NCBI GenBank assembly: GCA_017434025.1
Contig: JAFRGC010000050.1
Coordinates: forward strand, 1-64,000
DNA from: Mogibacterium sp.
GTDB taxonomy: Bacteria; Bacillota; Clostridia; Peptostreptococcales; Anaerovoracaceae
DNA length: 64,000 nt
Direction: 5' to 3'
Shown: in pieces, positions 1 through 64,000 of the stretch
Position numbering within the stretch: position 1 is the stretch's first letter
Layout: each line of letters begins with the position of its first letter
Position numbers and translations under genes: made by a program
Notes under the pieces: model-generated
The model's input: the letters and a program-made list of their open reading frames with translations, nothing else
Databases searched by the model: none
Told to the model about the DNA's origin: nothing

Positions 1-230
1 CGGATTTCCGCTTCTGCCTTGACAGCGTCATCTCCGGCATATCCGATTTCTGTCATAGTGCAGCCTTCCCAGTCGCTGAAATATGTAAAGACTTCCTGTA
101 CAGCGTTATCATAATCATCACCGTTAAAGTAGCGAGATGAGAACGAGCCTACCTTTACAGACGAGCCCCCACAAGCTGCAAGACATAACACTGCAATGGT
201 AAGCATCACACCGATAATTAATTTCTTCAT
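1..230 (-). CDS. Putative lipoprotein, C-terminus beyond window edge
   Basis: The visible 76 residues open with a lipoprotein signal peptide: two lysines, a hydrophobic stretch and a lipobox ending in Leu-Ala-Ala-Cys at about residue 19, followed by Gly-Gly-Ser-Ser. It should therefore be lipidated and held on the outer face of the membrane. The ATG at 228-230 is preceded by AAAGGAG at a good distance. The mature part (Arg-Tyr-Phe-Asn-Gly-Asp-Asp-Tyr onward) does not match a family I can name. The gene continues leftwards out of the window. Its promoter overlaps a Fur-box-like sequence, so metal-dependent control is possible. Confidence 0.8.
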   Translation of the reverse strand, partial: MKKLIIGVMLTIAVLCLAACGGSSVKVGSFSSRYFNGDDYDNAVQEVFTYFSDWEGCTMTEIGYAGDDAVKAEAEI

Positions 231-251
231 TAATGTGTCTCCTTTCTCAAA

Positions 252-287
252 GCAATTATCATTATCCATCATATTTTTCCCACTCAA
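252..287 (-). promoter_or_regulatory. Promoter with Fur-box-like site for the lipoprotein
   Basis: On the minus strand a -35 TTGAGT (282-287) and a -10 TAATGA (259-264) are separated by 17 bp. The -10 lies inside GATAATGATAAT (255-266), which equals the first 12 bases of the 19-bp Fur consensus; the second half of the consensus is poorly kept. A repressor bound here would block the promoter. Fur, or a relative such as Zur or PerR, is an inference. Confidence 0.45.
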
Positions 288-429
288 GCAGAGCGCTTTT
301 GCTTACTTCTTTTTCTTTGGTGCCGGCAATTTGAGAAGTCCCTTAAAATATAGTGCTGCAATTTCAACGCTTTGTGGCATCGTGCGTACGAGGATGTATC
401 CAACCACTTCCAATCAAATCCAACGACCA

Positions 430-463
430 AAAAATGAGAAAACCGCTGGAATTCCAACGGTTT
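430..463 (-). terminator. Intrinsic terminator after tRNA-Ala
   Basis: Minus-strand hairpin with arms AAACCG-TGGAA and TTCCA-CGGTTT, interrupted by one mismatch, followed by a T-rich tail ending in TTTTTT. It lies four bases after the encoded CCA of the tRNA gene. Confidence 0.8.
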
Positions 464-466
464 GAG

Positions 467-542
467 TGGTGGAGCGTACGAGGCTCGAACTCGTGACCTC
501 CTGACTGCCAGTCAGACGCGCTCCCAGCTGCGCTAACGCCCC
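467..542 (-). tRNA. tRNA-Ala(GGC)
   Basis: A 76-nt cloverleaf on the minus strand with encoded CCA. The acceptor stem GGGGCGT/ACGCTCC contains the G3-U70 wobble pair that identifies alanine tRNAs. The anticodon loop is CTGGCAG, giving anticodon GGC (codons GCC and GCU). The T arm is ACGAG-TTCGAGC-CTCGT. It has its own promoter and terminator and is transcribed away from the aconitase X genes. Confidence 0.95.
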
Positions 543-559
543 TCGATCCGAACATGGAT

Positions 560-588
560 AGTATACCACCTTGATAGTGCCTTGGCAA
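560..588 (-). promoter_or_regulatory. Promoter of tRNA-Ala
   Basis: Minus-strand -35 TTGCCA (583-588) and -10 TATACT (560-565) with a 17-bp spacer, 18 bp before the tRNA 5' end. Confidence 0.8.
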
Positions 589-610
589 TCTGATTGTGAT
601 AAAATATACC
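582..610 (+). promoter_or_regulatory. Possible promoter of the aconitase X operon
   Basis: Plus-strand TTGGCA (582-587), 17 bp, TATACC (605-610). The -35 overlaps the -35 of the divergent tRNA-Ala promoter almost base for base, so the two units may compete for RNA polymerase. The -10 matches only four of six consensus bases. Confidence 0.4.
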
Positions 611-657
611 CGATACAGATACTGGTTGCCAGCAACAGAAGAGAGGAGATGAGGCTC

Positions 658-1944
658 TTGAAGTATAAAATGGAACTGACCGCAGAGCAGAAAGCTATCC
701 TTGAAGGTTCCAAGGGTGAGACTCTTGCCAAGGTCATGGAATCTCTGGTACGTTACGGCGAGCTGTTCGGCGCTACTGAAATGGTGCCGATCAGCAGTAA
801 GTATAATCATCTTGTTACTTCTTTCGGACTTAAGGCTCTTGGCCCTGTATATGAACTCATGGACAAGCTGCTCGAAGCAGGCGCTCCATCGGGCCAGAAG
901 TTCACGGTAGATCCTAAGCCGCTCGACAAGAACGTTCCGAGCAATATTGCACAGGATGTCGTGTTCAAATTCTTCATGTACAGCAGACAGAAAGACTATG
1001 AGAAGCAGCTAGCAGATCTGGGACTGCTGTCAGATAACGCGTTTACCTGTACATGCTATATGGATGAAGTAGGCAACAAGCCTGGATACGGCGAAGTCCT
1101 CAGCTGGTCTGAGTCTTCGGCTGTCGTGTACGCGAATTCAGTACTTGGCGCAAGGTGCAACCGCAACTCCGGCATCATCGATCTGATGGGATCCGTTATC
1201 GGATATGTGCCGAAATTCGGTCTGCTGACTGATGAAGGCCGCAAGGCTGACTGGATCGTCGAAGTGAAGACCAGCAAGAAACCTGAAGCTCAGCTGCTCG
1301 GATCTGCGATCGGAATGAAAGTGATGGAGGATGTTCCATTTGTCAGAGGACTCGACAAATGGCTGGGCAATGAACTCGATGACGAGGCTTGCACATATCT
1401 CAAAGATTTCGGCGCAGCGACAGCTTCCAATGGAGCAGTCGGCCTGTATCATGTCGAAGGACTTACACCGGAAGCGGTCAAACTGGGCGAATCGCTTATC
1501 AAACCTGACGCAAAGACATATGTGATCGATGATGCGGAACTGGAGCGCGTCTACAGAGAGTATCCAGTCATCTGGAAGGATAAGGATGCAAAGCCAAAAC
1601 TGTGCTTCATGGGATGCCCGCACATGAGTCTCCAGCAGCTCAAAGACTGGACGGATAAAGTCGAGGCAGGGCTGAAAAAGAGCGGAGCGAAGAAAGTCGG
1701 TATTCCGACAGTATTTACCGCTGCTCCGGCTGTTCTGGAGGAATTCGGACGTACTCCATACGCAGCGAGACTTAAAGCGACAGGAGTCATCACATCCTAT
1801 ATCTGCCCATTGATGTACATGAACAACCCGCTCAGCGAGAAGATGCCTGTCATAACTTCGAGCAATAAGCTCAGGACTTACACATCGGCGCGCTACTATA
1901 CCGATGATGAGATCCTTGATCAGATAACGAAGGGAGGGAAGTAA
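658..1944 (+). CDS. Aconitase X large subunit (catalytic, DUF521 family)
   Basis: About 428 residues, matching the AcnX catalytic domain in length and motifs, including a C-terminal Cys-Phe-Met-Gly-Cys-Pro-His segment and several cysteines that could ligate an iron-sulfur cluster. AcnX enzymes dehydrate or isomerise hydroxy acids: known members act on cis-3-hydroxy-L-proline or on mevalonate 5-phosphate. The substrate here cannot be read from sequence. No proline-catabolism gene is nearby and the genome has dxr (MEP pathway), so neither role is supported by context. I prefer TTG 658 as start, because GAGAGGAG at 641-648 is correctly spaced for it; ATG 649 is too close and ATG 670 too far. The small subunit follows after one base. 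Confidence 0.85.
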   Translation: MKYKMELTAEQKAILEGSKGETLAKVMESLVRYGELFGATEMVPISSKYNHLVTSFGLKALGPVYELMDKLLEAGAPSGQKFTVDPKPLDKNVPSNIAQDVVFKFFMYSRQKDYEKQLADLGLLSDNAFTCTCYMDEVGNKPGYGEVLSWSESSAVVYANSVLGARCNRNSGIIDLMGSVIGYVPKFGLLTDEGRKADWIVEVKTSKKPEAQLLGSAIGMKVMEDVPFVRGLDKWLGNELDDEACTYLKDFGAATASNGAVGLYHVEGLTPEAVKLGESLIKPDAKTYVIDDAELERVYREYPVIWKDKDAKPKLCFMGCPHMSLQQLKDWTDKVEAGLKKSGAKKVGIPTVFTAAPAVLEEFGRTPYAARLKATGVITSYICPLMYMNNPLSEKMPVITSSNKLRTYTSARYYTDDEILDQITKGGK

Positions 1945-1945
1945 G

Positions 1946-2389
1946 ATGAGAGCATTCAAAGGAAGAGTCGTTGTTCCGGGCAGAGTAGCTGCTGAAGTGC
2001 TCGTATCCCGCCAGGGACTCAATACACTTGCTTCGTTCCAGAAGGCGCTGCAGTTCGGCGACAAGAAGGCGACTTGCGGAGACCAGAACAATTCCGATCT
2101 CTACGGTAAGCAGATGGCCGGCAAGGCACTGTGTCTGCCGCAGACCATAGGATCCACTACCGGCGGACTTGTCATTTACTGTGCATGTTCTATGGGGCGT
2201 CAGCCGGCATGCATGCTTTTCTCCAAGCCGATAGACTCACTGGCAGCAGCGGGAACAGTGCTTGCGGATGTCTGGCTGGACAATGTGAAAATGCCTGTTA
2301 TTGATTCGCTCGGCGATGAATTCCTGGAGTATGTACAGGACGGCATGAACGTCGTGGTACAGGAAGACGGAAACATCCTGGTCGGCTAG
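1946..2389 (+). CDS. Aconitase X small subunit (swivel domain, DUF126)
   Basis: 147 residues forming the mobile swivel domain that closes over the AcnX active site. The segment Pro-Gln-Thr-Ile-Gly-Ser-Thr-Thr-Gly-Gly is the family hallmark and includes the serine expected to contact substrate. Its ATG follows the stop of the large subunit by a single base, with GGGAGGGAAG upstream, so the two are translationally coupled and form the two-subunit (type II) arrangement. In type I enzymes the domains are one polypeptide. Confidence 0.88.
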   Translation: MRAFKGRVVVPGRVAAEVLVSRQGLNTLASFQKALQFGDKKATCGDQNNSDLYGKQMAGKALCLPQTIGSTTGGLVIYCACSMGRQPACMLFSKPIDSLAAAGTVLADVWLDNVKMPVIDSLGDEFLEYVQDGMNVVVQEDGNILVG

Positions 2390-2405
2390 ATCTCGGGATA
2401 TCAGC

Positions 2406-2434
2406 TTGATATAACAAGCGAATAGTGATACGAT
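2406..2434 (+). promoter_or_regulatory. Promoter of the NifX-FKBP fusion gene
   Basis: TTGATA (2406-2411), 17-bp spacer, TACGAT (2429-2434). The predicted transcript starts near 2441, at the foot of the hairpin described next. Confidence 0.6.
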
Positions 2435-2439
2435 ATGAA

Positions 2440-2479
2440 AACCGGTGTTTCAGGGCGGCAGCGTCAGGGAGCACCGGTT
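2440..2479 (+). promoter_or_regulatory. 5' UTR hairpin of unknown function
   Basis: Arms AACCGGTG and CACCGGTT are perfectly complementary (8 bp) around a 24-nt loop that holds two CAGGG copies. It begins at the predicted transcript start and ends 35 nt before the fusion gene. No U-tract follows, so it is not a terminator. It could protect the mRNA end or bind a ligand or protein; nothing in the sequence decides this. Confidence 0.5.
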
Positions 2480-2514
2480 CACAAAGTTTATAGAAAACAA
2501 AGGGGATTCAAATA

Positions 2515-3393
2515 ATGAGAATAGCTGTAACATACGAAGACGGCAATGTATTCCAGCATTTCGGAAGAACTGAGAACTTCAAGATCTATGAAGTTGAGGA
2601 CGGGAAAGTCATTTCAAGTGAAGTGATGAATTCAAACGGAGTCGGACATGAAGCACTGGCATGGCTCCTCAAGGACAGCAATATAGATGTACTGATCTGC
2701 GGAGGAATGGGACAGGGCGCTCAGGACGCGCTGGCTGAGGCAGGCATCGAGGTCTGCGCAGGAGCATCCGGCAATACAGATGAAGCGGTAGCTGCTTATC
2801 TTGCAGGCGAGCTGGTCAACACAGGAGTGAACTGCGACCATCATGATCACGAGCATGAACACGAACATCATCACGAAGAGAGCCAGGGGTGCGCAGGATG
2901 CGGATCAGGTGATCTGGGAGGATGCAGCGGCTGTCCTGGATGCGGTGAACCTATGTATATGTTCGAGGGAACGAATGTAGGCAAGACCGTAAGAGTGCAC
3001 TACAGAGGAACCTTCAACGACGGTGAACAGTTTGATGCTTCTTATGACCGCGGAGAACCGCTGGAATTCGTGTGTGGAACAGGCATGATGATCCCTGGAT
3101 TTGACCGCGCTGTTGCTGAGCTTGGCATCGGAGAGGTGATCGATGTACACCTTATGCCTGAGGAAGCTTACGGAATGCCTGACCCAAGAATGGTCATCAC
3201 AGTCGAGAAGTCCATCGTGACCGGATCAGAGGATCTGGAAGAAGGAGATAAGGTTTTCCTGCAGGATCAGCTCGGCAGACCGTTCCAGGCACTTGTCACT
3301 GCTGTAGATGATGTCAACGTGACTTTCGACTGCAACCACGAGATGGCAGGTAAGGAACTGAACTTCAGGATCGAGATGGTAGACATCCTGTAG
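2515..3393 (+). CDS. NifX-like domain / His-Cys linker / FKBP prolyl isomerase fusion
   Basis: 292 residues in three parts. Residues 1-105 form a dinitrogenase iron-molybdenum cofactor (NifB/NifX-like) domain. About residues 107-121 are almost all His, Asp and Glu, and residues 125-144 carry eight cysteines, several as Cys-x-x-Cys; together they look like a metal-binding linker. Residues 150-292 form an FKBP-type peptidyl-prolyl isomerase of SlyD style, with the inserted flap domain. SlyD itself handles nickel through a His/Cys-rich tail, so this protein probably combines metal or cluster binding with folding activity in the cytoplasm. The start has AAAGGGGATT upstream. No nitrogenase or hydrogenase gene is in the window, so the client is unknown. 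Confidence 0.85.
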   Translation: MRIAVTYEDGNVFQHFGRTENFKIYEVEDGKVISSEVMNSNGVGHEALAWLLKDSNIDVLICGGMGQGAQDALAEAGIEVCAGASGNTDEAVAAYLAGELVNTGVNCDHHDHEHEHEHHHEESQGCAGCGSGDLGGCSGCPGCGEPMYMFEGTNVGKTVRVHYRGTFNDGEQFDASYDRGEPLEFVCGTGMMIPGFDRAVAELGIGEVIDVHLMPEEAYGMPDPRMVITVEKSIVTGSEDLEEGDKVFLQDQLGRPFQALVTAVDDVNVTFDCNHEMAGKELNFRIEMVDIL

Positions 3394-3421
3394 TAATCGA
3401 CAGCAGCAGGGAGAGAGCGAG

Positions 3422-3958
3422 ATGCATCCGATCAAGCATTTCAAAACAATAACCGAACATCGCAGGCTCGTCCGCCACTATTGTTTCAAGCTGGGGCTGA
3501 TCAGACAGGGCCTGATGCACGACCTCAGCAAGTATGCGCCTGTTGAGTTCTTGCGTGGTGCCAAGTACTATCAGGGTTACAGGAGCCCTAATGATGCTGA
3601 GCGCAGGGAAACAGGCGTGTCGATAGCGTGGCTCCATCACAAGGGCCGCAACAAACATCACTTCGAGTACTGGATAGATTACCTGATCAACGAGGACGGG
3701 TCGATAGGATTTGGCGGCAACAAGATGCCAAAACGCTATGTGGCAGAGATGTGGTGTGACCGTGTGGCGGCAAGCAGAGTATATCTCGGAGACAAGTATA
3801 CTGATGCTGCGGCATACGATTACTATAATCGGGCCAGGAAGTGGACAATGATTCATCCTGAGACAGGTGCTGAACTCGAGAAGATGCTCAAGATTCTCAA
3901 AGATGAGGGTGAGGAAGCTGCGATCAGCTATATAAGGAAGTGGCTCAAAGAGAAGTAA
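3422..3958 (+). CDS. DUF5662 family protein
   Basis: 178 residues, rich in His, Tyr and Arg, with a His-Asp-Leu-Ser-Lys segment near residue 36 and later His-His and His-His-Phe clusters that could bind metal. I recognise it as the DUF5662 family common in Clostridia and their phages; its biochemical role is unknown. It follows the fusion gene after 28 bp, with GGGAGAGAG as ribosome binding site, and ends just before a terminator, so it is probably the last gene of that operon. Confidence 0.7.
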   Translation: MHPIKHFKTITEHRRLVRHYCFKLGLIRQGLMHDLSKYAPVEFLRGAKYYQGYRSPNDAERRETGVSIAWLHHKGRNKHHFEYWIDYLINEDGSIGFGGNKMPKRYVAEMWCDRVAASRVYLGDKYTDAAAYDYYNRARKWTMIHPETGAELEKMLKILKDEGEEAAISYIRKWLKEK

Positions 3959-3962
3959 TACA

Positions 3963-3995
3963 AAAAGTGACCGGACACATAGTCCGGTCACTTTT
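3963..3995. terminator. Bidirectional intrinsic terminator
   Basis: A perfect 14-bp stem, AAAAGTGACCGGAC and its complement, around a 5-nt loop. The outer A/T pairs supply a U-tract in either direction, so it can end both the plus-strand operon and the convergent hsp20 gene. Confidence 0.9.
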
Positions 3996-4017
3996 CACTA
4001 GAGAGAGATTTATTTGA

Positions 4018-4473
4018 TTAACCTTCGATCATGATTGTCTTCTTCTCAGGGAGCTCAGGCTCTTTCTCCTTAGGGAAGGTGAGTCTGAGAACTCCGTCTT
4101 CAAACTTAGCCTTGACGTCAGCCTCATCGATGCCTTCGCCTACATAGAAGCTTCTCTGCATTGCACCGCTGAATCTCTCCTGACGGAGCAGTTTGCCTCT
4201 CTTGTCCTTCTCATCTTCATTCAGAGTCTTAGCAGCTCCGACTACCAGATATCCATTATCCAGAGTCAGGCTGATCTCTTCCTTCTTGAAGCCCGGAAGA
4301 TCGATATCAAGTTCATAATTACCTTCGTTCTCATGAACATCGGTCTTCATCAGACCGTTTGCATGCTTGCCGTACAGTTTGCGGTCAACTCTGTCGAGGT
4401 CCCTGAAAGCAGGGAAGTCAAAATTCATAAAATCATCAAACAAATCATCGTTAAACAGTTTTGGATAGAACAT
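4018..4473 (-). CDS. Small heat-shock protein, Hsp20/alpha-crystallin family
   Basis: 151 residues. The N-terminal third is Phe/Asp-rich (paired Asp-Asp-Phe motifs), typical of small heat-shock proteins. The alpha-crystallin domain spans about residues 40-140 and contains Leu-Pro-Gly-Phe and the Gly-Val-Leu-Arg-Leu element near the end; the tail holds a Lys-Thr-Ile-Met-Ile segment in the place of the I-x-I anchor. It binds unfolding proteins without ATP. AAGGAGG lies 8 bp before the ATG. A CIRCE operator over the promoter shows control by the HrcA repressor. Confidence 0.95.
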   Translation of the reverse strand: MFYPKLFNDDLFDDFMNFDFPAFRDLDRVDRKLYGKHANGLMKTDVHENEGNYELDIDLPGFKKEEISLTLDNGYLVVGAAKTLNEDEKDKRGKLLRQERFSGAMQRSFYVGEGIDEADVKAKFEDGVLRLTFPKEKEPELPEKKTIMIEG

Positions 4474-4496
4474 AGTTTTGCCTCCTTAATTCCTTA

Positions 4497-4512
4497 CCGG
4501 ACATATCCGGTC
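4497..4512 (-). repeat. Inverted repeat in the hsp20 5' UTR
   Basis: ACCGGA-4 nt-TCCGGT between the promoter and the AAGGAGG site. It can form a 6-bp hairpin about 10 nt before the ribosome binding site. Its closing sequence resembles the terminator beyond the gene, which may be chance. Confidence 0.5.
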
Positions 4513-4529
4513 TTATCTTTGACAACTAT

Positions 4530-4571
4530 GTTATAGCACTTTTGTTAGCACTCGTCAATAGTGAGTGCTAA
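4530..4571 (-). promoter_or_regulatory. hsp20 promoter with CIRCE operator (HrcA site)
   Basis: TTAGCACTC-N9-GAGTGCTAA at 4545-4571 is an exact match to the CIRCE consensus. On the minus strand the -35 TTGACG (4553-4558) lies inside the CIRCE spacer, and the -10 TATAAC (4530-4535) follows after 17 bp. HrcA binding would occlude the promoter; heat relieves it. CIRCE usually serves groESL and dnaK; here it controls a small heat-shock gene. Confidence 0.95.
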
Positions 4572-4646
4572 CATTTTTAAAAATATTTTTTCCTTTTTCC
4601 ATTAATGTGATTTTGCGGTGAAAATAGGAGAATACTCGCCGTTTCG

Positions 4647-4655
4647 TGCTATAAT
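4647..4655 (+). promoter_or_regulatory. Extended -10 promoter
   Basis: TGCTATAAT, a perfect -10 with the TG extension, 54 bp before the RNase gene. No convincing -35 is present. A second TATAAT lies at 4682-4687. Confidence 0.5.
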
Positions 4656-4708
4656 ATGCTTTAAGATTGCAGTACTATGCGTATAATATGATCACGCGGA
4701 GGAAGCAT

Positions 4709-6319
4709 ATGAAAGTAACGTTTATCGGTGCTACTCACGAAGTCACCGGGTCATGTTCTCTCCTGGAAGTGGGAGGAAAGAATATTATCGTTGACTGTGG
4801 CATGGAACAAGGTGCCGACATTTTCGAAAACATTGAGATACCTGTTGCACCGGGAGATATCGATGCAGTAGTTCTTACGCACGCGCATATCGACCATTCA
4901 GGTAAACTTCCATTTCTCGTTGCTCATGGTTATTCCGGTCCTGTATACTGCACAGAAGCAACTGAACAGCTGTGCCGTATCATGCTCATGGATTCTGCTC
5001 ACATCCAGGAATCTGAGGCAGTGTGGCGTAACCGCAAAGCAGAAAGAGCTGGCGATGATGTTTTCGTACCACTATATACGACTGAAGATGTACAGAACAC
5101 GATGAAACTCTTCAGACCTTCCGGATATGAAGATGAAGTCGAGGTCTTCGATGGCGTTACCGTCAGTTATACAGACGCGGGACATCTTCTTGGATCATCC
5201 AATGTTCTGTTCAAACTGAAAGAAGGCAGTGAAGAACGGACCATACTGTTTTCCGGAGATATCGGGAATGAAGGCAAACCGCTCATCAAATCTCCACAGA
5301 AACCTCCTACGGCAGATTATGTCGTATGCGAGTCGACTTACGGTAACCGGATGCACCCTGCAAAGCCGGATTATCTGGGCAATCTGACAAGGATCATACA
5401 GAGCACTCTCGACAGAGGCGGCAATCTTGTCATCCCTGCATTTGCTGTCGGAAGAACACAGGAGATCCTGTACTATATCAGGATCATCAAGGAAGAAGGC
5501 CTGATACACGGGCATGACGGTTTCCCGGTCGTAGTGGACAGCCCGCTTGCAGTTGAAGCGACAAATATATATAGTACAGAGATGTACGAGTATTATAATG
5601 ATGAGGCGCTCGACCTGATCCGGGCAGGCATCAATCCGGTCACATTCCCGGATCTCAGACTATCTGTTACCAGTGATGAGTCCAAGGCGATCAACGATGA
5701 CAGAACACCGAAGGTCATCATTTCAGCATCGGGTATGTGTGAAGCCGGAAGAATCAGGCATCATCTCAAACATAATCTCTGGAGACCGGAATGTACGATT
5801 CTGTTCGCAGGATATCAGAGTCAAGGTACTGTGGGCTGCAAACTCCTCGATGGGGCTCCGACCGTCAAACTGTTCGGAGAAGATATACAGGTCAAAGCTG
5901 AGATCCAGAGAATCGAGTCTTTCAGCAGCCACGCTGATCAGAGAATGCTGCTCAACTGGGTGGCAGATGCATCTCCAGGTACGAGGCTCTTCGTGAATCA
6001 TGGCGAAGACAAGGTGACAGAGTATTTTGCAGAGGAAGCAGGGAAACTGATCGGCAAACCGGCTGTCGCTCCTTACAGCGGAGAAGTCTGGGATCTAATT
6101 ACTGATGAACTCGTTGACAGAGCTCCGGTCGTTCCGGTCATCAGAAAGGAAACACTGAGTTCCGGCTCCGGGAAATATAATGCAGTCTATGAAGATCTTC
6201 GCAGAGCCGGCAGTGGCCTGATGGATGTTATACGTGAGAGACAGGGCGGATCCAATAAGGAACTCAAGGCTCTGACCAAAGAAATTACGAAACTTATAGA
6301 GAAATACAGATTAGAATAA
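4709..6319 (+). CDS. Metallo-beta-lactamase/beta-CASP fold RNA-processing exonuclease
   Basis: 536 residues. The zinc-binding signature His-Ala-His-Ile-Asp-His sits near residue 56, with further metal ligands in Asp-Ala-Gly-His and Ser-Gly-Asp-Ile. The beta-CASP part and a C-terminal Ser-Ser-His-Ala-Asp motif follow. This is the architecture of the YcfI/CPSF-like RNA-metabolising hydrolases, distinct from RNase J. It should act on RNA in the cytoplasm; substrates are unknown. An upstream in-frame extension exists, but ATG 4709 has GCGGAGG at the right distance. murI follows after 17 bp. Confidence 0.85.
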   Translation: MKVTFIGATHEVTGSCSLLEVGGKNIIVDCGMEQGADIFENIEIPVAPGDIDAVVLTHAHIDHSGKLPFLVAHGYSGPVYCTEATEQLCRIMLMDSAHIQESEAVWRNRKAERAGDDVFVPLYTTEDVQNTMKLFRPSGYEDEVEVFDGVTVSYTDAGHLLGSSNVLFKLKEGSEERTILFSGDIGNEGKPLIKSPQKPPTADYVVCESTYGNRMHPAKPDYLGNLTRIIQSTLDRGGNLVIPAFAVGRTQEILYYIRIIKEEGLIHGHDGFPVVVDSPLAVEATNIYSTEMYEYYNDEALDLIRAGINPVTFPDLRLSVTSDESKAINDDRTPKVIISASGMCEAGRIRHHLKHNLWRPECTILFAGYQSQGTVGCKLLDGAPTVKLFGEDIQVKAEIQRIESFSSHADQRMLLNWVADASPGTRLFVNHGEDKVTEYFAEEAGKLIGKPAVAPYSGEVWDLITDELVDRAPVVPVIRKETLSSGSGKYNAVYEDLRRAGSGLMDVIRERQGGSNKELKALTKEITKLIEKYRLE

Positions 6320-6336
6320 TTCAAGAGGTACAGCAC

Positions 6337-7137
6337 ATGGACAACAGGCCAATCGGATTCTTCGATTCAGGCCTCGGAGGGCTTACTTCGGTACAGGAAC
6401 TGCACCGTCTGCTGCCCGAAGAGAAGGTAATATATTACGGAGATACTGCCAGGACACCGTATGGATCAAAATCACCTGAGACGATAAGACGTTTTGCAAC
6501 ACAGATTGTCGATTATCTGGTATCAAAAAATCCCAAGATGATCATCATCGCGTGCAATACCGTAACATCATGGGCGCTTGATTCACTCCGCGATAGATAT
6601 CCTGATATCCCGATCCTCGGTGTTATCAGACCGACTGTCCGTAAGGTGGTCGAGGATGGATGCAAGAAGGTTGGCGTCATAGCTACCAAGGCTACGATCG
6701 GAAGTGATGTATACGGCAAGAGCCTCAAAGCACTCGATCCGGACATAGAGGTCCACAGTCTTGCATGTCCGGCAATCGTTCCGCTTGTCGAGGAAGGTTT
6801 CATTGACGGAGAGATCATGGAACTCACGGTCAGACATTATATGGATGATTTTGTCAGGACCAATCAGTTTGATGATCTGATCCTGGGCTGTACGCATTAC
6901 CCGCTGATCGCAGGACATCTGAATAAGCTGTATCCAGGCATCAGACTTTACAATTCGTCTGCAGAAGTCATTCACGAAGCAAAGGATATCCTTACTGCCA
7001 GAGATATGCTCGCAAGTGGATCCGAACTCACAGACAGATATTACGCAAGTGACTTGTCAGATAACTTCATTTCAATGACGGATCTGCTCTTTTCCGGAAC
7101 AGATTTCAAGATTAAGTTCGTAAAACTTGAAGATTAG
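6337..7137 (+). CDS. murI: Glutamate racemase
   Basis: 266 residues, normal length. It interconverts L- and D-glutamate, supplying D-Glu for peptidoglycan. The two catalytic cysteines are visible in Ala-Cys-Asn-Thr (about residue 71) and Gly-Cys-Thr-His (about 186). The N-terminal Phe-Asp-Ser-Gly-Leu-Gly-Gly is diagnostic. The start is preceded by AAGAGGT. Confidence 0.96.
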   Translation: MDNRPIGFFDSGLGGLTSVQELHRLLPEEKVIYYGDTARTPYGSKSPETIRRFATQIVDYLVSKNPKMIIIACNTVTSWALDSLRDRYPDIPILGVIRPTVRKVVEDGCKKVGVIATKATIGSDVYGKSLKALDPDIEVHSLACPAIVPLVEEGFIDGEIMELTVRHYMDDFVRTNQFDDLILGCTHYPLIAGHLNKLYPGIRLYNSSAEVIHEAKDILTARDMLASGSELTDRYYASDLSDNFISMTDLLFSGTDFKIKFVKLED

Positions 7138-7208
7138 AAGAATTTCTAGTACAATCATAAGGCTGTTCGTATCATAGACATGATATATGGCATTAACGAG
7201 GAGTTGTT

Positions 7209-7823
7209 ATGGAAACAGAATTCAAATTCAATCTGCAGGACGCTTCGGTATTCGACCATATCGTAGAGAATGCCGAGATCAACAGGATGGGTCTTGAGGC
7301 TGTCGAGACGATCGATATGCATGCTGCTTATTTCGATACGCTTGAACAGGATCTGCGCAGCCATGGGATCGCCTACAGGATACGTCAGGAAGACGAGCGT
7401 GTAACTGCCACCATCAAGTGGGATGTCGATGATGCTACTGATGGTCTTCACAGAAGAGAAGAGTTCAACCTTGTCGTGACTGACGACAGATTTGCGGAGA
7501 AACCTGACATCGGGCTCTTCATTTCCAGCGATGCATATGATGTTCTGTATGAGGCTGCAGGCGATAAGCAGCTTATCAGGACGATCAGCATGGATTACAC
7601 AAGAAGGCAGATCAAGGTCGACACAGGCAAATCGATCAGCTGCATATCGATCGATGAAGGCCTGATCCATCACATCGATGGACACGCGGTACCGGTCTGC
7701 GAACTGGAGGTCGAGTGGTACTATGGAGATGAACAGGATTTCATCCGTCTGGCCAACCACATCAGAAATGAGTATAAACTCGAACCGCAGGATAAGTCCA
7801 AGCTCCAGAGAGCAACAGAATAG
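7209..7823 (+). CDS. CYTH domain protein (triphosphate tunnel family)
   Basis: 204 residues. The N-terminal Glu-x-Glu-x-Lys (Glu-Thr-Glu-Phe-Lys, residues 2-6) is the signature of the CYTH/triphosphate tunnel fold, and alternating charged strands (Arg-Ile-Arg, Thr-Ile-Lys-Trp, Glu-Leu-Glu) provide the tunnel residues. Family members hydrolyse inorganic triphosphate or thiamine triphosphate, or make cAMP. The exact reaction is not predictable. ACGAGGAG precedes the ATG. It stands between murI and tig. Confidence 0.85.
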   Translation: METEFKFNLQDASVFDHIVENAEINRMGLEAVETIDMHAAYFDTLEQDLRSHGIAYRIRQEDERVTATIKWDVDDATDGLHRREEFNLVVTDDRFAEKPDIGLFISSDAYDVLYEAAGDKQLIRTISMDYTRRQIKVDTGKSISCISIDEGLIHHIDGHAVPVCELEVEWYYGDEQDFIRLANHIRNEYKLEPQDKSKLQRATE

Positions 7824-7901
7824 AATACGGGATCAATACGGCAATATCCGATAAACTAATAGAGAATAATTAACAATCAATATAACGGAGGATTAATTCA
7901 A

Positions 7902-9215
7902 ATGAAGGCAACACAGGTATCAAAGGAGAACGGAGTAGTTAAGTTCAGTATCGAATTCAGCGCGGAGGAGTTCGAGAATGCAGTCAACAAGGTTTACCGT
8001 GCGAATAAAAGCAGATTTTCTGTAGACGGTTTCCGCAAGGGCAAAGCACCTAGGAAGATCATCGAGAATTTCTATGGACATGATATTTTCTGGGATGAGG
8101 CGCTCAATGACCTGCTTGAGAACGGATATCCTGATGCGATCAGCGAACTCGATATCGAAGTCATCTCACAGCCTTCACTTGAATCACCTGAGATCAAGAA
8201 AGGTGAGCCTGTAGTGATCACAGGTTCTGTTCAGGTATTCCCTGAATTTGAAGTTGGCAAGTACAAAGGCCTTGAGATCGAGAAGGTCGAGACAGTTGTC
8301 GGAGAGAAAGAACTCCAGGACGAGCTCGAGAGAGTACAGAAGAGCCAGGCAAGAATGGAAACCGTTGAGGACCGCAAGACTGAGAATGGCGATACTGTGA
8401 TCATCGACTTCGAAGGCAGAGTAGACGGAGAGGTCTTTGCCGGCGGAACTGCAGAGAACTTCGAACTCAAGCTCGGCAGCGGACAGTTCATCCCTGGATT
8501 TGAGGAGCAGCTCGAAGGCAAGGACGCAGGTGAAGAAGTAGACGTCGAGGTAGTATTCCCTGGCGATTATCATGCAGAAGAACTTGCAGGAAAGCCTGCA
8601 GTGTTCAAGTGCAAGATCCATGAGATCAAGAAGGAGATCCTCCCAGAGATCGATGATGAGCTTGCAAGCGATGTCAGCGAATTCGAGACACTGGAAGAGT
8701 ACAAAGCAGACCTGCTGAAGAAGCTCCAGGAGAAAGCTGCAGAGACTGACCTGTCCGTAATGAAAGACAGAACTCTGGAAGCTCTCTATCAGGCTAACGA
8801 GATCGAGGTACCTGAAGCAATGATCGCTGCTGAGGTCGATAATATGCTCTATGACATGGACCGCAGCCTTGCCGGCCAGGGTATCAAACTCCAGCAGTAT
8901 ATGGATTGGATGGGCAAGACGATCGACGATCTCAGGAATGAGTCAAGATCTGATGCTGAGAGAAGAGTAAGGACAAGAGTCCTCCTCAAGAATGTCATCA
9001 GACAGGAAGGCCTCGAGGTTGAGGAAGAAGAAGTCGAAGCTCTGATGAAGGAGTTTGGTGAGCAGTACGGAATGGATATTGATCAGGTCAGGACTATGGC
9101 AGGCGAGCAGACTGAGAACTATTTCAGAGAAGATGCTCAGACCAAGAAAGCTATCGATTTCCTGTTCGATAATGCCGTACAGGTAGAGAAGAAGGAAGAA
9201 GCAGAAGAGAAATAA
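7902..9215 (+). CDS. tig: Trigger factor, ribosome-associated chaperone
   Basis: 437 residues, usual length. The N-terminal ribosome-binding domain (about 1-145) contains the Gly-Phe-Arg-Lys-Gly-Lys-Ala-Pro signature. The FKBP prolyl isomerase domain (about 150-245) has Gly-Asp-Thr-Val-x-Ile-Asp-Phe, and a helical SurA-like C-terminal domain follows. It meets nascent chains at the exit tunnel. Genes for the Clp and Lon proteases follow, a frequent clostridial order. Confidence 0.97.
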   Translation: MKATQVSKENGVVKFSIEFSAEEFENAVNKVYRANKSRFSVDGFRKGKAPRKIIENFYGHDIFWDEALNDLLENGYPDAISELDIEVISQPSLESPEIKKGEPVVITGSVQVFPEFEVGKYKGLEIEKVETVVGEKELQDELERVQKSQARMETVEDRKTENGDTVIIDFEGRVDGEVFAGGTAENFELKLGSGQFIPGFEEQLEGKDAGEEVDVEVVFPGDYHAEELAGKPAVFKCKIHEIKKEILPEIDDELASDVSEFETLEEYKADLLKKLQEKAAETDLSVMKDRTLEALYQANEIEVPEAMIAAEVDNMLYDMDRSLAGQGIKLQQYMDWMGKTIDDLRNESRSDAERRVRTRVLLKNVIRQEGLEVEEEEVEALMKEFGEQYGMDIDQVRTMAGEQTENYFREDAQTKKAIDFLFDNAVQVEKKEEAEEK

Positions 9216-9255
9216 GGCTCACTTTTCTGTAATTTGATAACTATGCCTGACGATA

Positions 9256-9294
9256 CTTCGGAGAGGGTCAGAAGACCCTCCCCGGAGTTTTGAG
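9256..9294 (+). terminator. Intrinsic terminator between tig and clpP
   Basis: Hairpin CTTCGGAGAGGGTC-AGAA-GACCCTCCCCGGAG followed by TTTT. It ends 19 bp before clpP, leaving no room for a classical promoter after it, so clpP transcription depends on readthrough or an upstream start. Confidence 0.75.
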
Positions 9295-9312
9295 ATTTTA
9301 AGGAGATATGAT

Positions 9313-9894
9313 ATGAACTATGTTCCTTATGTAGTCGAACAGACTGGTCACGGTGAGAGGACCTATGACATCTATTCGAGACTATTGATTGACAGGATCA
9401 TTTTTATAGACGAAGAGATCACTGAGCACACAGCAAGCGTCGTAGTAGCGCAGCTGCTGTTCCTCGAAGCACAGGACCCGGAAAAGGACATAAACATCTA
9501 CATCAACTCACCGGGAGGTATGGTCACTGCAGGACTGGCGATCTATGATACTATGAGGTTCATCAAACCTGATGTCTGCACTATATGTGTGGGAATGGCT
9601 GCAAGCATGGGAGCTGTCCTGCTGTCTGCCGGTACCAAGGGCAAGAGATATGCGCTTCCTAACGCGGAAATCATGATCCATCAGCCGCTCGGAGGATTCC
9701 AGGGACAGGCCTCGGATATCAAGATCACTGCTGACCACATAGTAGATATCAAGAACAAACTCAACAAGATCCTGGCTGAGGCAACAGGACAGGATCTTGC
9801 AGTGATCGAAAGAGATACTGACAGAGATAACTATATGTCAGCTGCTGATGCTGCTGCATATGGTCTCATCGATAAGGTCATAGAGAAACACTAA
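9313..9894 (+). CDS. clpP: ATP-dependent Clp protease proteolytic subunit
   Basis: 193 residues. The catalytic triad is visible: Ser in Gly-Met-Ala-Ala-Ser-Met-Gly (about 97), His in Ile-His-Gln-Pro (about 122) and Asp in Asp-Thr-Asp-Arg-Asp (about 171). It forms the tetradecameric barrel that degrades substrates fed by ClpX. AAGGAGAT precedes the start; clpX follows after 9 bp. Confidence 0.97.
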
Positions 9895-9903
9895 GGAGTC
9901 ACA

Positions 9904-11199
9904 ATGGCTAACAGAAACGAACTTGTATGCTCATTCTGCGGCAAAACCAATTCTCAGGTGCGCAAGATCGTGGTAGGACCTGATGTATATATCTGCAATG
10001 AATGCATAGATCTGTGCAAATCAATGCTTGATGAAGACAGGAGCGGTGGACCGAAGAGGAAGAGATCTGACAAGCTTCCGACCCCTGCAGAGATCAAGGC
10101 GCAGCTCGACGAGTATGTGATCGAGCAGGATCCTGCCAAGAGAAGCCTTGCCGTAGCGGTATACAATCATTATAAGCGTATCAGACATCTGGAGACACAT
10201 TCTGTCCAGGATCCGGATGTTATCGAACTCTCCAAGAGCAACATCCTGATGCTCGGACCTACCGGAAGCGGTAAGACACTCCTCGCGCAGACACTTGCGA
10301 GGATACTTGATGTGCCTTTTGCTATAGCGGATGCAACTTCACTGACTGAGGCCGGATACGTCGGAGAAGACGTAGAGAATATTCTGCTCAGACTCTATCA
10401 GGCAGCAGATGAGGACCTGGAGAAAGCCCAGAAGGGCATCATCTACGTCGACGAGATCGACAAGATCTCCAGGAAATCCGAGAATCCATCGATTACGAGG
10501 GATGTCAGCGGCGAAGGTGTACAGCAGGCTCTGCTCAAGATCATCGAAGGAACAGTAGCGAATGTTCCTCCTCAGGGCGGACGCAAACACCCGAATCAGG
10601 AATTCATACACTTTGACACTAAGAACGTTCTGTTTATCTGTGGAGGAGCTTTCACGGGACTTGACAAGATCATCAAGGTCAGACTCGGCAGCAAGGTCAT
10701 AGGATTCAATCAGGATGATCAGAGTCTGGATGTTTCAGATGAAGATATCCTGCTCAAGGCTCAGCCGGAAGATCTGCTCAAGTTCGGTCTGATCCCGGAG
10801 CTGATCGGAAGACTGCCTGTAGTAGTCTCTCTCAGTGAGCTCAGCGAGAATGCGCTGATCAGGATCATCACAGAACCGAAGAATTCGCTCGTCAAGCAGT
10901 ATCAGACGCTGATGTCGATGGATGATATCGAACTTATCGTAGAGGAGGATGCTGTCAAAGCCATCGCAGAGAAGGCTCTGTCATTCAATACAGGAGCCAG
11001 AGGTCTGAGAGGTATTTTTGAGAGCATCATGACTGATATTATGTATGATCTGCCATCACGCAATGATGTTGCAAAATGCGTCATCACCCGTGATGTGGTG
11101 GAGAACGGAGCTGATCCGGTGCTGATCCTCAAGGACGATGCACGTGAACAGGTATCAGCATCCGAAGAGAAGAAGGAAATAGAAGAGAAGGAAGCATAG
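9904..11199 (+). CDS. clpX: ATP-dependent Clp protease ATP-binding subunit
   Basis: 431 residues. The N-terminal zinc finger has Cys-Ser-Phe-Cys and Cys-Asn-Glu-Cys. The AAA+ core contains Walker A Gly-Pro-Thr-Gly-Ser-Gly-Lys-Thr, Walker B Val-Asp-Glu-Ile-Asp-Lys and a Gly-Ala-Arg-Gly-Leu-Arg sensor 2. It unfolds tagged proteins and threads them into ClpP. The lon start codon follows its stop codon immediately. Confidence 0.97.
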
Positions 11200-13524
11200 A
11201 TGCCGGAAATTCAGACAACATATACTGAGACCCCGTATATTCCACTGAGAGGACAGGCGTTCTTTCCGGGGACAATAGTAGGATTTGATATAGGACGAGA
11301 TAAATCCCTTGCTGCCGTCGATCATGCGATGAACGGTGACAAGTATCTTGTCGTGTCTGCGCAGAGAGATACGACTGTCAATGAACCGGTGCAGTCAGAC
11401 TGCTATCTGACAGGAGCGCTCATCAAGGTGAGACAGGTCGTCAAGAAGAATGACGAGTTTGTCAGGATCCTTGTTGTGGTAGAGAGCAGAGTCAGGATAA
11501 GCAGCATTTATCAGCGCGGGAACATGCTGGTGTGCGACAGCACAGTTGCGGAGGATTATGATAACGATCCTGAAGATATCAATCTCCAGGCTAATGTCAG
11601 AGTGCTCAAGCAGATCTATGTCAAATACCTTGACCTCAACGGACAGGGTGAGGCAGGCGGCCGCAATCTCATCGACGGTATTGACGATGCTGCGCTGCTC
11701 TGCAGTCTTATAGCAAACGAAGTGGATGTTGCGTACGATATCAAACAGACACTGCTCGAGATAGACTCTGTCAAACTCAGAGTTGGTCATCTGATTGACA
11801 TCATCGGCAAGGAGAACAACATACTCTCCATAGCCAAGAGGATCAACAACAGAGTCGTCAAGAACATGAACAGAGGCCAGCGCGAATACTACCTAAGAGA
11901 GCAGCTTCAGGTCATCAAGGAGGAACTCGGAGAGGACGAGGATATCGATGATGAAGCCCGTGCATGGAAGGAAAAGCTCGACGGACTCAAGCTCAGCGAG
12001 AAGGTCGATACGAAGATCCGCAAGGAAATCGATAAATTCGCCAAGATGAATCCTATGAGCCCTGACGCCAACGTCAGCAGGACATACATCGAAACGATCC
12101 TCGATCTTCCGTGGCACGAGTCATCGAAGGTCAACAACAATATCAAAAGAGCCGAGAAGATCCTGAACGAAGACCATTACGGCCTCGAGAAAGTCAAAGA
12201 GAGGATCCTGGAGAATCTTGCAGTACAGCATCTTACCAAGGATAATAAGGGACCGATCATCTGTCTCGTAGGACCTCCGGGAGTAGGCAAGACATCTATT
12301 GCACGTTCGATCGCGAGAGCGACCGGCAGAGAATTTGTCAGGATGTCCCTCGGCGGAGTAAGAGACGAGGCTGAGATCAGAGGCCACAGGCGGACATACA
12401 TCGGAGCGATTCCGGGAAGAGTCATCAACAACATCATCGAAGCCGGAACAAATAATCCGCTGTTCCTCTTCGATGAAGTCGATAAGATCGGCAGTGATTT
12501 CAGAGGAGATCCTGCGTCTGCGCTGCTTGAGGTACTGGACCCTGAGCAGAACAGTACGTTTACTGATCACTATCTGGAAGTGCCGTTCGATCTGTCCAAA
12601 GTGATGTTCATCACTACTGCGAATACTACCGCAACGATCCCGAGACCGCTCCTCGACAGGATGGAAGTCATTGAACTCTCCAGCTATACAGAGGAGGAGA
12701 AGGTCAGGATCGCGATGGACTATCTGGTACCTAAGAAGATCAGAGAAAATGGTATCAGGAAGAACCAGTTCACGATCAATGAAGCTGCGATCAGAGAGAT
12801 CATTGAGTACTATACACGGGAAGCCGGTGTCCGTAACCTTGAGAGAGAGATCGGCAACGCGTGCCGCCGTGCGGCTCGCAACATAGTAGACGGCAGCAAT
12901 CGCAAGAACAATGTGACGCCGAGGAACATTACCAAGTATATCGGCAAGAGGATCTTCATAGAGGATATAGGTTCGCTCGAACCGGAAGTCGGTGTAACGA
13001 CCGGCATGGCCTGGACGACGGTAGGAGGCGTTACACTCACAATCGAGACTGTCAAAATGCCGGGATCCGGACGACTTGTGCTGACAGGGCAGATGGGTGA
13101 AGTAATGAGAGAGTCCGCTCAGACTGCGCTCGGATACATCAAGTCCATATCCTCCAAGTATAAGATCAGCAAAGACATCTTCAAGGATTATGACATCCAG
13201 ATACATATCCCTGAGGGAGCAACACCTAAGGACGGCCCGTCTGCGGGCATCACCATGTGCAGTGCGCTGTTCTCACTTCTGACTGACCGCAAGGCAGATA
13301 AGACGGTCGCTATGACCGGAGAGATCACGCTGAGGGGCAAGGTCCTGAGGATCGGCGGACTCAAGGAGAAATCACTGGCCGCTTATCGTCAGGGCATAAG
13401 AAAGATCATAATTCCTAAGGAGAACATTCCGGATCTGGAGGATATTCCTGCAAGCGTCAGGAAGAAGATCGAATTCGTACCGGTAGAATCATTCGAAGAA
13501 GTCATACCGATAGTTATTTTATGA
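11200..13524 (+). CDS. lon: ATP-dependent protease La (Lon)
   Basis: 774 residues: a substrate-binding LAN domain (about 10-205), a coiled-coil segment, an AAA+ module with Walker A Gly-Pro-Pro-Gly-Val-Gly-Lys-Thr (about 355) and a C-terminal protease domain. The catalytic serine is in Asp-Gly-Pro-Ser-Ala-Gly and the lysine in Gly-Leu-Lys-Glu-Lys. It degrades damaged and regulatory proteins. Its ATG directly follows the clpX stop, and its own end overlaps engB by four bases. Confidence 0.97.
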   Translation: MPEIQTTYTETPYIPLRGQAFFPGTIVGFDIGRDKSLAAVDHAMNGDKYLVVSAQRDTTVNEPVQSDCYLTGALIKVRQVVKKNDEFVRILVVVESRVRISSIYQRGNMLVCDSTVAEDYDNDPEDINLQANVRVLKQIYVKYLDLNGQGEAGGRNLIDGIDDAALLCSLIANEVDVAYDIKQTLLEIDSVKLRVGHLIDIIGKENNILSIAKRINNRVVKNMNRGQREYYLREQLQVIKEELGEDEDIDDEARAWKEKLDGLKLSEKVDTKIRKEIDKFAKMNPMSPDANVSRTYIETILDLPWHESSKVNNNIKRAEKILNEDHYGLEKVKERILENLAVQHLTKDNKGPIICLVGPPGVGKTSIARSIARATGREFVRMSLGGVRDEAEIRGHRRTYIGAIPGRVINNIIEAGTNNPLFLFDEVDKIGSDFRGDPASALLEVLDPEQNSTFTDHYLEVPFDLSKVMFITTANTTATIPRPLLDRMEVIELSSYTEEEKVRIAMDYLVPKKIRENGIRKNQFTINEAAIREIIEYYTREAGVRNLEREIGNACRRAARNIVDGSNRKNNVTPRNITKYIGKRIFIEDIGSLEPEVGVTTGMAWTTVGGVTLTIETVKMPGSGRLVLTGQMGEVMRESAQTALGYIKSISSKYKISKDIFKDYDIQIHIPEGATPKDGPSAGITMCSALFSLLTDRKADKTVAMTGEITLRGKVLRIGGLKEKSLAAYRQGIRKIIIPKENIPDLEDIPASVRKKIEFVPVESFEEVIPIVIL

Positions 13525-14132
13525 GAATCATCAATTCAGAACTCGAAACAGTGGCTGTTAAGCCATCACAATATCCGCCTGATACCGTTCCGGAGGTCGC
13601 TTTCGCGGGGAGGTCCAATGTCGGGAAATCATCGCTCCTCAACCTGATCACAGGCAGGAAAAGCCTGGCGAGAGTTTCAGGGAGCCCCGGCAAGACCAGG
13701 ACCATCAATTTCTACCGCTGCGAAGGGAGAGATGAGAAAGATGCTCCTGCACTGCAGTTCAGGATCGTCGATCTGCCGGGATACGGTTTTGCGCGTGTCA
13801 GCAGAGCGGAGACGGAGAAATGGGGAGACATGATGGAGTCCTATCTGGAGAACAGACAGGGACTTCGCAAAGTCATCCTGCTTGTTGATATCAGGCATAA
13901 GCCAAGCGCGCAGGATGTCCAGATGTACGAATATCTCAAGTATTATCATCTGGATGGGATCGTTGCGGCGACCAAAGCTGACAAAGTCAGCAATAACGAG
14001 CGCGCGAAGAACATTCGCGAGATCAGACAGACTCTCGGGATGAGCAAAGACGACAAAGTCATTCCTGTATCCGCCCTCAAGAAGACAGGGGACGGAGAAT
14101 TGCTCGGGATCATCAGATCCCTGCTGGACTGA
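13521..14132 (+). CDS. engB: Ribosome biogenesis GTP-binding protein EngB/YsxC
   Basis: 203 residues. G1 Gly-Arg-Ser-Asn-Val-Gly-Lys-Ser-Ser, G3 Asp-Leu-Pro-Gly-Tyr-Gly and G4 Thr-Lys-Ala-Asp are present in TRAFAC order. It assists 50S subunit assembly. The ATGA overlap with lon indicates translational coupling, a conserved neighbourhood in Bacillota. Confidence 0.96.
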   Translation: MRIINSELETVAVKPSQYPPDTVPEVAFAGRSNVGKSSLLNLITGRKSLARVSGSPGKTRTINFYRCEGRDEKDAPALQFRIVDLPGYGFARVSRAETEKWGDMMESYLENRQGLRKVILLVDIRHKPSAQDVQMYEYLKYYHLDGIVAATKADKVSNNERAKNIREIRQTLGMSKDDKVIPVSALKKTGDGELLGIIRSLLD

Positions 14133-14167
14133 AGTTATATCGATCGTTGAATGAAGGGAAGTATCAC

Positions 14168-14713
14168 ATGGCAGAGAAACAAATTGGCAAGATCCTGTAT
14201 ACGCAGGAAGACATCACAAGAAGAGCGAAGGAGATCGGTGCTCAGATCGACAAGGACTATGAAGGCGAAGAAGTCATCTTCCTCGGAACACTCAAAGGCT
14301 CTGTTCCTTGGTTGGTCGATATCATGAAATACACTACGGTGCCTTCAAGTGTGGACTTTATCACTGCTAGCAGCTATGGTTCATCTATGACCAGCTCCGG
14401 CGTTGTCAAGATCACTTATGAGCCTGCGATCAACATGTACAAGAAGAATGTCATCGTGGTCGAAGACATCATAGACACCGGAAACACCCTGAAATATCTT
14501 CTTGCCAAGCTCGAAGAGAGAGGTCCTAAGTCGGTGCGTGTCTGCAGCATGCTGAACAAAGAGCCGAGAAGAACGACCAATCTGCACGCTGACTATGTAG
14601 GATTTGAGATCGATGACCTCTTCGTCATCGGATACGGACTTGATTACGACCAGAAATTCAGAGGTCTTCCGTATATCAGCTATATAGAAGGTGACGATGT
14701 AGAGCTGCTGTAG
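14168..14713 (+). CDS. hpt: Hypoxanthine phosphoribosyltransferase
   Basis: 181 residues. It salvages hypoxanthine and guanine with PRPP. The PRPP-binding loop Val-Val-Glu-Asp-Ile-Ile-Asp-Thr-Gly-Asn-Thr is intact near residue 99, and Leu-Lys-Gly-Ser is near residue 42. An upstream TTG in frame is possible, but ATG 14168 has AAGGGA at 8 bp spacing. Confidence 0.95.
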   Translation: MAEKQIGKILYTQEDITRRAKEIGAQIDKDYEGEEVIFLGTLKGSVPWLVDIMKYTTVPSSVDFITASSYGSSMTSSGVVKITYEPAINMYKKNVIVVEDIIDTGNTLKYLLAKLEERGPKSVRVCSMLNKEPRRTTNLHADYVGFEIDDLFVIGYGLDYDQKFRGLPYISYIEGDDVELL

Positions 14714-14758
14714 TTAGTGACGGTAGCAAAGCAGATTTATAAGCAAACCAACTTACAC

Positions 14759-14807
14759 GCGTATCCTTGCGGACAGGGGAGATATCTTACTGTGCCGCAG
14801 GATGCGT
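14759..14807 (+). ncRNA. Long stable hairpin, candidate leader or small RNA
   Basis: Between hpt and the next gene, an arm at 14759-14776 (GCGTATCC-TTGCGG-ACAG) pairs with 14790-14807 (CTGTGCCGCAGGATGCGT) through about 17 bp with one or two bulged bases. The loop contains AGATATCT. A shorter AGCAAA/TTTGCT pair could close a larger domain. No U-tract follows. I do not recognise it as 6S, SRP or a known riboswitch. Confidence 0.4.
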
Positions 14808-14865
14808 TTTGCTCTGTCTTCAAACATCCATCAGGCATGGGCTTGTTAAGAGACTAGGAGGTCCC

Positions 14866-15231
14866 ATGGAGGAGCGAACCAATTTCAAAGATACTTCAGC
14901 TGCATGCGCAAAGCTTCCGAGAGAAGTGTATTACAGATGCATCTGGCTTGTCAGAGATGCGGAAAGGCTGCGGACTGTAAGCGAGCCTGGAGACCATCCT
15001 TTCCCGGACGGCATGGATATCATCGTCAGCGAAGCAGTCATAAGGAAAGCGCGAGGGGACTTAGCGCATATCGATGCAGCGCTGAACATGATTCCCGAAG
15101 TCTACAGATCAGGTGTGATAAACAATATCACGAGAGGTGATCCGTTCAGTGATCTGGCTCATCCGAACACCTGGAAGAAATGGAAGCGGATATTCATATC
15201 GGAGCTTGCAAAAGAGCTTGATCTAATATAA
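14866..15231 (+). CDS. Conserved hypothetical protein, phage-regulator-like
   Basis: 121 residues from ATG 14866, which has AGGAGGT just upstream; the frame is open further back but without a better start. The middle, with Arg-Asp-Ala-Glu-Arg-Leu and a helical Ala-Leu-Asn-Met-Ile-Pro-Glu-Val-Tyr-Arg segment followed by Trp-Lys-Lys-Trp-Lys-Arg, resembles small helical DNA-binding proteins annotated in clostridial phages. That resemblance is weak and I assign no function. A hairpin RNA precedes it and a terminator follows. Confidence 0.65.
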   Translation: MEERTNFKDTSAACAKLPREVYYRCIWLVRDAERLRTVSEPGDHPFPDGMDIIVSEAVIRKARGDLAHIDAALNMIPEVYRSGVINNITRGDPFSDLAHPNTWKKWKRIFISELAKELDLI

Positions 15232-15233
15232 AA

Positions 15234-15270
15234 CCATGTTCCTGTCAAAGCGGGAATGTGGTATTATTTG
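15234..15270 (+). terminator. Probable intrinsic terminator
   Basis: CCATGTTCC (15234-15242) pairs with GGAATGTGG (15253-15261), with two G-U pairs, followed by TATTATTTGTT. It sits directly after the stop codon of the preceding gene. Confidence 0.6.
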
Positions 15271-15316
15271 TTCATGAGATTATAATCTATTATCGTCAAG
15301 ACAGGCAGAAGAGAAA

Positions 15317-15850
15317 ATGATTTTTGAAGAGAAGACAATAAGCAGTGAAATTGCATATACTGGCCCGGTTTTCAGAATCAGAAAACATCTCGTAGAGACA
15401 CCGGGAGGACAGTCGATCAGAGATATCGTGGAACACAGCGGTGGATCTATCCTCGTAGCTGTGACAGATGAAGGCAAGATAGTCATGGAAAGGCAGTACC
15501 GCAAGGCACTGGAGAGCCCTTTCATGGAGCTTCCTGCCGGCAAAGCTGATCCGAATGAAGAGCCTGAGATCACTGCAGTCAGAGAACTAGCCGAGGAGAC
15601 CGGGTATACTGCAGGAAAAGTAAAGCATCTGGTATCGTTCTATCCGACTTGCGGATACTCGAATGAGCACCTTCACATATATATCTGCAGAGATCTTGTC
15701 AAAGGCGAGACGCATTGGGACAAGGATGAGTGCATAGAAATCATGGAATTCAGCGCTGATGAACTGATCACCATGATACTGAATGGTGAGATCGAAGATG
15801 GGAAGACGATAATAGGTATATTGTTCGCTAGGCAGGCCGGAGAGATTTAG
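15317..15850 (+). CDS. NUDIX hydrolase, probable ADP-ribose pyrophosphatase
   Basis: 177 residues. The complete Nudix box G-x5-E-x7-R-E-x-x-E-E-x-G is visible from about residue 75 (Gly-Lys-Ala-Asp...Arg-Glu-Leu-Ala-Glu-Glu-Thr-Gly). The length and the preceding Met-Glu-Leu-Pro-Ala-Gly fit the ADP-ribose pyrophosphatase (NudF) subfamily, which hydrolyses ADP-ribose to AMP and ribose 5-phosphate. It is followed after 22 bp by a xerD-type gene, a pairing also seen in Bacillus. Confidence 0.9.
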   Translation: MIFEEKTISSEIAYTGPVFRIRKHLVETPGGQSIRDIVEHSGGSILVAVTDEGKIVMERQYRKALESPFMELPAGKADPNEEPEITAVRELAEETGYTAGKVKHLVSFYPTCGYSNEHLHIYICRDLVKGETHWDKDECIEIMEFSADELITMILNGEIEDGKTIIGILFARQAGEI

Positions 15851-15872
15851 CAGGATACCGGAGGGGCATATC

Positions 15873-16751
15873 ATGCGTGAATTTATAGAATATATGAAGA
15901 ATGAGAAGCGTAAGGCCGCTAACACTCTTATCGCTTATGAGAGAGACCTTAGAGCTTTTGAGAAATACCTCGTATCAAGAGGAGGTACAGGTCTTAACGA
16001 CTGCGGAGATAACGATGCGATCTCGTATGTGCTGGAACTCAGCAATGAGAGCAAATCCAAAGCGACGATCAACCGCAAGGTATCGGCACTCAGGACATTC
16101 TACGAGTATGAGATCAGACAGGGACGCAGGTCCGATAATCCTTTTGCCAGGATCAAATCCGCGCGCGGGGACAAGAGGCAGATAGACTATCTCTCGATCA
16201 AAGAGACCGAGAGACTGCTGAGTCTTCCTGACAACAGCCGTAAAGGCATTCGTGACAGGGCCCTGCTCGAGTTCATGTACGGCACAGGCGCCAGAGTTAC
16301 CGAAGTCGTAAGACTGAGATTCAGCGATGTGAATATCAGGATGAGCTTTGTCACACTCAAAGACGCTAACGACGAGAGCAGGATCGTACCGCTCGGCAAA
16401 TACGCCAGAGCAGCTCTGGAGGAGTATTTCACTTCGGTATATGAGTCGATGAAAGGCGCGCCATACGGTCCGGATGATTTCGTGTTCATCAATTTCAGAG
16501 GAGAACCACTCACAAGACAGGGAATATGGAAGATCCTCAAAGACTATGGCGCAATGATCAATGCTGCGGACAGAATGACACCACAGATCCTGAGAGACAG
16601 TTTTGCTGTGCATATCCTGCAGAACGGCGGCGATCTCAAGACCCTGCAGGAACTGATGGGATTCGAGGATATGTCTGTCGGAATCGCGTATCTTTCCGTT
16701 ACTGACATACATGTCAGAGACGTATTCAACAGGACACATCCGAGAGCCTGA
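15873..16751 (+). CDS. XerC/D-like tyrosine recombinase with altered active site
   Basis: 292 residues: N-terminal SAM-like core-binding domain (about 1-90) and C-terminal catalytic domain. The first catalytic Arg is present in Gly-Ala-Arg-Val-Thr-Glu (about 140), and the Arg of the Leu-Arg motif and the nucleophile Tyr (Ile-Ala-Tyr) are kept. The His of the H-x-L-R motif is Gln here, the following His is Asp, and the His of the usual Leu-Gly-His is Phe. Position next to nudF suggests the chromosomal XerD slot, but the missing histidines make normal dif recombination uncertain. It may have a reduced or partner-dependent activity. Confidence 0.8.
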   Translation: MREFIEYMKNEKRKAANTLIAYERDLRAFEKYLVSRGGTGLNDCGDNDAISYVLELSNESKSKATINRKVSALRTFYEYEIRQGRRSDNPFARIKSARGDKRQIDYLSIKETERLLSLPDNSRKGIRDRALLEFMYGTGARVTEVVRLRFSDVNIRMSFVTLKDANDESRIVPLGKYARAALEEYFTSVYESMKGAPYGPDDFVFINFRGEPLTRQGIWKILKDYGAMINAADRMTPQILRDSFAVHILQNGGDLKTLQELMGFEDMSVGIAYLSVTDIHVRDVFNRTHPRA

Positions 16752-16768
16752 TAAATTTGAAAAAATGC

Positions 16769-16797
16769 TTGAAATAGCAATTCCTCTGTGATATTCT
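16769..16797 (+). promoter_or_regulatory. rplS promoter
   Basis: TTGAAA (16769-16774), 17 bp, TATTCT (16792-16797), giving a transcript that starts about 100 nt before rplS. Confidence 0.75.
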
Positions 16798-16803
16798 ATT
16801 CAA

Positions 16804-16904
16804 GCTGTTTGCAACAGTTAAGTTATTACGGGCGGTCCTCTGGGGACAGGCGATGATCGGTCTGGCAGCTCCCAAGAACGTCATGAGAGGAAGGAGAGAA
16901 TAAC
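16804..16904 (+). promoter_or_regulatory. Candidate L19 (rplS) leader
   Basis: A roughly 100-nt untranslated region between the promoter and the rplS start. It contains complementary patches (GGTCCTCTGGGGAC; CGGTCTGGCAG). In Bacillota rplS mRNAs often carry an autoregulatory L19 leader; I infer this by position and could not fit the consensus fold by eye. Confidence 0.4.
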
Positions 16905-17246
16905 GTGAATATTTTAGACCAGATCACAATGGATTACAGAAAGGATAACATTCCTGATTTCAACGTTGGTGACACACTGCGTGTACACGTCAAGATCATC
17001 GAGGGCCAGAGAGAAAGAATCCAGGTATTCGAAGGTTACGTACTTAAGAGACAGCACGGCGGAGTCAATGAGACTTTCACAGTCAGGAAGCTGTCAAACG
17101 GTATCGGTGTAGAGAAGACATTCCCACTGCACTCACCAAGGATCGACAAGATCGAGGTAGTCAAGAGGGGCAGAGTCAGAAGAGCTAAGCTCAACTACAT
17201 GCGCCAGAGAACCGGTAAGGCAGCAAGGATCAGAAGCGCTGAATAG
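16905..17246 (+). CDS. rplS: 50S ribosomal protein L19
   Basis: 113 residues from a GTG start with GGAAGGAGAG upstream. Family motifs Val-Phe-Glu-Gly and Arg-Gly-Arg-Val-Arg-Arg-Ala-Lys-Leu are present. It lies at the interface of the two ribosomal subunits. It has its own promoter and terminator. Confidence 0.97.
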
Positions 17247-17254
17247 TAATCATG

Positions 17255-17294
17255 ATGCATACCTTAAGCAGTCAGCAGAGGGTATGCATTTTTT
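17255..17294 (+). terminator. Intrinsic terminator of rplS
   Basis: ATGCATACC (17255-17263) pairs with GGTATGCAT (17281-17289) and is followed by TTTTT. Confidence 0.88.
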
Positions 17295-17313
17295 ATCAGG
17301 AACATACAGGAAT

Positions 17314-18156
17314 ATGATAGATAATATTAACTGGTATCCGGGTCATATGAAGAAGACCCGTGAATTGATCAAGGAAAACCTCAAGGCTGTGGATTGTGTC
17401 ATAGAGATCGTCGACAGCCGTATTCCTGTGTCCAGCCGTAACCCGGTGATCAATGAACTGATATCCGGCAAGAGACGGATCGTTGTTCTCGGCAAGGCAG
17501 ATCTTGCGGATGAACAGGAGACGGCTAAGTGGAAGGCAAGGATCGCAGAAGACAGAGGGGTGGTAAATGTCCTCGACCTCAATCTGCAGTCCGGGGAGAA
17601 TATCAAGAGGCTGCTGCGCGTTCTGGAGGAGGAACAGACGAAGCGAAACGCGGAGAAGTCTGTCAAGAGACCTCTGCGCATCATGATCGTCGGCGTCCCT
17701 AATGTCGGCAAATCCTCGCTTATCAACAGACTCACCGGAAGGCGTTCTGCGCTTACCGGCGACAAACCGGGAGTGACCAAAGGCAAACAGTGGCTGACGC
17801 TGAGCAACGGTATGCAGCTCCTCGATACGCCGGGCATACTCTGGCCGAAATTCGAAGACCCTGACGTCGGTCTCAACCTGGCATTTTGCGGGAGTATCAA
17901 AGACGATATTCTCGGAGTGCAGGATCTTGGCTTTGAACTGATCAGAGTTCTTGGAGAGACTTATCCTCAGCTGCTGATGGAAAGATACAAGCTGGATGAG
18001 ATTTCTGATCAGGCGATTGAGAACATGGACAATATCGCCATCAAGAGAGGCTTCATAATGTCCGGAAAACGTATTGACTATGAACGCACCGGGAGAACTG
18101 TCCTGGACGAATTCAGAGGCGGCAAGATCGGAAGGATAACACTGGAAAAGGCATGA
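17314..18156 (+). CDS. rbgA: Ribosome biogenesis GTPase YlqF/RbgA
   Basis: 280 residues with the circularly permuted GTPase order: G4 (Gly-Lys-Ala-Asp) comes before G1 (Gly-Val-Pro-Asn-Val-Gly-Lys-Ser-Ser) and G3 (Asp-Thr-Pro-Gly). The opening Asn-Trp-Tyr-Pro-Gly-His-Met is diagnostic and supports ATG 17314. It promotes late 50S assembly. It overlaps the next gene by four bases (ATGA). Confidence 0.95.
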   Translation: MIDNINWYPGHMKKTRELIKENLKAVDCVIEIVDSRIPVSSRNPVINELISGKRRIVVLGKADLADEQETAKWKARIAEDRGVVNVLDLNLQSGENIKRLLRVLEEEQTKRNAEKSVKRPLRIMIVGVPNVGKSSLINRLTGRRSALTGDKPGVTKGKQWLTLSNGMQLLDTPGILWPKFEDPDVGLNLAFCGSIKDDILGVQDLGFELIRVLGETYPQLLMERYKLDEISDQAIENMDNIAIKRGFIMSGKRIDYERTGRTVLDEFRGGKIGRITLEKA

Positions 18157-19496
18157 CCAAATCCGAAAGACTGGAAAGAGATAAATTCAGACTCGCTGAG
18201 ATGAAGGCTCACGAAGACGAACTGAGACTGAACGGATGCAGGTATATCGCAGGCATCGATGAGGTCGGAAGAGGACCTCTCGCAGGACCTGTCTATGCTG
18301 CATGCGTTATTTTGCCTGCAGACTGGGACGTGCCTGGGATCAACGACTCCAAGAAGCTCTCTGCGAAGAAGCGTGAGGAACTGTCAGATACTATTCTTGC
18401 GGGCTCAGTCGCTTATGGAATCGGCATTGCCGACAATCGGGAGATCGATGAGATCAATATTCTGGAAGCGACCAAGAACGCGATGAAGCGTGCGATTGAT
18501 GCATGCGGTGAGATGCTGCGTGACAAAGCCGGTCAGGACGCAACAATCGATATGCTCCTGATCGATGCAGTCAGACTCGATGCAGGTATCCCATGCGAAG
18601 CGATCATCAAGGGAGATGAGAAGAGCCTGAGTATCGCAGCTGCTTCGATCGTGGCCAAAGTCGCGAGAGATGATTTCATGACCCGGATGGAAGAAGTGTA
18701 TCCGGGGTATGATTTTGCCGGGAACAAAGGATACGGCACAGCAAAGCATTATGAAGGGCTGAGACGCCTCGGATATACACCGATCCACAGGAGATCATTC
18801 CTGCGTAAATTCGAAGAAGAGCAGAGCACCGGGAAGATCGCCTGGGGCAATACAGATACAGAGAAAGGAACCGGCACAGTGGCGAAGAGCGGCAAAGTAT
18901 ATGCAGTCAGAAAAGGCAGGACTACAGGGCTGTTCATGTCCTGGGAAGACTGCAAGGCACAGACAGACGGATTCCAGGGAGCAGAGTATAAGAGTTTCGC
19001 TGATCCTGCAGAAGCAATGCGTTATCTGGGACTGAGTGCCTCAGACAATGAGGAGAAATTCCCTGAGGGTGTCAGAGCATATGTCGATGGCAGCTATGAT
19101 GCCGCAACGGGCAGATTTTCATGTGGAGTAGTCATGGTCAGGACCGGAGCAGACGGCAGTGTGATCAGGACAAGAGAACTGAGCAGAGCATTTGACGATG
19201 CCGAAGCTGCGAAACAGAGAAATGTCGCCGGAGAGATCATGGGAGCTAAACTCGCAATCGACTTCTGTATCGCGAATGGCATAGACCGGGTGAGCATATA
19301 CCATGACTATGAAGGTGTAGGCAAATGGGCGGATGGTTTATGGAAAGCCAACAATCCTCTGACTCAGGGATACAGACAGTATGTTGCTGAAGCCAGGAAG
19401 AGGATGGCTATCGTATTCATCAAAGTCAGAGCCCATGCGGGCAACAAGTATAATGAGCTTGCGGACAAACTGGCCAAGAGTGCGCTCGGGATCTGA
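18153..19496 (+). CDS. RNase HII - RNase HI fusion protein
   Basis: 447 residues, about twice a normal RNase HII. Residues 30-225 are RNase HII (rnhB): Gly-Ile-Asp-Glu-Val-Gly-Arg-Gly supplies Asp36 and Glu37, and Leu-Ile-Asp-Ala the third acid. After a linker, residues 247-290 form an RNase H1 N-terminal (viroplasmin-like) hybrid-binding domain with Val-Arg-Lys-Gly-Arg and Trp-Glu-Asp-Cys. Residues 305-447 are RNase HI with Asp312, Glu361, Asp385, His428 and Asp438 all in place. Both halves look catalytically complete, so one chain could remove both single ribonucleotides and long RNA-DNA hybrids. The reading frame is continuous, without frameshift. Confidence 0.92.
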   Translation: MTKSERLERDKFRLAEMKAHEDELRLNGCRYIAGIDEVGRGPLAGPVYAACVILPADWDVPGINDSKKLSAKKREELSDTILAGSVAYGIGIADNREIDEINILEATKNAMKRAIDACGEMLRDKAGQDATIDMLLIDAVRLDAGIPCEAIIKGDEKSLSIAAASIVAKVARDDFMTRMEEVYPGYDFAGNKGYGTAKHYEGLRRLGYTPIHRRSFLRKFEEEQSTGKIAWGNTDTEKGTGTVAKSGKVYAVRKGRTTGLFMSWEDCKAQTDGFQGAEYKSFADPAEAMRYLGLSASDNEEKFPEGVRAYVDGSYDAATGRFSCGVVMVRTGADGSVIRTRELSRAFDDAEAAKQRNVAGEIMGAKLAIDFCIANGIDRVSIYHDYEGVGKWADGLWKANNPLTQGYRQYVAEARKRMAIVFIKVRAHAGNKYNELADKLAKSALGI

Positions 19497-19520
19497 TCGG
19501 CAGAGAGTTTTGATTTGAGG

Positions 19521-19549
19521 TTGAACTGCCGCGCGGGATGTGTTACAAT
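19521..19549 (+). promoter_or_regulatory. tRNA-Val promoter
   Basis: TTGAAC (19521-19526), 17 bp, TACAAT (19544-19549). Confidence 0.8.
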
Positions 19550-19561
19550 GCCTCTTGTAGC

Positions 19562-19637
19562 GGTCTATTAGCTCAGTTGGGAGAGCGACAGGGTGACAAC
19601 CTGTAGGTCATTGGTTCAAGTCCAATATAGGCCACCA
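19562..19637 (+). tRNA. tRNA-Val(GAC)
   Basis: 76-nt cloverleaf with encoded CCA. Acceptor GGTCTAT/ATAGGCC includes one T-G wobble. Anticodon stem ACAGG/CCTGT; loop GTGACAA gives anticodon GAC (codons GUC and GUU). T arm ATTGG-TTCAAGT-CCAAT. Confidence 0.95.
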
Positions 19638-19640
19638 AGC

Positions 19641-19662
19641 ACCCGCCTCAAGGCGGGTTTTG
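19641..19662 (+). terminator. Terminator of tRNA-Val
   Basis: ACCCGCC-TCAA-GGCGGGT followed by TTTTG; it starts three bases after the tRNA CCA. Confidence 0.88.
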
Positions 19663-19700
19663 TCTTACTAAGTGATCGATAACGGTCATCAACAGTCAGG

Positions 19701-19738
19701 GACGGTTTTCGGTACATATCTGAAACCGTCTTTTTTTT
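19701..19738 (+). terminator. Strong terminator in front of pepP (possible attenuator)
   Basis: GACGGTTTTCGG pairs with CTGAAACCGTC and is followed by eight T. It ends 17 bp before the pepP ATG, leaving only the ribosome binding site after it. It cannot serve an upstream gene, because the tRNA already has its own terminator 40 bp earlier. pepP mRNA must pass through it or start inside it. Confidence 0.8.
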
Positions 19739-19755
19739 CGCACAGGAGAATCGTG

Positions 19756-21570
19756 ATGAAACAGGAAATAATCGAACTTCGCAGCCAGATGTCAGCAGAA
19801 GGAATGGACGTATATTACGTTCCTGCCGGAGATCCACATGGATCAGAGTATGTGAATGACCATTACAAAGCTTGTGAGTTTCTCAGCGGTCTGCTGGCTG
19901 AGAATGAAACTCTCATCGTAACAGATGACGGCGCCTGGATATGGACAGACGGTAGATTTTTCCTGCAGGCTGACAGAGAACTGGCCGGAAGCGGGATCGA
20001 ACTCATGAAAATGGGCGTGGACGGCGTGCCGACACCTATGGAATTCATGGTCGATCTTGCGAAGAAGTACTTTGAGACACACAAGGGAGAATTCGCAATT
20101 GGATTTGACGGCAGGACAGTACCGGCAGGCCTTGATGCAGAGCTTAAGAAAGCTTTCAGCGAAGCAGGCCTTGAGGGTGTTGTATGGAAGTTCGATAAGG
20201 ACCTTGCGGGCAGGATCTGGAAGGACAGACCTGCGATCAGGCCTTCTGATATCTGGCAGCTTCCGCTCAGCTCGGCAGGTATGACCGCAGCTGATAAGGT
20301 CAGTCTGGTCCGTGAGAAGATGGCCGAGAGAGGAGCAGATGTTCTTGTGCTCGCGGATCTCACATCAACTGCCTGGCTGTTCAACCTCAGAGGTGCGGAT
20401 ATCGATTACACACCGGTATTCTTCTCATTCGCTGTTATAACACAGGATCAGGCGATCCTGTACGTCATGGACGGTACTCTGGATGATCTCAGGAAGAAAG
20501 GTTTCGATGAAGATCTGTCATTCGTTGAGTTCAGGAACTACGATCAGATATACGATGATGTCTCCGGATACGGCAGTGACCGGAAGGTCTGGATGGATCT
20601 CAAGTCCGCGAATTATGATCTGCTCATGGCAGTCAGAGGTGTGGACTCAGATACCGACAATGTGATCAACGAGACGGATCCTGTCACGCTTGCGAAAACT
20701 GTGAAGAATGAGACAGAGATACACAGCACGATCAACGCGCATATCAAGGATGGCGTAGCGGTGACGAAATTCATAAGATGGATCAAGGAGGCAGCGAAGA
20801 CGAGCCGCCAGACAGAGATCAGCGCAGCGGATCATCTGGAAGCCCTCAGACGTGAGCAGCAGGACTGCTTCGATCTGAGTTTTGGCTCGATCTCCGGTTA
20901 CGGACCTAACGGGGCGATCGTTCATTATGCTCCGTCACCTGAGACCGATCTGGAGATCAAACCTGAAGGTTTCCTTCTGATGGACAGCGGCGGGCAGTAT
21001 CTTGACGGTACCACTGATATCACCAGAACGATCGCAGTAGGCCCGCTGACACAGGAGATGAAGGAAGGGTATACAAGAGTACTCAAGGGGCATATTGCTC
21101 TCTCCAGGTATGTGATTACACCGGAAACAACATACAAACAGCTTGATGAGTGCACCAGAGCTTCGCTCAGAGAAGTCGGCCTTGACTATATGCACGGAGT
21201 CAGCCATGGAGTCGGTCATGTACTGGCAGTCCATGAGGGACCTGCGGGTGTGAAGAAGACGGATACTCCTCATGAGCTGAAGCCTGGAATGATCATGTCC
21301 AATGAACCGGGACTGTACATTGCAGGTGAATATGGCATCAGGATCGAGAACGAGATCCTGATGAAAGACGGAGGCAGCGATACTCTGATCAGTGAGCCGA
21401 TCACTATGGTACCTTATGAGCGTGAAGCGATCGTTACAGACCTGCTTACCGATGAAGAACTGGAATGGATCAATAACTATCACAGTAGTGTCAGAGAAGT
21501 CCTGATGCCGTTCATGGATGGTGCTGACAGAGATTTTCTTATCAAAGAGACCGAACCTATCATCCGATAG
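19756..21570 (+). CDS. pepP: Xaa-Pro aminopeptidase, M24B family
   Basis: 604 residues, the long three-domain form: two creatinase-like N-terminal domains and a C-terminal pita-bread catalytic domain. Metal ligands are visible in Asp-Ser-Gly-Gly, Thr-Asp-Ile-Thr, Gly-His-Gly-type Ser-His-Gly-Val-Gly-His-Val-Leu and Asn-Glu-Pro-Gly. It removes N-terminal residues that precede proline, in the cytoplasm. ATG 19756 is chosen because CAGGAG lies 7 bp before it; the longer frame would run through the terminator. Confidence 0.94.
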   Translation: MKQEIIELRSQMSAEGMDVYYVPAGDPHGSEYVNDHYKACEFLSGLLAENETLIVTDDGAWIWTDGRFFLQADRELAGSGIELMKMGVDGVPTPMEFMVDLAKKYFETHKGEFAIGFDGRTVPAGLDAELKKAFSEAGLEGVVWKFDKDLAGRIWKDRPAIRPSDIWQLPLSSAGMTAADKVSLVREKMAERGADVLVLADLTSTAWLFNLRGADIDYTPVFFSFAVITQDQAILYVMDGTLDDLRKKGFDEDLSFVEFRNYDQIYDDVSGYGSDRKVWMDLKSANYDLLMAVRGVDSDTDNVINETDPVTLAKTVKNETEIHSTINAHIKDGVAVTKFIRWIKEAAKTSRQTEISAADHLEALRREQQDCFDLSFGSISGYGPNGAIVHYAPSPETDLEIKPEGFLLMDSGGQYLDGTTDITRTIAVGPLTQEMKEGYTRVLKGHIALSRYVITPETTYKQLDECTRASLREVGLDYMHGVSHGVGHVLAVHEGPAGVKKTDTPHELKPGMIMSNEPGLYIAGEYGIRIENEILMKDGGSDTLISEPITMVPYEREAIVTDLLTDEELEWINNYHSSVREVLMPFMDGADRDFLIKETEPIIR

Positions 21571-21593
21571 TTAATGCGCCGGCCATGCTGATG

Positions 21594-21602
21594 TGATATA
21601 AT
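21594..21602 (+). promoter_or_regulatory. Extended -10 promoter
   Basis: TGATATAAT, perfect -10 with TG extension, 41 bp before the alarmone synthetase gene. No clear -35. Confidence 0.5.
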
Positions 21603-21643
21603 CAATTGGTTAATCACACATTTACAGGAAGGGATTTGCGCAC

Positions 21644-22345
21644 ATGTCATTCAGATACTATTACGCTGACCAGATCAGACAGAAAAGACCTGAGTATAAG
21701 GGTACTGATGAGCAGCTTCAATCTACGATCGATGATATCAGCATTTTATATGGTGCTGCACTCAGAGAGATGGAGACCAAACTCCAGATCCTGTCTGATG
21801 ATTTCGATAAGACGCATGCGTACATGCCGATCCATCACATACAGACGAGGCTCAAGAGCATCGACAGTATAATGGAGAAGGCCACGAGATACGGGATCAA
21901 GGATCCGATCAACAATCTTGATCAGGTCAGGAGAGAGATCCTGGATATTGCTGGGGTCAGGGTGGTCTGCAACTATGAGGAGGATCTGCATACGATGTCA
22001 AGCATTCTGCTCAGTCAGGAGGACATCGAACTGATCCGGATCAAGGACTACTGCAGAAATCCTAAGGAGAGCGGATACCGCAGTCTGCATGTGGTAGTTG
22101 CCTTGCCTGTCTATCTTGTCAATAAGAAGAAAATGGTACCTGTAGAGATACAGTTCCGCAGCATAACGATGGATGCGTGGGCATGTCTGGAACACGAACT
22201 CAGATATAAGAACAAAGGCAAACTCTCGGAGGAGACCGTCAATACGCTCAAAGAATGCGCCGAGACTCTGCATAATGTCGATGAGAAAATGTCCAGAGTA
22301 AGACATGAAGTGCTCAAATACGACAGCAAATACAGCGATTACTGA
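21644..22345 (+). CDS. Small alarmone synthetase, (p)ppGpp synthetase
   Basis: 233 residues carrying only a RelA/SpoT synthetase domain, with no hydrolase, TGS or ACT domain. Conserved segments are Asp-Ile-Ala-Gly-Val-Arg-Val, Gly-Tyr-Arg-Ser-Leu-His and Val-Glu-Ile-Gln-Phe-Arg with Glu-His-Glu-Leu-Arg-Tyr-Lys. It transfers pyrophosphate from ATP to GTP or GDP. It matches the RelQ/RelP (YjbM/YwaC) class; I cannot separate the two by eye. Cell-wall stress often induces such genes. Confidence 0.92.
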   Translation: MSFRYYYADQIRQKRPEYKGTDEQLQSTIDDISILYGAALREMETKLQILSDDFDKTHAYMPIHHIQTRLKSIDSIMEKATRYGIKDPINNLDQVRREILDIAGVRVVCNYEEDLHTMSSILLSQEDIELIRIKDYCRNPKESGYRSLHVVVALPVYLVNKKKMVPVEIQFRSITMDAWACLEHELRYKNKGKLSEETVNTLKECAETLHNVDEKMSRVRHEVLKYDSKYSDY

Positions 22346-22384
22346 TACTGAAATATAATAACCGGATAATGGAGAATCACACAG

Positions 22385-25066
22385 ATGAAGAATTTGGCTA
22401 AGACTTATAATCCCAAGGAGTTCGAAGACCGCATCTATGAGATGTGGGAGGAGAAAGGCGCGTTCAACGCTGATATAGACGAGAACAAGAAACCTTTCAC
22501 GATCATGATGCCGCCTCCTAATATCACAGGACAGCTCCACATGGGACACGCACTGGATCATACTCTGCAGGATATCCTTACGAGATGGAAGAGGATGCAG
22601 GGATATTCATCGCTCTGGCTGCCTGGCTCAGACCATGCCAGCATTGCGACTGAGGTCAAGGTAGTTGAGAAGCTCCGCAATGAGAAGGGAATAGACAAAC
22701 ACGATCTGACCCGTGAGGAGTTCCTTGAGTATGCCTGGGATTGGAAGAGAGAGTACGGCGGCAGGATCACCAGACAGTGCCGCAAGCTCGGAGACTCCTG
22801 CGACTGGCGCAGAGAGAGATTTACGATGGACGAAGGCTGCAACCATGCAGTCAACGAGATGTTCATCAGCCTGTATAAGAAAGGTCTGATCTACAAAGGC
22901 GACAGGATCATCAACTGGTGTCCTAGCTGCGAGACTACTCTTTCGGATGCAGAGGTCGAGCACGAGGACATAGACGGTCACTACTGGTACTTCCGCTATC
23001 CGGCAGCTGACGGAGGAGAAGGGATCACGATCGCAACATCCCGTCCTGAGACGATGTTCGCCGATGTCGCGATTGCTGTCGCGGAAGGCGATGAGAGATA
23101 TGCAGATCTGGTAGGCAAAACCGTCATACTGCCGCTCGTAGGCCGCGAGATACCGGTCATTACCGATGAGCACGCTGACCCTGAGAAGGGTACCGGCGCT
23201 GTCAAGATCACTCCGGCTCATGATATGAACGACTTCGAGGTAGGTCAGAGGAACGGTCTGGATTCCAGCCTGTCCTGCATTGACGAGCATGCGAAGATGA
23301 CATCCCTTGCAGGCAAGTATGAGGGCATGGACCGCTATGAGTGCCGTAAGGCATGGGTCAAAGACCTTGAAGAAGCCGGATATCTCGTCAAGATCGATGA
23401 TCTTACGATTCCTGTCGGAAAGTGCTACAGATGCCATACTGTAGTTGAACCGAGGATCAGTGATCAGTGGTTCGTAGCGATGAAGACTCTTGCAGAGCCG
23501 GCTATCAAGGCTGCTGAGGGAGAAGGCGGAGAGCTGGCCATCGTTCCTAAGAGATTCGAGAAGATCTATCTCAACTGGCTCTACGATATCCGCGACTGGT
23601 GTATCTCCAGACAGCTCTGGTGGGGACACAGGATCCCTGCATATTATTGTGATGAGTGCGGTGAGATCGTTGTAGACTATTCTATGCCTGAGAAGTGCCC
23701 GAAGTGCGGATGCACGCACCTCCATCAGGACGAGGATGTTCTTGACACATGGTTCAGTTCTGCACTCTGGCCATTCTCGACACTCGGCTGGCCTGAGAAG
23801 ACACCTGAACTTGAGCATTTCTATCCTAACAGCGTTATGGTAACCGGATACGATATTCTGTTCTTCTGGGTCATCAGAATGGTGTTCTCCGGACTTTACG
23901 CTATGGGAGATATACCGTTTAAGTATGTTTACATACACGGTCTGGTCAGAGATGAGCTGGGCCGCAAGATGAGCAAATCACTCGGCAACGGTATCGATCC
24001 GCTTGAAGTGATCAACGAAGTCGGAGCTGACGCTCTCAGATTCATGCTGGCGACAGGTATCTCACCGGGCAACGACATGAGATTTATCCAGGGCAAACTG
24101 GAATCCGCAAGGAATTTTGCCAATAAGCTGTGGAATGCGTCAAGATTCACCATCATGAACCTCCAGAGCGAAGATGGCGGTTTCCTGCCTATGGCAGATG
24201 AGAATACAGCCGTTCTGAGAGATGAGGACAAGTGGATCATAGCCAAGATCAATGAAGGCGCTGCAGAGATCACAAGCGATCTCGACAGATTTGAGACCGG
24301 ACTTGCAGGTCAGAAGATCTATGATCTGATATGGGATGTTTACTGTGACTGGTACATCGAGCTGATCAAAGCAAGACTGTACGGTGATGACGAAGAGGAC
24401 AAGAAGACCGCGCGTTATGTACTGCAGAAAACTCTCAAGGATCTTCTGAGACTGCTGCATCCTTATATGCCTTTCATCACGGAAGAGATCTGGGGATATC
24501 TTCAGGCAGAGCCACGTACCGAGGATAACCCGGATGGCCTCCTGATCAGGGAGACCTGGCCGGTGTTCGATCCTGAGATCAACTACGCTGATGCAGTCAG
24601 GAAGATCGATACCGCTATGGAGATCATCAAAGCGGTAAGAGCGATCAGGGTCGAGGCGGAAGCCGCTCCTTCAAGGAAGGTGAGCCTGATCATCAGAACC
24701 GATTCGATCAAAGATATGATCCCGGCAATAGAGAATCACATCTGCAAGATCGCCAATGTGGAGAACATCACGGTCGAACCTGCGGGAACAGATGCACCGG
24801 ATGATGTTATGTCTGCAGTAATCGACGGAGCGGAGATCCTGGTTCCGCTCGATGAGCTCGTTGACAAGGCAGCTGAGATCGAAAGACTGGAGAAGGAGAA
24901 GAAGAGACTCGAAGGAGAGGTCCTGAGAGTTGAGAAGAAACTGGCAAATCAGGGCTTCGTTTCCAAAGCCCCGGCTGCAGTAGTCGAGGAAGAAAGAGCG
25001 AAAGGCGAGAAGTACAGAGACATGCTTGAAACAGTGTCTTCGAGACTTGCTTCGTTGAGGAAATAA
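22385..25066 (+). CDS. valS: Valyl-tRNA synthetase
   Basis: 893 residues. Class I signatures: Pro-Asn-Ile-Thr-Gly-Gln-Leu-His-Met-Gly-His (about 42) and Lys-Met-Ser-Lys-Ser (about 523). An editing domain lies between, with zinc-finger-like cysteines (Cys-x-x-Cys near 175, 420 and 440). The C-terminus is the long coiled coil typical of ValRS. It charges tRNA-Val, one species of which lies 2.7 kb upstream. No T-box leader is visible in the 40-bp gap before it. Confidence 0.97.
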   Translation: MKNLAKTYNPKEFEDRIYEMWEEKGAFNADIDENKKPFTIMMPPPNITGQLHMGHALDHTLQDILTRWKRMQGYSSLWLPGSDHASIATEVKVVEKLRNEKGIDKHDLTREEFLEYAWDWKREYGGRITRQCRKLGDSCDWRRERFTMDEGCNHAVNEMFISLYKKGLIYKGDRIINWCPSCETTLSDAEVEHEDIDGHYWYFRYPAADGGEGITIATSRPETMFADVAIAVAEGDERYADLVGKTVILPLVGREIPVITDEHADPEKGTGAVKITPAHDMNDFEVGQRNGLDSSLSCIDEHAKMTSLAGKYEGMDRYECRKAWVKDLEEAGYLVKIDDLTIPVGKCYRCHTVVEPRISDQWFVAMKTLAEPAIKAAEGEGGELAIVPKRFEKIYLNWLYDIRDWCISRQLWWGHRIPAYYCDECGEIVVDYSMPEKCPKCGCTHLHQDEDVLDTWFSSALWPFSTLGWPEKTPELEHFYPNSVMVTGYDILFFWVIRMVFSGLYAMGDIPFKYVYIHGLVRDELGRKMSKSLGNGIDPLEVINEVGADALRFMLATGISPGNDMRFIQGKLESARNFANKLWNASRFTIMNLQSEDGGFLPMADENTAVLRDEDKWIIAKINEGAAEITSDLDRFETGLAGQKIYDLIWDVYCDWYIELIKARLYGDDEEDKKTARYVLQKTLKDLLRLLHPYMPFITEEIWGYLQAEPRTEDNPDGLLIRETWPVFDPEINYADAVRKIDTAMEIIKAVRAIRVEAEAAPSRKVSLIIRTDSIKDMIPAIENHICKIANVENITVEPAGTDAPDDVMSAVIDGAEILVPLDELVDKAAEIERLEKEKKRLEGEVLRVEKKLANQGFVSKAPAAVVEEERAKGEKYRDMLETVSSRLASLRK

Positions 25067-25078
25067 TGTATCAAACAC

Positions 25079-25112
25079 GATGCCCGCACTCTGGCGGGCA
25101 TCCGGTTTCTGT
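25079..25112 (+). terminator. Probable terminator of valS
   Basis: GATGCCCGC (25079-25087) pairs with GCGGGCATC (25094-25102); the following tail CGGTTTCTGTT is only moderately T-rich. Confidence 0.6.
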
Positions 25113-25133
25113 TGAAAAATACAATGGTTGAGG

Positions 25134-25162
25134 TTGAATAGGTTTTTTTTCTGTTGTATACT
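25134..25162 (+). promoter_or_regulatory. Promoter of the small P-loop gene
   Basis: TTGAAT (25134-25139), 17 bp including a run of eight T, TATACT (25157-25162). Confidence 0.75.
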
Positions 25163-25191
25163 AACCTCATCAATAAAGGAGGGATCAGCGA

Positions 25192-25614
25192 ATGGTAAAG
25201 CTGTTGATAGGACATAAAGGAAGCGGTAAGACTAAGAGGATGATAGAGATAGCCAATGACACGGTTCAGACGGCAAGAGGCAGTATCGTATTCATCAATA
25301 AGAACTCTAGGCTTATCTACGACCTGGACTATAAGATCAGAGTCGTTTGCATGGAAGATTTTCCTCACATCACCAATGAAGATGAGTATATAGGATTCCT
25401 GTTCGGGATCATGAGTTCTGATAACGATATCGAGACGATCTTCCTGGATGGTATCATGAGACACAGAGATTTCGCTCTGGAGATCCTTCCGAGCTTCATC
25501 GAGAAGATCAAGGTCATCTCCAAGGAGTCGGGTATCGACTTCGTCCTCAGCGTAAGCGCTGAACTCGAGGAGATGATCGGAGTAGACTTCGACAATATCG
25601 AGGTACTGAATTAG
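25192..25614 (+). CDS. Small P-loop ATP-binding protein of unknown function
   Basis: 140 residues. Walker A Gly-His-Lys-Gly-Ser-Gly-Lys-Thr begins at residue 7, and a Walker B-like Thr-Ile-Phe-Leu-Asp-Gly lies near residue 83. No further domain is present, so this is a minimal P-loop unit. It forms its own transcription unit with a good promoter, AAGGAGGG binding site and a terminator. Proteins of this type occur in Clostridia, but I know no function. Confidence 0.75.
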   Translation: MVKLLIGHKGSGKTKRMIEIANDTVQTARGSIVFINKNSRLIYDLDYKIRVVCMEDFPHITNEDEYIGFLFGIMSSDNDIETIFLDGIMRHRDFALEILPSFIEKIKVISKESGIDFVLSVSAELEEMIGVDFDNIEVLN

Positions 25615-25625
25615 ACAGAATCTGT

Positions 25626-25660
25626 GCCCCGGGCAGATAGCTCGGGGCTGATATTTTTTT
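25626..25660 (+). terminator. Intrinsic terminator
   Basis: GCCCCG-11 nt-CGGGGC, then TGATATTTTTTT. Confidence 0.85.
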
Positions 25661-25712
25661 GATTTAACGTTCGGGTTAGAAACCATCAGGGAATTTGCCA
25701 TTCGGAGGGAAT

Positions 25713-27008
25713 ATGGCGGTTATAGAGCAGATTTTGGCCGGATTACAGAGCGGCAGAGAAGCATTCACACAGATCAGAGGCGAGATCGGAAATCCTGCAG
25801 CGCAGGATGAAGCATCTTGCGGATCCGAGCTTGCGTTAGGAGATAATACGGAATACATGAAGTATCTGCTCAGTTCCGGATATGCCGGCCGGTTCAGTCT
25901 GATCTATATTGATCCGCCGTTTTTCACCAGATCGAAGTTCAACGCCACTGTAGTGGTAAAGGACAGAGATGGGGCATCACACAGAGTCAGACATCTGGCT
26001 TTTGACGACAGATTCGAGCGGAGTCTTGAATGCTACATTGAGAATATTGCGGTCAGAGTGCTGTTAATGAAGGAACTGCTGGCAGACGACGGTCTTATGT
26101 GGATCCATCTCGACTGGCATTCTTCTCACTATGTCAAACTCGTTCTGGATGAACTCATGGGAGAGAAGAACTTCGTGAATGAGATCATCTGGTGTTACAA
26201 ATCCGGCGGATCCGGCAAGAGACACTTCTCCAGGAAGCACGATACGATACTGGTTTACAGCAAGACTAAGCAGTACTATATCGACATCCCTCAGGAGAAA
26301 TCCTATAACAGAGGCTTTAAACCATACAATTTCAAAGGTGTCAGAGAGTTCAGAGACGAACGCGGATGGTATACGCTCGTCAATATGAAGGACATCTGGA
26401 ATGTCGATATGGTAGGCAGGACCTCTGCTGAGAGAACAGGATATGCTACCCAGAAACCGATCGAGCTGATGAAGCGTATCATCCAGGCGGGTTCCGTCGA
26501 AGGCGATCTGGTAGGAGATTTCTTCTGCGGAAGCGGCAGTCTGCTGGAAGCTGCAGAGATCACAGGCCGCAGATGGGTAGGCTGTGACAATGAAAAGCTT
26601 GCGGTATCGATGGCAAGAAAGAGGCTGGATCGCAGAGGCGCGCAATATGAATGCCGCTATATGGAATCTGTGGATGCGGGTCCGGGCAGACTGGACATAG
26701 AGGTCAGAAGCACGGAACCCCTTGAGAACGGCCGAAGATTGATACGGTGTGCCGTCAGAGAGTTCGTACCTGAGATAGATACGGGCTATATTCAGGTCAA
26801 TGACAGACAATATATAGAACAGGCTGTCAAGGATGATCCTGTACAGCTGATCGACTACATCATGGCAGATGATGATTTTGCCGGAGAGTTCCATAGGAAG
26901 ATCAATATTGAAGGAGATTTCAGCGATATAACATTCATAGCCGGAGAGCAGGCAGTACTGGCTGCAGTTGATGTATTCGGAAGGGAGTACTATTCTGACA
27001 TCCTGTGA
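25713..27008 (+). CDS. Solitary DNA methyltransferase (N6-adenine or N4-cytosine)
   Basis: 431 residues. The catalytic motif IV Asp-Pro-Pro-Phe is at about residue 66, ahead of the AdoMet-binding motif I Phe-Phe-Cys-Gly-Ser-Gly-Ser at about 270, which is the beta-class order of type III Mod and related enzymes. Beyond residue 325 is a 100-residue extension without a recognisable domain. No restriction subunit is adjacent, so it may act in regulation or belong to an orphan system. ATG 25713 has CGGAGGG; an in-frame TTG lies 18 bp upstream. Confidence 0.88.
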   Translation: MAVIEQILAGLQSGREAFTQIRGEIGNPAAQDEASCGSELALGDNTEYMKYLLSSGYAGRFSLIYIDPPFFTRSKFNATVVVKDRDGASHRVRHLAFDDRFERSLECYIENIAVRVLLMKELLADDGLMWIHLDWHSSHYVKLVLDELMGEKNFVNEIIWCYKSGGSGKRHFSRKHDTILVYSKTKQYYIDIPQEKSYNRGFKPYNFKGVREFRDERGWYTLVNMKDIWNVDMVGRTSAERTGYATQKPIELMKRIIQAGSVEGDLVGDFFCGSGSLLEAAEITGRRWVGCDNEKLAVSMARKRLDRRGAQYECRYMESVDAGPGRLDIEVRSTEPLENGRRLIRCAVREFVPEIDTGYIQVNDRQYIEQAVKDDPVQLIDYIMADDDFAGEFHRKINIEGDFSDITFIAGEQAVLAAVDVFGREYYSDIL

Positions 27009-27029
27009 TAGTCACAGGATGATCCGAAA

Positions 27030-28196
27030 GTGATAGAGATCATGGAAGAGAAAAGAACAGATATGACAGATAAGAAAGACGGGATGGTAGAGATCGAGGG
27101 CAATACAGAACATGTTCACGCAACAGAAGTCGTTCCGCCTGAAGACAGCTTGAGACAGGTGATCAGGCTGGCCAAGCCACAGCGCATTGTCAGGAGCGGA
27201 ACTACAGCGAAGACTGAGGAAGAAGATGATGGTATGAACGCACTTGACCGCAAGCTGGCCAAAGAAGAAGCAGCAGCCAAAGCCGCAAATGTCATCGCTG
27301 CCAAGGATCCTGTCCTGCACGGCAGGACGCGTTTCCAGGCAAGAGCTTCAGAAATCGCAATGGCGCTTACGGCCGCACTGATCGGTTCCTTTGCGACAGT
27401 CGCGATCATGCTGCCAAACGGCCTGACTTTTGGCGGAATAACAGGAATTGCCAGGATCATTCAGGCATCGACGGGATGGAATTATTCGATTATATACTAT
27501 GCTTTGGCCATGACAGTCGCCGCATTTGTATGGATCGGGCTTGGGTTCAAGGAACTCAGAAAGATCATCCTGATGTCGATCTCGTATCCTACGATCATGC
27601 TGCTGCTCCAGATGTCAGGCGTTGAGTTCATTATCGAAGACAAGTTCCTGGCGGCTGTATTCTGCGGTGTGATCCTGGGCGTTTCCAACGGTCTTACGTT
27701 TAAAGCTGGATTCTCATCCGGCGGAACGGATTCGATCGCCAAAGTTATCAAGTATAAGAGCATGCCTCATCTTGGCATCAACGATATCACTTTCGCGATC
27801 AACACTCTTATCGTAGTGTTCAGCGCAGCGATTCTCGGTCTCAATATCGCGCTCTATGCTGTCATCACGATCTATGTATCGATGAGGATCGGCGAGGCAG
27901 TCATGTTTGGACTTTCTACCAAGATTGTAGAACTTGAGATCATTCCGGGAGACCCGGACGCTCTGACAGAATATATTATGAAAGAGCTGGGACGAGGTGT
28001 TTCGAGCGTAGAGATCACCGGCGAGTATACCGGAGATAAAAGAAAACAGCTCAAGATCCTCTGTTCGCCTCGCGAGAGCTTCCTGATCAAGAGGCATCTC
28101 GCCAAGAACGACCCGAAGTCCTTCGTAGCTGTTTACGGAGTGAATTCAGTCTGGGGTGTAGGCAGGGGATTCTCAGATATCCGCAGTATGGAATAA
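27030..28196 (+). CDS. YitT family membrane protein
   Basis: 388 residues. About 110 N-terminal residues are hydrophilic and highly charged, longer than usual for the family. Then come five to six transmembrane helices (about 112-290) with the repeated Gly-x-Ser-x-Gly-Gly-Thr-Asp motif (Ser-Ser-Gly-Gly-Thr-Asp-Ser), and a cytoplasmic DUF2179 domain at the C-terminus. YitT proteins are of unknown transport function. The start is uncertain: GTG 27030 has AGGA at suitable spacing; ATG 27042 or 27063 are alternatives. The 3' end overlaps the convergent exonuclease gene by 24 bp. Confidence 0.85.
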   Translation: MIEIMEEKRTDMTDKKDGMVEIEGNTEHVHATEVVPPEDSLRQVIRLAKPQRIVRSGTTAKTEEEDDGMNALDRKLAKEEAAAKAANVIAAKDPVLHGRTRFQARASEIAMALTAALIGSFATVAIMLPNGLTFGGITGIARIIQASTGWNYSIIYYALAMTVAAFVWIGLGFKELRKIILMSISYPTIMLLLQMSGVEFIIEDKFLAAVFCGVILGVSNGLTFKAGFSSGGTDSIAKVIKYKSMPHLGINDITFAINTLIVVFSAAILGLNIALYAVITIYVSMRIGEAVMFGLSTKIVELEIIPGDPDALTEYIMKELGRGVSSVEITGEYTGDKRKQLKILCSPRESFLIKRHLAKNDPKSFVAVYGVNSVWGVGRGFSDIRSME

Positions 28197-29174
28197 ACGG
28201 CTGTCGATGCGTTCCAGTACGATGCGGGATATCAGGTTGATGGTCCTGCTGTTCAGGATCAGGAATCTGTTGACACAATCCTCATCCATGCAGAGATCGA
28301 CCCCAAGCGGCTCAAGATCGACATAGAATTCATCATGTAGACGTCCCACCGGGACGTCTATTTCATATGAAGCAGTTGCTGCGTTGAAGACTGCCGTGAG
28401 AGGACTATCGATGTCCGGGAAGAACGCAGCGGAAACAGGACATTGGATCTGCTCACCGGCGATCCTCAGAGTGCGTGCGGCTTTCCTGATGAACGGTCTG
28501 GCAGTGTATTTTCCACGCAGGACCGGGAATCCGTGGATCGCGATCGCAGAATCGAAGTCCTCCGGCTCGTCAAGACTCAGATACATGAGCCTGTGCAGTT
28601 GGAGCACATCCTCTCGGTTATGTGTGAGAATGATTTTCTCTATAGTGGAATTGCCGGTCAGAGAGTATTCATCGAACAGCGCAACACTCTCACGCCCGGT
28701 GATCGTGTCCTGCCGGTCACAGAATATGCCATAATGATCCTCAAGTGACATCTGACTCATCGAATTGATGCGTTGTCTGAGGTCAGTACCGCGCCTGAGG
28801 AACCGGTACAAATCAAAGTCATACATGCGCATCCGGTCGTCAGAAAAAGATGATTCGAGGCGTCTGTTCATGAAAGGAACATCAAAAGCCTGACCGTTGA
28901 ATGTGATGAGATAGTCGATGCCTTCGCGCGCGATAAAGTCCATTGTCGCATCAAGCACGCGGTTCTCCTCATAATGGTTCTCTGCCAGGAACTGCGTGAT
29001 CCGTATACCGGAGCCGGTCTGAACGAGCAATGCTGTCATACAGACTCTGGACCTTGACGGGTCAAGTCCCGTCGACTCGATATCGAAGACACAGGAACGC
29101 ATCCCTTCAAAGTAACGGCTGAACTTCTCAGGGTAATCACCGGTTATTCGATAGTCTCTGGTAAAAACTTTCAT
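28173..29174 (-). CDS. YprB-like 3'-5' exonuclease, RNase H fold
   Basis: 333 residues. The exonuclease core shows Phe-Asp-Ile-Glu-Ser-Thr-Gly (about 30), Thr-Phe-Asn-Gly-Gln-Ala-Phe-Asp (about 94) and His-Asn-Arg-Glu-Asp (about 185), the acidic residues of a DEDD-type active site. The tail of about 110 residues is unassigned. Related YprB proteins are usually next to helicase genes, which is not the case here. ATG 29174 is the first start after an in-frame stop, but no good ribosome binding site precedes it. The leader upstream contains a terminator-like hairpin. Confidence 0.8.
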   Translation of the reverse strand: MKVFTRDYRITGDYPEKFSRYFEGMRSCVFDIESTGLDPSRSRVCMTALLVQTGSGIRITQFLAENHYEENRVLDATMDFIAREGIDYLITFNGQAFDVPFMNRRLESSFSDDRMRMYDFDLYRFLRRGTDLRQRINSMSQMSLEDHYGIFCDRQDTITGRESVALFDEYSLTGNSTIEKIILTHNREDVLQLHRLMYLSLDEPEDFDSAIAIHGFPVLRGKYTARPFIRKAARTLRIAGEQIQCPVSAAFFPDIDSPLTAVFNAATASYEIDVPVGRLHDEFYVDLEPLGVDLCMDEDCVNRFLILNSRTINLISRIVLERIDSRLFHTADI

Positions 29175-29250
29175 GATAGAACGCTAACATTTTTCTGTCA
29201 TCGTTGCAAGTGCACGGAGGAACTATGATCAATGCTATTCAAAATATGGT

Positions 29251-29334
29251 AAAATGAAAGAGACTGCGGGGGGAGCAGTCTCTCTCGAAAAAGGGTATTG
29301 GGACTAGAGATTAGGAATCACATCGGTGATCCCT
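29251..29334 (-). ncRNA. Predicted small RNA or attenuated leader
   Basis: A minus-strand unit of about 84 nt: a strong promoter, a 9-bp hairpin (AGGGATCAC-CGAT-GTGATTCCT), a single-stranded middle and a terminator hairpin (AGAGACTGC-TCCCCCC-GCAGTCTCT, 29259-29283) with tail TTCATTTT. It is either an independent sRNA or the first part of the 160-nt leader of the exonuclease gene, ending at an attenuator. This covers most of the 302-bp gap 29175-29476. Confidence 0.55.
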
Positions 29335-29340
29335 ATCCAT

Positions 29341-29369
29341 ATTATAGGAACCGTGAACGAGAATTTCAA
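29341..29369 (-). promoter_or_regulatory. Minus-strand promoter of the predicted sRNA/leader
   Basis: TTGAAA (29364-29369), exactly 17 bp, TATAAT (29341-29346); near-perfect sigma-A consensus, facing the exonuclease gene. Confidence 0.8.
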
Positions 29370-29390
29370 CCGCAAAATGACCAAACGTTC

Positions 29391-29428
29391 AAAAAATACA
29401 AAATCGCAGAGATAAATACATCTGCGAT
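29391..29428 (-). terminator. Minus-strand terminator-like hairpin upstream of the sRNA promoter
   Basis: On the minus strand ATCGCAGA and TCTGCGAT form an 8-bp stem with a 10-nt loop, followed by TTTGTATTTTTT. No minus-strand gene lies to its right, so it may insulate the sRNA unit from antisense transcription of ychF. Confidence 0.55.
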
Positions 29429-29476
29429 GTGATAGAATCAATTTGCACAGAATGATCACTAAAGGAGCATATTTCA

Positions 29477-30571
29477 ATGAAACTGGGAATCGTAGGACTG
29501 CCTAATGTAGGCAAGAGCACGCTGTTTAACGCAATAACCAAAGCAGGAGCTGAAGCTGCAAATTATCCGTTCTGCACGATCGAACCAAATGTCGGAGTCG
29601 TAACGGTACCGGATGAAAGAGTCACGACATTATCGAAGATATATAAGTCTAAGAGGACTATCTATACGACCATTGAGTTCAGTGACATAGCCGGCCTGGT
29701 CAAGGGAGCCTCCAAGGGAGAAGGCCTTGGCAACAAGTTCCTGGGACATATCCGTGAAGTAGAGGCAATCGTACACGTAGTGAGATGCTTCGATGACCCT
29801 AATGTAGTACATGTTGATGGTAAAGTTGATCCTGTCAATGACATTGAGACTATCAACATGGAACTGATCATCGCGGATATGGAGGTCCTGGAGAGAAGGA
29901 TCGCCAAGGCTGAGAAGACTGCCAAAGCAGACAAGACTGCAAGAGCAGAGGTCGAACTTCTCAGACGCATCTATGACCATCTCGCAGCGGGCAATGTCGC
30001 ACGCAGTATCGAGGATCTGGATGAGGAAGAGGCGGCATTCGTACGCACACTGCAGCTGCTTACCTATAAGCCTGTGATCTATGCAGCCAACGTATCGGAA
30101 GACGATATCGCCGGGGAAGATAACGAATACGTCAAAGCGGTCAGAGAATACGCAGCCGCGGAAGGCTCCGAGGTCGTTGTGATCTGTGCGAAGATCGAGG
30201 CTGAACTGGCCGAACTCGATGATGAGGAGCGTGAGATGTTCCTCGAGGATCTTGGGATCAGTGAATCAGGTCTCGACAAACTGATCCGCTCTTCATATTC
30301 ACTGCTCAACCTGATCTCTTTCCTGACGACAGGTGAGGACGAGACCAGAGCATGGACTATCAAGAGAGGCACACTGGCCCCACAGGCAGCAGGCAAGATC
30401 CACTCAGACTTCGAGAAGGGATTTATCAGGGCAGAGACGATCGCCTATGACAAACTGATGGAGTGCGAGGGCAAGCTGTCAGCCGCGAAAGAGCGCGGAT
30501 GGCTGAGATCGGAAGGTAAGGAGTATGAAGTTAAGGATGGAGATGTCGTCCACTTCCTGTTCAATGTATAG
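29477..30571 (+). CDS. ychF: Ribosome-binding ATPase YchF
   Basis: 364 residues. P-loop Gly-Leu-Pro-Asn-Val-Gly-Lys-Ser-Thr at residue 7, Asp-Ile-Ala-Gly-Leu-Val (G3), and Asn-Val-Ser-Glu in place of the GTPase Asn-Lys-x-Asp, which explains the ATP preference. A helical domain and a C-terminal TGS domain complete the usual length. AAAGGAGC precedes the ATG. Confidence 0.96.
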
Positions 30572-30602
30572 AGCGCAAAGCCATAAGTAAATAATCGGAC
30601 GT

Positions 30603-30626
30603 ATCGCATCACTGCGGTGAAGCGAT
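30603..30626 (+). repeat. Symmetric hairpin after ychF
   Basis: ATCGC-A-TCAC-TGCG-GTGA-A-GCGAT: nine base pairs around a tetraloop with a symmetric A/A mismatch. It lies between the ychF stop and the terminator. No U-tract; function unknown. Confidence 0.4.
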
Positions 30627-30643
30627 GGATCGTGAGTAACGCA

Positions 30644-30680
30644 AACAGCCGGAAATCCAATGGATGCCGGCTGTTTTTTG
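30644..30680 (+). terminator. Intrinsic terminator of ychF
   Basis: AACAGCCGG pairs with CCGGCTGTT, then TTTTG. Confidence 0.88.
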
Positions 30681-30745
30681 ATGCCAAAAAGTGTGCTGAA
30701 TCGGATGGGAAAAGAGGGTATATTTGCGCTTACGAGGAGGGAGTG

Positions 30746-31726
30746 ATGAGGATCGGGATGCTGATGAGAGACATGGAATACAGGGATGCCCTTACGGAGA
30801 TGATATCTCATTCGGACAGGGACATCCTGATAGAGATTGCAGGCAGGTCGGGAGCAGATGGGAAGTCAGTGATCCTGACAGATATCATGCCTGATGAGAT
30901 AGATGATGATGTTCTGCGGCGTATCGCTCCCAGAACACTGTTCCTGTCTTCTATACCTCCGGAGAGAGGAACATCGTTAAACTCAGATGATCACACAGAC
31001 ACAAATACGTTACCGCTGAATGTCATCTTCAAATACAGTTCCGTAAGCACTATCCTGGCAGAGCTCACACTGGTCTATCAGCGATGGACAGGAGATTCAT
31101 GCATTCTCAGTACAGTATCGGTGACGATTGCTGTTATGGGGGAATCGGACCTGCACAGCTCATCGATATGCAGAATGCTGGCGCGGCAGATCATATACCG
31201 CCGCGGAGGATCGGTCCTCATACTGCCTCTTGGTTTTATCAATGATTATGCAGAGAGAAACAACACTCAGGCCGAGAGAGAAGAAGCAAGAGGCTGGTTC
31301 AGGCGCCTTATATATATGATCGATGAAGGCCGTGATTTTCCGGCAGAGAGTTTTGTAACTAATGACAGTTACGGCATCAGTTATCTGAAACTGCCTGAAG
31401 GCCTTAATCCGGTTGCAGAACTGGACAGCAGATATCTTGATCGACTGGTCACAAGCATGGGAATGAGATTTGACACCATGATACTGGACATCGGCACTTG
31501 CTACAGGCAGGAAAACATCGGGCTGGCCTGCAGGGCTGACCGAATCATATTCATTGGCAGCGGCAGGCGGATCCGGGATATCAGGGAGATGATAGACAGC
31601 TTGCCAGCAGAAAGGACAAAGAGCATAAGGTTTTCGATGGGCACAGATGAGACGCTTGCTCTTGACGATTACGTGCTTGAACTGTTTAGGAAAGACTCTG
31701 ATGAAGGAAATACACACAGGAAATGA
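30746..31726 (+). CDS. TadZ/CpaE-like pilus localisation protein with degenerate Walker A
   Basis: 326 residues. A receiver-like N-terminal domain (about 1-125) and a MinD/ParA-like C-terminal domain match the TadZ layout, and the next gene encodes TadA. Where ParA proteins have Lys-Gly-Gly-x-Gly-Lys-Thr, this one reads Gly-Glu-Ser-Asp-Leu-His-Ser-Ser-Ser, so ATP hydrolysis is unlikely. A late Asp-Ile-Gly-Thr sits at the usual Walker B-like position. TadZ marks the place of Tad pilus assembly. ATG 30746 has GAGGAGG; a GTG three bases before is possible. Confidence 0.75.
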   Translation: MRIGMLMRDMEYRDALTEMISHSDRDILIEIAGRSGADGKSVILTDIMPDEIDDDVLRRIAPRTLFLSSIPPERGTSLNSDDHTDTNTLPLNVIFKYSSVSTILAELTLVYQRWTGDSCILSTVSVTIAVMGESDLHSSSICRMLARQIIYRRGGSVLILPLGFINDYAERNNTQAEREEARGWFRRLIYMIDEGRDFPAESFVTNDSYGISYLKLPEGLNPVAELDSRYLDRLVTSMGMRFDTMILDIGTCYRQENIGLACRADRIIFIGSGRRIRDIREMIDSLPAERTKSIRFSMGTDETLALDDYVLELFRKDSDEGNTHRK

Positions 31727-31727
31727 C

Positions 31728-32960
31728 ATGATCACTCGCAGAGATACGATATTGAAATATTCAGAAGGGATCGATGAGATAGTAGCAGATATCAGGCGAT
31801 GGCTTACTGGAGAAGACAGCTTCCCCGGGCCGGAGAGGATAAGGCTTCGGGCCGAAGAAGCCTTCTTCAGTTCTTCAATGGCTCGTGAGGCTGAAATACC
31901 GGAGATCAGATTCGTGATAGACGCGATATTTGAAAGAGCCGCTTTCAAATACGGGATACTGACAGGATTGCTCGAAGATGCATCAGTCAACGAGATCATG
32001 GTAAATGGTCCAACAGATATTTTCATTGAGAAGGACCGGCAGCTTGTCAAAGTAGATGATGCTTTTACATCTGCTGAGGAGCTCGAAGAGATCATACGAA
32101 TGTTCGCATCAGATATCCACAGAGAGATCAATGAGGCTAATCCAATTGTAGACGCCAGACTGCCTACAGGGTTCAGGGTCAACGGTGTACTCCGTAATAT
32201 CGCTCTTAACGGGCCAATCCTGACGATACGTAAATTCCGCGAGAAATCGATAGAGATGGAAGATCTTATAGCTGCCGGCAGCATTACTGAGGAGTGCGCA
32301 GATGACCTGAAAGCGCTTGTAAGAAGCGGATACAGCATTTTCATAAGTGGAGGCACTTCGTCCGGCAAAACTACTTTTCTTAATGCCTTGACTGCAGCGA
32401 TCGATCCGAGAGAGAGGGTGATCATCATAGAAGATTCAGCTGAACTGATGATCGATCATCTTGATAACAAAGTACATCTTGAATGCAGATCAGCCAATTC
32501 GATAGGCAAAGGTGAAGTAACTATGGAACAGCTGATCAGGACCAGTCTGAGAATGAGACCGGACCGTATAATCGTCGGCGAGGTAAGGGGCAAGGAAGTT
32601 GTCGATATGATTCAGGCGATGAATACCGGCCATGACGGAAGTATGAGCACTGGGCACGGCAACTCTATACGAGGAATGCTGAACAGGCTCGAAACGATGT
32701 ATCTGATGGATTCGCAGATTTCCGTGTCTTCAGTCAGAAATCAGATCGCAAATGCAGTAGATATTTTCGTACATCTGAGAAGAGATGCGCATGGCATGAG
32801 ACGTGTATGCGAAGTAGCGGAACTTACTGGATTCGATGGACAGGATTACAGCATCAATTATCTATACACTTCCGGAAATGATGGGGTACTGGTTTCTACA
32901 GGGAATGGGCTTACTGACAGAGAAAGGCTTGAAAGAGCAGGAGAAAGGCTGAGCAGATGA
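31728..32960 (+). CDS. tadA: Tad/Flp pilus assembly ATPase TadA (CpaF family)
   Basis: 410 residues. Walker A Gly-Gly-Thr-Ser-Ser-Gly-Lys-Thr-Thr is at about residue 208, Walker B with Gly-Glu-Val-Arg-Gly-Lys-Glu at about 283, and a His box Ser-Thr-Gly-His-Gly-Asn at about 305. A helical N-terminal domain precedes them. It is the hexameric secretion ATPase that drives Flp pilus extension and probably retraction. The gene begins one base after the TadZ-like stop and overlaps tadB by four bases. Confidence 0.94.
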   Translation: MITRRDTILKYSEGIDEIVADIRRWLTGEDSFPGPERIRLRAEEAFFSSSMAREAEIPEIRFVIDAIFERAAFKYGILTGLLEDASVNEIMVNGPTDIFIEKDRQLVKVDDAFTSAEELEEIIRMFASDIHREINEANPIVDARLPTGFRVNGVLRNIALNGPILTIRKFREKSIEMEDLIAAGSITEECADDLKALVRSGYSIFISGGTSSGKTTFLNALTAAIDPRERVIIIEDSAELMIDHLDNKVHLECRSANSIGKGEVTMEQLIRTSLRMRPDRIIVGEVRGKEVVDMIQAMNTGHDGSMSTGHGNSIRGMLNRLETMYLMDSQISVSSVRNQIANAVDIFVHLRRDAHGMRRVCEVAELTGFDGQDYSINYLYTSGNDGVLVSTGNGLTDRERLERAGERLSR

Positions 32961-33700
32961 CAGACCTGAAGACATATGAATTCAGCAAAGCAGAGGATGC
33001 AGCGATCCTGACAGCTGTCTCAGCAGGGAGTATCGTCATTGCATTTCTCATGTACAGGAACATTCTGTTTGCTGCTGTCGGACTGATATTGCTGCCTCGC
33101 ATCAGAGAGATCGTGAGGCAGACACTAGCAGATAACAGGAGGCGCAGATACATGAACGAGTTCAGAGACTTCCTGTTCATGGCTTCTACTGCTATCGGTG
33201 CAGGAAGATCCATGAAAGATGCGATCGGTGAAGCGATATATCCACTGGAGAAGATACACGGAAAAGGCTCTATTCTTGCACATGAACTATCGATCGTATA
33301 TGAACGCATGGAAACCGGAAGTGAGAATGATGTAACGGTTCTCATGGATCTGGCGGAAAACAGCGGGATGGAAGATGTTTTTGATTTTGTCACGATCTAT
33401 TCGATCTGCAAAACGACCGGTGCGAGCATGATCGTAGCCCTGGGAAGAGCGGCAAGTGTGATCATTGACAAGATGACGATAGAAAAGGAGGTCGCAGAAC
33501 TCGTGAGGAGAAAGAAAAGCGAAGGAATGGTGATCTTCATAATGCCGGCAGCGGTTATCCTCTTCCTCAATGTATTCGCACCGGATTATATCGCACCGAT
33601 GTATGAAACTCTTGCCGGCAGAATGATCATGACAGTGGTAGTTGTGAGTGCCGTAGGTATCTACTCGATCATACAGAAGATAGTGAGGATAGATATATAG
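32957..33700 (+). CDS. tadB: Tad pilus inner-membrane platform protein TadB
   Basis: 247 residues with the type II secretion system F domain. Paired N-terminal helices (about 18-55), a cytoplasmic helical part and two C-terminal helices (about 190-240) fit TadB. It forms the platform on which TadA acts. Translationally coupled to tadA through ATGA. Confidence 0.85.
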   Translation: MTDLKTYEFSKAEDAAILTAVSAGSIVIAFLMYRNILFAAVGLILLPRIREIVRQTLADNRRRRYMNEFRDFLFMASTAIGAGRSMKDAIGEAIYPLEKIHGKGSILAHELSIVYERMETGSENDVTVLMDLAENSGMEDVFDFVTIYSICKTTGASMIVALGRAASVIIDKMTIEKEVAELVRRKKSEGMVIFIMPAAVILFLNVFAPDYIAPMYETLAGRMIMTVVVVSAVGIYSIIQKIVRIDI

Positions 33701-33702
33701 CA

Positions 33703-34758
33703 ATGACAGAACTGATAGGCAAATACATTGATACGGGAGAAGTCAAAAGAGTCTTCCGGGATCCATCTGTCAGAAAGAAGATATACATACTAACGCTGAC
33801 TGCAGTGCTGCTGATACTTGTCATTACTGTACGAGGCCCTGAACAGCATGGAACGGTTCTAACAGACAGTTCCGGAAATGCTGTCAGGATAAGAAGGCAT
33901 TCACTGACAACTTCTGAGCAGTATGATATGACGCTCAGGGTCATTGATGACGGAAAGATAGAAGAAAAGGACATCACTCTGACTGTCAGAGCATCACAGG
34001 AGAATACAGAGGATAGCAGTAACACCGGCAGATCAGCAGCAACCGCAGATAGTGACAGCGAGATCCAGCATGAGGCTGAGATCGATGCGGAGATAGACAG
34101 TTTACTTACAGAAATAGAGTTTTCAGATGATGAGGAAATAACGCTTCCATCACAACTGCCTGATGGGACACCGGTAACCTGGGAGATGCGGAAACAGGAG
34201 GACAGATCAGGAGTGCTCCTGATTCCAGTTCTATATCTGATCCTTGTGATCATGATCATAGCTACGGAATTCAATTCCGGCAGGGATGAAGAAGAGAAAG
34301 ATCGAAAGGAGATCATGAAAGGACTTCCGAGATTCTGCAATCAGCTGTTTCTGATGATGAATGCCGGAATGATATTAAGTGATGCCTTTGAGCGGATCTG
34401 TGACAGTTACCGAGAATACAGCGCTTCCGAAATGTCAGGTTTTCAGAAGGAATTATCTGAGATCTGCGATGCGAACAGAGATCACCGGACCAGCACTGCA
34501 GCTGTCATAAGCGAGTATGCATCAAAGCATAATGTCAAAGAATTAGTACGTATAGCAGCGATACTCACGGAAAATGAAAAACGTGGGAGCGATGTTATAG
34601 AGAGTCTGAGCAGGGAGAGTACTTATCTCTGGGATGACAGGAAGACTGTAGCCCGGGAGAGCGGCAGGATGATCGATACCAAGATGTCCTGGCCGCTCGG
34701 TCTTCTACTCATACTCCTGATCGTTATCACTATGGCACCTGCACTCATGAATATGTGA
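33703..34758 (+). CDS. TadC-like platform protein with large exported loop
   Basis: 351 residues. A first membrane helix (about 26-44) is followed by a polar, acidic region to about residue 165 that should lie outside the cell. A second helix (about 168-185), a cytoplasmic T2SSF-like helical region with Leu-Pro-Arg-Phe-Cys-Asn-Gln, and a C-terminal helix (about 330-348) follow. TadC proteins usually lack such an external insertion. It follows tadB after two bases and is probably the second platform subunit. Confidence 0.7.
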   Translation: MTELIGKYIDTGEVKRVFRDPSVRKKIYILTLTAVLLILVITVRGPEQHGTVLTDSSGNAVRIRRHSLTTSEQYDMTLRVIDDGKIEEKDITLTVRASQENTEDSSNTGRSAATADSDSEIQHEAEIDAEIDSLLTEIEFSDDEEITLPSQLPDGTPVTWEMRKQEDRSGVLLIPVLYLILVIMIIATEFNSGRDEEEKDRKEIMKGLPRFCNQLFLMMNAGMILSDAFERICDSYREYSASEMSGFQKELSEICDANRDHRTSTAAVISEYASKHNVKELVRIAAILTENEKRGSDVIESLSRESTYLWDDRKTVARESGRMIDTKMSWPLGLLLILLIVITMAPALMNM

Positions 34759-34784
34759 TGCGGGGGAAGACAAGGAGGAGTCAT

Positions 34785-34967
34785 ATGAACAGAATAGCAG
34801 TGCTGATGAACGGGCTGTTTCAGAAGCTCAGGAATAAGAAAGGAATGGAGATGGTACAGGTCGCTATCCTCGTTGCGATCGCAGTTGTTGTCGGGATCAT
34901 ATTCAAGACCTCGGTCGTTGATTTTGTCAACAGGATATTCGGTGACCTCGATGCGGCCAATTTCTGA
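34785..34967 (+). CDS. Flp-type type IVb pilin
   Basis: 60 residues with a short basic leader (Leu-Arg-Asn-Lys-Lys-Gly), then Met-Glu-Met-Val-Gln and an uninterrupted hydrophobic helix, the layout of a Flp1-like prepilin. Cleavage is expected after Gly in Lys-Lys-Gly-Met-Glu. AAGGAGGAG precedes the ATG, one of the strongest sites in the operon, consistent with an abundant pilin. The next gene starts inside it. Confidence 0.85.
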   Translation: MNRIAVLMNGLFQKLRNKKGMEMVQVAILVAIAVVVGIIFKTSVVDFVNRIFGDLDAANF

Positions 34968-35298
34968 TGAACTGCGCAAGATCATCTCCGGTAAGAGCGG
35001 TTCGGAGATGGTTGAGGCAGCTGTGTCTTTGCCGGTAATGATCCTTACGGCAATGCTGCTGATACGGGTCTTCACATTTTACCTCGAAATACTGGAAACA
35101 GGCATCAGTGAACATATGCAGGCACTCGATGCCTGGGACAGTTATTCGGGAGCACCTGTCAGGACTTACAGTGATACGGAAGATGTGTATTTGCTGAGAG
35201 GAGGGGTACTTCTGACTGATCTTTGCAAACGGATCGATACAAGGTCATACCTTATCAACGAAGATATGCTGGTCAGGGCGGGTGATGCGCTTGGTTAA
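34951..35298 (+). CDS. TadE-like pseudopilin
   Basis: 115 residues from ATG 34951, which lies within the pilin gene (17-bp overlap). The Gly-Ser-Glu-Met-Val-Glu-Ala-Ala-Val motif followed by a hydrophobic helix is the TadE signature; the rest is a small extracellular domain. Expected to be a minor pilus component processed like the pilin. Confidence 0.8.
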   Translation: MRPISDELRKIISGKSGSEMVEAAVSLPVMILTAMLLIRVFTFYLEILETGISEHMQALDAWDSYSGAPVRTYSDTEDVYLLRGGVLLTDLCKRIDTRSYLINEDMLVRAGDALG

Positions 35299-36613
35299 GC
35301 AATTGATAAACCGCAGGGGATCATCAGCAGTATTTCTGGCCATGGCATTTACAGCTTTTGCGATATGTATCGTCGGAAGTATCGGGATCTCGAGACAGAT
35401 GGTCATTCAAAGTGAATGTGAAGCCTTCGGCAAGATCTGGACACGAGCGATCCTTTCGGAATATGACAGGCATTTGCTCAGCGATTATGGAATAATGGCG
35501 TACTTTGGAAATGAAATTGAAGTAAGAAATCGAATCGATCACTATCTCGGATACTCAGCTGAAGGGAAGCTGGATGCAGATTTCGGCAAGACCGGCGCAG
35601 ATCTTACAGGATATGAACTCGGAGAACCGGATAATTTCCGTACTGCTATGAAGAAAGGTGCTGCAGGAACGGTAGTGGGATCATTGATCAACGGAGTATC
35701 GCGGACAATAAGAGAAAATGCAATCAATAGCGGCGATGAAAGTATTTCCGGGGAAGTTGAAGACCGAAAGATAAACAATACAGTCGTATTGGATACTTTG
35801 CCGTCTGCGGGAATAGGAAATTCTATTGATACTGATTCAATTATCGAGAGGGCGAAGTCACTGGGAGAAAGTGGTTCTCCGATGTCACTGATTTCAGGTG
35901 CGGGTGTAGATGTAGCATTCATCTGGCAGCACTTTGGAAATAATGTAACGGTTTCTGATGGCGGGAAAGCATATTTCAGAAATGAATGGGAATATATCCT
36001 CTGCGGAAAACCTTCTGACGAAACTAACCTTAAGTCATGCAGACGCAAGCTGTTCCTGATCCGAAATGCACTGGATCTGGCATCACTCTATAAGGATCCT
36101 GCGAAAGTGGAGATCCTTATGACAACAGCAGAACTGATAACACCTGGGTTTGGAACTGCAACACAGGTACTGCTGGCAGAAGCCTGGGCAGCACTGGAAG
36201 CAGAAAAAGATCTGGAAGATCTATATGAGGGGAATCAGGTGCCTGTTCTTAAATCATCGGACGAATGGAAGACTGGCCTTGACCGGGTTCTGGACAGTGA
36301 ATCTGTAAGAAAGCAGCTGGATGAAGAAGCCAGGGGGCTTCTGGATGAAAATCGTGATGAACTGAAGCAATTGGATGGTATCAGAACGGCAGGTGATGTA
36401 CTTACCAAAGGGCTGAACTATGATGAACACCTGCTGCTCATGATACTCAGCATGAAGGAAAGCACAAGGCTGCTCAGGATCATGGATCTGGTTCAGATTA
36501 ACATGAAATACAGATATTACAGAGACTTCGACCTTATGGAATATTACGTGGGCGTAAGATACACCATCAGGGCTCAGGGAAGAGACTATTATTTTGAGGA
36601 CAGCTATAAGTGA
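35285..36613 (+). CDS. DUF5702-type Tad-associated surface protein
   Basis: 442 residues. One N-terminal helix (about 10-33) follows an Arg-Arg-Gly-Ser-Ser-Ala motif, as in TadG-like pseudopilins, and the remaining 400 residues are predicted outside. It begins with two aromatic/charged stretches (Arg-His-Leu-Leu-Ser-Asp-Tyr-Gly) typical of the DUF5702 family found in clostridial Tad loci. GTG 35282 directly precedes ATG 35285; either may serve. Overlaps both neighbours. Confidence 0.7.
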   Translation: MRLVKQLINRRGSSAVFLAMAFTAFAICIVGSIGISRQMVIQSECEAFGKIWTRAILSEYDRHLLSDYGIMAYFGNEIEVRNRIDHYLGYSAEGKLDADFGKTGADLTGYELGEPDNFRTAMKKGAAGTVVGSLINGVSRTIRENAINSGDESISGEVEDRKINNTVVLDTLPSAGIGNSIDTDSIIERAKSLGESGSPMSLISGAGVDVAFIWQHFGNNVTVSDGGKAYFRNEWEYILCGKPSDETNLKSCRRKLFLIRNALDLASLYKDPAKVEILMTTAELITPGFGTATQVLLAEAWAALEAEKDLEDLYEGNQVPVLKSSDEWKTGLDRVLDSESVRKQLDEEARGLLDENRDELKQLDGIRTAGDVLTKGLNYDEHLLLMILSMKESTRLLRIMDLVQINMKYRYYRDFDLMEYYVGVRYTIRAQGRDYYFEDSYK

Positions 36614-37380
36614 CAGACATGCGTAAGTGTTATTTCCCTATCAAGAGAGGCAGTTACATCGTGGAAGCAGCAATAACAGTACCTGCTTTCATAATAGCAA
36701 TCGTAGTGATGAGCTCAATCATCCTGATGTATGCGTGTATCGAGGACTGTAACTTCATTGCTGCAAGCGAATTAAGAAGAGCTGCGGCAACAGCGTCTTA
36801 TGCAGATACATCACTACTGCTGCCGGTAAAACTCAGAAGGAGATTTATTGACGACCACTCACAGGTGTCATCAGTTACAATCAGAGATTTTGGATGCAGA
36901 GATTCTAGATGGGGGCAGGATGAACTGATTGCGATCACAGCGAGGCTTCATCTGAAAACAAACAATCCTCTTGGAATTAAAGCTGCAGCAGATTACGACG
37001 TTTCACTTGTGACCAGAGCGTACGTCGGAAGGACCAGGGATGTTGAGCCAATGTCTGAGGGGGAAATGTCAGGTGATGATGCGATCCCGGTATACATTTT
37101 CCCGTTAAGGGGTGAGAGATATCACAGCAAAGGATGCACTTTCCTGAGAGCGGCTTCGAAGTCTGCAACACTTACATATTCAATCAGATCGCATTATTCA
37201 TCATGTCCGGTTTGCAGGAGCAGGTCTGCTTCGATCGGGAGCCGGATCTATTATTTTCCTGAATACGGAGAATCGTATCATCTTCCCGGCTGTGCATCAC
37301 TTGAACGGAACTATATTGAAATTGACCGAAGAGATGCGATCGAAAGAGGATATTCTCCCTGTTCCAAATGCGGAGGTTGA
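36610..37380 (+). CDS. TadE-like pseudopilin with tandem Cys/His motifs
   Basis: 256 residues. Gly-Ser-Tyr-Ile-Val-Glu-Ala-Ala and a membrane helix (about 20-42) mark a TadE-type protein. The C-terminus adds two copies of a Tyr-His-x-x-Gly-Cys...Cys-x-x-Cys pattern: the first at about 177-210, the second at about 226-255, the latter ending Tyr-Ser-Pro-Cys-Ser-Lys-Cys. The pattern resembles small Ada-like zinc-binding modules often attached to secreted nucleases. Start is GTG 36610 overlapping the previous stop, or ATG 36619. Confidence 0.7.
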   Translation: MTDMRKCYFPIKRGSYIVEAAITVPAFIIAIVVMSSIILMYACIEDCNFIAASELRRAAATASYADTSLLLPVKLRRRFIDDHSQVSSVTIRDFGCRDSRWGQDELIAITARLHLKTNNPLGIKAAADYDVSLVTRAYVGRTRDVEPMSEGEMSGDDAIPVYIFPLRGERYHSKGCTFLRAASKSATLTYSIRSHYSSCPVCRSRSASIGSRIYYFPEYGESYHLPGCASLERNYIEIDRRDAIERGYSPCSKCGG

Positions 37381-37398
37381 TGACAGGAGGAAATCAAA

Positions 37399-37932
37399 GT
37401 GAAAGAGATTGATCAGAGACTGAGCGGATTCAGAATGCCGGCCTATGTAGAAGAGATACTGACACATCATTACTGCCCGTATTTCATGAGAATGAGCATT
37501 ATACGGGACAAAGATCAATACAGATTCCTTTACAGGCCAGGCAGCCTTGCAAAGATCAATATGGCTGGTCTAAGCACATATGACAAATTAGTACTAATAA
37601 GAAGTCTGATAAGCATAAGCACGAAGATTACCGGATTCATGCTGAGATGTAACAGCTATCTGCTTGAACCGGAGCTTATCTATTCATACGCGGGGAGAGT
37701 TACAGAGGATAGTATCAGAATCATGTTCTATCCGGATGTAAAAAATATGGATATAAGGATCAAATTGATGCTTTTCTCTGAAAGGATCAGAGGGGATCAG
37801 AGTAAAGAAGAGCGTGAGCTGTTCAATCAGCTGAGAGAGTTACTGGAAAGCGAAGATATCAACAGAGCGGCTTTGTTTCTGGACAAAGTGTTACTTCGCA
37901 TGGAAGGCCGGATGCTGGATCAGGCAGGATAA
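37399..37932 (+). CDS. DUF6382-like protein at the end of the Tad operon
   Basis: 177 residues, no signal peptide or membrane helix, GTG start with ACAGGAGGAAA. The Phe-Leu-Tyr-Arg-Pro-Gly and Leu-Leu-Glu-Pro-Glu-Leu-Ile-Tyr segments resemble DUF6382 proteins. In other Clostridia these end in an FHA domain, but here that domain is absent. It is likely cytoplasmic and may connect the Tad machine to signalling; this is inference. Confidence 0.55.
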   Translation: MKEIDQRLSGFRMPAYVEEILTHHYCPYFMRMSIIRDKDQYRFLYRPGSLAKINMAGLSTYDKLVLIRSLISISTKITGFMLRCNSYLLEPELIYSYAGRVTEDSIRIMFYPDVKNMDIRIKLMLFSERIRGDQSKEERELFNQLRELLESEDINRAALFLDKVLLRMEGRMLDQAG

Positions 37933-37989
37933 GAATCAAAAATAAAGCACACCATATCAAACTATAACATTACAAAGCGGAGAGCAATC

Positions 37990-39414
37990 ATGAGAAAACA
38001 CATAAGTATTTTAACGATGATCGTCATGACAATTCTGATGATCGTTCCGATGACTGCGTTTGCAGCTGAACATGACAGTACAGAAGACAGATCATCTGAC
38101 ACGGCTACGATCTACATAGGCAAAGTCCTTACCGTCAATCAGAACAACAAGTTCCCTTCAGTAAATGATTTTACATTTCAGCTGGAAGCAGTAAGAGCAT
38201 GGGACAATGCTAACGTCAAATCGAACCTCAGCGGAGCAGATATCGGTGCAGAGGAAATGCCAATGCCTGCAGCGGTTACCACTGCTCATCAGAAGGTAAC
38301 ACCTACAGGAACAACTGCAGCGGTGACAGCAGGAGATTTCATGGGAGCGGCAAATACATCGGTGGCAGATACAGCAGTTGAAAAATACAGGGCGACACCG
38401 GTCAGGATCAAGTTCACGAAAGCCGGGTATTACATGTACAGCGTGTCAGAAACCGGTTCATCACCGGAGAATATACCAGGTGTCACGTATGACGAAAGCA
38501 GTTACTATATCGTAGTTTATGTATGCAACCGAACTGACAGCCAGGGAAATACTATTCCGGGCGTGTATGTTCATGACATAACATCTTACAGGAATACAGC
38601 GGATACTGATGTTCAGCCTGACCTGTCAGATATCCAGAATGTTACAGATAATAACGGAACAGCTGCCAAAGATAACATTTATACAAATTTCGAGAAAACA
38701 GGGAAGTCCACACCTGAACATCCGGACCAGTTAGAAGCCTATAGATTCTGGAATGATCAGACAACACATGATGTTGTAATAACCAAGAATGTAACGGGTA
38801 ATCTCGGCGATATCACGAAGGAATTTGAAATGACTGTTACACTGACAGGCTTGGAAAAAAACAAGACATATACAACTGATGTTGCAGCAGAATTCAAGAC
38901 CGAACAGAATACAACATCACAAGGCGCAGATATCGTGAGCGCTTCCGTTGGATCTGTGAACTCCGCAGGTAAAACATTTACCGCTGATGCTTCCGGTAAT
39001 GCGACATTTTTGATCAAGCTTGCAGATAACGAAGTCCTGGTACTCAATGCGCTGCCTGCGTCTTCAAATTACAAAGTAGAAGAACATGCGACCGATCATG
39101 TCGGAAGCTATAAAGTGACATCAACCAGTAACTCTGCTGTGATAGCGTCTGCACAGGGGGCAAATACAGGAGACAGGACTGCGATCGCAACTGCTGTAGA
39201 GACTGTAGATGCTGTTTCCAATGTAACCGGGAGGACAAACTCTGAGAGTAATGATGGAACTGTCACTATTGCATTTACCAATCACAGAGACCTTGCGGTT
39301 ATAACAGGTCTGCCTTATTACGGAGATTTCGTCTATGTTCTGGCGGCGTTGATGATAGTTTTCATAGGTGCATTTGCAGTGTACAGGCACAGAACAAGGT
39401 CTGAGGATATTTAA
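37990..39414 (+). CDS. FctA/Spy0128-like sortase-anchored pilin
   Basis: 474 residues. Signal peptide ending Ala-Phe-Ala-Ala (about 26). Domain 1 (about 38-210) is a streptococcal pilin isopeptide domain, with Ile-Gly-Lys near its start and Gly-Tyr-Tyr-Met-Tyr-Ser-Val-Ser-Glu and Tyr-Tyr-Ile-Val-Val-Tyr-Val. Domain 2 (about 255-435) has Ile-Thr-Lys-Asn-Val-Thr-Gly-Asn, Val-Glu-Glu and Phe-Thr-Asn-His-Arg, the Lys/Glu/Asn set for an intramolecular isopeptide bond. The C-terminus reads Leu-Ala-Val-Ile-Thr-Gly, a membrane helix and Arg-His-Arg: a non-LPXTG sorting signal. Likely the major shaft pilin, since it is first in the operon. Confidence 0.85.
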   Translation: MRKHISILTMIVMTILMIVPMTAFAAEHDSTEDRSSDTATIYIGKVLTVNQNNKFPSVNDFTFQLEAVRAWDNANVKSNLSGADIGAEEMPMPAAVTTAHQKVTPTGTTAAVTAGDFMGAANTSVADTAVEKYRATPVRIKFTKAGYYMYSVSETGSSPENIPGVTYDESSYYIVVYVCNRTDSQGNTIPGVYVHDITSYRNTADTDVQPDLSDIQNVTDNNGTAAKDNIYTNFEKTGKSTPEHPDQLEAYRFWNDQTTHDVVITKNVTGNLGDITKEFEMTVTLTGLEKNKTYTTDVAAEFKTEQNTTSQGADIVSASVGSVNSAGKTFTADASGNATFLIKLADNEVLVLNALPASSNYKVEEHATDHVGSYKVTSTSNSAVIASAQGANTGDRTAIATAVETVDAVSNVTGRTNSESNDGTVTIAFTNHRDLAVITGLPYYGDFVYVLAALMIVFIGAFAVYRHRTRSEDI

Positions 39415-40151
39415 TGTATGAAGATCATTTTAGCCGGAAGATCAAATGGATCACCATGGCAGAGGCGGTTTTCAGCCGGTTGATATTACTGGGACTTATC
39501 ACCATGAGTGCATTTGTTATCTATGCAGCTTATGACATGCACAGGATCACAGCAAACGGGAAAAGCGGAACTGAATTCCATGATTTCGAGGAATTGATTG
39601 CAAGAAATCCGGATACCGTAGCCTGGATAAAACTGGACAGCACATCGATAGATCATCCTGTTGTACAGGGAAAGGACAATTATACATATCTGGATGTCGA
39701 TTTTGATGGCAATGATTATGCAGGAGGATGCATCTTTCTGGATGCATCCTCATCCAGTGATCTGTCAGATGAATATTCAGTGATACACGGACATCATATG
39801 GCAGGCGGCGCAATGTTCGGAGATCTGGAAAAGTTTCTGGATCAGGAATTCCTTGATGAAAACAATACAGGGGAATTGCTGACACCGGGAGACATTTATG
39901 ATTTGACCATAGCAGGAGCGGGGATATTTGATGCGTATGATGGTGAGATATACAGCGCAGGACCTTCAAGAAACATCCCACTGGAACTCATTGATAAATG
40001 CAGCACTAAGAATATGATTCATTTCTCGAATCAAGACAAAATGATAGCTTTGTCTACCTGTTCCGGAGAAATGAACAATAACAGAATATTGGTAATCTGC
40101 ATAGCGCATCGAAGAGGAACTAATGAAATGCAGCAAGGGCATGATAAATAA
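39414..40151 (+). CDS. Class B sortase (pilus polymerase type)
   Basis: 245 residues. N-terminal membrane anchor (about 18-40), then the class B sortase fold. Catalytic residues: His127 in Gly-His-His-Met, Cys216 in Ser-Thr-Cys-Ser, Arg224 in Asn-Asn-Arg-Ile. In the S. pyogenes FCT locus a class B enzyme (SrtC1) polymerises the T-antigen pilin; the same role is inferred here. Its ATG overlaps the pilin stop (TAATG). Confidence 0.92.
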   Translation: MYEDHFSRKIKWITMAEAVFSRLILLGLITMSAFVIYAAYDMHRITANGKSGTEFHDFEELIARNPDTVAWIKLDSTSIDHPVVQGKDNYTYLDVDFDGNDYAGGCIFLDASSSSDLSDEYSVIHGHHMAGGAMFGDLEKFLDQEFLDENNTGELLTPGDIYDLTIAGAGIFDAYDGEIYSAGPSRNIPLELIDKCSTKNMIHFSNQDKMIALSTCSGEMNNNRILVICIAHRRGTNEMQQGHDK

Positions 40152-40671
40152 GAGCAGATCATATACATCAGATAGAAATCTTTACTACAAAATGGTGAGA
40201 CAACTGGCAATAGAGATATCAGTTGTATGTACTGTAATGATCATAATGCTTACCTGTGTGATCGGAATAACTGTACAGATGGGCAACGATATGTTTCCTT
40301 CAATAAAAGACGGAGATATCGTGATCTATTACAGGACAACACGTCTGCTTCCTACCGAAACTGTAGTTTACAGAACCTATGACGGAATTCATACCGGAAG
40401 GATCGCAGCTGCTTCCGGAGCATTGATCAGTGAAACAGGTGATCACCAACTCACTGTAGACGGCATTTATCAGCCGGTTTCGATAAGAGATGGTATCTAT
40501 AGTCTTACATATTCCGGGGAGAAACTCGATCTTCCTTTAACGATAGGCCAAGATCAGTTTTTTATCCTGAATGATAATCGTGACAGGATGGATGACAGCA
40601 GAACTTACGGAGCGATAGATACCGGAAAAGTATCCGGAAGAGTTATATCAGTTTTCCGGATAAGAATATAA
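40123..40671 (+). CDS. SipA-like inactive signal peptidase I, pilus chaperone
   Basis: 182 residues with one N-terminal membrane helix (about 27-52) and a signal peptidase I fold. The catalytic Ser of the Ser-Met-x-Pro motif is Asp56 (Asn-Asp-Met-Phe-Pro-Ser), and the catalytic Lys position is Gly92 (Thr-Gly-Arg-Ile). S. pyogenes SipA, needed for T-antigen pilus assembly, carries the same Asp and Gly replacements. The late Asn-Asp-Asn-Arg-Asp-x-Met-Asp-Asp-Ser-Arg box is intact, so the fold is kept. It overlaps the sortase gene by 29 bp. Proposed role: non-proteolytic pilin assembly factor. Confidence 0.88.
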   Translation: MKCSKGMINKSRSYTSDRNLYYKMVRQLAIEISVVCTVMIIMLTCVIGITVQMGNDMFPSIKDGDIVIYYRTTRLLPTETVVYRTYDGIHTGRIAAASGALISETGDHQLTVDGIYQPVSIRDGIYSLTYSGEKLDLPLTIGQDQFFILNDNRDRMDDSRTYGAIDTGKVSGRVISVFRIRI

Positions 40672-40701
40672 ATCATATTTCAGTATAAGAAAGGGGAAGA
40701 T

Positions 40702-43119
40702 ATGCGAAAGATACCGTTTATGGCAACATTGATCTTTGGATTGATCCAGTTGTCAGCTTTCTGTGTCAGTGCGTCCGGGCTTCCCGCTGTTACAGTTAAT
40801 ATCCCGGTGGAACATATCATAACCGGGGATGAATATATCGGAGATGAATCTTTTTCATTTGTACTTGAAGCAGAGAACCATTCTGACCCAATGCCAGATG
40901 GTTCATCTGACGGCATGAAAAAAGTGACATCAACCGGGTCCGGGAAAGTAGATTTTGGAGATATCGTCTTCAGCTACCCGGATGCTTATTACTATAGGAT
41001 GTACAGAATGCCCGAAGAGGACACGGAGCTTGAAAGAGACGAATCAGCTTACCGTATCATGATTGCAGCTTATTCAGATGGTTCCTCAGGGATCACCATA
41101 TGGAAAGAAGGAGAAGACGGGAAGACAGACAGCATTGTTTTCGAAGATAAATATACCAGGCCTGTCATACCGGAAAAGAAAAGAATAATCCCGAAAACAG
41201 GGGATCCTAACTCTTTTGCAGGATGGCTGATCACAATGACTGCAGCTCTTGGAGGAATGCTGAGCCTGATAATGAAGCACAGAAAGATTGATAAAAACAG
41301 ATCCGTATTGAAGCATATTCGATCAGATAAGCTGCCTGCACTTTTCATTACAGCAACTGTTACTGCCTGCCTTATATGTTCAAGTGCTTTCCAGATAACT
41401 TTTGCATTGGAGGGCGAATCTGTTCCGGAGGAAACTCAGACTGTACAAACTGAGATCGCCGATTCCGTTCAGGAATCAGAGGATACTTCAGTAGAACAGC
41501 AGGAAATAGATGCCGGAGAAGAAGATCCGGGAGCCCAGGAAACTTCTCAAGATGAAACGGAGGAAATCCAGCCAGAAGGAAAAGACGAGGAGATGCTGCC
41601 TGAGAGTGGTGATAGCGTATCTGAAGGTAATGAAGAAATAGAGAACAGTATCGATTATGATGATCCTGTTCCGCAGGTTGTGCCTAAACGATTGCTGGCT
41701 GCTGCAGCCATGACAGGCAAAATAGTCAGTTCTTACAGTGATGGCAAAGGAAGAAGATTCCGGATGGAAGGTATGGAAGGGATCGCTTTGTGTTCATGGG
41801 ACAGTAAAACGCCTGCACCTGATGGATCTTCCGGAACATATCGGGAGATCACCGCAGATACTGCTGCAAAACAGAATGTGATCAAAGTCATGTATTACGG
41901 AATCAAAAAGAATGCAGCTGATACACCACTCAAAAAATTAAGGGTACACAGAATGATTTGCTATTGGCTGCATGGAGTATCCAGTCTGCGGGATGAAGCA
42001 AGAGAACAGCTCCCGAGAGCACAGAGCTATGTGAAGCAGTTCACAGACAAACCTCTGCCTCCAGCATCCGAGAGATTTCAGGTCTTTGAATGGACTCCGC
42101 TTGGCAATTACAGCGATAAACAGACTATTGTAGCGTACCGTAAAGCGCCATATGTCAGAACACCGGAGTACAGATCAGAGAAGAAGCCTGACAGAAAGTT
42201 TATTCGATATGGAAGTACTGAGAAAATCGGATATACCATCAGGACGGAAGAAATCTATACTGACGCCGGAGCAGGCAGTTTCTGCATCAAGGACGATTTG
42301 GCTAGAGGACTGCTTCATCTGGACGCAGATTCAATTTCCATAGCAGTATCCGGCGGATCATATTCGATAGACAAGAGCGATGATTCGGGCCTTTGGATCA
42401 CATTCAGGTCAGAAGCAGCTAACGGCAGCAAACCATATATCAAAGTGAGCTATAAAGCAACTGTGAACTGGGATGCATACACAGGCGGCGATATCCGGAA
42501 TGCACTGACAGACTATACTCCTGAACCTGTGAGAGTAACAACAGATATATCACTGCAAAAAGAGGTCAGAGGCAACCTGCGTGATACGACCAAGAAATTC
42601 GAATTTACAGTTGAACTGACCGGACTGGATTCAGAACAGATCTATTCTGTAGAAACGAATGGAGGCGGGGAATTATTCCGGGCATCAACAGGAACTCTGG
42701 ATGGAGCGGGGTTCAAGCCCGATGCAAGCGGAAACGCTGAGGTCATATTCAAGCTCAAAGGCGGACAAGGTGCTGTAATAAAAGATCTGCCGATAGGCGG
42801 CACATATCGGGTTACCGAAACTGAAAATGATCACCGAGCATCTTATATGATAAACGCAGACGGGAATACTCCGATGATAGTAAAGGATCATGATTCAAAT
42901 GATATTAATCAAAAGATCCTCTCTACAGAATCAGAAACGATCGATCCCGGTGATGGTATAGCGACGATAGTTTTCACAAATACCAGGGAAATAGCACCGA
43001 CTTCAGGAATAGTGGGTTCTATCGATTGGAGATTTGCTGGAATATGCAGCTTGAGTGTTCTGTCTGCTGCAGCAGCCTTTGTAATAAGGAGGAAGCTGAG
43101 GTGCAGAAATGGTTATTGA
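40702..43119 (+). CDS. Tandem surface protein: minor pilin joined to adhesin, two signal peptides and two sorting signals
   Basis: 805 residues in one uninterrupted frame. Part A (1-200): signal peptide, a small pilin domain, the sorting signal Ile-Pro-Lys-Thr-Gly (163-167), a membrane helix and a basic tail. Part B begins at Met191 with Lys/Arg-rich residues and a second hydrophobic stretch (213-235) like another signal peptide, then an acidic Glu/Gln/Asp linker (238-330), an adhesin-like region with Cys-Ser-Trp and Met-Tyr-Tyr-Gly-Ile resembling a thioester domain, a Spy0128-like isopeptide domain (about 615-765) and a terminal signal Glu-Ile-Ala-Pro-Thr-Ser-Gly, helix and basic tail. It looks like two former genes with the stop lost between them. 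ATG 41272 could allow separate translation of part B. Confidence 0.8.
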   Translation: MRKIPFMATLIFGLIQLSAFCVSASGLPAVTVNIPVEHIITGDEYIGDESFSFVLEAENHSDPMPDGSSDGMKKVTSTGSGKVDFGDIVFSYPDAYYYRMYRMPEEDTELERDESAYRIMIAAYSDGSSGITIWKEGEDGKTDSIVFEDKYTRPVIPEKKRIIPKTGDPNSFAGWLITMTAALGGMLSLIMKHRKIDKNRSVLKHIRSDKLPALFITATVTACLICSSAFQITFALEGESVPEETQTVQTEIADSVQESEDTSVEQQEIDAGEEDPGAQETSQDETEEIQPEGKDEEMLPESGDSVSEGNEEIENSIDYDDPVPQVVPKRLLAAAAMTGKIVSSYSDGKGRRFRMEGMEGIALCSWDSKTPAPDGSSGTYREITADTAAKQNVIKVMYYGIKKNAADTPLKKLRVHRMICYWLHGVSSLRDEAREQLPRAQSYVKQFTDKPLPPASERFQVFEWTPLGNYSDKQTIVAYRKAPYVRTPEYRSEKKPDRKFIRYGSTEKIGYTIRTEEIYTDAGAGSFCIKDDLARGLLHLDADSISIAVSGGSYSIDKSDDSGLWITFRSEAANGSKPYIKVSYKATVNWDAYTGGDIRNALTDYTPEPVRVTTDISLQKEVRGNLRDTTKKFEFTVELTGLDSEQIYSVETNGGGELFRASTGTLDGAGFKPDASGNAEVIFKLKGGQGAVIKDLPIGGTYRVTETENDHRASYMINADGNTPMIVKDHDSNDINQKILSTESETIDPGDGIATIVFTNTREIAPTSGIVGSIDWRFAGICSLSVLSAAAAFVIRRKLRCRNGY

Positions 43120-45223
43120 ACACAGACGTCTAGTGTCATGCTTGACCGTTGCTTTGATTTCTATAGTTATTATAGCTTCGGGTGCGCAGAATGTTCTGGC
43201 AGCAGGAGTATATGGCGGATATATCAAAGGGAAGACGGATACTTCAACCAACTATTGGCGCGGATATGCTGAATACACCGTCAGTTCCACAGCTACTACA
43301 TATACGGTAACTGTTACCAAAGTCCAGATCAATATCGTGAGTTCCGGCTATAGTATACAGGGAGGTTATGCCAAAGCTTCAGTCAGCGCTACAGGCAGCC
43401 CATCCTCAAGTGGAACCAAGACAGGAGAAAACAGTTCCAAAATCAGTTCAAAGGGAAATCACACACTCATCAGCAGCAGTTCGACATGGACCTGGAATAA
43501 GACAACTGAAGCAAAAACATATTACATAAATGCTGACGTCAAGGTGATTGGAAATGTAGCCCCAGGTACATCAACAGCCAAAATTACAGTCAATGTGCCT
43601 GCGCTTGCTAAATATACTATGACATATAATATGAATGGAGGTGCAGGCAGCTGTCCGTCACAGACGGCCTACCACGGCAGGACGTACACTATCCCTGCAT
43701 CATATGTTCCTGTCAGGGCAGGATACACCTTTACCGGATGGAAAGCCGGAAACGGGAATACATATCAGCCGGGTTCTTCCATTACAGCAACCGGCAGTAT
43801 TTCTTTTACTGCTCAATGGGAAAAAGCTGATTATACTGTAGTTTTTCATCCCGGGGCTGATGATGCTGCTGGTGTGATGCCTGATCAGATTCTGACCAGA
43901 GACACACATCAGACGCTTGAGCCGGGAAATTATGTACGGGCAGGATACAGACTCATAGGCTGGGAGAATGCTTCAGGTGTATTTATAGCTGATGATGGCG
44001 GCCAGGTGATAAACATAGGAGAGGCAGGCAGTGTCGTTGATTTATACGCGGTATGGGAGGAAATAGGCGCAGCAGATGCGGATATCGTGATAGGCAAGAT
44101 GCTCACTACAGGATCAGCAGCTGAAAGTTTTAGTTTCAGACTGGAGGCTGTTGAAGGATGGTCTCATGAAAATGAGTCAACATTCAGATCCGGAACGAGA
44201 TTTACTGCAGAGCAGATGCCGATGCCGGAGGGAACTCAACAGGGTAAGATATATAAGGATGTTGAAATCAACGGATTTGCAGGCAGCTATAATGTCATGA
44301 TCACTAAGAGTGTCGGGCTGATAACATTCGAGAACCCCGGTTGGTACATGTACAGCATCAGGGAGCTGATCCCTGATGATCCGGTGCCTGGCCTGAAATA
44401 TGACAGAAGCAGTTATTATGCAGTGATATATGTGGATTACATTGATGATAACAGCAAACAGATCGAAGTCAGAAATATAACAGCATGGCATAACAGTTCC
44501 GGATCCGGCAGAAACAGACCGAACCTTACTGATATAGCAGAGATAAGCGACAACGGAGGGCACGCAGCGAAACAGAATGATTCAGCAGGAATTTATGGAA
44601 AAGTGGGTATAGGCAAGAATTCTCTGGCCGCATATAGATTCTGGAACTCTCAGGAGACTGGTTCTTTCAAGGTGTCCAAGCAAGTCAAAGGATCACTGGG
44701 AGACCTGTCCAAAGAGTTCGAATTTACAGCTGTAATAAGAGGTCTTGTGCCTTCTGCGACATATGCGATACATAATGACGGCGCAGTGCCGACAGATGGT
44801 TTTGATTCCGGCGGGACATCATTTACAACAGACGGAACCGGATGTGCTGTCCTGCAGTTCAGGCTCAGAGATGATGATGGATTTGAATTTGACGGACTGC
44901 CGGCTGATGCAAGTTTTGAAGTAACTGAGGCAGAAAGTGATCATTATCCGTCCTATTCAGTGAGCAAGACAGGAGAGGAGATAAGGGCAGAAGAAAAGCA
45001 CCGACATACATCACTTTCAACAGGCGTTGTAGAAGTGACAGATATCGATGCTTACACAGTTGAGTTTGTTAATGAAAGGGAGCTTGCTCCGGTTACAGGT
45101 ACCGCTGGCAGGAATACTCCTGCTGCCTCAATTATTATACTGCTCCTTATACCATGTATTGTTTTAGCTGTTCTGCGATCCTGTAATATGGCAGACCTAC
45201 TACGTTTTCGTAATCGCCATTGA
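43109..45223 (+). CDS. Large pilin-adhesin with InlB-type repeats
   Basis: 704 residues. Signal peptide (to about 32), a Ser/Thr-rich beta domain (33-165), two Listeria-Bacteroides (InlB B) repeats (about 170-235 and 238-310; Gly-Tyr-Thr-Phe-Thr-Gly-Trp and Gly-Tyr-Arg-Leu-Ile-Gly-Trp), a domain closely similar to domain 1 of the first pilin (about 320-500; shared Met-Pro-Met-Pro, Trp-Tyr-Met-Tyr-Ser and Arg-Ser-Ser-Tyr-Tyr), a second isopeptide-type domain (about 515-660), then Glu-Leu-Ala-Pro-Val-Thr-Gly, a membrane helix and basic tail. Likely a minor or tip subunit. It overlaps the preceding gene by 11 bp and the convergent maf gene by 77 bp. Confidence 0.82.
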   Translation: MVIEHRRLVSCLTVALISIVIIASGAQNVLAAGVYGGYIKGKTDTSTNYWRGYAEYTVSSTATTYTVTVTKVQINIVSSGYSIQGGYAKASVSATGSPSSSGTKTGENSSKISSKGNHTLISSSSTWTWNKTTEAKTYYINADVKVIGNVAPGTSTAKITVNVPALAKYTMTYNMNGGAGSCPSQTAYHGRTYTIPASYVPVRAGYTFTGWKAGNGNTYQPGSSITATGSISFTAQWEKADYTVVFHPGADDAAGVMPDQILTRDTHQTLEPGNYVRAGYRLIGWENASGVFIADDGGQVINIGEAGSVVDLYAVWEEIGAADADIVIGKMLTTGSAAESFSFRLEAVEGWSHENESTFRSGTRFTAEQMPMPEGTQQGKIYKDVEINGFAGSYNVMITKSVGLITFENPGWYMYSIRELIPDDPVPGLKYDRSSYYAVIYVDYIDDNSKQIEVRNITAWHNSSGSGRNRPNLTDIAEISDNGGHAAKQNDSAGIYGKVGIGKNSLAAYRFWNSQETGSFKVSKQVKGSLGDLSKEFEFTAVIRGLVPSATYAIHNDGAVPTDGFDSGGTSFTTDGTGCAVLQFRLRDDDGFEFDGLPADASFEVTEAESDHYPSYSVSKTGEEIRAEEKHRHTSLSTGVVEVTDIDAYTVEFVNERELAPVTGTAGRNTPAASIIILLLIPCIVLAVLRSCNMADLLRFRNRH

Positions 45224-45725
45224 TGTGATCGATATGACGGCCGAACCAGCCCTGTATCGCATAGGAACCGGCCTTGTCATAAGGCTCCTCCATATCAAGA
45301 TATTCGTTGATATCTGCATCTGTATATGCTTTGCAGTACACTTCTGTGATATCATCCAGAATGGTGCATTCTCCGGAATCGACATCGATCAGTGCGACAC
45401 CTGTTACGACATAATGAACGGTCCCGCGGATCTTGTCGAGCATGCGGAATGCATCGGCGCGATCAGCAGGTTTGCCCATGATCTCGTCTTTCCAGACGAT
45501 CGTGTCTGCGCCGATGATGATATGACCAGCATAAGACGGATCGCCGTGGACAGCATCGTAGCAGGCCTCGGCTTTGCGCCTGGCGAGCAGTTCGACGGCT
45601 TGTTCCATGCCGATCCCGTCAGGCAGAGACTCATCGGTATCCATAGGCATAGTGACAGCGTCAATACCATGCTTATGCAGGATTTCTATTCTTCGCGGCG
45701 ACTTGGAAGCCAGTATGATCTTCAT
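45147..45725 (-). CDS. maf: Maf family nucleotide pyrophosphatase
   Basis: 192 residues. The N-terminal Ala-Ser-Lys-Ser-Pro-Arg-Arg and Gly-Ala-Asp-Thr-Ile-Val are the Maf signatures. It hydrolyses non-canonical or pyrimidine nucleoside triphosphates. The frame is open 23 codons further, but ATG 45725 starts the conserved core and has AAGGAT upstream. Its 3' end lies inside the convergent pilin gene. Confidence 0.93.
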   Translation of the reverse strand: MKIILASKSPRRIEILHKHGIDAVTMPMDTDESLPDGIGMEQAVELLARRKAEACYDAVHGDPSYAGHIIIGADTIVWKDEIMGKPADRADAFRMLDKIRGTVHYVVTGVALIDVDSGECTILDDITEVYCKAYTDADINEYLDMEEPYDKAGSYAIQGWFGRHIDHINGDYENVVGLPYYRIAEQLKQYMV

Positions 45726-45823
45726 AGGGGGATCCTTCCTGATACATAAACACGCATGCTTTGATACTGTGAAAAAACATGCTGAAACGGACATATTTAT
45801 AGCAGAAATGATTGTAACATAAT

Positions 45824-45843
45824 TAAGGCCTGTAAGGCCTGAA
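45824..45843. repeat. Inverted repeat between maf and infC promoters
   Basis: TTAAGGCCT-GTA-AGGCCTGAA, a near-perfect 9-bp inverted repeat in the divergent region. An extended -10 (TGCTATAAA) for maf lies to its left on the minus strand. It could be an operator; nothing further is visible in 45726-45870. Confidence 0.35.
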
Positions 45844-45872
45844 AATATAGCAAAAAATTATTACATAACACC

Positions 45873-45901
45873 TTGACTTTACTGCCTGCAGTACATATAA
45901 T
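45873..45901 (+). promoter_or_regulatory. infC operon promoter
   Basis: TTGACT (45873-45878), 17 bp, TATAAT (45896-45901). Confidence 0.88.
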
Positions 45902-45907
45902 ACATGA

Positions 45908-46057
45908 GGTCAAAGCAGAAGTTATCCGCTTCTCGCCTTGCAGACTAGCGTTGGCAGGGCTCGATATCACAGAGTTTATTCTGATTCGCGGATACTTGTG
46001 TGTCCGCGAATTTTTAATTTTGCGGGCTGTCTTAAGGGATTTTCGGAGGTAAGAACC
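45908..46057 (+). promoter_or_regulatory. infC-rpmI-rplT leader with attenuator (L20 leader type)
   Basis: A 150-nt leader with internal pairing (GCAGAAG/CTTCTC), ending in an intrinsic terminator at 45984-46021: ATTCGCGGA-10 nt-TCCGCGAAT then TTTTAATTTT, about 40 nt before infC. In Bacillota ribosomal protein L20 binds this leader and favours termination. The terminator is seen; L20 control is inferred from the downstream genes. Confidence 0.75.
45984..46021 (+). terminator. Attenuator terminator in the infC leader
   Basis: Perfect 9-bp stem ATTCGCGGA/TCCGCGAAT, loop TACTTGTGTG, U-tract TTTTAATTTT. Confidence 0.9.
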
Positions 46058-46588
46058 ATTAGTACTAAGGACAACAAACAGACACAGATCAATGAAGAAA
46101 TAAGAGCTGAAGAAGTTCGTCTCATTGATGAGAACGGCGAGATGAGGGGGATAGTCAGCATCGACGAGGCACTGCGCCTTGCTGAGCAGGCTGATCTCGA
46201 CCTGGTCAATATTTCACCAAATGCTGTTCCGCCAGTATGCAAGATTCTTGATTACGGTAAGTACCGTTATGAACAGCAGAAGAAAGAGAAGACCGCCAAG
46301 AAGAATCAGCATGTCACAGAGATCAAGGAAATCAGACTCAGCGCATCCATCGAGGATCATGACGTAGAAGTCAAGGCTAAGAATGCCATCAAGTTCCTCC
46401 AGGACGGCGACAAGGTCAAAGTTTCTCTGAGATTCCGCGGCAGAGAGCGCGACTATACGCAGCTCGGATTCGACGCAATGGATAAATTTGCTGATATGGT
46501 ATCCGACTACGGTGTAGTCGAGAAGCCGGCTAAGATGGAAGGCAGGAGAATGAATATGTTCCTCGCCCCGAGAAAAGACAAGAAATAG
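46058..46588 (+). CDS. infC: Translation initiation factor IF-3, AUU start
   Basis: 176 residues. N-domain with Ile-Asn-Glu-Glu-Ile-Arg-Ala and Val-Arg-Leu-Ile-Asp, C-domain with Lys-Glu-Ile-Arg-Leu and Arg-Phe-Arg-Gly-Arg-Glu. No ATG, GTG or TTG exists near the expected N-terminus; ATT at 46058 stands 7 nt after a perfect GGAGGT. AUU starts of infC are known from other bacteria, where IF-3 rejects them and so limits its own synthesis. The frame is open upstream, but that reading would cross the leader terminator. Confidence 0.93.
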   Translation: MSTKDNKQTQINEEIRAEEVRLIDENGEMRGIVSIDEALRLAEQADLDLVNISPNAVPPVCKILDYGKYRYEQQKKEKTAKKNQHVTEIKEIRLSASIEDHDVEVKAKNAIKFLQDGDKVKVSLRFRGRERDYTQLGFDAMDKFADMVSDYGVVEKPAKMEGRRMNMFLAPRKDKK

Positions 46589-46612
46589 TTTTACATAGGA
46601 GGACAACCCAAA

Positions 46613-46813
46613 ATGGCTAAGAACAAGATGAAGTCGCACAGAGGCGCGATGAAGCGTCTGCACGTTACAGGCTCCGGCAAGGTCAAGAGAAACAAGGCAT
46701 ATAAGAGCCATATCCTTACCAAGAAGACAGCTAAGAGAAAAAGAGGTCTCCGCAAGGCGACTACTCTCAAGAGTGCAGATCTGAAGCGTATGCTGAGATC
46801 AATGGCTAGATAA
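46613..46813 (+). CDS. rpmI: 50S ribosomal protein L35
   Basis: 66 residues, highly basic, with Lys-Met-Lys-Ser-His-Arg-Gly-Ala and Lys-Arg-Lys-Arg-Gly-Leu-Arg. TAGGAGGA precedes the ATG. Middle gene of the infC operon. Confidence 0.97.
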
Positions 46814-46830
46814 TTCAGGAGGTGTAAGAT

Positions 46831-47184
46831 ATGGCAAGAGTTAAGAAGGGCGTTAATGCTCATAAGAGACATAAGAAAATACTGAAGCAGGCTAAGGGAT
46901 TCTATGGCAGAAGAAAGAATACTTTCAGGGCTGCTAACCCTGCAGTTATGAGAAGCCTGAGATCTGCATATGTAGGTCGCAAGAACAAGAAGAGAGAATA
47001 CAGAAGACTCTGGATCGCAAGAATCAACGCTGCATCAAGAGCTAACAGTCTCTCCTACAGCAAGCTGATGAACGGCCTCAAGAAGGCAGGCATCGAGATC
47101 AACCGCAAGATGCTCTCCGAGATGGCTATCTATGATGCATCCGGTTTCGCTCAGCTCTGCGAGACAGCTAAGAAGTTCAACTAA
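46831..47184 (+). CDS. rplT: 50S ribosomal protein L20
   Basis: 117 residues, basic, starting with Met-Ala-Arg-Val-Lys-Lys-Gly. Family motifs Gly-Arg-Arg-Lys-Asn and Arg-Leu-Trp-Ile-Ala-Arg-Ile-Asn are present. It nucleates 50S assembly and is the likely regulator of the operon leader. Strong CAGGAGGTG site. Confidence 0.97.
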
Positions 47185-47354
47185 TGGACTACTTTATCAG
47201 CCACATCGGTGTTATTTTTCTGGCAGCGTGCTTTGTAGCAGTTTGCGCTGTGGGTTGGTGGTATCTCACTGACAAGAATGCCCGTCTCAAGAGAGAGAGG
47301 GCTGAAGCACGCAGAGCTGCTGCCGCTTCGAAGAACAACACTGATAAAGAGTGA
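47184..47354 (+). CDS. Small single-pass membrane protein
   Basis: 56 residues. The ATG shares its A with the rplT stop (TAATG), so translation is likely coupled. One helix of about 22 residues (Ile-Gly-Val-Ile-Phe-Leu to Trp-Trp-Tyr), then a charged tail rich in Arg, Glu and Ala (Arg-Leu-Lys-Arg-Glu-Arg-Ala-Glu-Ala-Arg-Arg). It ends just before the operon terminator. No family recognised. No separate ribosome binding site is evident. Confidence 0.65.
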   Translation: MDYFISHIGVIFLAACFVAVCAVGWWYLTDKNARLKRERAEARRAAAASKNNTDKE

Positions 47355-47367
47355 TATCACTGCATAT

Positions 47368-47399
47368 AAAACCGGCAGTTTGCAAACTGCCGGTTTTTG
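47368..47399 (+). terminator. Terminator of the infC operon
   Basis: AAAACCGGCAGTTT-GC-AAACTGCCGGTTTT followed by TG; very stable stem. Confidence 0.93.
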
Positions 47400-47430
47400 T
47401 GTGCAGTCAATGCGCTTAGTATGCATTTTC

Positions 47431-47459
47431 TTGAAAAACACTATATGTTGTGATAACAT
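47431..47459 (+). promoter_or_regulatory. Promoter of the lipoprotein chaperone gene
   Basis: TTGAAA (47431-47436), 17 bp, TAACAT (47454-47459). Confidence 0.65.
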
Positions 47460-47493
47460 CATTTTGTAGTATGCCTTACTGGAGGTTAATAAT

Positions 47494-48597
47494 ATGAATG
47501 ATGAAGGGGTTTCACGCGAGCACAGGTTCTCTTTGCTGACTGCTTTGCTGGTGATGATGGTGATGCTGGTCACAGGCTGCGGCTCCAAGGCCAATGTCCC
47601 GGACCGCTATGACTACGATGATTTTTCGGAATACATCACGCTTGCAGAGTATAAAGGCATTGAGTACGAAGCTTACAACGCCGAAGTGTCGGATCAGGAG
47701 ATCAGGGACTATGTCGATATCGCAGTGGCAGACAGCGGATCGACAATACAGAATACGACCGGTACTGTCGGGGCGGACAGTGTGGTCAATATCAACTACC
47801 TGGGCAAGCTGAATGGTGTTGAATTTGACGGCGGTGCAGCTGACGATGTAGAGCTCGATATTGCGGACAACAATTACATCGATGGTTTTGCAGAAGGTAT
47901 CATCGGACACAAAGCCGGAGAGACTTTTGACATCAATGTGACGTTTCCGGAGAACTATGGCAATGAGGAACTGGCAGGTCAGGACGCAGTTTTCACGATC
48001 ACTGTGAATTACATCGTTGAGGAAGAACTGCCGGAATATAACGACGAGTGGGTCAAGAACAACACAGAGTACTCTTCAGTAAAGGAGTATGAGAAATCTG
48101 TCAGGGAAGAACTCCTTGCAAGCAGGCAGCAAGATGCCGAGGCTAATGCCAGACAGAGTGTTTTCAGCGAGATCGTCAATAATACAGAGGTAGTCAAATA
48201 CCCGGAAGATAATCTGCAGGCAAGGATCGATAAGATCACGAACTCATATCAGGAATATGCCAAAGCCGGCGGATATGAATTCGAAGAATACCTGAATGAC
48301 CAGATGGGGATCTCTTTAGAACAGTTCAACCAGCTTGCGAAACAGGCTTCTGAAGAAACCGTCAAACAGGAACTGATCCTTCATGCTATCGCCAGATCAG
48401 AAGGCATAGAGATGAAGGCGGATGATTACAACAAATATCTGATCAAGCTCCTCGAGGATGCAGGATATACAGAGGAGACCTACAAGGAAGAGAAGGGATA
48501 CACTATTCAGGAATACGCCGAAGACAATGATCTGTTCAATGCATATCTGTATCAGACGGTTATGAATAAAGTAATGGAATACAGTATCGCGAAGTGA
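47494..48597 (+). CDS. Trigger-factor-like lipoprotein, extracellular FKBP foldase
   Basis: 367 residues. A lipoprotein signal peptide ends in Val-Thr-Gly-Cys (Cys at about 29). An FKBP-type domain follows (about 85-180; Val-Val-Asn-Ile-Asn-Tyr, Phe-Asp-Gly-Gly, Phe-Ala-Glu-Gly-Ile-Ile-Gly), then a helical domain similar to the trigger factor C-terminus (Glu-Glu-Tyr-x-x-x-x-Arg-Glu-Glu-Leu pattern). The cytoplasmic tig product has the same order with a ribosome-binding domain, which is absent here. It probably folds exported proteins on the outer membrane face, parallel to PrsA. Confidence 0.85.
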   Translation: MNDEGVSREHRFSLLTALLVMMVMLVTGCGSKANVPDRYDYDDFSEYITLAEYKGIEYEAYNAEVSDQEIRDYVDIAVADSGSTIQNTTGTVGADSVVNINYLGKLNGVEFDGGAADDVELDIADNNYIDGFAEGIIGHKAGETFDINVTFPENYGNEELAGQDAVFTITVNYIVEEELPEYNDEWVKNNTEYSSVKEYEKSVREELLASRQQDAEANARQSVFSEIVNNTEVVKYPEDNLQARIDKITNSYQEYAKAGGYEFEEYLNDQMGISLEQFNQLAKQASEETVKQELILHAIARSEGIEMKADDYNKYLIKLLEDAGYTEETYKEEKGYTIQEYAEDNDLFNAYLYQTVMNKVMEYSIAK

Positions 48598-48655
48598 TCT
48601 AACATATTGTCGATAATTGACGGCTTTCAGCCGGGGTGAAAACGGAGGAGAAGAC

Positions 48656-49102
48656 ATGAAATGCCCGTACTGTAATTATGAGGACACCAAAGTCGTAGAT
48701 TCGAGACCTGTCGAGGATGGACTGGCTACCAGGAGGAGAAGGGAATGCGGCAAGTGCCACAAGAGATTCACGACCTTCGAGAAGATTGAGAATTCCCTGC
48801 TTGTAGTAGTCAAGAAAGATGGTACCCGCGAGAGTTTCGACAAGAACAAGATCATCAACGGCATCATGAAGGCCTGCCAGAAGACTAAGGTAACTTATGA
48901 TGATGTTCAGAAGATCGCCGATAACATCGAGAGAGGTCTCAACAATACGATGGAGAAGGAGATCAAATCGACGATCATCGGAAGACTGATCATGGACGAA
49001 CTCAAGAAGATCGATCAGGTCGCTTATGTAAGATTTGCGTCGGTTTACCAGGAGTTCAAGAGCGTCGATACATTTATCGATGAGATCAACAAACTCAGAT
49101 AA
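48656..49102 (+). CDS. nrdR: Transcriptional repressor NrdR
   Basis: 148 residues. Zinc ribbon Cys-Pro-Tyr-Cys and Cys-Gly-Lys-Cys in the first 35 residues, then an ATP-cone (Val-Val-Lys-Lys-Asp-Gly-x-Arg-Glu). It senses ATP/dATP and represses ribonucleotide reductase genes. ATG 48656 begins the zinc ribbon and has CGGAGGAG. Confidence 0.96.
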   Translation: MKCPYCNYEDTKVVDSRPVEDGLATRRRRECGKCHKRFTTFEKIENSLLVVVKKDGTRESFDKNKIINGIMKACQKTKVTYDDVQKIADNIERGLNNTMEKEIKSTIIGRLIMDELKKIDQVAYVRFASVYQEFKSVDTFIDEINKLR

Positions 49103-49116
49103 GAAGGAGTTACGAT

Positions 49117-49782
49117 ATGCTTAGAGTTGCCATCGACGGTCCGGGAGGGACCGGCAAGAGCACGATCGCTAAAGCAGTAGCTGTCAGATTCGGTCTTGAA
49201 TATATCGATACCGGAGCCATGTACAGGGCCATCGCGCTCAAGTCTGTCAGGACAGGAGTTCCTGCAGACGATGTTGAGGCAGTCACCTCAATGCTGGAGA
49301 CGACCACAATCGACTTCTCAGACAATCATGTTTATCTCGACGGAGAGGATGTGAGCGGTCTTATCAGGACCAACGAAATATCTATGAGAGCTTCGGATAT
49401 TTCCAAGCTTCCGGTGGTCAGAGCCAAGGTGGATGCTGTCAGCAGACATATCGCGTCTGTCAAGAGTGTTGTTATGGAGGGAAGAGACATCTGCACGGAA
49501 GTCCTTCCTGATGCTGAGGTCAAGATTTTCATGACAGCTGCTCCGGAGATCCGCGCAAGGAGAAGATACAATCAGCTCCTCGAGGCAGGCAAACCTGCAG
49601 ATTACGATCAGATCTTTGACGAGATACAGAAGAGGGATTATCAGGATTCCCACAGAGATTATCACCCGCTGAGACAGGCGGAGGATGCAGAATTTCTGGA
49701 TACCTCATATATGACGATAGATGAGAATATCGACGCGATAGCCGCTATCATCAACGAGAAGACCGGAAACACTGCAGTATGA
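49117..49782 (+). CDS. cmk: Cytidylate kinase
   Basis: 221 residues. P-loop Gly-Pro-Gly-Gly-Thr-Gly-Lys-Ser-Thr at residue 8 and Tyr-Ile-Asp-Thr-Gly-Ala-Met-Tyr-Arg motif. Phosphorylates CMP and dCMP. GAAGGAGT precedes it; 14 bp after nrdR. Confidence 0.96.
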   Translation: MLRVAIDGPGGTGKSTIAKAVAVRFGLEYIDTGAMYRAIALKSVRTGVPADDVEAVTSMLETTTIDFSDNHVYLDGEDVSGLIRTNEISMRASDISKLPVVRAKVDAVSRHIASVKSVVMEGRDICTEVLPDAEVKIFMTAAPEIRARRRYNQLLEAGKPADYDQIFDEIQKRDYQDSHRDYHPLRQAEDAEFLDTSYMTIDENIDAIAAIINEKTGNTAV

Positions 49783-49841
49783 ACAGATTGAAGGTTTGCG
49801 TGAGACTTCAGAGATACAACAAATAATATTCACACAGGTTT

Positions 49842-49869
49842 CAAGCCTCGCTTATTCCGGCGAGGCTTG
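49842..49869 (+). terminator. Hairpin after cmk, possible terminator
   Basis: CAAGCCTCGC-TTATTCC-GGCGAGGCTTG, about 10 bp stem; the tail (ATGAATGTTATTATC) is only weakly T-rich. Ends 45 bp before radC. Confidence 0.5.
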
Positions 49870-49914
49870 ATGAATGTTATTATCTGTATGTGTGTTCCCG
49901 GAGAGGGGTCAGAT

Positions 49915-50601
49915 ATGCAGATCAAACAAATGCCTGCGAATGAGAGACCGCAGGAGAAAATGCTGTTCAGCGGAGTTTCTGGACTCAGCAATTCCGAGCT
50001 GCTGGCGCTTGTCATCCGGACAGGTACCAGCGACAGATCCGCGGTACAGCTCGCAGAGGAAGTAATAGCTTACGCTCAGACCAATTCCGGAGATCTCGGA
50101 AGCGTCGATGCCAGAGAACTGATGCAGATCGATGGGATCGGCGCAGCGAAAGCGTGCTCGATCGTTGCCGCTTTCGAACTCAGCAAACGCATGATGTCAT
50201 GGAGTGTCCATGACAATCGGTGCAAACTTACATGCGGTGAAGATGTCGCGAGACTCATGACGGAAGAGATGATGTATGAGAAACGTGAGATTTTCATGGC
50301 ACTCTATCTCAACACTCGGATGATCATCGAGTCCAAAATGATCATATCGATCGGCAATCTCGATACTGCACCGGTCCATCCGAGAGAAGTCTTCGGACCG
50401 GCTGTCAGGAGAGGCGCTGCGGCAGTTCTGGTAGCGCATAATCATCCCAGCGGAGATCCGGAGCCCAGCCCTATGGACATCAGTATCACAGAGAGACTGG
50501 CGGAATCATCAAGGATACTGGGCATCAAACTGGTGGATCATGTGATCATCGGCAATGGCAGATTCGTCAGCATGAAGAATGAAGGATATATAATCGACTG
50601 A
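49915..50601 (+). CDS. radC: RadC family JAB-domain protein
   Basis: 228 residues. N-terminal helix-hairpin-helix part (Arg-Pro-Gln-Glu-Lys and Ile-Asp-Gly-Ile-Gly-Ala-Ala-Lys-Ala) and a C-terminal JAB/MPN metal site His-Asn-His-Pro-Ser-Gly-Asp-Pro with Glu near residue 132. Despite the name, a role in DNA repair is not established. ATG 49915 preferred, with GAGAGGGG upstream. Confidence 0.92.
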   Translation: MQIKQMPANERPQEKMLFSGVSGLSNSELLALVIRTGTSDRSAVQLAEEVIAYAQTNSGDLGSVDARELMQIDGIGAAKACSIVAAFELSKRMMSWSVHDNRCKLTCGEDVARLMTEEMMYEKREIFMALYLNTRMIIESKMIISIGNLDTAPVHPREVFGPAVRRGAAAVLVAHNHPSGDPEPSPMDISITERLAESSRILGIKLVDHVIIGNGRFVSMKNEGYIID

Positions 50602-50647
50602 ATCGGGATCTTCCGGCGAAGTCAGTGTTTTATGAAAGGATGTCAAT

Positions 50648-52273
50648 ATGGCCAGAGATATCAGAACGATACAGAATTTTACTGATGAACTCGGTCTTGC
50701 GGAGCTGCTCGTTTCAATCAACGGCAATACTCCGTGCAGCGAAGTCATGGGATATATGACTGATCCGCGCAGGGCTGCGATCTATTCCAAGCCGGTCACG
50801 GGTGTCACTTACAATTCCCGTGAAGTGCAGCCGGGATCCCTGTTTGTAGTCAAAGGCGCACATTTCAGGGAGAAATACCTTGAGGATGCTATCGCAGCAG
50901 GCGCTGTGTGCTACGTTCGAGAGGATCCGAGCCGCACGCCATCAACAGCATGTGAGCTGTACGATGTAGAAGCAGCGAGGAAAGAAGAAGTCACAGATCC
51001 GGGTTGTGTTCCGATCATGGTCAGCGATATCCGCAAGGCTATGCCGGTGATCGCCGAGACCTTCTACGGCAAACTCTCAGATCAGCTGAAAGTTATCGGC
51101 GTCACGGGGACTAAAGGCAAGTCAACGACAGCGTATTACATGAGATATATCCTCGATGACTACATGGCTGCGACGGGCGGCAACAGGACCGCTATATGCT
51201 CAGGAATAGACAACTATGACGGAGTTATCGAAGAGGAATCCCACCTGACGACTCCTGAGATCATGGAACTCTATCAGCATATGGACAACGCTCTGAACAG
51301 CGGGATCACTTACATGACGATGGAAGTATCCAGCCAGGCACTCAAATATGACAGAGTTGAAGGCGTCACATTTGAGGCCGGCGCGTTCCTCAATATCGGA
51401 AGTGATCATATCAGCGCGATAGAGCATCCGGACTTCAACGATTATCTTGAGGCCAAACTCAGACTGTTCAGCCATTGCAGGAAAGCCTGCTATAACCTCG
51501 ACTGCGAGGAACAGGAGAGGATCAAGGCTGCTTCAGCCGACTGTCCTTACGTAATAACGTTCAGCCAGAAGGATGAGAGCGCCAATGTCTATGGCTATGA
51601 TGTCAAGTCAGAGGCGGGCAAAGTCAGTCTGCGGGTCAGAGTGAGAAATGTGGACGGCTGGGAAGATTTCGACGGCGCCCTGACACTCGGTACATTCGGT
51701 ACGATCAATGTCGAGAACGCTCTGGCGGCAGTTTCGATGAGTCTGCTGGCAGGTGTACCGTTCGAATATGTACAGTCCGGCCTGGCCAAAGCGATCAGCC
51801 CGGGCAGAATGGAAGTCTTCTACAGCGAAGACGGCAAGAGGATCGCTATCGTCGATTATGCTCACAACAAGCTCAGCTATGAGAAGTTCTTCGAAACGAT
51901 CGGTGACGAGTTCCCGGGCAAGAAAATGATGATCGTATTCGGGTGTCCTGGCGGCAAGGCATTTGCGCGCCGTGAGGAGCTCGGAACGATCGCAGGCAGG
52001 AACTGTGTATACTCGATCATTACCGAGGAAGACTACGGTGAGGAAGACGTTAATAAGATCTGCCGCGAGATCGGAGAATTTGTCGCTGCTGCAGGTGGCA
52101 AGTTCGAGATCATCACTGACAGAGTCGAGGCGATCAAAAAGGCAATAACACTTATGGATGATGACACGATCCTGTTCCTTCCGGGAAAAGGCCGTGAAAC
52201 CCGAGAGAAGAGGGGCATCCTGTACATTGACACACCATCCGACGCGGATGTTGTGATCGAATACATGAAATAA
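50648..52273 (+). CDS. murE: MurE-type UDP-MurNAc-tripeptide ligase
   Basis: 541 residues. The three Mur ligase domains are visible: N-terminal UDP-binding (Val-Thr-Tyr-Asn-Ser-Arg-Glu-Val), central ATPase with Gly-Val-Thr-Gly-Thr-Lys-Gly-Lys-Ser-Thr (about 151) and a C-terminal domain ending Gly-Arg-Glu-Thr. The Asp-Asn-Pro-Arg motif of diaminopimelate-adding enzymes is not present; the corresponding place reads Ile-Thr-Glu-Glu-Asp-Tyr-Gly-Glu-Glu-Asp, so the added amino acid is uncertain (L-Lys or another). A FemX-type gene follows after 12 bp, pointing to a cross-bridge on this residue. Confidence 0.85.
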   Translation: MARDIRTIQNFTDELGLAELLVSINGNTPCSEVMGYMTDPRRAAIYSKPVTGVTYNSREVQPGSLFVVKGAHFREKYLEDAIAAGAVCYVREDPSRTPSTACELYDVEAARKEEVTDPGCVPIMVSDIRKAMPVIAETFYGKLSDQLKVIGVTGTKGKSTTAYYMRYILDDYMAATGGNRTAICSGIDNYDGVIEEESHLTTPEIMELYQHMDNALNSGITYMTMEVSSQALKYDRVEGVTFEAGAFLNIGSDHISAIEHPDFNDYLEAKLRLFSHCRKACYNLDCEEQERIKAASADCPYVITFSQKDESANVYGYDVKSEAGKVSLRVRVRNVDGWEDFDGALTLGTFGTINVENALAAVSMSLLAGVPFEYVQSGLAKAISPGRMEVFYSEDGKRIAIVDYAHNKLSYEKFFETIGDEFPGKKMMIVFGCPGGKAFARREELGTIAGRNCVYSIITEEDYGEEDVNKICREIGEFVAAAGGKFEIITDRVEAIKKAITLMDDDTILFLPGKGRETREKRGILYIDTPSDADVVIEYMK

Positions 52274-52285
52274 CAAACACCGGAA

Positions 52286-53566
52286 ATGCGTAGATTTGAA
52301 CTGACAGAAGAACTGAATAGAGAAGAATTCAACGGCTTTGCGAGAGACAATGCTGACAGGGTCAAGACCCATTTCCTCGGCTCTTATGAGTGGGGAGAAG
52401 TCTCGAAGATCAGGAACTGGCAGCCGCTCCATGTAGGAGTCAGGGAAGATGGCAAACTGGTCGCGACCGCGCTTGTACTCAAGAAGGCGCTCGTGATGGG
52501 GTACACATATTTCTATATACCCCGCGGTTTTACTATGGATTGGTCTGATCTGGAACTGCTCGAGTACTTTACCGATGCGATCAAACGCCTTGGCCGGAAG
52601 CACCGCGCACTGTTCTTCAAGATAGACCCGGATATCAAGCTGCATACCGTAGATATCGACGGCAGTGTTGTTGAAGGCGAATCAAATGAAGAGCTGGTCC
52701 GGTATCTCGAGTCACTTGGATACAGGCGTAAGCCTCTCAACTATGCATTCGAGAATGAACAGCCGAGATTCACTTTCCGGATCGATATCTCAGGAACGAT
52801 GGACGAGATCCGTTCCAGGTACAGCAAGACTACTTTGCATGAGATCCGCAAGAGCGCGGAGAGCAGCGTTGAAGTATACAGAGGCACAAGGGAAGATATC
52901 CCTGAATTTGAGCGCCTGACGAAGATGACAGAGGCCAGACAGGATTACATCTCGCATGATATGAGCTTCTATGGGAAGTTCTATGATATTCTGCATCCTT
53001 GCGGGATGGCAGACATCTATCTCGGCAAAGTCGATATTCGTGCGTTGACCGAAAGAGCGAAGGCAGAACTGGCTGAGAACGAGGCTCTCCGTGACAAATA
53101 TTCCGGGAGTCAGAGCAAGAAATCCCGCAATATGCTGAAGGAGATCGACAACCGTCTTACCGCGCTGAACGCCAAACTCAAAGAACTCGCTGACAAGCCT
53201 CAGGAAGAAGTGATCGTTTCGTCGTATCTGACCGTGAAGTATCTGGATAAGATCTGGACTCTGTACGGTGCTAATGACATGGACTACAGCAGATATTACG
53301 CTAATTACGCTGTCTATGAGAAGATGATCGAGGACTCCAACGCCGAAGGCCTCAGAGTGTTTGACGGATTCGGTACTGTCGGCAGGCCGGATGCTGCAGG
53401 TAATGCGCGCGGCCTCTATGAGTTCAAGAAGAAATGGGGAGGAGAACTCACAGAATTCATTGGTGAGTTCGACCTGATCCTGAACAGACCGGTATACTTT
53501 GCATACAGCAAACTGATACCGGTCTATCATGAATTAAGCAACAGGAGACACAGGAACAGACAGTAA
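52286..53566 (+). CDS. FemABX-type peptidoglycan branching aminoacyltransferase
   Basis: 426 residues. Two GNAT-like halves with the Fem insertion: a coiled-coil arm (about 255-310) rich in Glu, Lys and Arg, as in FemA. Typical segments are Tyr-Glu-Trp-Gly-Glu-Val, Phe-Lys-Ile-Asp-Pro-Asp and Leu-Tyr-Gly-Ala-x-Asn. Such enzymes move amino acids from tRNA to the stem peptide of lipid II, in the cytoplasm. Pairing with murE suggests they act in sequence. The amino acid is unknown. Confidence 0.9.
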   Translation: MRRFELTEELNREEFNGFARDNADRVKTHFLGSYEWGEVSKIRNWQPLHVGVREDGKLVATALVLKKALVMGYTYFYIPRGFTMDWSDLELLEYFTDAIKRLGRKHRALFFKIDPDIKLHTVDIDGSVVEGESNEELVRYLESLGYRRKPLNYAFENEQPRFTFRIDISGTMDEIRSRYSKTTLHEIRKSAESSVEVYRGTREDIPEFERLTKMTEARQDYISHDMSFYGKFYDILHPCGMADIYLGKVDIRALTERAKAELAENEALRDKYSGSQSKKSRNMLKEIDNRLTALNAKLKELADKPQEEVIVSSYLTVKYLDKIWTLYGANDMDYSRYYANYAVYEKMIEDSNAEGLRVFDGFGTVGRPDAAGNARGLYEFKKKWGGELTEFIGEFDLILNRPVYFAYSKLIPVYHELSNRRHRNRQ

Positions 53567-53581
53567 CAGTGCCTATGATTT

Positions 53582-53607
53582 AAAAGCGGTCGTGTGACCG
53601 CTTTTTG
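53582..53607 (+). terminator. Intrinsic terminator
   Basis: AAAAGCGGTC-GTGT-GACCGCTTTTT, ending the murE-femX unit. Confidence 0.92.
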
Positions 53608-53621
53608 TTTGCTTAAAATAT

Positions 53622-53661
53622 GGTAATGATTACCGCAGTTACTGATCTCGTCTGATATGAT
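53622..53661 (+). promoter_or_regulatory. Palindrome and extended -10 before the transglutaminase gene
   Basis: GGTAAT-G-ATTACC (53622-53634) is a perfect 13-bp palindrome, suited to a dimeric regulator. TGATATGAT (extended -10) lies at 53653-53661, so the palindrome falls at about -35. Confidence 0.45.
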
Positions 53662-53708
53662 AAAGTCCAGCAAAATTCCGGACAGACAGAAGAAGGAATC
53701 GGATAGAT

Positions 53709-55781
53709 ATGATCTCCAGGACCGCGAGATTTCATGCATTCATACTGGTACTTGTGATGGCATTCTCAATGATGCCATGCTTGTCGTTTGCTGAAAGCGG
53801 AGAGCAGACCGGAGAAGAATTGCTGAATGAATATCTTGATGCACAGGTCGGAGAGAACTCTGACGGGCAGATCACCGCAACAAGGACAGCGAAGACAACC
53901 AGAAGGGACCGACTCAGCGATCCGGACAAGGAGATCTATGATTCTCTCAGAACACAGATAGAAGAGGTCACCAATGGAAGCAGATCGAGTGCTGTATTCG
54001 AAGTACCCCTCACTTCAGCATGGGAGGATTATCTTGAGAGAGATGAAACGCTGTCACAGGGCTGGCTCTGCAGGATAACAGCGGAAAGCCTCGGAGTAAA
54101 CAGAATATTTGAGCAGTACACAGCATCGGGTAGCGCCGCTGCAAACTGGGAAATGACAGATTCAGCACAGGCAAGACTTTACAACATGTCTGCTGTGATC
54201 GATGCGCTGATGTTCGATCTTCCATATGATCTTTTCTGGTTTGACAAAACAGCTGCAGGCAGTTATTCCTATAGCCTTAATGCCTGGATCACAGACGGAA
54301 CAGATATGTTCTTTGACGAGGAACCAGCTGTCACTGTTGCGCTTCTCGTATCATCTGACTATCGCAGCGGGGTTTCTTCCTACGAGACCGACGCTGCTCT
54401 GATCAGCAGAGCTTCGGAAGCAGCTGCAGTCATAAGTGATATCATCGACCGCAATTCCGGGCTCTCAGATCTGGATAAGCTGACAGCTTACCGGGATATT
54501 ATCTGCGATCTGGCTGATTATGATAAACAGGCCGGGCAAAACGGTACATATGGTGATCCGTGGCAGCTCATAAATGTTTTCGACAACGATCCTTCAACGA
54601 ATGTAGTATGTGAGGGTTATGCCAAAGCATTCCAGTATCTGTGCGATCTCAGCACCTTCGATGATCCGTCAATCGAATGCCGCTCAGTCGTGGGTACAAT
54701 GACAGGCGGCACCGGTGCAGGATCTCATATGTGGAATATCCTGCATATGGACGACGGACTGAACTATCTGGTCGATATAACGAACAGTGACGCAGGAACG
54801 ATCGGTTTTCCTGATCAGCTGTTCCTGACCGGCTATGATTCCGGCGATGTCTACGACAGCTATACATATCACATTTCAGACGGCAGAACGGTAACTTACC
54901 GATACGATGATGCGTGTTTTGGGCAGTATGATGTCTCCGAACTCACTTTGGCAGGCAGCGACTATACCGGATGCATCCACGAATGGGGTGAGTGGACGGT
55001 TACATCACCTGCAACATGCAGCAGACGCGGAATCGAGACACGAGTATGCGGACTCGATCCATCGCACATACAGACGCGTGAGACCGGCGATATTGATCCT
55101 GCAATCCACACTTTGAAACAGGTATCTTATGTTGCCCCGACGGTCGATACGCTGGGAAGGAATGTGTATTACAGATGCACAGAGTGCGGCAGATGCTTCA
55201 GGGATACAGAAGGCACTGTTGAGACCACTCCTGAGGCTGAATCGATACCTGAACTGATCGATATCAGCAAATGCTCATTCACACCTGCATCTGCGACCTA
55301 TACCGGAAAAGCGCTTACGACAACGGTCACAGCAAGGTATGGGAGCAGGAAACTCACCGCAGGCAAGGATTTCACTGTCACATATTACGGAAATAAGAAC
55401 ATTGGCAGGGCGAAGATCACTGTCAGAGGGAAAGACAGATATACCGGAATCAGGACACTTTATTTCAATGTCAATCCGAAAGGAACATCAGTGTCTAAGG
55501 TGTCCAAGGCAAAGAAAGCCTTTACAGTCAAATGGAAGAAGCAGACCTCTAAAATGCCGTCGTCCAGGATCACCGGTTACCAGATCCAATACAGCACAGA
55601 CAGCAGTTTCCGTACGAATGTGAAAACGGTGACTGTCAAAGGCTATAAGAAGACATCCAGAAAGGTCAGTAAACTGCAGGCGAAAACGACATATTACGTA
55701 CGCGTGCGCACATACATGAAGACCGGCGGTGCAACATACTATTCCGGCTGGAGCGCTGCGAAGCAGATCAGGACAAAGTGA
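53709..55781 (+). CDS. Secreted transglutaminase-like protein with Fn3-type C-terminus
   Basis: 690 residues. Signal peptide ending Ser-Phe-Ala (about 26). The transglutaminase-like core has Cys (Val-Val-Cys-Glu-Gly-Tyr-Ala, about 301), His (Ser-His-Met-Trp-Asn, about 339) and Asp (Leu-Val-Asp-Ile-Thr, about 355): a complete triad. Two Cys-rich bacterial surface repeats follow (Trp-Gly-Glu-Trp-Thr-Val and Tyr-Arg-Cys-Thr-Glu-Cys-Gly, about 418-505), a beta domain (about 520-595) and a fibronectin III-like end (about 600-690). No anchor is present, so release or non-covalent wall binding is likely. It may cleave or cross-link wall peptides; the activity is unproven. Confidence 0.85.
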   Translation: MISRTARFHAFILVLVMAFSMMPCLSFAESGEQTGEELLNEYLDAQVGENSDGQITATRTAKTTRRDRLSDPDKEIYDSLRTQIEEVTNGSRSSAVFEVPLTSAWEDYLERDETLSQGWLCRITAESLGVNRIFEQYTASGSAAANWEMTDSAQARLYNMSAVIDALMFDLPYDLFWFDKTAAGSYSYSLNAWITDGTDMFFDEEPAVTVALLVSSDYRSGVSSYETDAALISRASEAAAVISDIIDRNSGLSDLDKLTAYRDIICDLADYDKQAGQNGTYGDPWQLINVFDNDPSTNVVCEGYAKAFQYLCDLSTFDDPSIECRSVVGTMTGGTGAGSHMWNILHMDDGLNYLVDITNSDAGTIGFPDQLFLTGYDSGDVYDSYTYHISDGRTVTYRYDDACFGQYDVSELTLAGSDYTGCIHEWGEWTVTSPATCSRRGIETRVCGLDPSHIQTRETGDIDPAIHTLKQVSYVAPTVDTLGRNVYYRCTECGRCFRDTEGTVETTPEAESIPELIDISKCSFTPASATYTGKALTTTVTARYGSRKLTAGKDFTVTYYGNKNIGRAKITVRGKDRYTGIRTLYFNVNPKGTSVSKVSKAKKAFTVKWKKQTSKMPSSRITGYQIQYSTDSSFRTNVKTVTVKGYKKTSRKVSKLQAKTTYYVRVRTYMKTGGATYYSGWSAAKQIRTK

Positions 55782-55809
55782 ACAATTAACTGAAGATACA
55801 TAATGGTAG

Positions 55810-55834
55810 GGGACGGCCGTCAGACCGTCCTTTT
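55810..55834 (+). terminator. Intrinsic terminator
   Basis: GGACGG-8 nt-CCGTCC followed by TTTT. Confidence 0.75.
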
Positions 55835-55837
55835 GCA

Positions 55838-55866
55838 TTGACTTGCACAGCTTGAATCTGTATAAT
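55838..55866 (+). promoter_or_regulatory. rny promoter
   Basis: TTGACT (55838-55843), 17 bp, TATAAT (55861-55866). A leader of about 90 nt follows, with complementary ACATCTT/AAGATGT around 55898-55926. Confidence 0.88.
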
Positions 55867-55962
55867 ATTTAGGTAAATTTATGCAATCCGACCGCAACAT
55901 CTTGTAGGTGAAGCGGCTTGAAGATGTATATATTACAAATTTAATAACATAAGGAGGTGCTT

Positions 55963-57501
55963 ATGACACCATTAGGTATTGCAGTCAGCATCGTCCTCCT
56001 TATTGTCGGTATACTGATTGGTTATATCATTCGCAAGAACGTAGGAGAGAAAGCAATCGGAAGCGCAGAACAGCAGGCACAGAACATTATCCTGGATGCG
56101 CAGAATACTGTAGAGAACCTCAAGAAGGAAAAGATTCTGGAGGCAAAGGAGGAAATTCACAAACTCAGAGAGGACTATGAGAAAGAGTTCAAGATAAGAA
56201 GGAACGAAGTCCAGAAGTCCGAGAGAAGGATTCTTCAGAAAGAAGAGAACATCGACCGCAAGCTCGAGAGCATCGAGAAACGTGAAACGGGTCTCGCCAG
56301 AAGAGAGCAGTCGATGAATGACAAGCACAGAGAGATCGATGCTTACATCGCAAAGCAGGTCGCCGAACTCGAGAAGATCTCCGGTTATACCAGAGATGAA
56401 GCGCGCGAGATCCTGCTCAAGGAAGTCGAAGGAGACATCCGCAAAGATGCAAGCGAGATGATCGTACGTATTGAGAACGAGGCTAAGGAAGAGGGCGATA
56501 AGAGAGCCCGTGAGATCATCACTACCGCGATCCAGAGATATGCGGCAGATCAGGTCACAGAGAGCACAGTATCGGTCGTCAGTCTGCCGAATGACGATAT
56601 GAAGGGCAGGATCATAGGAAGAGAAGGCCGCAACATCAGAGCCATCGAGACTCTGACAGGCGTAGACCTTATCATCGATGATACACCGGAAGCGGTTATC
56701 CTTTCCGGTTTCGACCCTGTAAGAAGAGAGATCGCAAGGATCGCTCTTGAGAAACTCATCGTAGACGGACGTATCCATCCGGCAAGGATCGAAGAAATGG
56801 TCCAGAAGGCTGCGAAGGAAGTCAACACGATCATCAAGGAAGAAGGAGAGCGTGCCTGCTTTGAGACAGGCGTACACAATCTGCATCCGGAACTGGTCAA
56901 GCTCCTCGGAAGGCTCAAGTACAGAACATCTTACGGACAGAATGTACTGCAGCACTCGATCGAGGTCGCTACGCTGGCAGGTATGATGGCAGATGAGCTC
57001 GGACTCGATTCCAAGCTCGCAAGAAGAGGCGGACTCCTGCACGATATCGGCAAATCTATCGACCATGAGGTCGAAGGTACTCACGTCGAGATCGGTGTGA
57101 ACATCTGTAAGAAGTACAAAGAATCCTGGAAGGTCATCAATGCTGTTGAGGCTCATCACGGAGATGTCGAGCCGTCAACACTCGAATCAATGCTCGTAGC
57201 AGCGTCTGACGCGCTTTCAGCGGCCAGACCTGGCGCCAGGAGAGAGACTCTCGAGTCCTACATCAAGAGACTTGAGAACCTTGAACAGATCGCGAATTCG
57301 ACCAAGGGCGTTGATAAATCCTACGCTATCCAGGCCGGCCGTGAGATCCGCGTAGCAGTCAAACCTAATATGGTCAAGGATGATGAAGTACCGATGCTCG
57401 CAAGAGAGATCGCCAAGAAGATCGAGGCTGAACTCGAATATCCTGGACAGATCAAGGTCAACGTTATCAGAGAGACCAAAGCAACAGATTTCGCTAAGTA
57501 A
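55963..57501 (+). CDS. rny: Ribonuclease Y
   Basis: 512 residues. N-terminal membrane helix (about 4-24), long charged coiled coil (about 30-195), KH domain ([10 protein letters not shown], about 215) and HD domain (Leu-Leu-His-Asp-Ile-Gly-Lys, about 360). Membrane-bound endoribonuclease that starts mRNA decay in Bacillota. ATG 55963 follows AAGGAGGT; a GTG six bases earlier is too close to it. Confidence 0.96.
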
Positions 57502-57508
57502 TTTAAAT

Positions 57509-57540
57509 AAGGCTCCCCGCTCATCCGGGGAGCCTTCTTA
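57509..57540 (+). terminator. rny terminator
   Basis: AAGGCTCCCCG-CTCATC-CGGGGAGCCTT, then CTTA. Stable 11-bp stem. Confidence 0.82.
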
Positions 57541-57549
57541 AGGAAAACC

Positions 57550-58734
57550 ATGATATATCTGGATAATAGTGCTACTACAAGACAATACGATGAAGTGACT
57601 GAACTGATGTACAGGATGGCCCGGGAGAACTACGGCAATCCGTCGTCTCTTCATGCACTCGGTTTTGACGCAGGCAATATTCTCTTCGATGCCAGGAAAG
57701 AGATCGAAGATCTGATGCATCCGGGCGGTGTTGTGATCTTCACATCCGGAGGCACAGAGAGCGACAATATGGCGCTGATATCGACTGCACGCAAACTCAG
57801 GAGAAGAGGCAAACGTATCATCACGACCAGAGTTGAGCATCCGGCGGTACTCGAAACATGCCGCAGACTCGCTGATGACGGTTTTGAAGTCGAATACCTC
57901 AATGTCGATAGCGATGGATATGTTGAGCCTGAGACGGTACGTGAAGCCCTGACTGATGACACCATCCTGGTATCTGTGATGACTGTCAATAATGAAGTCG
58001 GTACGATCGGCCCGGTGCTCCAGGTCAGCAGGATGATCCGGGATTATAACAAACAGCACGGCAGCCAGATCGTATTCCACACGGATGCAGTTCAGGCATT
58101 CGGCAAGATCCCTATGGATGATGTGAATTGCGACCTGATATCGGTCAGCGGACACAAATTTCACGGGCCTAAGGGCGTAGGATTCCTCTATATGAACAAA
58201 GATCTCAAGCTTCCGGCATTCATCATAGGAGGTGGACAGGAAAACGGTTATCGTTCATCAACGGAAAATACACCGGGAATCGCCGGACTCGGACTAGCTG
58301 CCAGGATGTCACATGATGATATCTACGACAAGATGGTCAGAATGGGTGAAGTGAACGAATATCTGCGCCGGGGTCTTATGGAAGAGCTTGAGGATGTCCA
58401 TCTGAATGGTCCTCTGGAACTGGGATATTCTCTGCATGACAGCGGCAAACGCTGCCCTACAGTTCTCAACCTGACTTTCGCTAAGACGAGAGGAGAAGTG
58501 CTGCTGCATACGCTCGAACAGGAACGCATCTATGTATCGACCGGATCCGCCTGTTCCTCGCACAAGACCGGAGACAGCCATGTCCTTCTGGCAATGGGAC
58601 TTGATCATAAGCAGATCGAAGGCGCGATCAGATTCAGCTTTTCTGAATTCAACACTATAGAGGAAATGGACGAAGTGATCGACCGCACCAAGGCGGCGGT
58701 TACACGTTTCAGAAGGCTGGGCAGCTTCAGGTAG
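57550..58734 (+). CDS. Cysteine desulfurase, NifS/IscS family
   Basis: 394 residues. PLP lysine in Ser-Gly-His-Lys-Phe-His (about 204) and catalytic Cys in Ser-Thr-Gly-Ser-Ala-Cys-Ser-Ser (about 335). It takes sulfur from cysteine as a persulfide. thiI follows, which indicates that sulfur is passed to ThiI for tRNA 4-thiouridine, as with B. subtilis NifZ-ThiI. No iscU or sufU is adjacent. Confidence 0.93.
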   Translation: MIYLDNSATTRQYDEVTELMYRMARENYGNPSSLHALGFDAGNILFDARKEIEDLMHPGGVVIFTSGGTESDNMALISTARKLRRRGKRIITTRVEHPAVLETCRRLADDGFEVEYLNVDSDGYVEPETVREALTDDTILVSVMTVNNEVGTIGPVLQVSRMIRDYNKQHGSQIVFHTDAVQAFGKIPMDDVNCDLISVSGHKFHGPKGVGFLYMNKDLKLPAFIIGGGQENGYRSSTENTPGIAGLGLAARMSHDDIYDKMVRMGEVNEYLRRGLMEELEDVHLNGPLELGYSLHDSGKRCPTVLNLTFAKTRGEVLLHTLEQERIYVSTGSACSSHKTGDSHVLLAMGLDHKQIEGAIRFSFSEFNTIEEMDEVIDRTKAAVTRFRRLGSFR

Positions 58735-58782
58735 ATCACAGAACATAGTAATTTGATAATAACAGCATATAAGGAGCTAGAT

Positions 58783-59961
58783 TTGGATAGAAAACTATAT
58801 ATCGTAAGATGCGGTGAGGTCGCACTCAAAGGCATGAACAAACCTTACTTCGAGAGGATCCTTCTCGAGAGGGTGCGCAAGGCGATCGAGTGCTTTGACG
58901 GCGCCGATGCAAAATGGGTGGATGGACTGATGTTCGTAAGAGTCCCGGACACTGTTCCTGAGGACGAGGTCATAGCGAAGTGCGTAAGAGTTTTCGGCGT
59001 TGCTTCCGTCAGTCCTGCAGTAGAGGCACCTAAGGATATTGACGAGATCGGCAGGGTCGCTGCAGACTTCATGATGAAGATCATTGAAGAAGAAGGAGTC
59101 CGTACGTTCAAAGTCAAAGGCAAGAGAGCAGATAAGTCATTTGCCGTCGAATCTCCGGAGATCGGCAGGATCGTCGGTGCGATCATACTCAAGAAATGTA
59201 AGGTCCTGAGCGTTAATGTCCATGAGCCTGATGTCCTCCTCACGGTCGATGTCAGGAGGGAAGGTGCATATATCTTCCGCGATAAGATCAAGGGGTTCGG
59301 CGGACTCCCGCTGGGAACTAACGGCAAAGGCCTGATTCTCATGTCAGGAGGTATCGACAGCCCAGTTGCCGCGTTTATGATGGCCAAGAGAGGCATGACG
59401 ATCGAAGCGGTACACTATCATTCCTATCCTTATACCAGCCAGAGAGCCCAGAAGAAGGTCGAACAGCTCGTAAAAGTGCTGGCAGGATATATGGGAACGA
59501 TCCGCATGCATGTCATCAATCTGCTTCCGATCCAGGAGCAGATCGTCCAGAACTGCCCTGAGGATGAGACGACGATTCTCGTGAGAAGATTCATGATGCG
59601 CATCGCCGAACAGATCGCCATCAAGAACAATGATATGATGCTCATTACCGGTGAAGATCTCGGACAGGTAGCGAGCCAGACAGCAGAAGCATTGGTCGTA
59701 ACTGATGCAGTCGTCAGGATGCCTGTTATGAGACCGCTGATCGCTATGGACAAAGTCGATATCATGGACAAAGCCCGCGAGATCGGCACATATGATATCT
59801 CGATCCAGCCATATGAAGACTGCTGCACGGTATTCCTGCCAAAACACCCTGTCACTAAGCCTAAGCTCGCGAGGATCGAACAATCCGAATCTGCGCTCGA
59901 TGTTGAAGGGTTGGTCAAGGCGGCTGTGGAATCAGAGGAAATCGTAGAGATAAGGCCGTAA
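58783..59961 (+). CDS. thiI: tRNA 4-thiouridine synthase ThiI
   Basis: 392 residues: ferredoxin-like and THUMP domains (1-170), then a PP-loop ATPase with Met-Ser-Gly-Gly-Ile-Asp-Ser-Pro (about 187). No rhodanese domain, so persulfide transfer must use a cysteine of the core, as in other Gram-positive ThiI. TTG 58783 is preferred as start: AAGGAG lies 6 nt before it and the protein then begins at the conserved Val-Arg-Cys-Gly-Glu. Confidence 0.94.
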   Translation: MDRKLYIVRCGEVALKGMNKPYFERILLERVRKAIECFDGADAKWVDGLMFVRVPDTVPEDEVIAKCVRVFGVASVSPAVEAPKDIDEIGRVAADFMMKIIEEEGVRTFKVKGKRADKSFAVESPEIGRIVGAIILKKCKVLSVNVHEPDVLLTVDVRREGAYIFRDKIKGFGGLPLGTNGKGLILMSGGIDSPVAAFMMAKRGMTIEAVHYHSYPYTSQRAQKKVEQLVKVLAGYMGTIRMHVINLLPIQEQIVQNCPEDETTILVRRFMMRIAEQIAIKNNDMMLITGEDLGQVASQTAEALVVTDAVVRMPVMRPLIAMDKVDIMDKAREIGTYDISIQPYEDCCTVFLPKHPVTKPKLARIEQSESALDVEGLVKAAVESEEIVEIRP

Positions 59962-60018
59962 ATATGTTATATTAATCTCTGGAGCGGAAAAGTTTAGCAT
60001 TTTAAGGAGATATATCTT

Positions 60019-60723
60019 ATGGGTATCAAATACAAGAGAGTCCTGATCAAGATTAGCGGTGAGGCGCTTGCAGGTGAAGATAGATTTGGCGTCAATGCAG
60101 ACAAGCTTGCGGAAGTTGCCAGACAGATCAAGGAGATCAGAGATGCAGGTGTTGAGGTCGCTGTAGTATGCGGAGGCGGCAATTTCTTCCGCGGCAGAAC
60201 AGGTGAGAATATCGACAGACCGACTGCTGACTATATGGGAATGCTGGCGACAGTTATGAATGGCCTTGCTGTTCAGGATGCACTTCTTTCCCTGGGATGT
60301 CCTGCCAAGCTCATGACCGCGATTGAGATCCGGGATATGGCAGAAGGCTATGCCCGCCGCAAGGCACTTGACTATCTCGAAGAAGGCAAAGTCGTCGTAT
60401 TTGGCGGAGGCACCGGCAGTCCGTTTTTCACAACAGATACTACCGCAGCATTAAGAGCAGCAGAGATCGGAGCGGATGTACTGCTGCTTGCCAAGAATAT
60501 AGATGCTGTTTACTCTGCAGATCCTAAGAAGGATCCTGATGCAGAGAGATATACGGAACTGACATACATGGATATCATTGACAAAGATCTCAAGGTCATG
60601 GATCTTACTGCAGCTACACTTTGCAAAGATACCGGCACGAAGATATATGTCTTTGCTCTCGCAACTGAGGGCAATCTGATGAAAGTAATAAATGGCGAGA
60701 ATGTAGGAACACTCATCCAGTAG
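60019..60723 (+). CDS. pyrH: UMP kinase
   Basis: 234 residues, amino-acid-kinase fold: Lys-Ile-Ser-Gly-Glu-Ala-Leu, Gly-Gly-Gly-Asn-Phe-Phe-Arg-Gly and Thr-Thr-Asp-Thr-Thr-Ala-Ala-Leu-Arg-Ala. Phosphorylates UMP. AAGGAGAT precedes it; first gene of the classic pyrH-frr-uppS-cdsA-dxr run. Confidence 0.96.
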   Translation: MGIKYKRVLIKISGEALAGEDRFGVNADKLAEVARQIKEIRDAGVEVAVVCGGGNFFRGRTGENIDRPTADYMGMLATVMNGLAVQDALLSLGCPAKLMTAIEIRDMAEGYARRKALDYLEEGKVVVFGGGTGSPFFTTDTTAALRAAEIGADVLLLAKNIDAVYSADPKKDPDAERYTELTYMDIIDKDLKVMDLTAATLCKDTGTKIYVFALATEGNLMKVINGENVGTLIQ

Positions 60724-60733
60724 GAGGCACACA

Positions 60734-61282
60734 ATGGCTAAGAAATCACTTGAAGAAAGAATCGAAAGCACCAAGAGTTACCTTAAGGAAGAACTCAACA
60801 CTGTAAGAGCCGGCAGAGCGAATCCTGCACTTCTCGACAGGATCCAGGTCAACTATTACGGAATGCCGACACCACTCAAGTCACTGGCAAACATTTCGGT
60901 ACCTGATCCTCGCCAGCTGCTGATATCCCCATTCGATCCTAAGTCAGTCGGAGATATCGAGAGAGCTATTCTTGAGGCGAATATCGGAATCAATCCGAGC
61001 AATGACGGCAAAGTCATCAGACTGATCATACCGCAGCTCACCGAGGAGAGACGTAAAGAACTCACCAAGGTAGTCAAGAATTACGGCGAAGATGCCAAAG
61101 TTGCTGTCAGGAACCTCAGAAGAGAAGAGAATGATGATCTCAAGAAGATGCAGAAAGACGGAGATCTGACAGAGGATGACCTCAAACTCGAGCTCGAAGA
61201 AGTCCAGAAGAAAGTCGAGAAGGCGATCAAGGACATTGATGCTATCATCGCTGAGAAGGACAAGGAGCTCATGGAAGTCTAG
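60734..61282 (+). CDS. frr: Ribosome recycling factor
   Basis: 182 residues. Thr-Val-Arg-Ala-Gly-Arg-Ala-Asn-Pro and the C-terminal helical Val-Arg-Asn-Leu-Arg-Arg-Glu are diagnostic. With EF-G it splits post-termination ribosomes. Confidence 0.97.
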   Translation: MAKKSLEERIESTKSYLKEELNTVRAGRANPALLDRIQVNYYGMPTPLKSLANISVPDPRQLLISPFDPKSVGDIERAILEANIGINPSNDGKVIRLIIPQLTEERRKELTKVVKNYGEDAKVAVRNLRREENDDLKKMQKDGDLTEDDLKLELEEVQKKVEKAIKDIDAIIAEKDKELMEV

Positions 61283-61315
61283 TGCTCAGCTACTTGTACA
61301 GAAGATAATTCTAGT

Positions 61316-61393
61316 GATTCGCGTCATGCAATGACGTTTCGCGTGGACCTGCTGGCGGCAGTCCGCCTGCAGCGTTATGGCATGACGCGAGTC
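61316..61393 (+). ncRNA. Nested hairpins between frr and uppS, possible RNA switch
   Basis: TCGCGTCATGC (61319-61329) pairs perfectly with GCATGACGCGA (61380-61390), extended by three more pairs outside. The same 5' arm can instead form CGTCAT-GCA-ATGACG (61322-61336). Inside, CTGC-GGCGG can pair with CCGCC-GCAG, or GGAC-TGC with GCA-GTCC. The foldings exclude each other in part. No U-tract. It ends 26 nt before uppS. Confidence 0.5.
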
Positions 61394-61419
61394 GCATTAT
61401 TAAGAGCATATTAAGAGTT

Positions 61420-62154
61420 ATGGAAAAGAGACCAATACCTGCTCATGTAGGAATCATCATGGACGGCAACGGCAGGTGGGCCAAAGCCCACGGAGTCCCT
61501 CGTGTTATGGGACACAATGCCGGTATGCAGTCGATGAAGAAGATCGTTATCGCATGTTCCAATATGGGCATCAAATATCTTACAGTATACGCATTCTCGA
61601 CAGAGAACTGGAAGCGCAGCACTGAGGAAGTCAGCGGTATTTTCAACCTGATCGTCAAGTACGTCAATTCGGAACTTGAAGAGCTCGATCAGAACAATGT
61701 ACATATCAACATCTTCGGGCAATATGATATGCTGCCGCAGGCTTCGATAGATGCTATCAACAAGATGGTAGGCCGACTTGAGAATAATGACGGCCTCGTC
61801 TTCAATATCGCGCTCAACTACGGAGGCAGGGATGAGATCCTCAGGAGCGTCAAAGCTCTCTGTGCCGAGTGTATCAGTCAGGGCAGAGATCCTGCTGAAC
61901 TGACCGAGGATGATATCTCAAGATATCTGTGGTCCGGCAGCGAGCACTTCAGTGTGCCTGATCCGGATCTGATCATACGGACCAGCGGTGAAGAGAGGAT
62001 GTCAAACTTCCTCACATGGCAGGCAGCTTACAGTGAGCTGATGTTCACGGATACGCTTTGGCCGGACTTCACGCCGGAAGAATTTGCATCGATGATCGAT
62101 GCGTATGCGAACAGAGACAGGCGTTTTGGCGGCCGCAAGGAGACAGACAAATGA
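61420..62154 (+). CDS. uppS: Undecaprenyl diphosphate synthase (isoprenyl transferase)
   Basis: 244 residues. Met-Asp-Gly-Asn-Gly-Arg-Trp-Ala near the start and Arg-Thr-Ser-Gly-Glu near the end are the cis-prenyltransferase motifs. Makes the lipid carrier for peptidoglycan. It overlaps cdsA by four bases. Confidence 0.96.
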   Translation: MEKRPIPAHVGIIMDGNGRWAKAHGVPRVMGHNAGMQSMKKIVIACSNMGIKYLTVYAFSTENWKRSTEEVSGIFNLIVKYVNSELEELDQNNVHINIFGQYDMLPQASIDAINKMVGRLENNDGLVFNIALNYGGRDEILRSVKALCAECISQGRDPAELTEDDISRYLWSGSEHFSVPDPDLIIRTSGEERMSNFLTWQAAYSELMFTDTLWPDFTPEEFASMIDAYANRDRRFGGRKETDK

Positions 62155-62969
62155 AGACCAGAATAATATCCGGACTTGTAATGGCACCTCTGCTCGTAGT
62201 CCTCTATCTTGGCGGATGGTGGCTGTGGGCAGCAGCATTCCTTATAGCCGTAATGGGTGTCCATGAATTCTGCAACGGATGGAACAGCATCGATGTCCAT
62301 CCGTCCAAACCGATCTGCTATGCAATGACAGCGCTGCTGTTCCTTACATACCTGCTGATCTCATTATCGATCCTTCCGGAGGTAACAGCCAACATGCTCT
62401 TGATATGCGTATGGGTGTTCATTGCTGTCGCAGCGGGACTTCTGTATGGCTGGAAGATCAATGAGAGAGGGCCTTATGATGCAGTAGCAACGGTCACATC
62501 GCTGGTATACATACCGTTCTTCACTTATCACATCGTATTGATAGACCTGACGGAATACAGATTGTTTGTATGGATCGTTATTATTGCGGCATTCGGGTCA
62601 GACATTTTTGCGTACTTCACAGGCTATTTCCTCGGGAAGCATAAGATGGCGCCGAACCTCAGCCCTAAGAAGACGATAGAAGGTGCGGTCGGCGGTCTCG
62701 TTGGCAGCAGTGTTCTGGCATGGGTATTCGGTATGGTGTTCATGAAGGATATGGCGCTTGTATGCCTTGTTCTCGGCCTTGTCGGCGGAGCAGCCGGAAT
62801 GGCCGGAGACCTGACAGCATCTGCATTCAAACGCAAGATGGGGATCAAGGATTATGGTAATCTCATCCCGGGACACGGCGGAATAATGGACAGATTTGAC
62901 AGCGTTATATTTGTTGCGCCTGTAGTGTTCTATGCAGTATGCATAATGACGGATGCAATTGGATTCTAA
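62151..62969 (+). CDS. cdsA: Phosphatidate cytidylyltransferase
   Basis: 272 residues, about eight membrane helices. The signature Ser-x-x-Lys-Arg-x(4)-Lys-Asp-x-Gly-x-x-x-Pro-Gly-His-Gly-Gly appears near residue 233, and Ser-Pro-Lys-Lys-Thr-Ile-Glu-Gly near 172. Makes CDP-diacylglycerol. Start at ATG 62151 by ATGA coupling with uppS. Confidence 0.95.
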   Translation: MKTRIISGLVMAPLLVVLYLGGWWLWAAAFLIAVMGVHEFCNGWNSIDVHPSKPICYAMTALLFLTYLLISLSILPEVTANMLLICVWVFIAVAAGLLYGWKINERGPYDAVATVTSLVYIPFFTYHIVLIDLTEYRLFVWIVIIAAFGSDIFAYFTGYFLGKHKMAPNLSPKKTIEGAVGGLVGSSVLAWVFGMVFMKDMALVCLVLGLVGGAAGMAGDLTASAFKRKMGIKDYGNLIPGHGGIMDRFDSVIFVAPVVFYAVCIMTDAIGF

Positions 62970-62984
62970 ATAGACTGGACCACT

Positions 62985-64000
62985 ATGAAGAGAATATTGA
63001 TAATGGGGAGCACCGGTTCTATAGGGACCCAGGCTCTCGAAATAATCAGGAATAATACAGACAAGTTCACTGCTGTCGGACTGACCTGCAGGAGCAGGGT
63101 GGACAGCCTCATCGAACAGATAAGAGAATTCAGCCCTGAGGCGGTATCCGTAGGCAATTCTGAGGATGCAGCCAGAGTCCAGGCAGAATTCCCGGATCTG
63201 GAAGTTTATTACGGCGATGAAGGTCTGGTTGAGATCGCAGGAATGGAATGCGATATCGTCCTCAACTCTCTGATGGGGATCAGCGGACTGGCACCGACCT
63301 ATAAGGCAATCAGCTGCGGCCGTGATATCGCGCTGGCCAACAAGGAGACTCTGGTGGCCGGCGGAGCTCTGGTTACAGAGCTGTGCAGGGAGAAAGGCGT
63401 TAAACTCCTGCCGGTAGACAGCGAGCACAGCGCTATATTCCAGTGTCTCGAGGGAAATGGCGGCAGCGCCTGCGGAAGAGCTTACAGAGAACCTGAGCAG
63501 ACTCTCAATATCAACAGGGAGGGAGCTCACTTCAATCTGGATCTCAAGATCAACCTCAAGGGTGGCAGGCAGCTGTACAGGCCGGTACGCAGAATACTCC
63601 TCACCGCGTCCGGAGGTCCGTTCAGAGGCAGGACGATCGAAGAGATGCGTAATGTTACGATCCAGCAGGCGCTCAATCATCCGAAGTGGAGTATGGGGTC
63701 CAAAATCACGATCGATTCTGCGACAATGATGAACAAAGGCCTCGAAGTCATAGAAGCGAGATGGCTGTTCGATGTACCTGCAGACAGAATAGATATCCAC
63801 GTACATCCGGAGAGCATCGTTCATTCCATGGTGGAATTCTGCGACGGATCCGTGATAGCGCAGATGGGCCTTCCTGACATGAAGATCCCGATCAGTCTTG
63901 CATTGAATTATCCTGATCGGCTCGATCTTCCGGGCGACAGTCTTGATTTCTTCACGACAGGATCTGCTCTGACATTCGAGAAGCCAGACCGCAAGGTCTT
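62985..64000 (+). CDS. dxr: 1-deoxy-D-xylulose 5-phosphate reductoisomerase, truncated by window edge
   Basis: The first 338 residues are in the window; the frame is open to the end. NADPH-binding Gly-Ser-Thr-Gly-Ser-Ile-Gly at residue 8, Ala-Asn-Lys-Glu-Thr, Ser-Glu-His-Ser-Ala-Ile-Phe-Gln-Cys and Thr-Ala-Ser-Gly-Gly-Pro-Phe are all present, so the second step of the MEP pathway is encoded. Between Leu-Glu-Gly-Asn and Arg-Arg-Ile-Leu-Leu-Thr-Ala-Ser about 38 extra residues are inserted relative to typical Gram-positive DXR (residues about 158-197). The frame stays open, so it is an in-frame insertion, not a frameshift. Confidence 0.93.
   Translation, partial: MKRILIMGSTGSIGTQALEIIRNNTDKFTAVGLTCRSRVDSLIEQIREFSPEAVSVGNSEDAARVQAEFPDLEVYYGDEGLVEIAGMECDIVLNSLMGISGLAPTYKAISCGRDIALANKETLVAGGALVTELCREKGVKLLPVDSEHSAIFQCLEGNGGSACGRAYREPEQTLNINREGAHFNLDLKINLKGGRQLYRPVRRILLTASGGPFRGRTIEEMRNVTIQQALNHPKWSMGSKITIDSATMMNKGLEVIEARWLFDVPADRIDIHVHPESIVHSMVEFCDGSVIAQMGLPDMKIPISLALNYPDRLDLPGDSLDFFTTGSALTFEKPDRKV

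What the first reader, a model, noticed from the sequence alone, without database searches (positions are those of the whole stretch)
40702..43119. One reading frame encodes two complete sortase-anchored proteins back to back
Seen: residues 1-200 have a signal peptide, pilin domain, Ile-Pro-Lys-Thr-Gly, membrane helix and basic tail; from Met191 a second basic n-region, hydrophobic stretch and acidic linker begin a second surface protein that ends in its own sorting signal. The frame has no stop between them. Either two genes fused, or a polyprotein is split by signal peptidase and both halves are anchored, which would guarantee 1:1 supply of two pilus subunits. The two sorting motifs also differ (Ile-Pro-Lys-Thr-Gly versus Ala-Pro-Thr-Ser-Gly), so two sortases might be used.
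Basis: partly seen in the sequence, partly recalled or inferred. Interest (0 to 1): 0.85.

Follow-up and report, generated by a model that had tools for sequence, protein, structure and literature searches.

The report
Pilus anchor and adhesin fused
In a gut bacterium and several relatives, the anchor protein of a surface hair and the adhesin encoded next to it are written as one long chain that keeps the signals to be cut into two proteins, which could supply the two parts in equal numbers.

Summary
ORF 40702-43119 (805 aa, no stop) encodes an FctB-like basal pilin (signal peptide, pilin domain, IPKTGD, helix, basic tail), then a second signal peptide, an acidic linker and an ancillary pilin/adhesin with its own sorting signal. 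It lies in a SipA-type pilus operon. It is not a lone oddity. I fetched 20 complete sortase-SipA-fctB clusters plus one cut by a contig end: 7 of 21 are fused (4 genera, one the cultured Mogibacterium kristiansenii), 14 separate. Some fused ones were fetched because their frames were long, so the share is not a frequency. In 12 of the 14 separate clusters a signal-peptide gene overlaps or abuts fctB in another frame. The concatenated tree needs 3 changes of state: repeated fusion, or fusion with later splitting. Best reading: a polyprotein cut by sortase and signal peptidase into base pilin and adhesin. Sorting motifs of FctB (mostly PxTGD) and of the pilins differ, and the genome has three sortases, so two may be used. 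Processing, 1:1 supply and any benefit are unproven. Neutral fusion, internal initiation and, for the window alone, an assembly error remain. In 2 of 6 fused proteins with a visible end, the second half lacks an anchor.

The parts
37990..39414 (+). FctA-like major pilin (474 aa), sorting motif RDLAVITG
   Evidence: PF12892 2.3e-5, DUF7601 5e-11; motif
39414..40151 (+). class B sortase, candidate pilin polymerase
   Evidence: PF04203 above cut-off; TIGR03064 1.3e-41, 142 bits, below that model's cut-off of 153.75
40123..40671 (+). SipA-like signal-peptidase-fold protein with Asp and Gly at the catalytic Ser and Lys places
   Evidence: best solved relative SipA 4n31, 5.3e-16; alignment; residues as described for SipA in PMC4049620 (passages)
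40702..43119 (+). fused ORF, 805 aa
40819..41157 (+). FctB-like (Spy0128-like) pilin domain of the first half
   Evidence: PF12892 residues 40-152 (200-aa half alone); FctB structures 8k6t, 3klq over residues 68-169
41188..41274 (+). first sorting signal: IPKTG (163-167) and membrane helix (175-191)
   Evidence: T166 and D168 invariant, G167 nearly invariant in 15 aligned FctB sequences
41275..41331 (+). basic loop (192-210): FctB tail merged with the n-region of the second signal peptide
41332..41406 (+). second signal peptide h- and c-region (211-235), likely cut TFA|LEG (by eye)
   Evidence: hydropathy, position
41407..41676 (+). acidic linker, boundaries approximate
   Evidence: 33 D/E, 1 K/R in 90 residues; several separate genes after fctB in relatives start with a signal peptide and an acidic stretch
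41677..42141 (+). adhesin head of unknown family; thioester-domain-like by eye only
   Evidence: one weak relative, 3e-4; no Pfam thioester hit for it or for that relative; hhalign to TED_2 regions 9% probability
42208..42900 (+). stalk domains (RrgB D2-like, DUF7601)
   Evidence: residues 484-804 and 484-798 are 43% and 40% identical to stand-alone adhesins of L032 and L033
42985..43116 (+). second sorting signal REIAPTSG, helix, basic tail
43109..45223 (+). second ancillary pilin, sorting motif RELAPVTG, overlaps the fused ORF by 11 nt

Best explanation
Two neighbouring pilus genes, the basal (anchor) pilin fctB and a following signal-peptide-bearing adhesin, have fused in frame. The product is exported as a polyprotein: the first signal peptide exports the FctB domain, the first sorting-signal helix stops transfer, a short basic loop stays inside, and the second signal peptide restarts export of the adhesin. 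Two ordinary enzymes then separate the halves: a sortase between Thr and Gly of IPKTG, and signal peptidase I after residue ~235. FctB is attached to the wall at the pilus base (probably by a sortase other than the operon's), and the adhesin is joined to the pilus through its pilin-class signal by the operon's class B sortase. In the streptococcal model the adhesin sits at the tip and FctB at the base, so one chain would supply these end pieces 1:1. Shown: the fusion, the retained signals, the separate state in relatives, its spread over four genera. Inferred: topology, both cuts, tip position, stoichiometry and any benefit.
For: Open frame. FctB identity. Sortase, SipA and fctB in a row in 20 of the 39 stretches tested with HMMs (window plus 38 loci), one more cut by a contig end (L099). 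Fused in 7 of these 21: window, L031, L091, L092, L093, L094, L099. All 7 keep a TGD motif, a helix, a basic loop and a second hydrophobic segment. Second halves of L031, L093 and L092 align with stand-alone adhesins of L032, L033 and L095, with the signal peptides in register though little conserved. Fused rows as one clade are rejected (p 7e-89 for three genes, 2e-4 for FctB alone; groups chosen after seeing the data). Linkers differ between fused relatives (24-39% identical) with the frame kept. A signal peptidase I with SSM and KRAIG (read by eye) is in the genome. L031 is in a named isolate genome, Mogibacterium kristiansenii NZ_VUNA01000004.1.
Against: No protein data. L091 and L094 second halves end without a sorting signal. 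Internal starts with fair Shine-Dalgarno matches exist in M. kristiansenii (ATG, -6.0) and L091 (GTG, -8.6), so the adhesin might be made separately there. The fusion may be neutral: the joint lies in cytoplasmic tails. The tree allows one fusion with two later splits as well as repeated fusion. Stand-alone counterparts through the signal peptide were shown for 3 of the 7 fused proteins only. The window's adhesin head is not identified. Tip position rests on the streptococcal model.
Confidence: 0.62

Rival explanations
1. The fusion is real and may even be processed, but it is functionally silent: two overlapping genes drifted into one frame and nothing is gained. (This concerns the reason, so it can be true together with the best explanation.)
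For: In 12 of 14 separate clusters the next gene's earliest start candidates lie from -83 to +1 nt around the fctB stop (L095: -308), in another frame, so small length changes can fuse them; both joined ends are cytoplasmic.
Against: Spread over four genera and a frame kept over large divergence. Other compatible neighbours in the same loci were not seen fused: 0 of 28 against 7 of 19 fctB joints. But 17 of the 28 have a sortase and 3 a SipA-like protein downstream, leaving 8 fairer controls, and the loci are related.
Confidence: 0.4
2. The two halves are made mainly as separate proteins by internal initiation near the second signal peptide, and the long chain is a by-product.
For: Internal ATG in M. 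kristiansenii with -6.0 kcal/mol; GTG in L091 with -8.6; GGAGGA upstream of 41257 and 41272 in the window. Weak sites do not exclude initiation: 4 of 19 control gene starts scored only 0 to -3.5.
Against: In the window the spacing is poor for both ATGs (0-1 and about 15 nt); L094 and L099 have only weak internal sites (-3.6 and -2.5 at best).
Confidence: 0.15
3. The second hydrophobic stretch is not cleaved: the middle is a helical hairpin and the adhesin stays tethered by it until sortase acts.
For: A hairpin has the same hydropathy; in L031 and L093 the best cut (TYG|A, by eye) is plain rather than strong.
Against: The same segment is the N-terminal signal peptide of stand-alone adhesins of L032, L033 and L095; small residues at -3/-1 can be found by eye in all 7, which alone is weak.
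Confidence: 0.12
4. In the window itself the fusion is an assembly or sequencing length error joining two overlapping genes.
For: A run of five A lies in the 81-nt joint; L032 and L033 of the same genus have separate genes.
Against: Six other genomes show the join; 10 of 15 L032 ORFs and 9 of 15 L033 ORFs match single window ORFs nearly full length, with no interrupted gene seen; beyond the A run the only start codon left for a separate second gene in the joint is a TTG without a Shine-Dalgarno match.
Confidence: 0.07

Closest known systems
Streptococcus pyogenes FCT-2/FCT-3 pilus operon (Cpa, SipA/LepA, FctA, class B SrtC, FctB)
   Same: FctA-like major pilin, class B sortase, SipA-like protein without the catalytic dyad, FctB-like base pilin whose sorting motif differs from that of the polymerised pilins (PMC7900414 passages)
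   Different: FctB and an adhesin are one chain; an extra adhesin gene follows; gene order differs (streptococcal order recalled); other organisms, the family that holds Mogibacterium kristiansenii
FctB basal pilin family (3klq, 8k6t)
   Same: sequence similarity over residues 68-169, one domain, sorting signal
   Different: no stop after the sorting signal
Bacterial polyproteins with an internal signal sequence, e.g. Bradyrhizobium fbcH (cytochrome b/c1); recalled, not seen in the listings (10 of 24 papers listed)
   Same: one chain, internal signal sequence, cut by signal peptidase
   Different: there respiratory subunits; here two sortase substrates, so two unlike enzymes would cut
Viral polyproteins cut by host signal peptidase at internal signal peptides (listing and abstract starts only)
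   Same: stop-transfer followed by a signal peptide as the cutting logic
   Different: unrelated proteins and hosts

Membership tests
SipA-dependent sortase pilus operon | major pilin with Spy0128/FctA-type domain and sorting signal | tested here: met
SipA-dependent sortase pilus operon | class B sortase in the operon | tested here: met
   PF04203 above cut-off; TIGR03064 1.3e-41 though below its curated cut-off
SipA-dependent sortase pilus operon | SipA homologue with Ser->Asp and Lys->Gly | tested here: met
SipA-dependent sortase pilus operon | thioester tip adhesin | tested here: inconclusive
   window head not recognised by Pfam, one weak relative that has no thioester hit either; TED_2 above cut-off in fused relatives P0002 and P0006
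SipA-dependent sortase pilus operon | pili on the cell surface | not testable with these tools
   needs microscopy
FctB basal pilin | sequence homology to FctB | tested here: met
   3klq 5.1e-7, 8k6t 5.5e-8
FctB basal pilin | own sorting signal distinct from that of the shaft | tested here: met
   IPKTGD against RDLAVITG
FctB basal pilin | linking lysine in the last strand, proline-rich tail | not tested
FctB basal pilin | encoded as a separate protein | tested here: not met
   met in 14 of the 21 clusters
Polyprotein with internal signal peptide | single open frame with a signal-peptide-like segment after a stop-transfer helix | tested here: met
Polyprotein with internal signal peptide | cleavage into separate mature proteins | not testable with these tools
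   needs proteomics

The most novel reading that the evidence does not exclude
A bacterial pilus polyprotein that evolved more than once: the base and tip subunits, the two ends of the fibre, are translated as one chain and cut apart by two different enzymes, sortase and signal peptidase, fixing them 1:1 and delivering both to one assembly site, perhaps guided by SipA, a signal-peptidase fold without the catalytic dyad.
Probability: 0.28. Interest if true: 0.8.

Novelty: new variant of a known kind. Interest (0 to 1): 0.62.

Why it matters
How cells balance tip, shaft and base subunits of sortase pili is open (my judgement), and the exact function of SipA is called unknown in PMC7900414 (passages). 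A natural base-adhesin polyprotein in a deposited gut isolate, with separate genes in relatives, gives a direct test of whether the ratio of pilus end pieces is set by translation. It would also be a rare bacterial polyprotein with an internal signal peptide (rarity recalled).

Tried and rejected
Assembly artefact as the general explanation: rejected because of 7 fused genomes and a named isolate. Fused rows as one clade: rejected; but one fusion with two later splits needs as few changes as three fusions, so a single origin is not excluded, and on the FctB tree alone the starred branches force only 1 change. Fusion outside the family: in the rows listed for 391 genomes of the class and 393 of the order (both samples include family members) I saw no further long frame with a full-length N-terminal FctB match; both lists were cut. 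Weaker family matches were mostly not fetched, and that list was cut too. Long frames with Spy0128 matches near the end (L046, L071-L074, L100-L103) are multi-domain pilins, not fusions. L107, L108 and L110 have an FctB-like domain followed by proline-rich or low-complexity linkers and other helices; dropped. L095 looked like an extended FctB, but its tail seems an out-of-frame reading of the next gene. Adhesin head as a canonical thioester domain: not shown. The first genome-contig scan found nothing. Papers: the listings showed no natural base-adhesin pilin fusion; this covers that open-access library, those terms and the papers listed.

Full report
What is there. The frame 40702-43119 is open for 805 codons. 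Residues 1-200 carry a signal peptide, a Spy0128/FctA-type domain (PF12892, 1.3e-6 for the 200-aa half alone), IPKTGD, a helix at 175-191 and a basic tail. phmmer against solved structures gives FctB3 (8k6t, 5.5e-8) and a 'putative pilus anchoring protein' (3klq, 5.1e-7; FctB as I recall) as the best matches, over residues 68-169. A basic loop follows (192-210), then a second hydrophobic stretch (211-227) ending TFA|LEG, an acidic linker, an unidentified head, a weak RrgB D2-like domain (8e-6, below cut-off), DUF7601 and a second sorting signal REIAPTSG.

Setting. Upstream lie an FctA-like pilin, a sortase (TIGR03064 1.3e-41 at 142 bits, under that model's 153.75 cut-off; PF04203 over cut-off) and an S26-fold protein whose best solved relative is SipA (4n31, 5.3e-16). 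At the places of the catalytic Ser and Lys it has Asp and Gly. The SipA paper reports the same (Asp48, Gly85) and that SipA is essential for polymerisation (PMC4049620, passages). In the streptococcal model Cpa sits at the tip, FctA forms the shaft, and FctB is the base and stop signal, anchored by the housekeeping sortase (PMC7900414, passages). The own genome (84% complete) holds three sortases, the two outside the operon scoring as class B over the cut-off. It holds one signal peptidase I with SSM and KRAIG where the catalytic Ser and Lys belong (read by eye) and one SipW-like enzyme.

Relatives. The whole protein matched 34 of 148 genomes, own included; an FctB profile matched 193 of 349 family genomes, own included, many of them through multi-domain Spy0128 proteins. 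I fetched 18 and 20 stretches: the strong full-length FctB matches, and others picked for long frames or gene neighbourhood, so shares below are not frequencies. HMMs of FctB, SipA and sortase on the window and these 38 loci found sortase, SipA and fctB in a row on one strand in 20; a 21st, L099, starts inside fctB at a contig end. Seven of 21 are fused: the window (genus g1), L031 and L093 (g33), L091, L094 and L099 (g106), L092 (g5). Fourteen are separate: L032-L043 (12 genomes, all g1), L095 (g109) and L096 (g12). L031 is Mogibacterium kristiansenii strain WCA-MUC-591-APC-4B, contig NZ_VUNA01000004.1, and L093 a MAG contig, JAUNEW010000014.1. The isolate is deposited as DSM 106282 (PMC7738495, passages). 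Loci with another gene order (L045, L097, L098, L104, L106, L109, L140, L141) have FctB-like genes that are not fused.

The joint. In 12 of the 14 separate clusters a signal-peptide gene abuts or overlaps fctB: its earliest start candidates lie from -83 to +1 nt around the fctB stop (L095: -308), later ones also exist, and its frame differs from that of fctB in all 12. In L038 a signal-peptide gene begins 123 nt downstream in the same frame, behind a stop; its product looks unrelated. In L036 an S6-like gene follows (by eye). So close or overlapping genes are the common state and fusion is a small step away. In L031, L093 and L092 the second half aligns with stand-alone adhesins of L032, L033 and L095, the signal peptides falling in register though little conserved. 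For the window only the stalk has such counterparts; for g106 I made no such comparison. Fused linkers differ strongly between relatives (39% identical in g33, 24-32% in g106, 56-62 residues) while the frame is kept.

Control for the joint. A scan of 29 loci for 'sorting signal, short loop, second hydrophobic segment' inside a frame gave 11 candidates: the 7 fusions and 4 judged spurious by eye (a transporter-like frame twice, two implausible frames). The same script found 43 separate neighbour pairs. I left out 3 (one implausible frame, two sortases upstream). Of the rest 12 have fctB upstream and 28 another sorting-signal protein, none of these seen fused. But 17 of the 28 have a sortase and 3 a SipA-like protein downstream, so only 8 are fair controls, and the loci are related. 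I give no p-value.

History. On a tree of sortase+SipA+FctB (22 rows) the fused state needs 3 changes, also by starred branches alone; on FctB alone it needs 4, but starred branches force only 1. Three changes may be three fusions or one fusion and two splits. Forcing all fused rows into one clade is rejected (p 7e-89; 2e-4), with groups chosen after the data were seen, long branches and L099 thinly filled. On the concatenated tree the window is the only fused row in a starred set of 7 with six separate ones, so its fusion is most simply its own event; the FctB tree alone has no starred set around it.

Mechanism. The order of segments implies two exports and two stop-transfers, with only the basic loop inside. 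Sortase would cut IPKT|G and signal peptidase I the second signal peptide; either cut alone frees the halves. FctB motifs: PxTGD in 16 of 21, xTGD in 3 (L031, L091, L093), TDD in L035, not identified in L096. Pilins and adhesins mostly end in R(D/E/N)(L/I)AxxTG-like motifs, with variants such as RDTTTITG or RNGATRSG. PxTG(D/S) also ends four other proteins beside clusters L091, L092 and L094. This supports the two-sortase idea without proving it. Base and tip are the fibre's two ends, so 1:1 supply is an attractive reason for fusion, but nothing here measures it. Against a general 'both anchored' rule, L091 and L094 second halves end without helix or motif, 2 of the 6 fused proteins with a visible end; in L094 another signal-peptide adhesin follows at once.

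Internal starts. Window ATGs at residues 186 and 191 have GGAGGA too near (0-1 nt) or too far (about 15 nt); M. kristiansenii has an internal ATG at -6.0, L091 a GTG at -8.6, L093 sites to -6.1, L094 and L099 only weak ones. Starts of the fused ORFs score -7.1 to -10.3 (L099's start is missing). Of 19 other cluster gene starts, 4 score only 0 to -3.5, so a weak score does not exclude initiation.

Error check. Of 15 L032 and 15 L033 ORFs compared, 10 and 9 match single window ORFs nearly full length; L032 and L033 fctB and the following adhesin both fall in the fused ORF; the last adhesin of each matches 43109-45223 in part; one ORF of each matches only a short opposite-strand frame; 1 and 2 have no match, one of them the 162-aa acidic gene of L032. 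I saw no interrupted gene. The joint holds one run of five A. An undetected length error in the window cannot be excluded without reads, but would not explain the other six genomes.

Head. Residues 307-493 match one other genome of the 344 others searched, G045, at 3e-4, to the front of a VaFE-repeat surface protein. Thioester resemblance is by eye only: Pfam shows none for the window or that protein, and profile comparison with TED_2 regions of L091/L094/L099 is inconclusive (9%). In g106 the second halves of P0002 and P0006 carry TED_2 above cut-off.

Novelty. A known kind of pilus operon with a new gene arrangement. The listings named in Tried and rejected showed no such natural fusion. The fbcH precedent is recalled; the listings (10 of 24) and 66 did not show it.

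Noticed in passing
L094:9530-9922 (-): SipA-like gene of a fused cluster is only 130 aa and its two matched stretches skip the middle of the SipA profile (model positions 98-145).
   Followed up: no
L032:8965-9453, L033:6523-6927, L037:8534-8848, L039:4055-5029, L040-L043: Directly after fctB these 8 relatives encode a small protein (104-359 aa) with a signal peptide and acidic stretch; no sorting signal was seen in the C-termini read. The window has such an acidic stretch inside the fused ORF.
   Followed up: partly
L091:6199-10431, L094:5598-9647: Fused proteins whose second half carries TED_2 and SpaA domains but ends without sorting signal or membrane helix.
   Followed up: partly
L095:5632-6874: The fctB frame runs some 300 nt past the earliest start of the next gene in another frame, giving a low-complexity tail.
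   Followed up: no
window 35282-37932: Just upstream of the pilus operon lie three genes (443, 256 and 177 aa) syntenic in L032 and L033; they look like part of a Tad-type pilus set (from memory, not tested).
   Followed up: no
G000:C57:2607-3419 (L136): A further class B sortase lies between genes that look like conjugation or mobile-element proteins (neighbours judged by eye).
   Followed up: no
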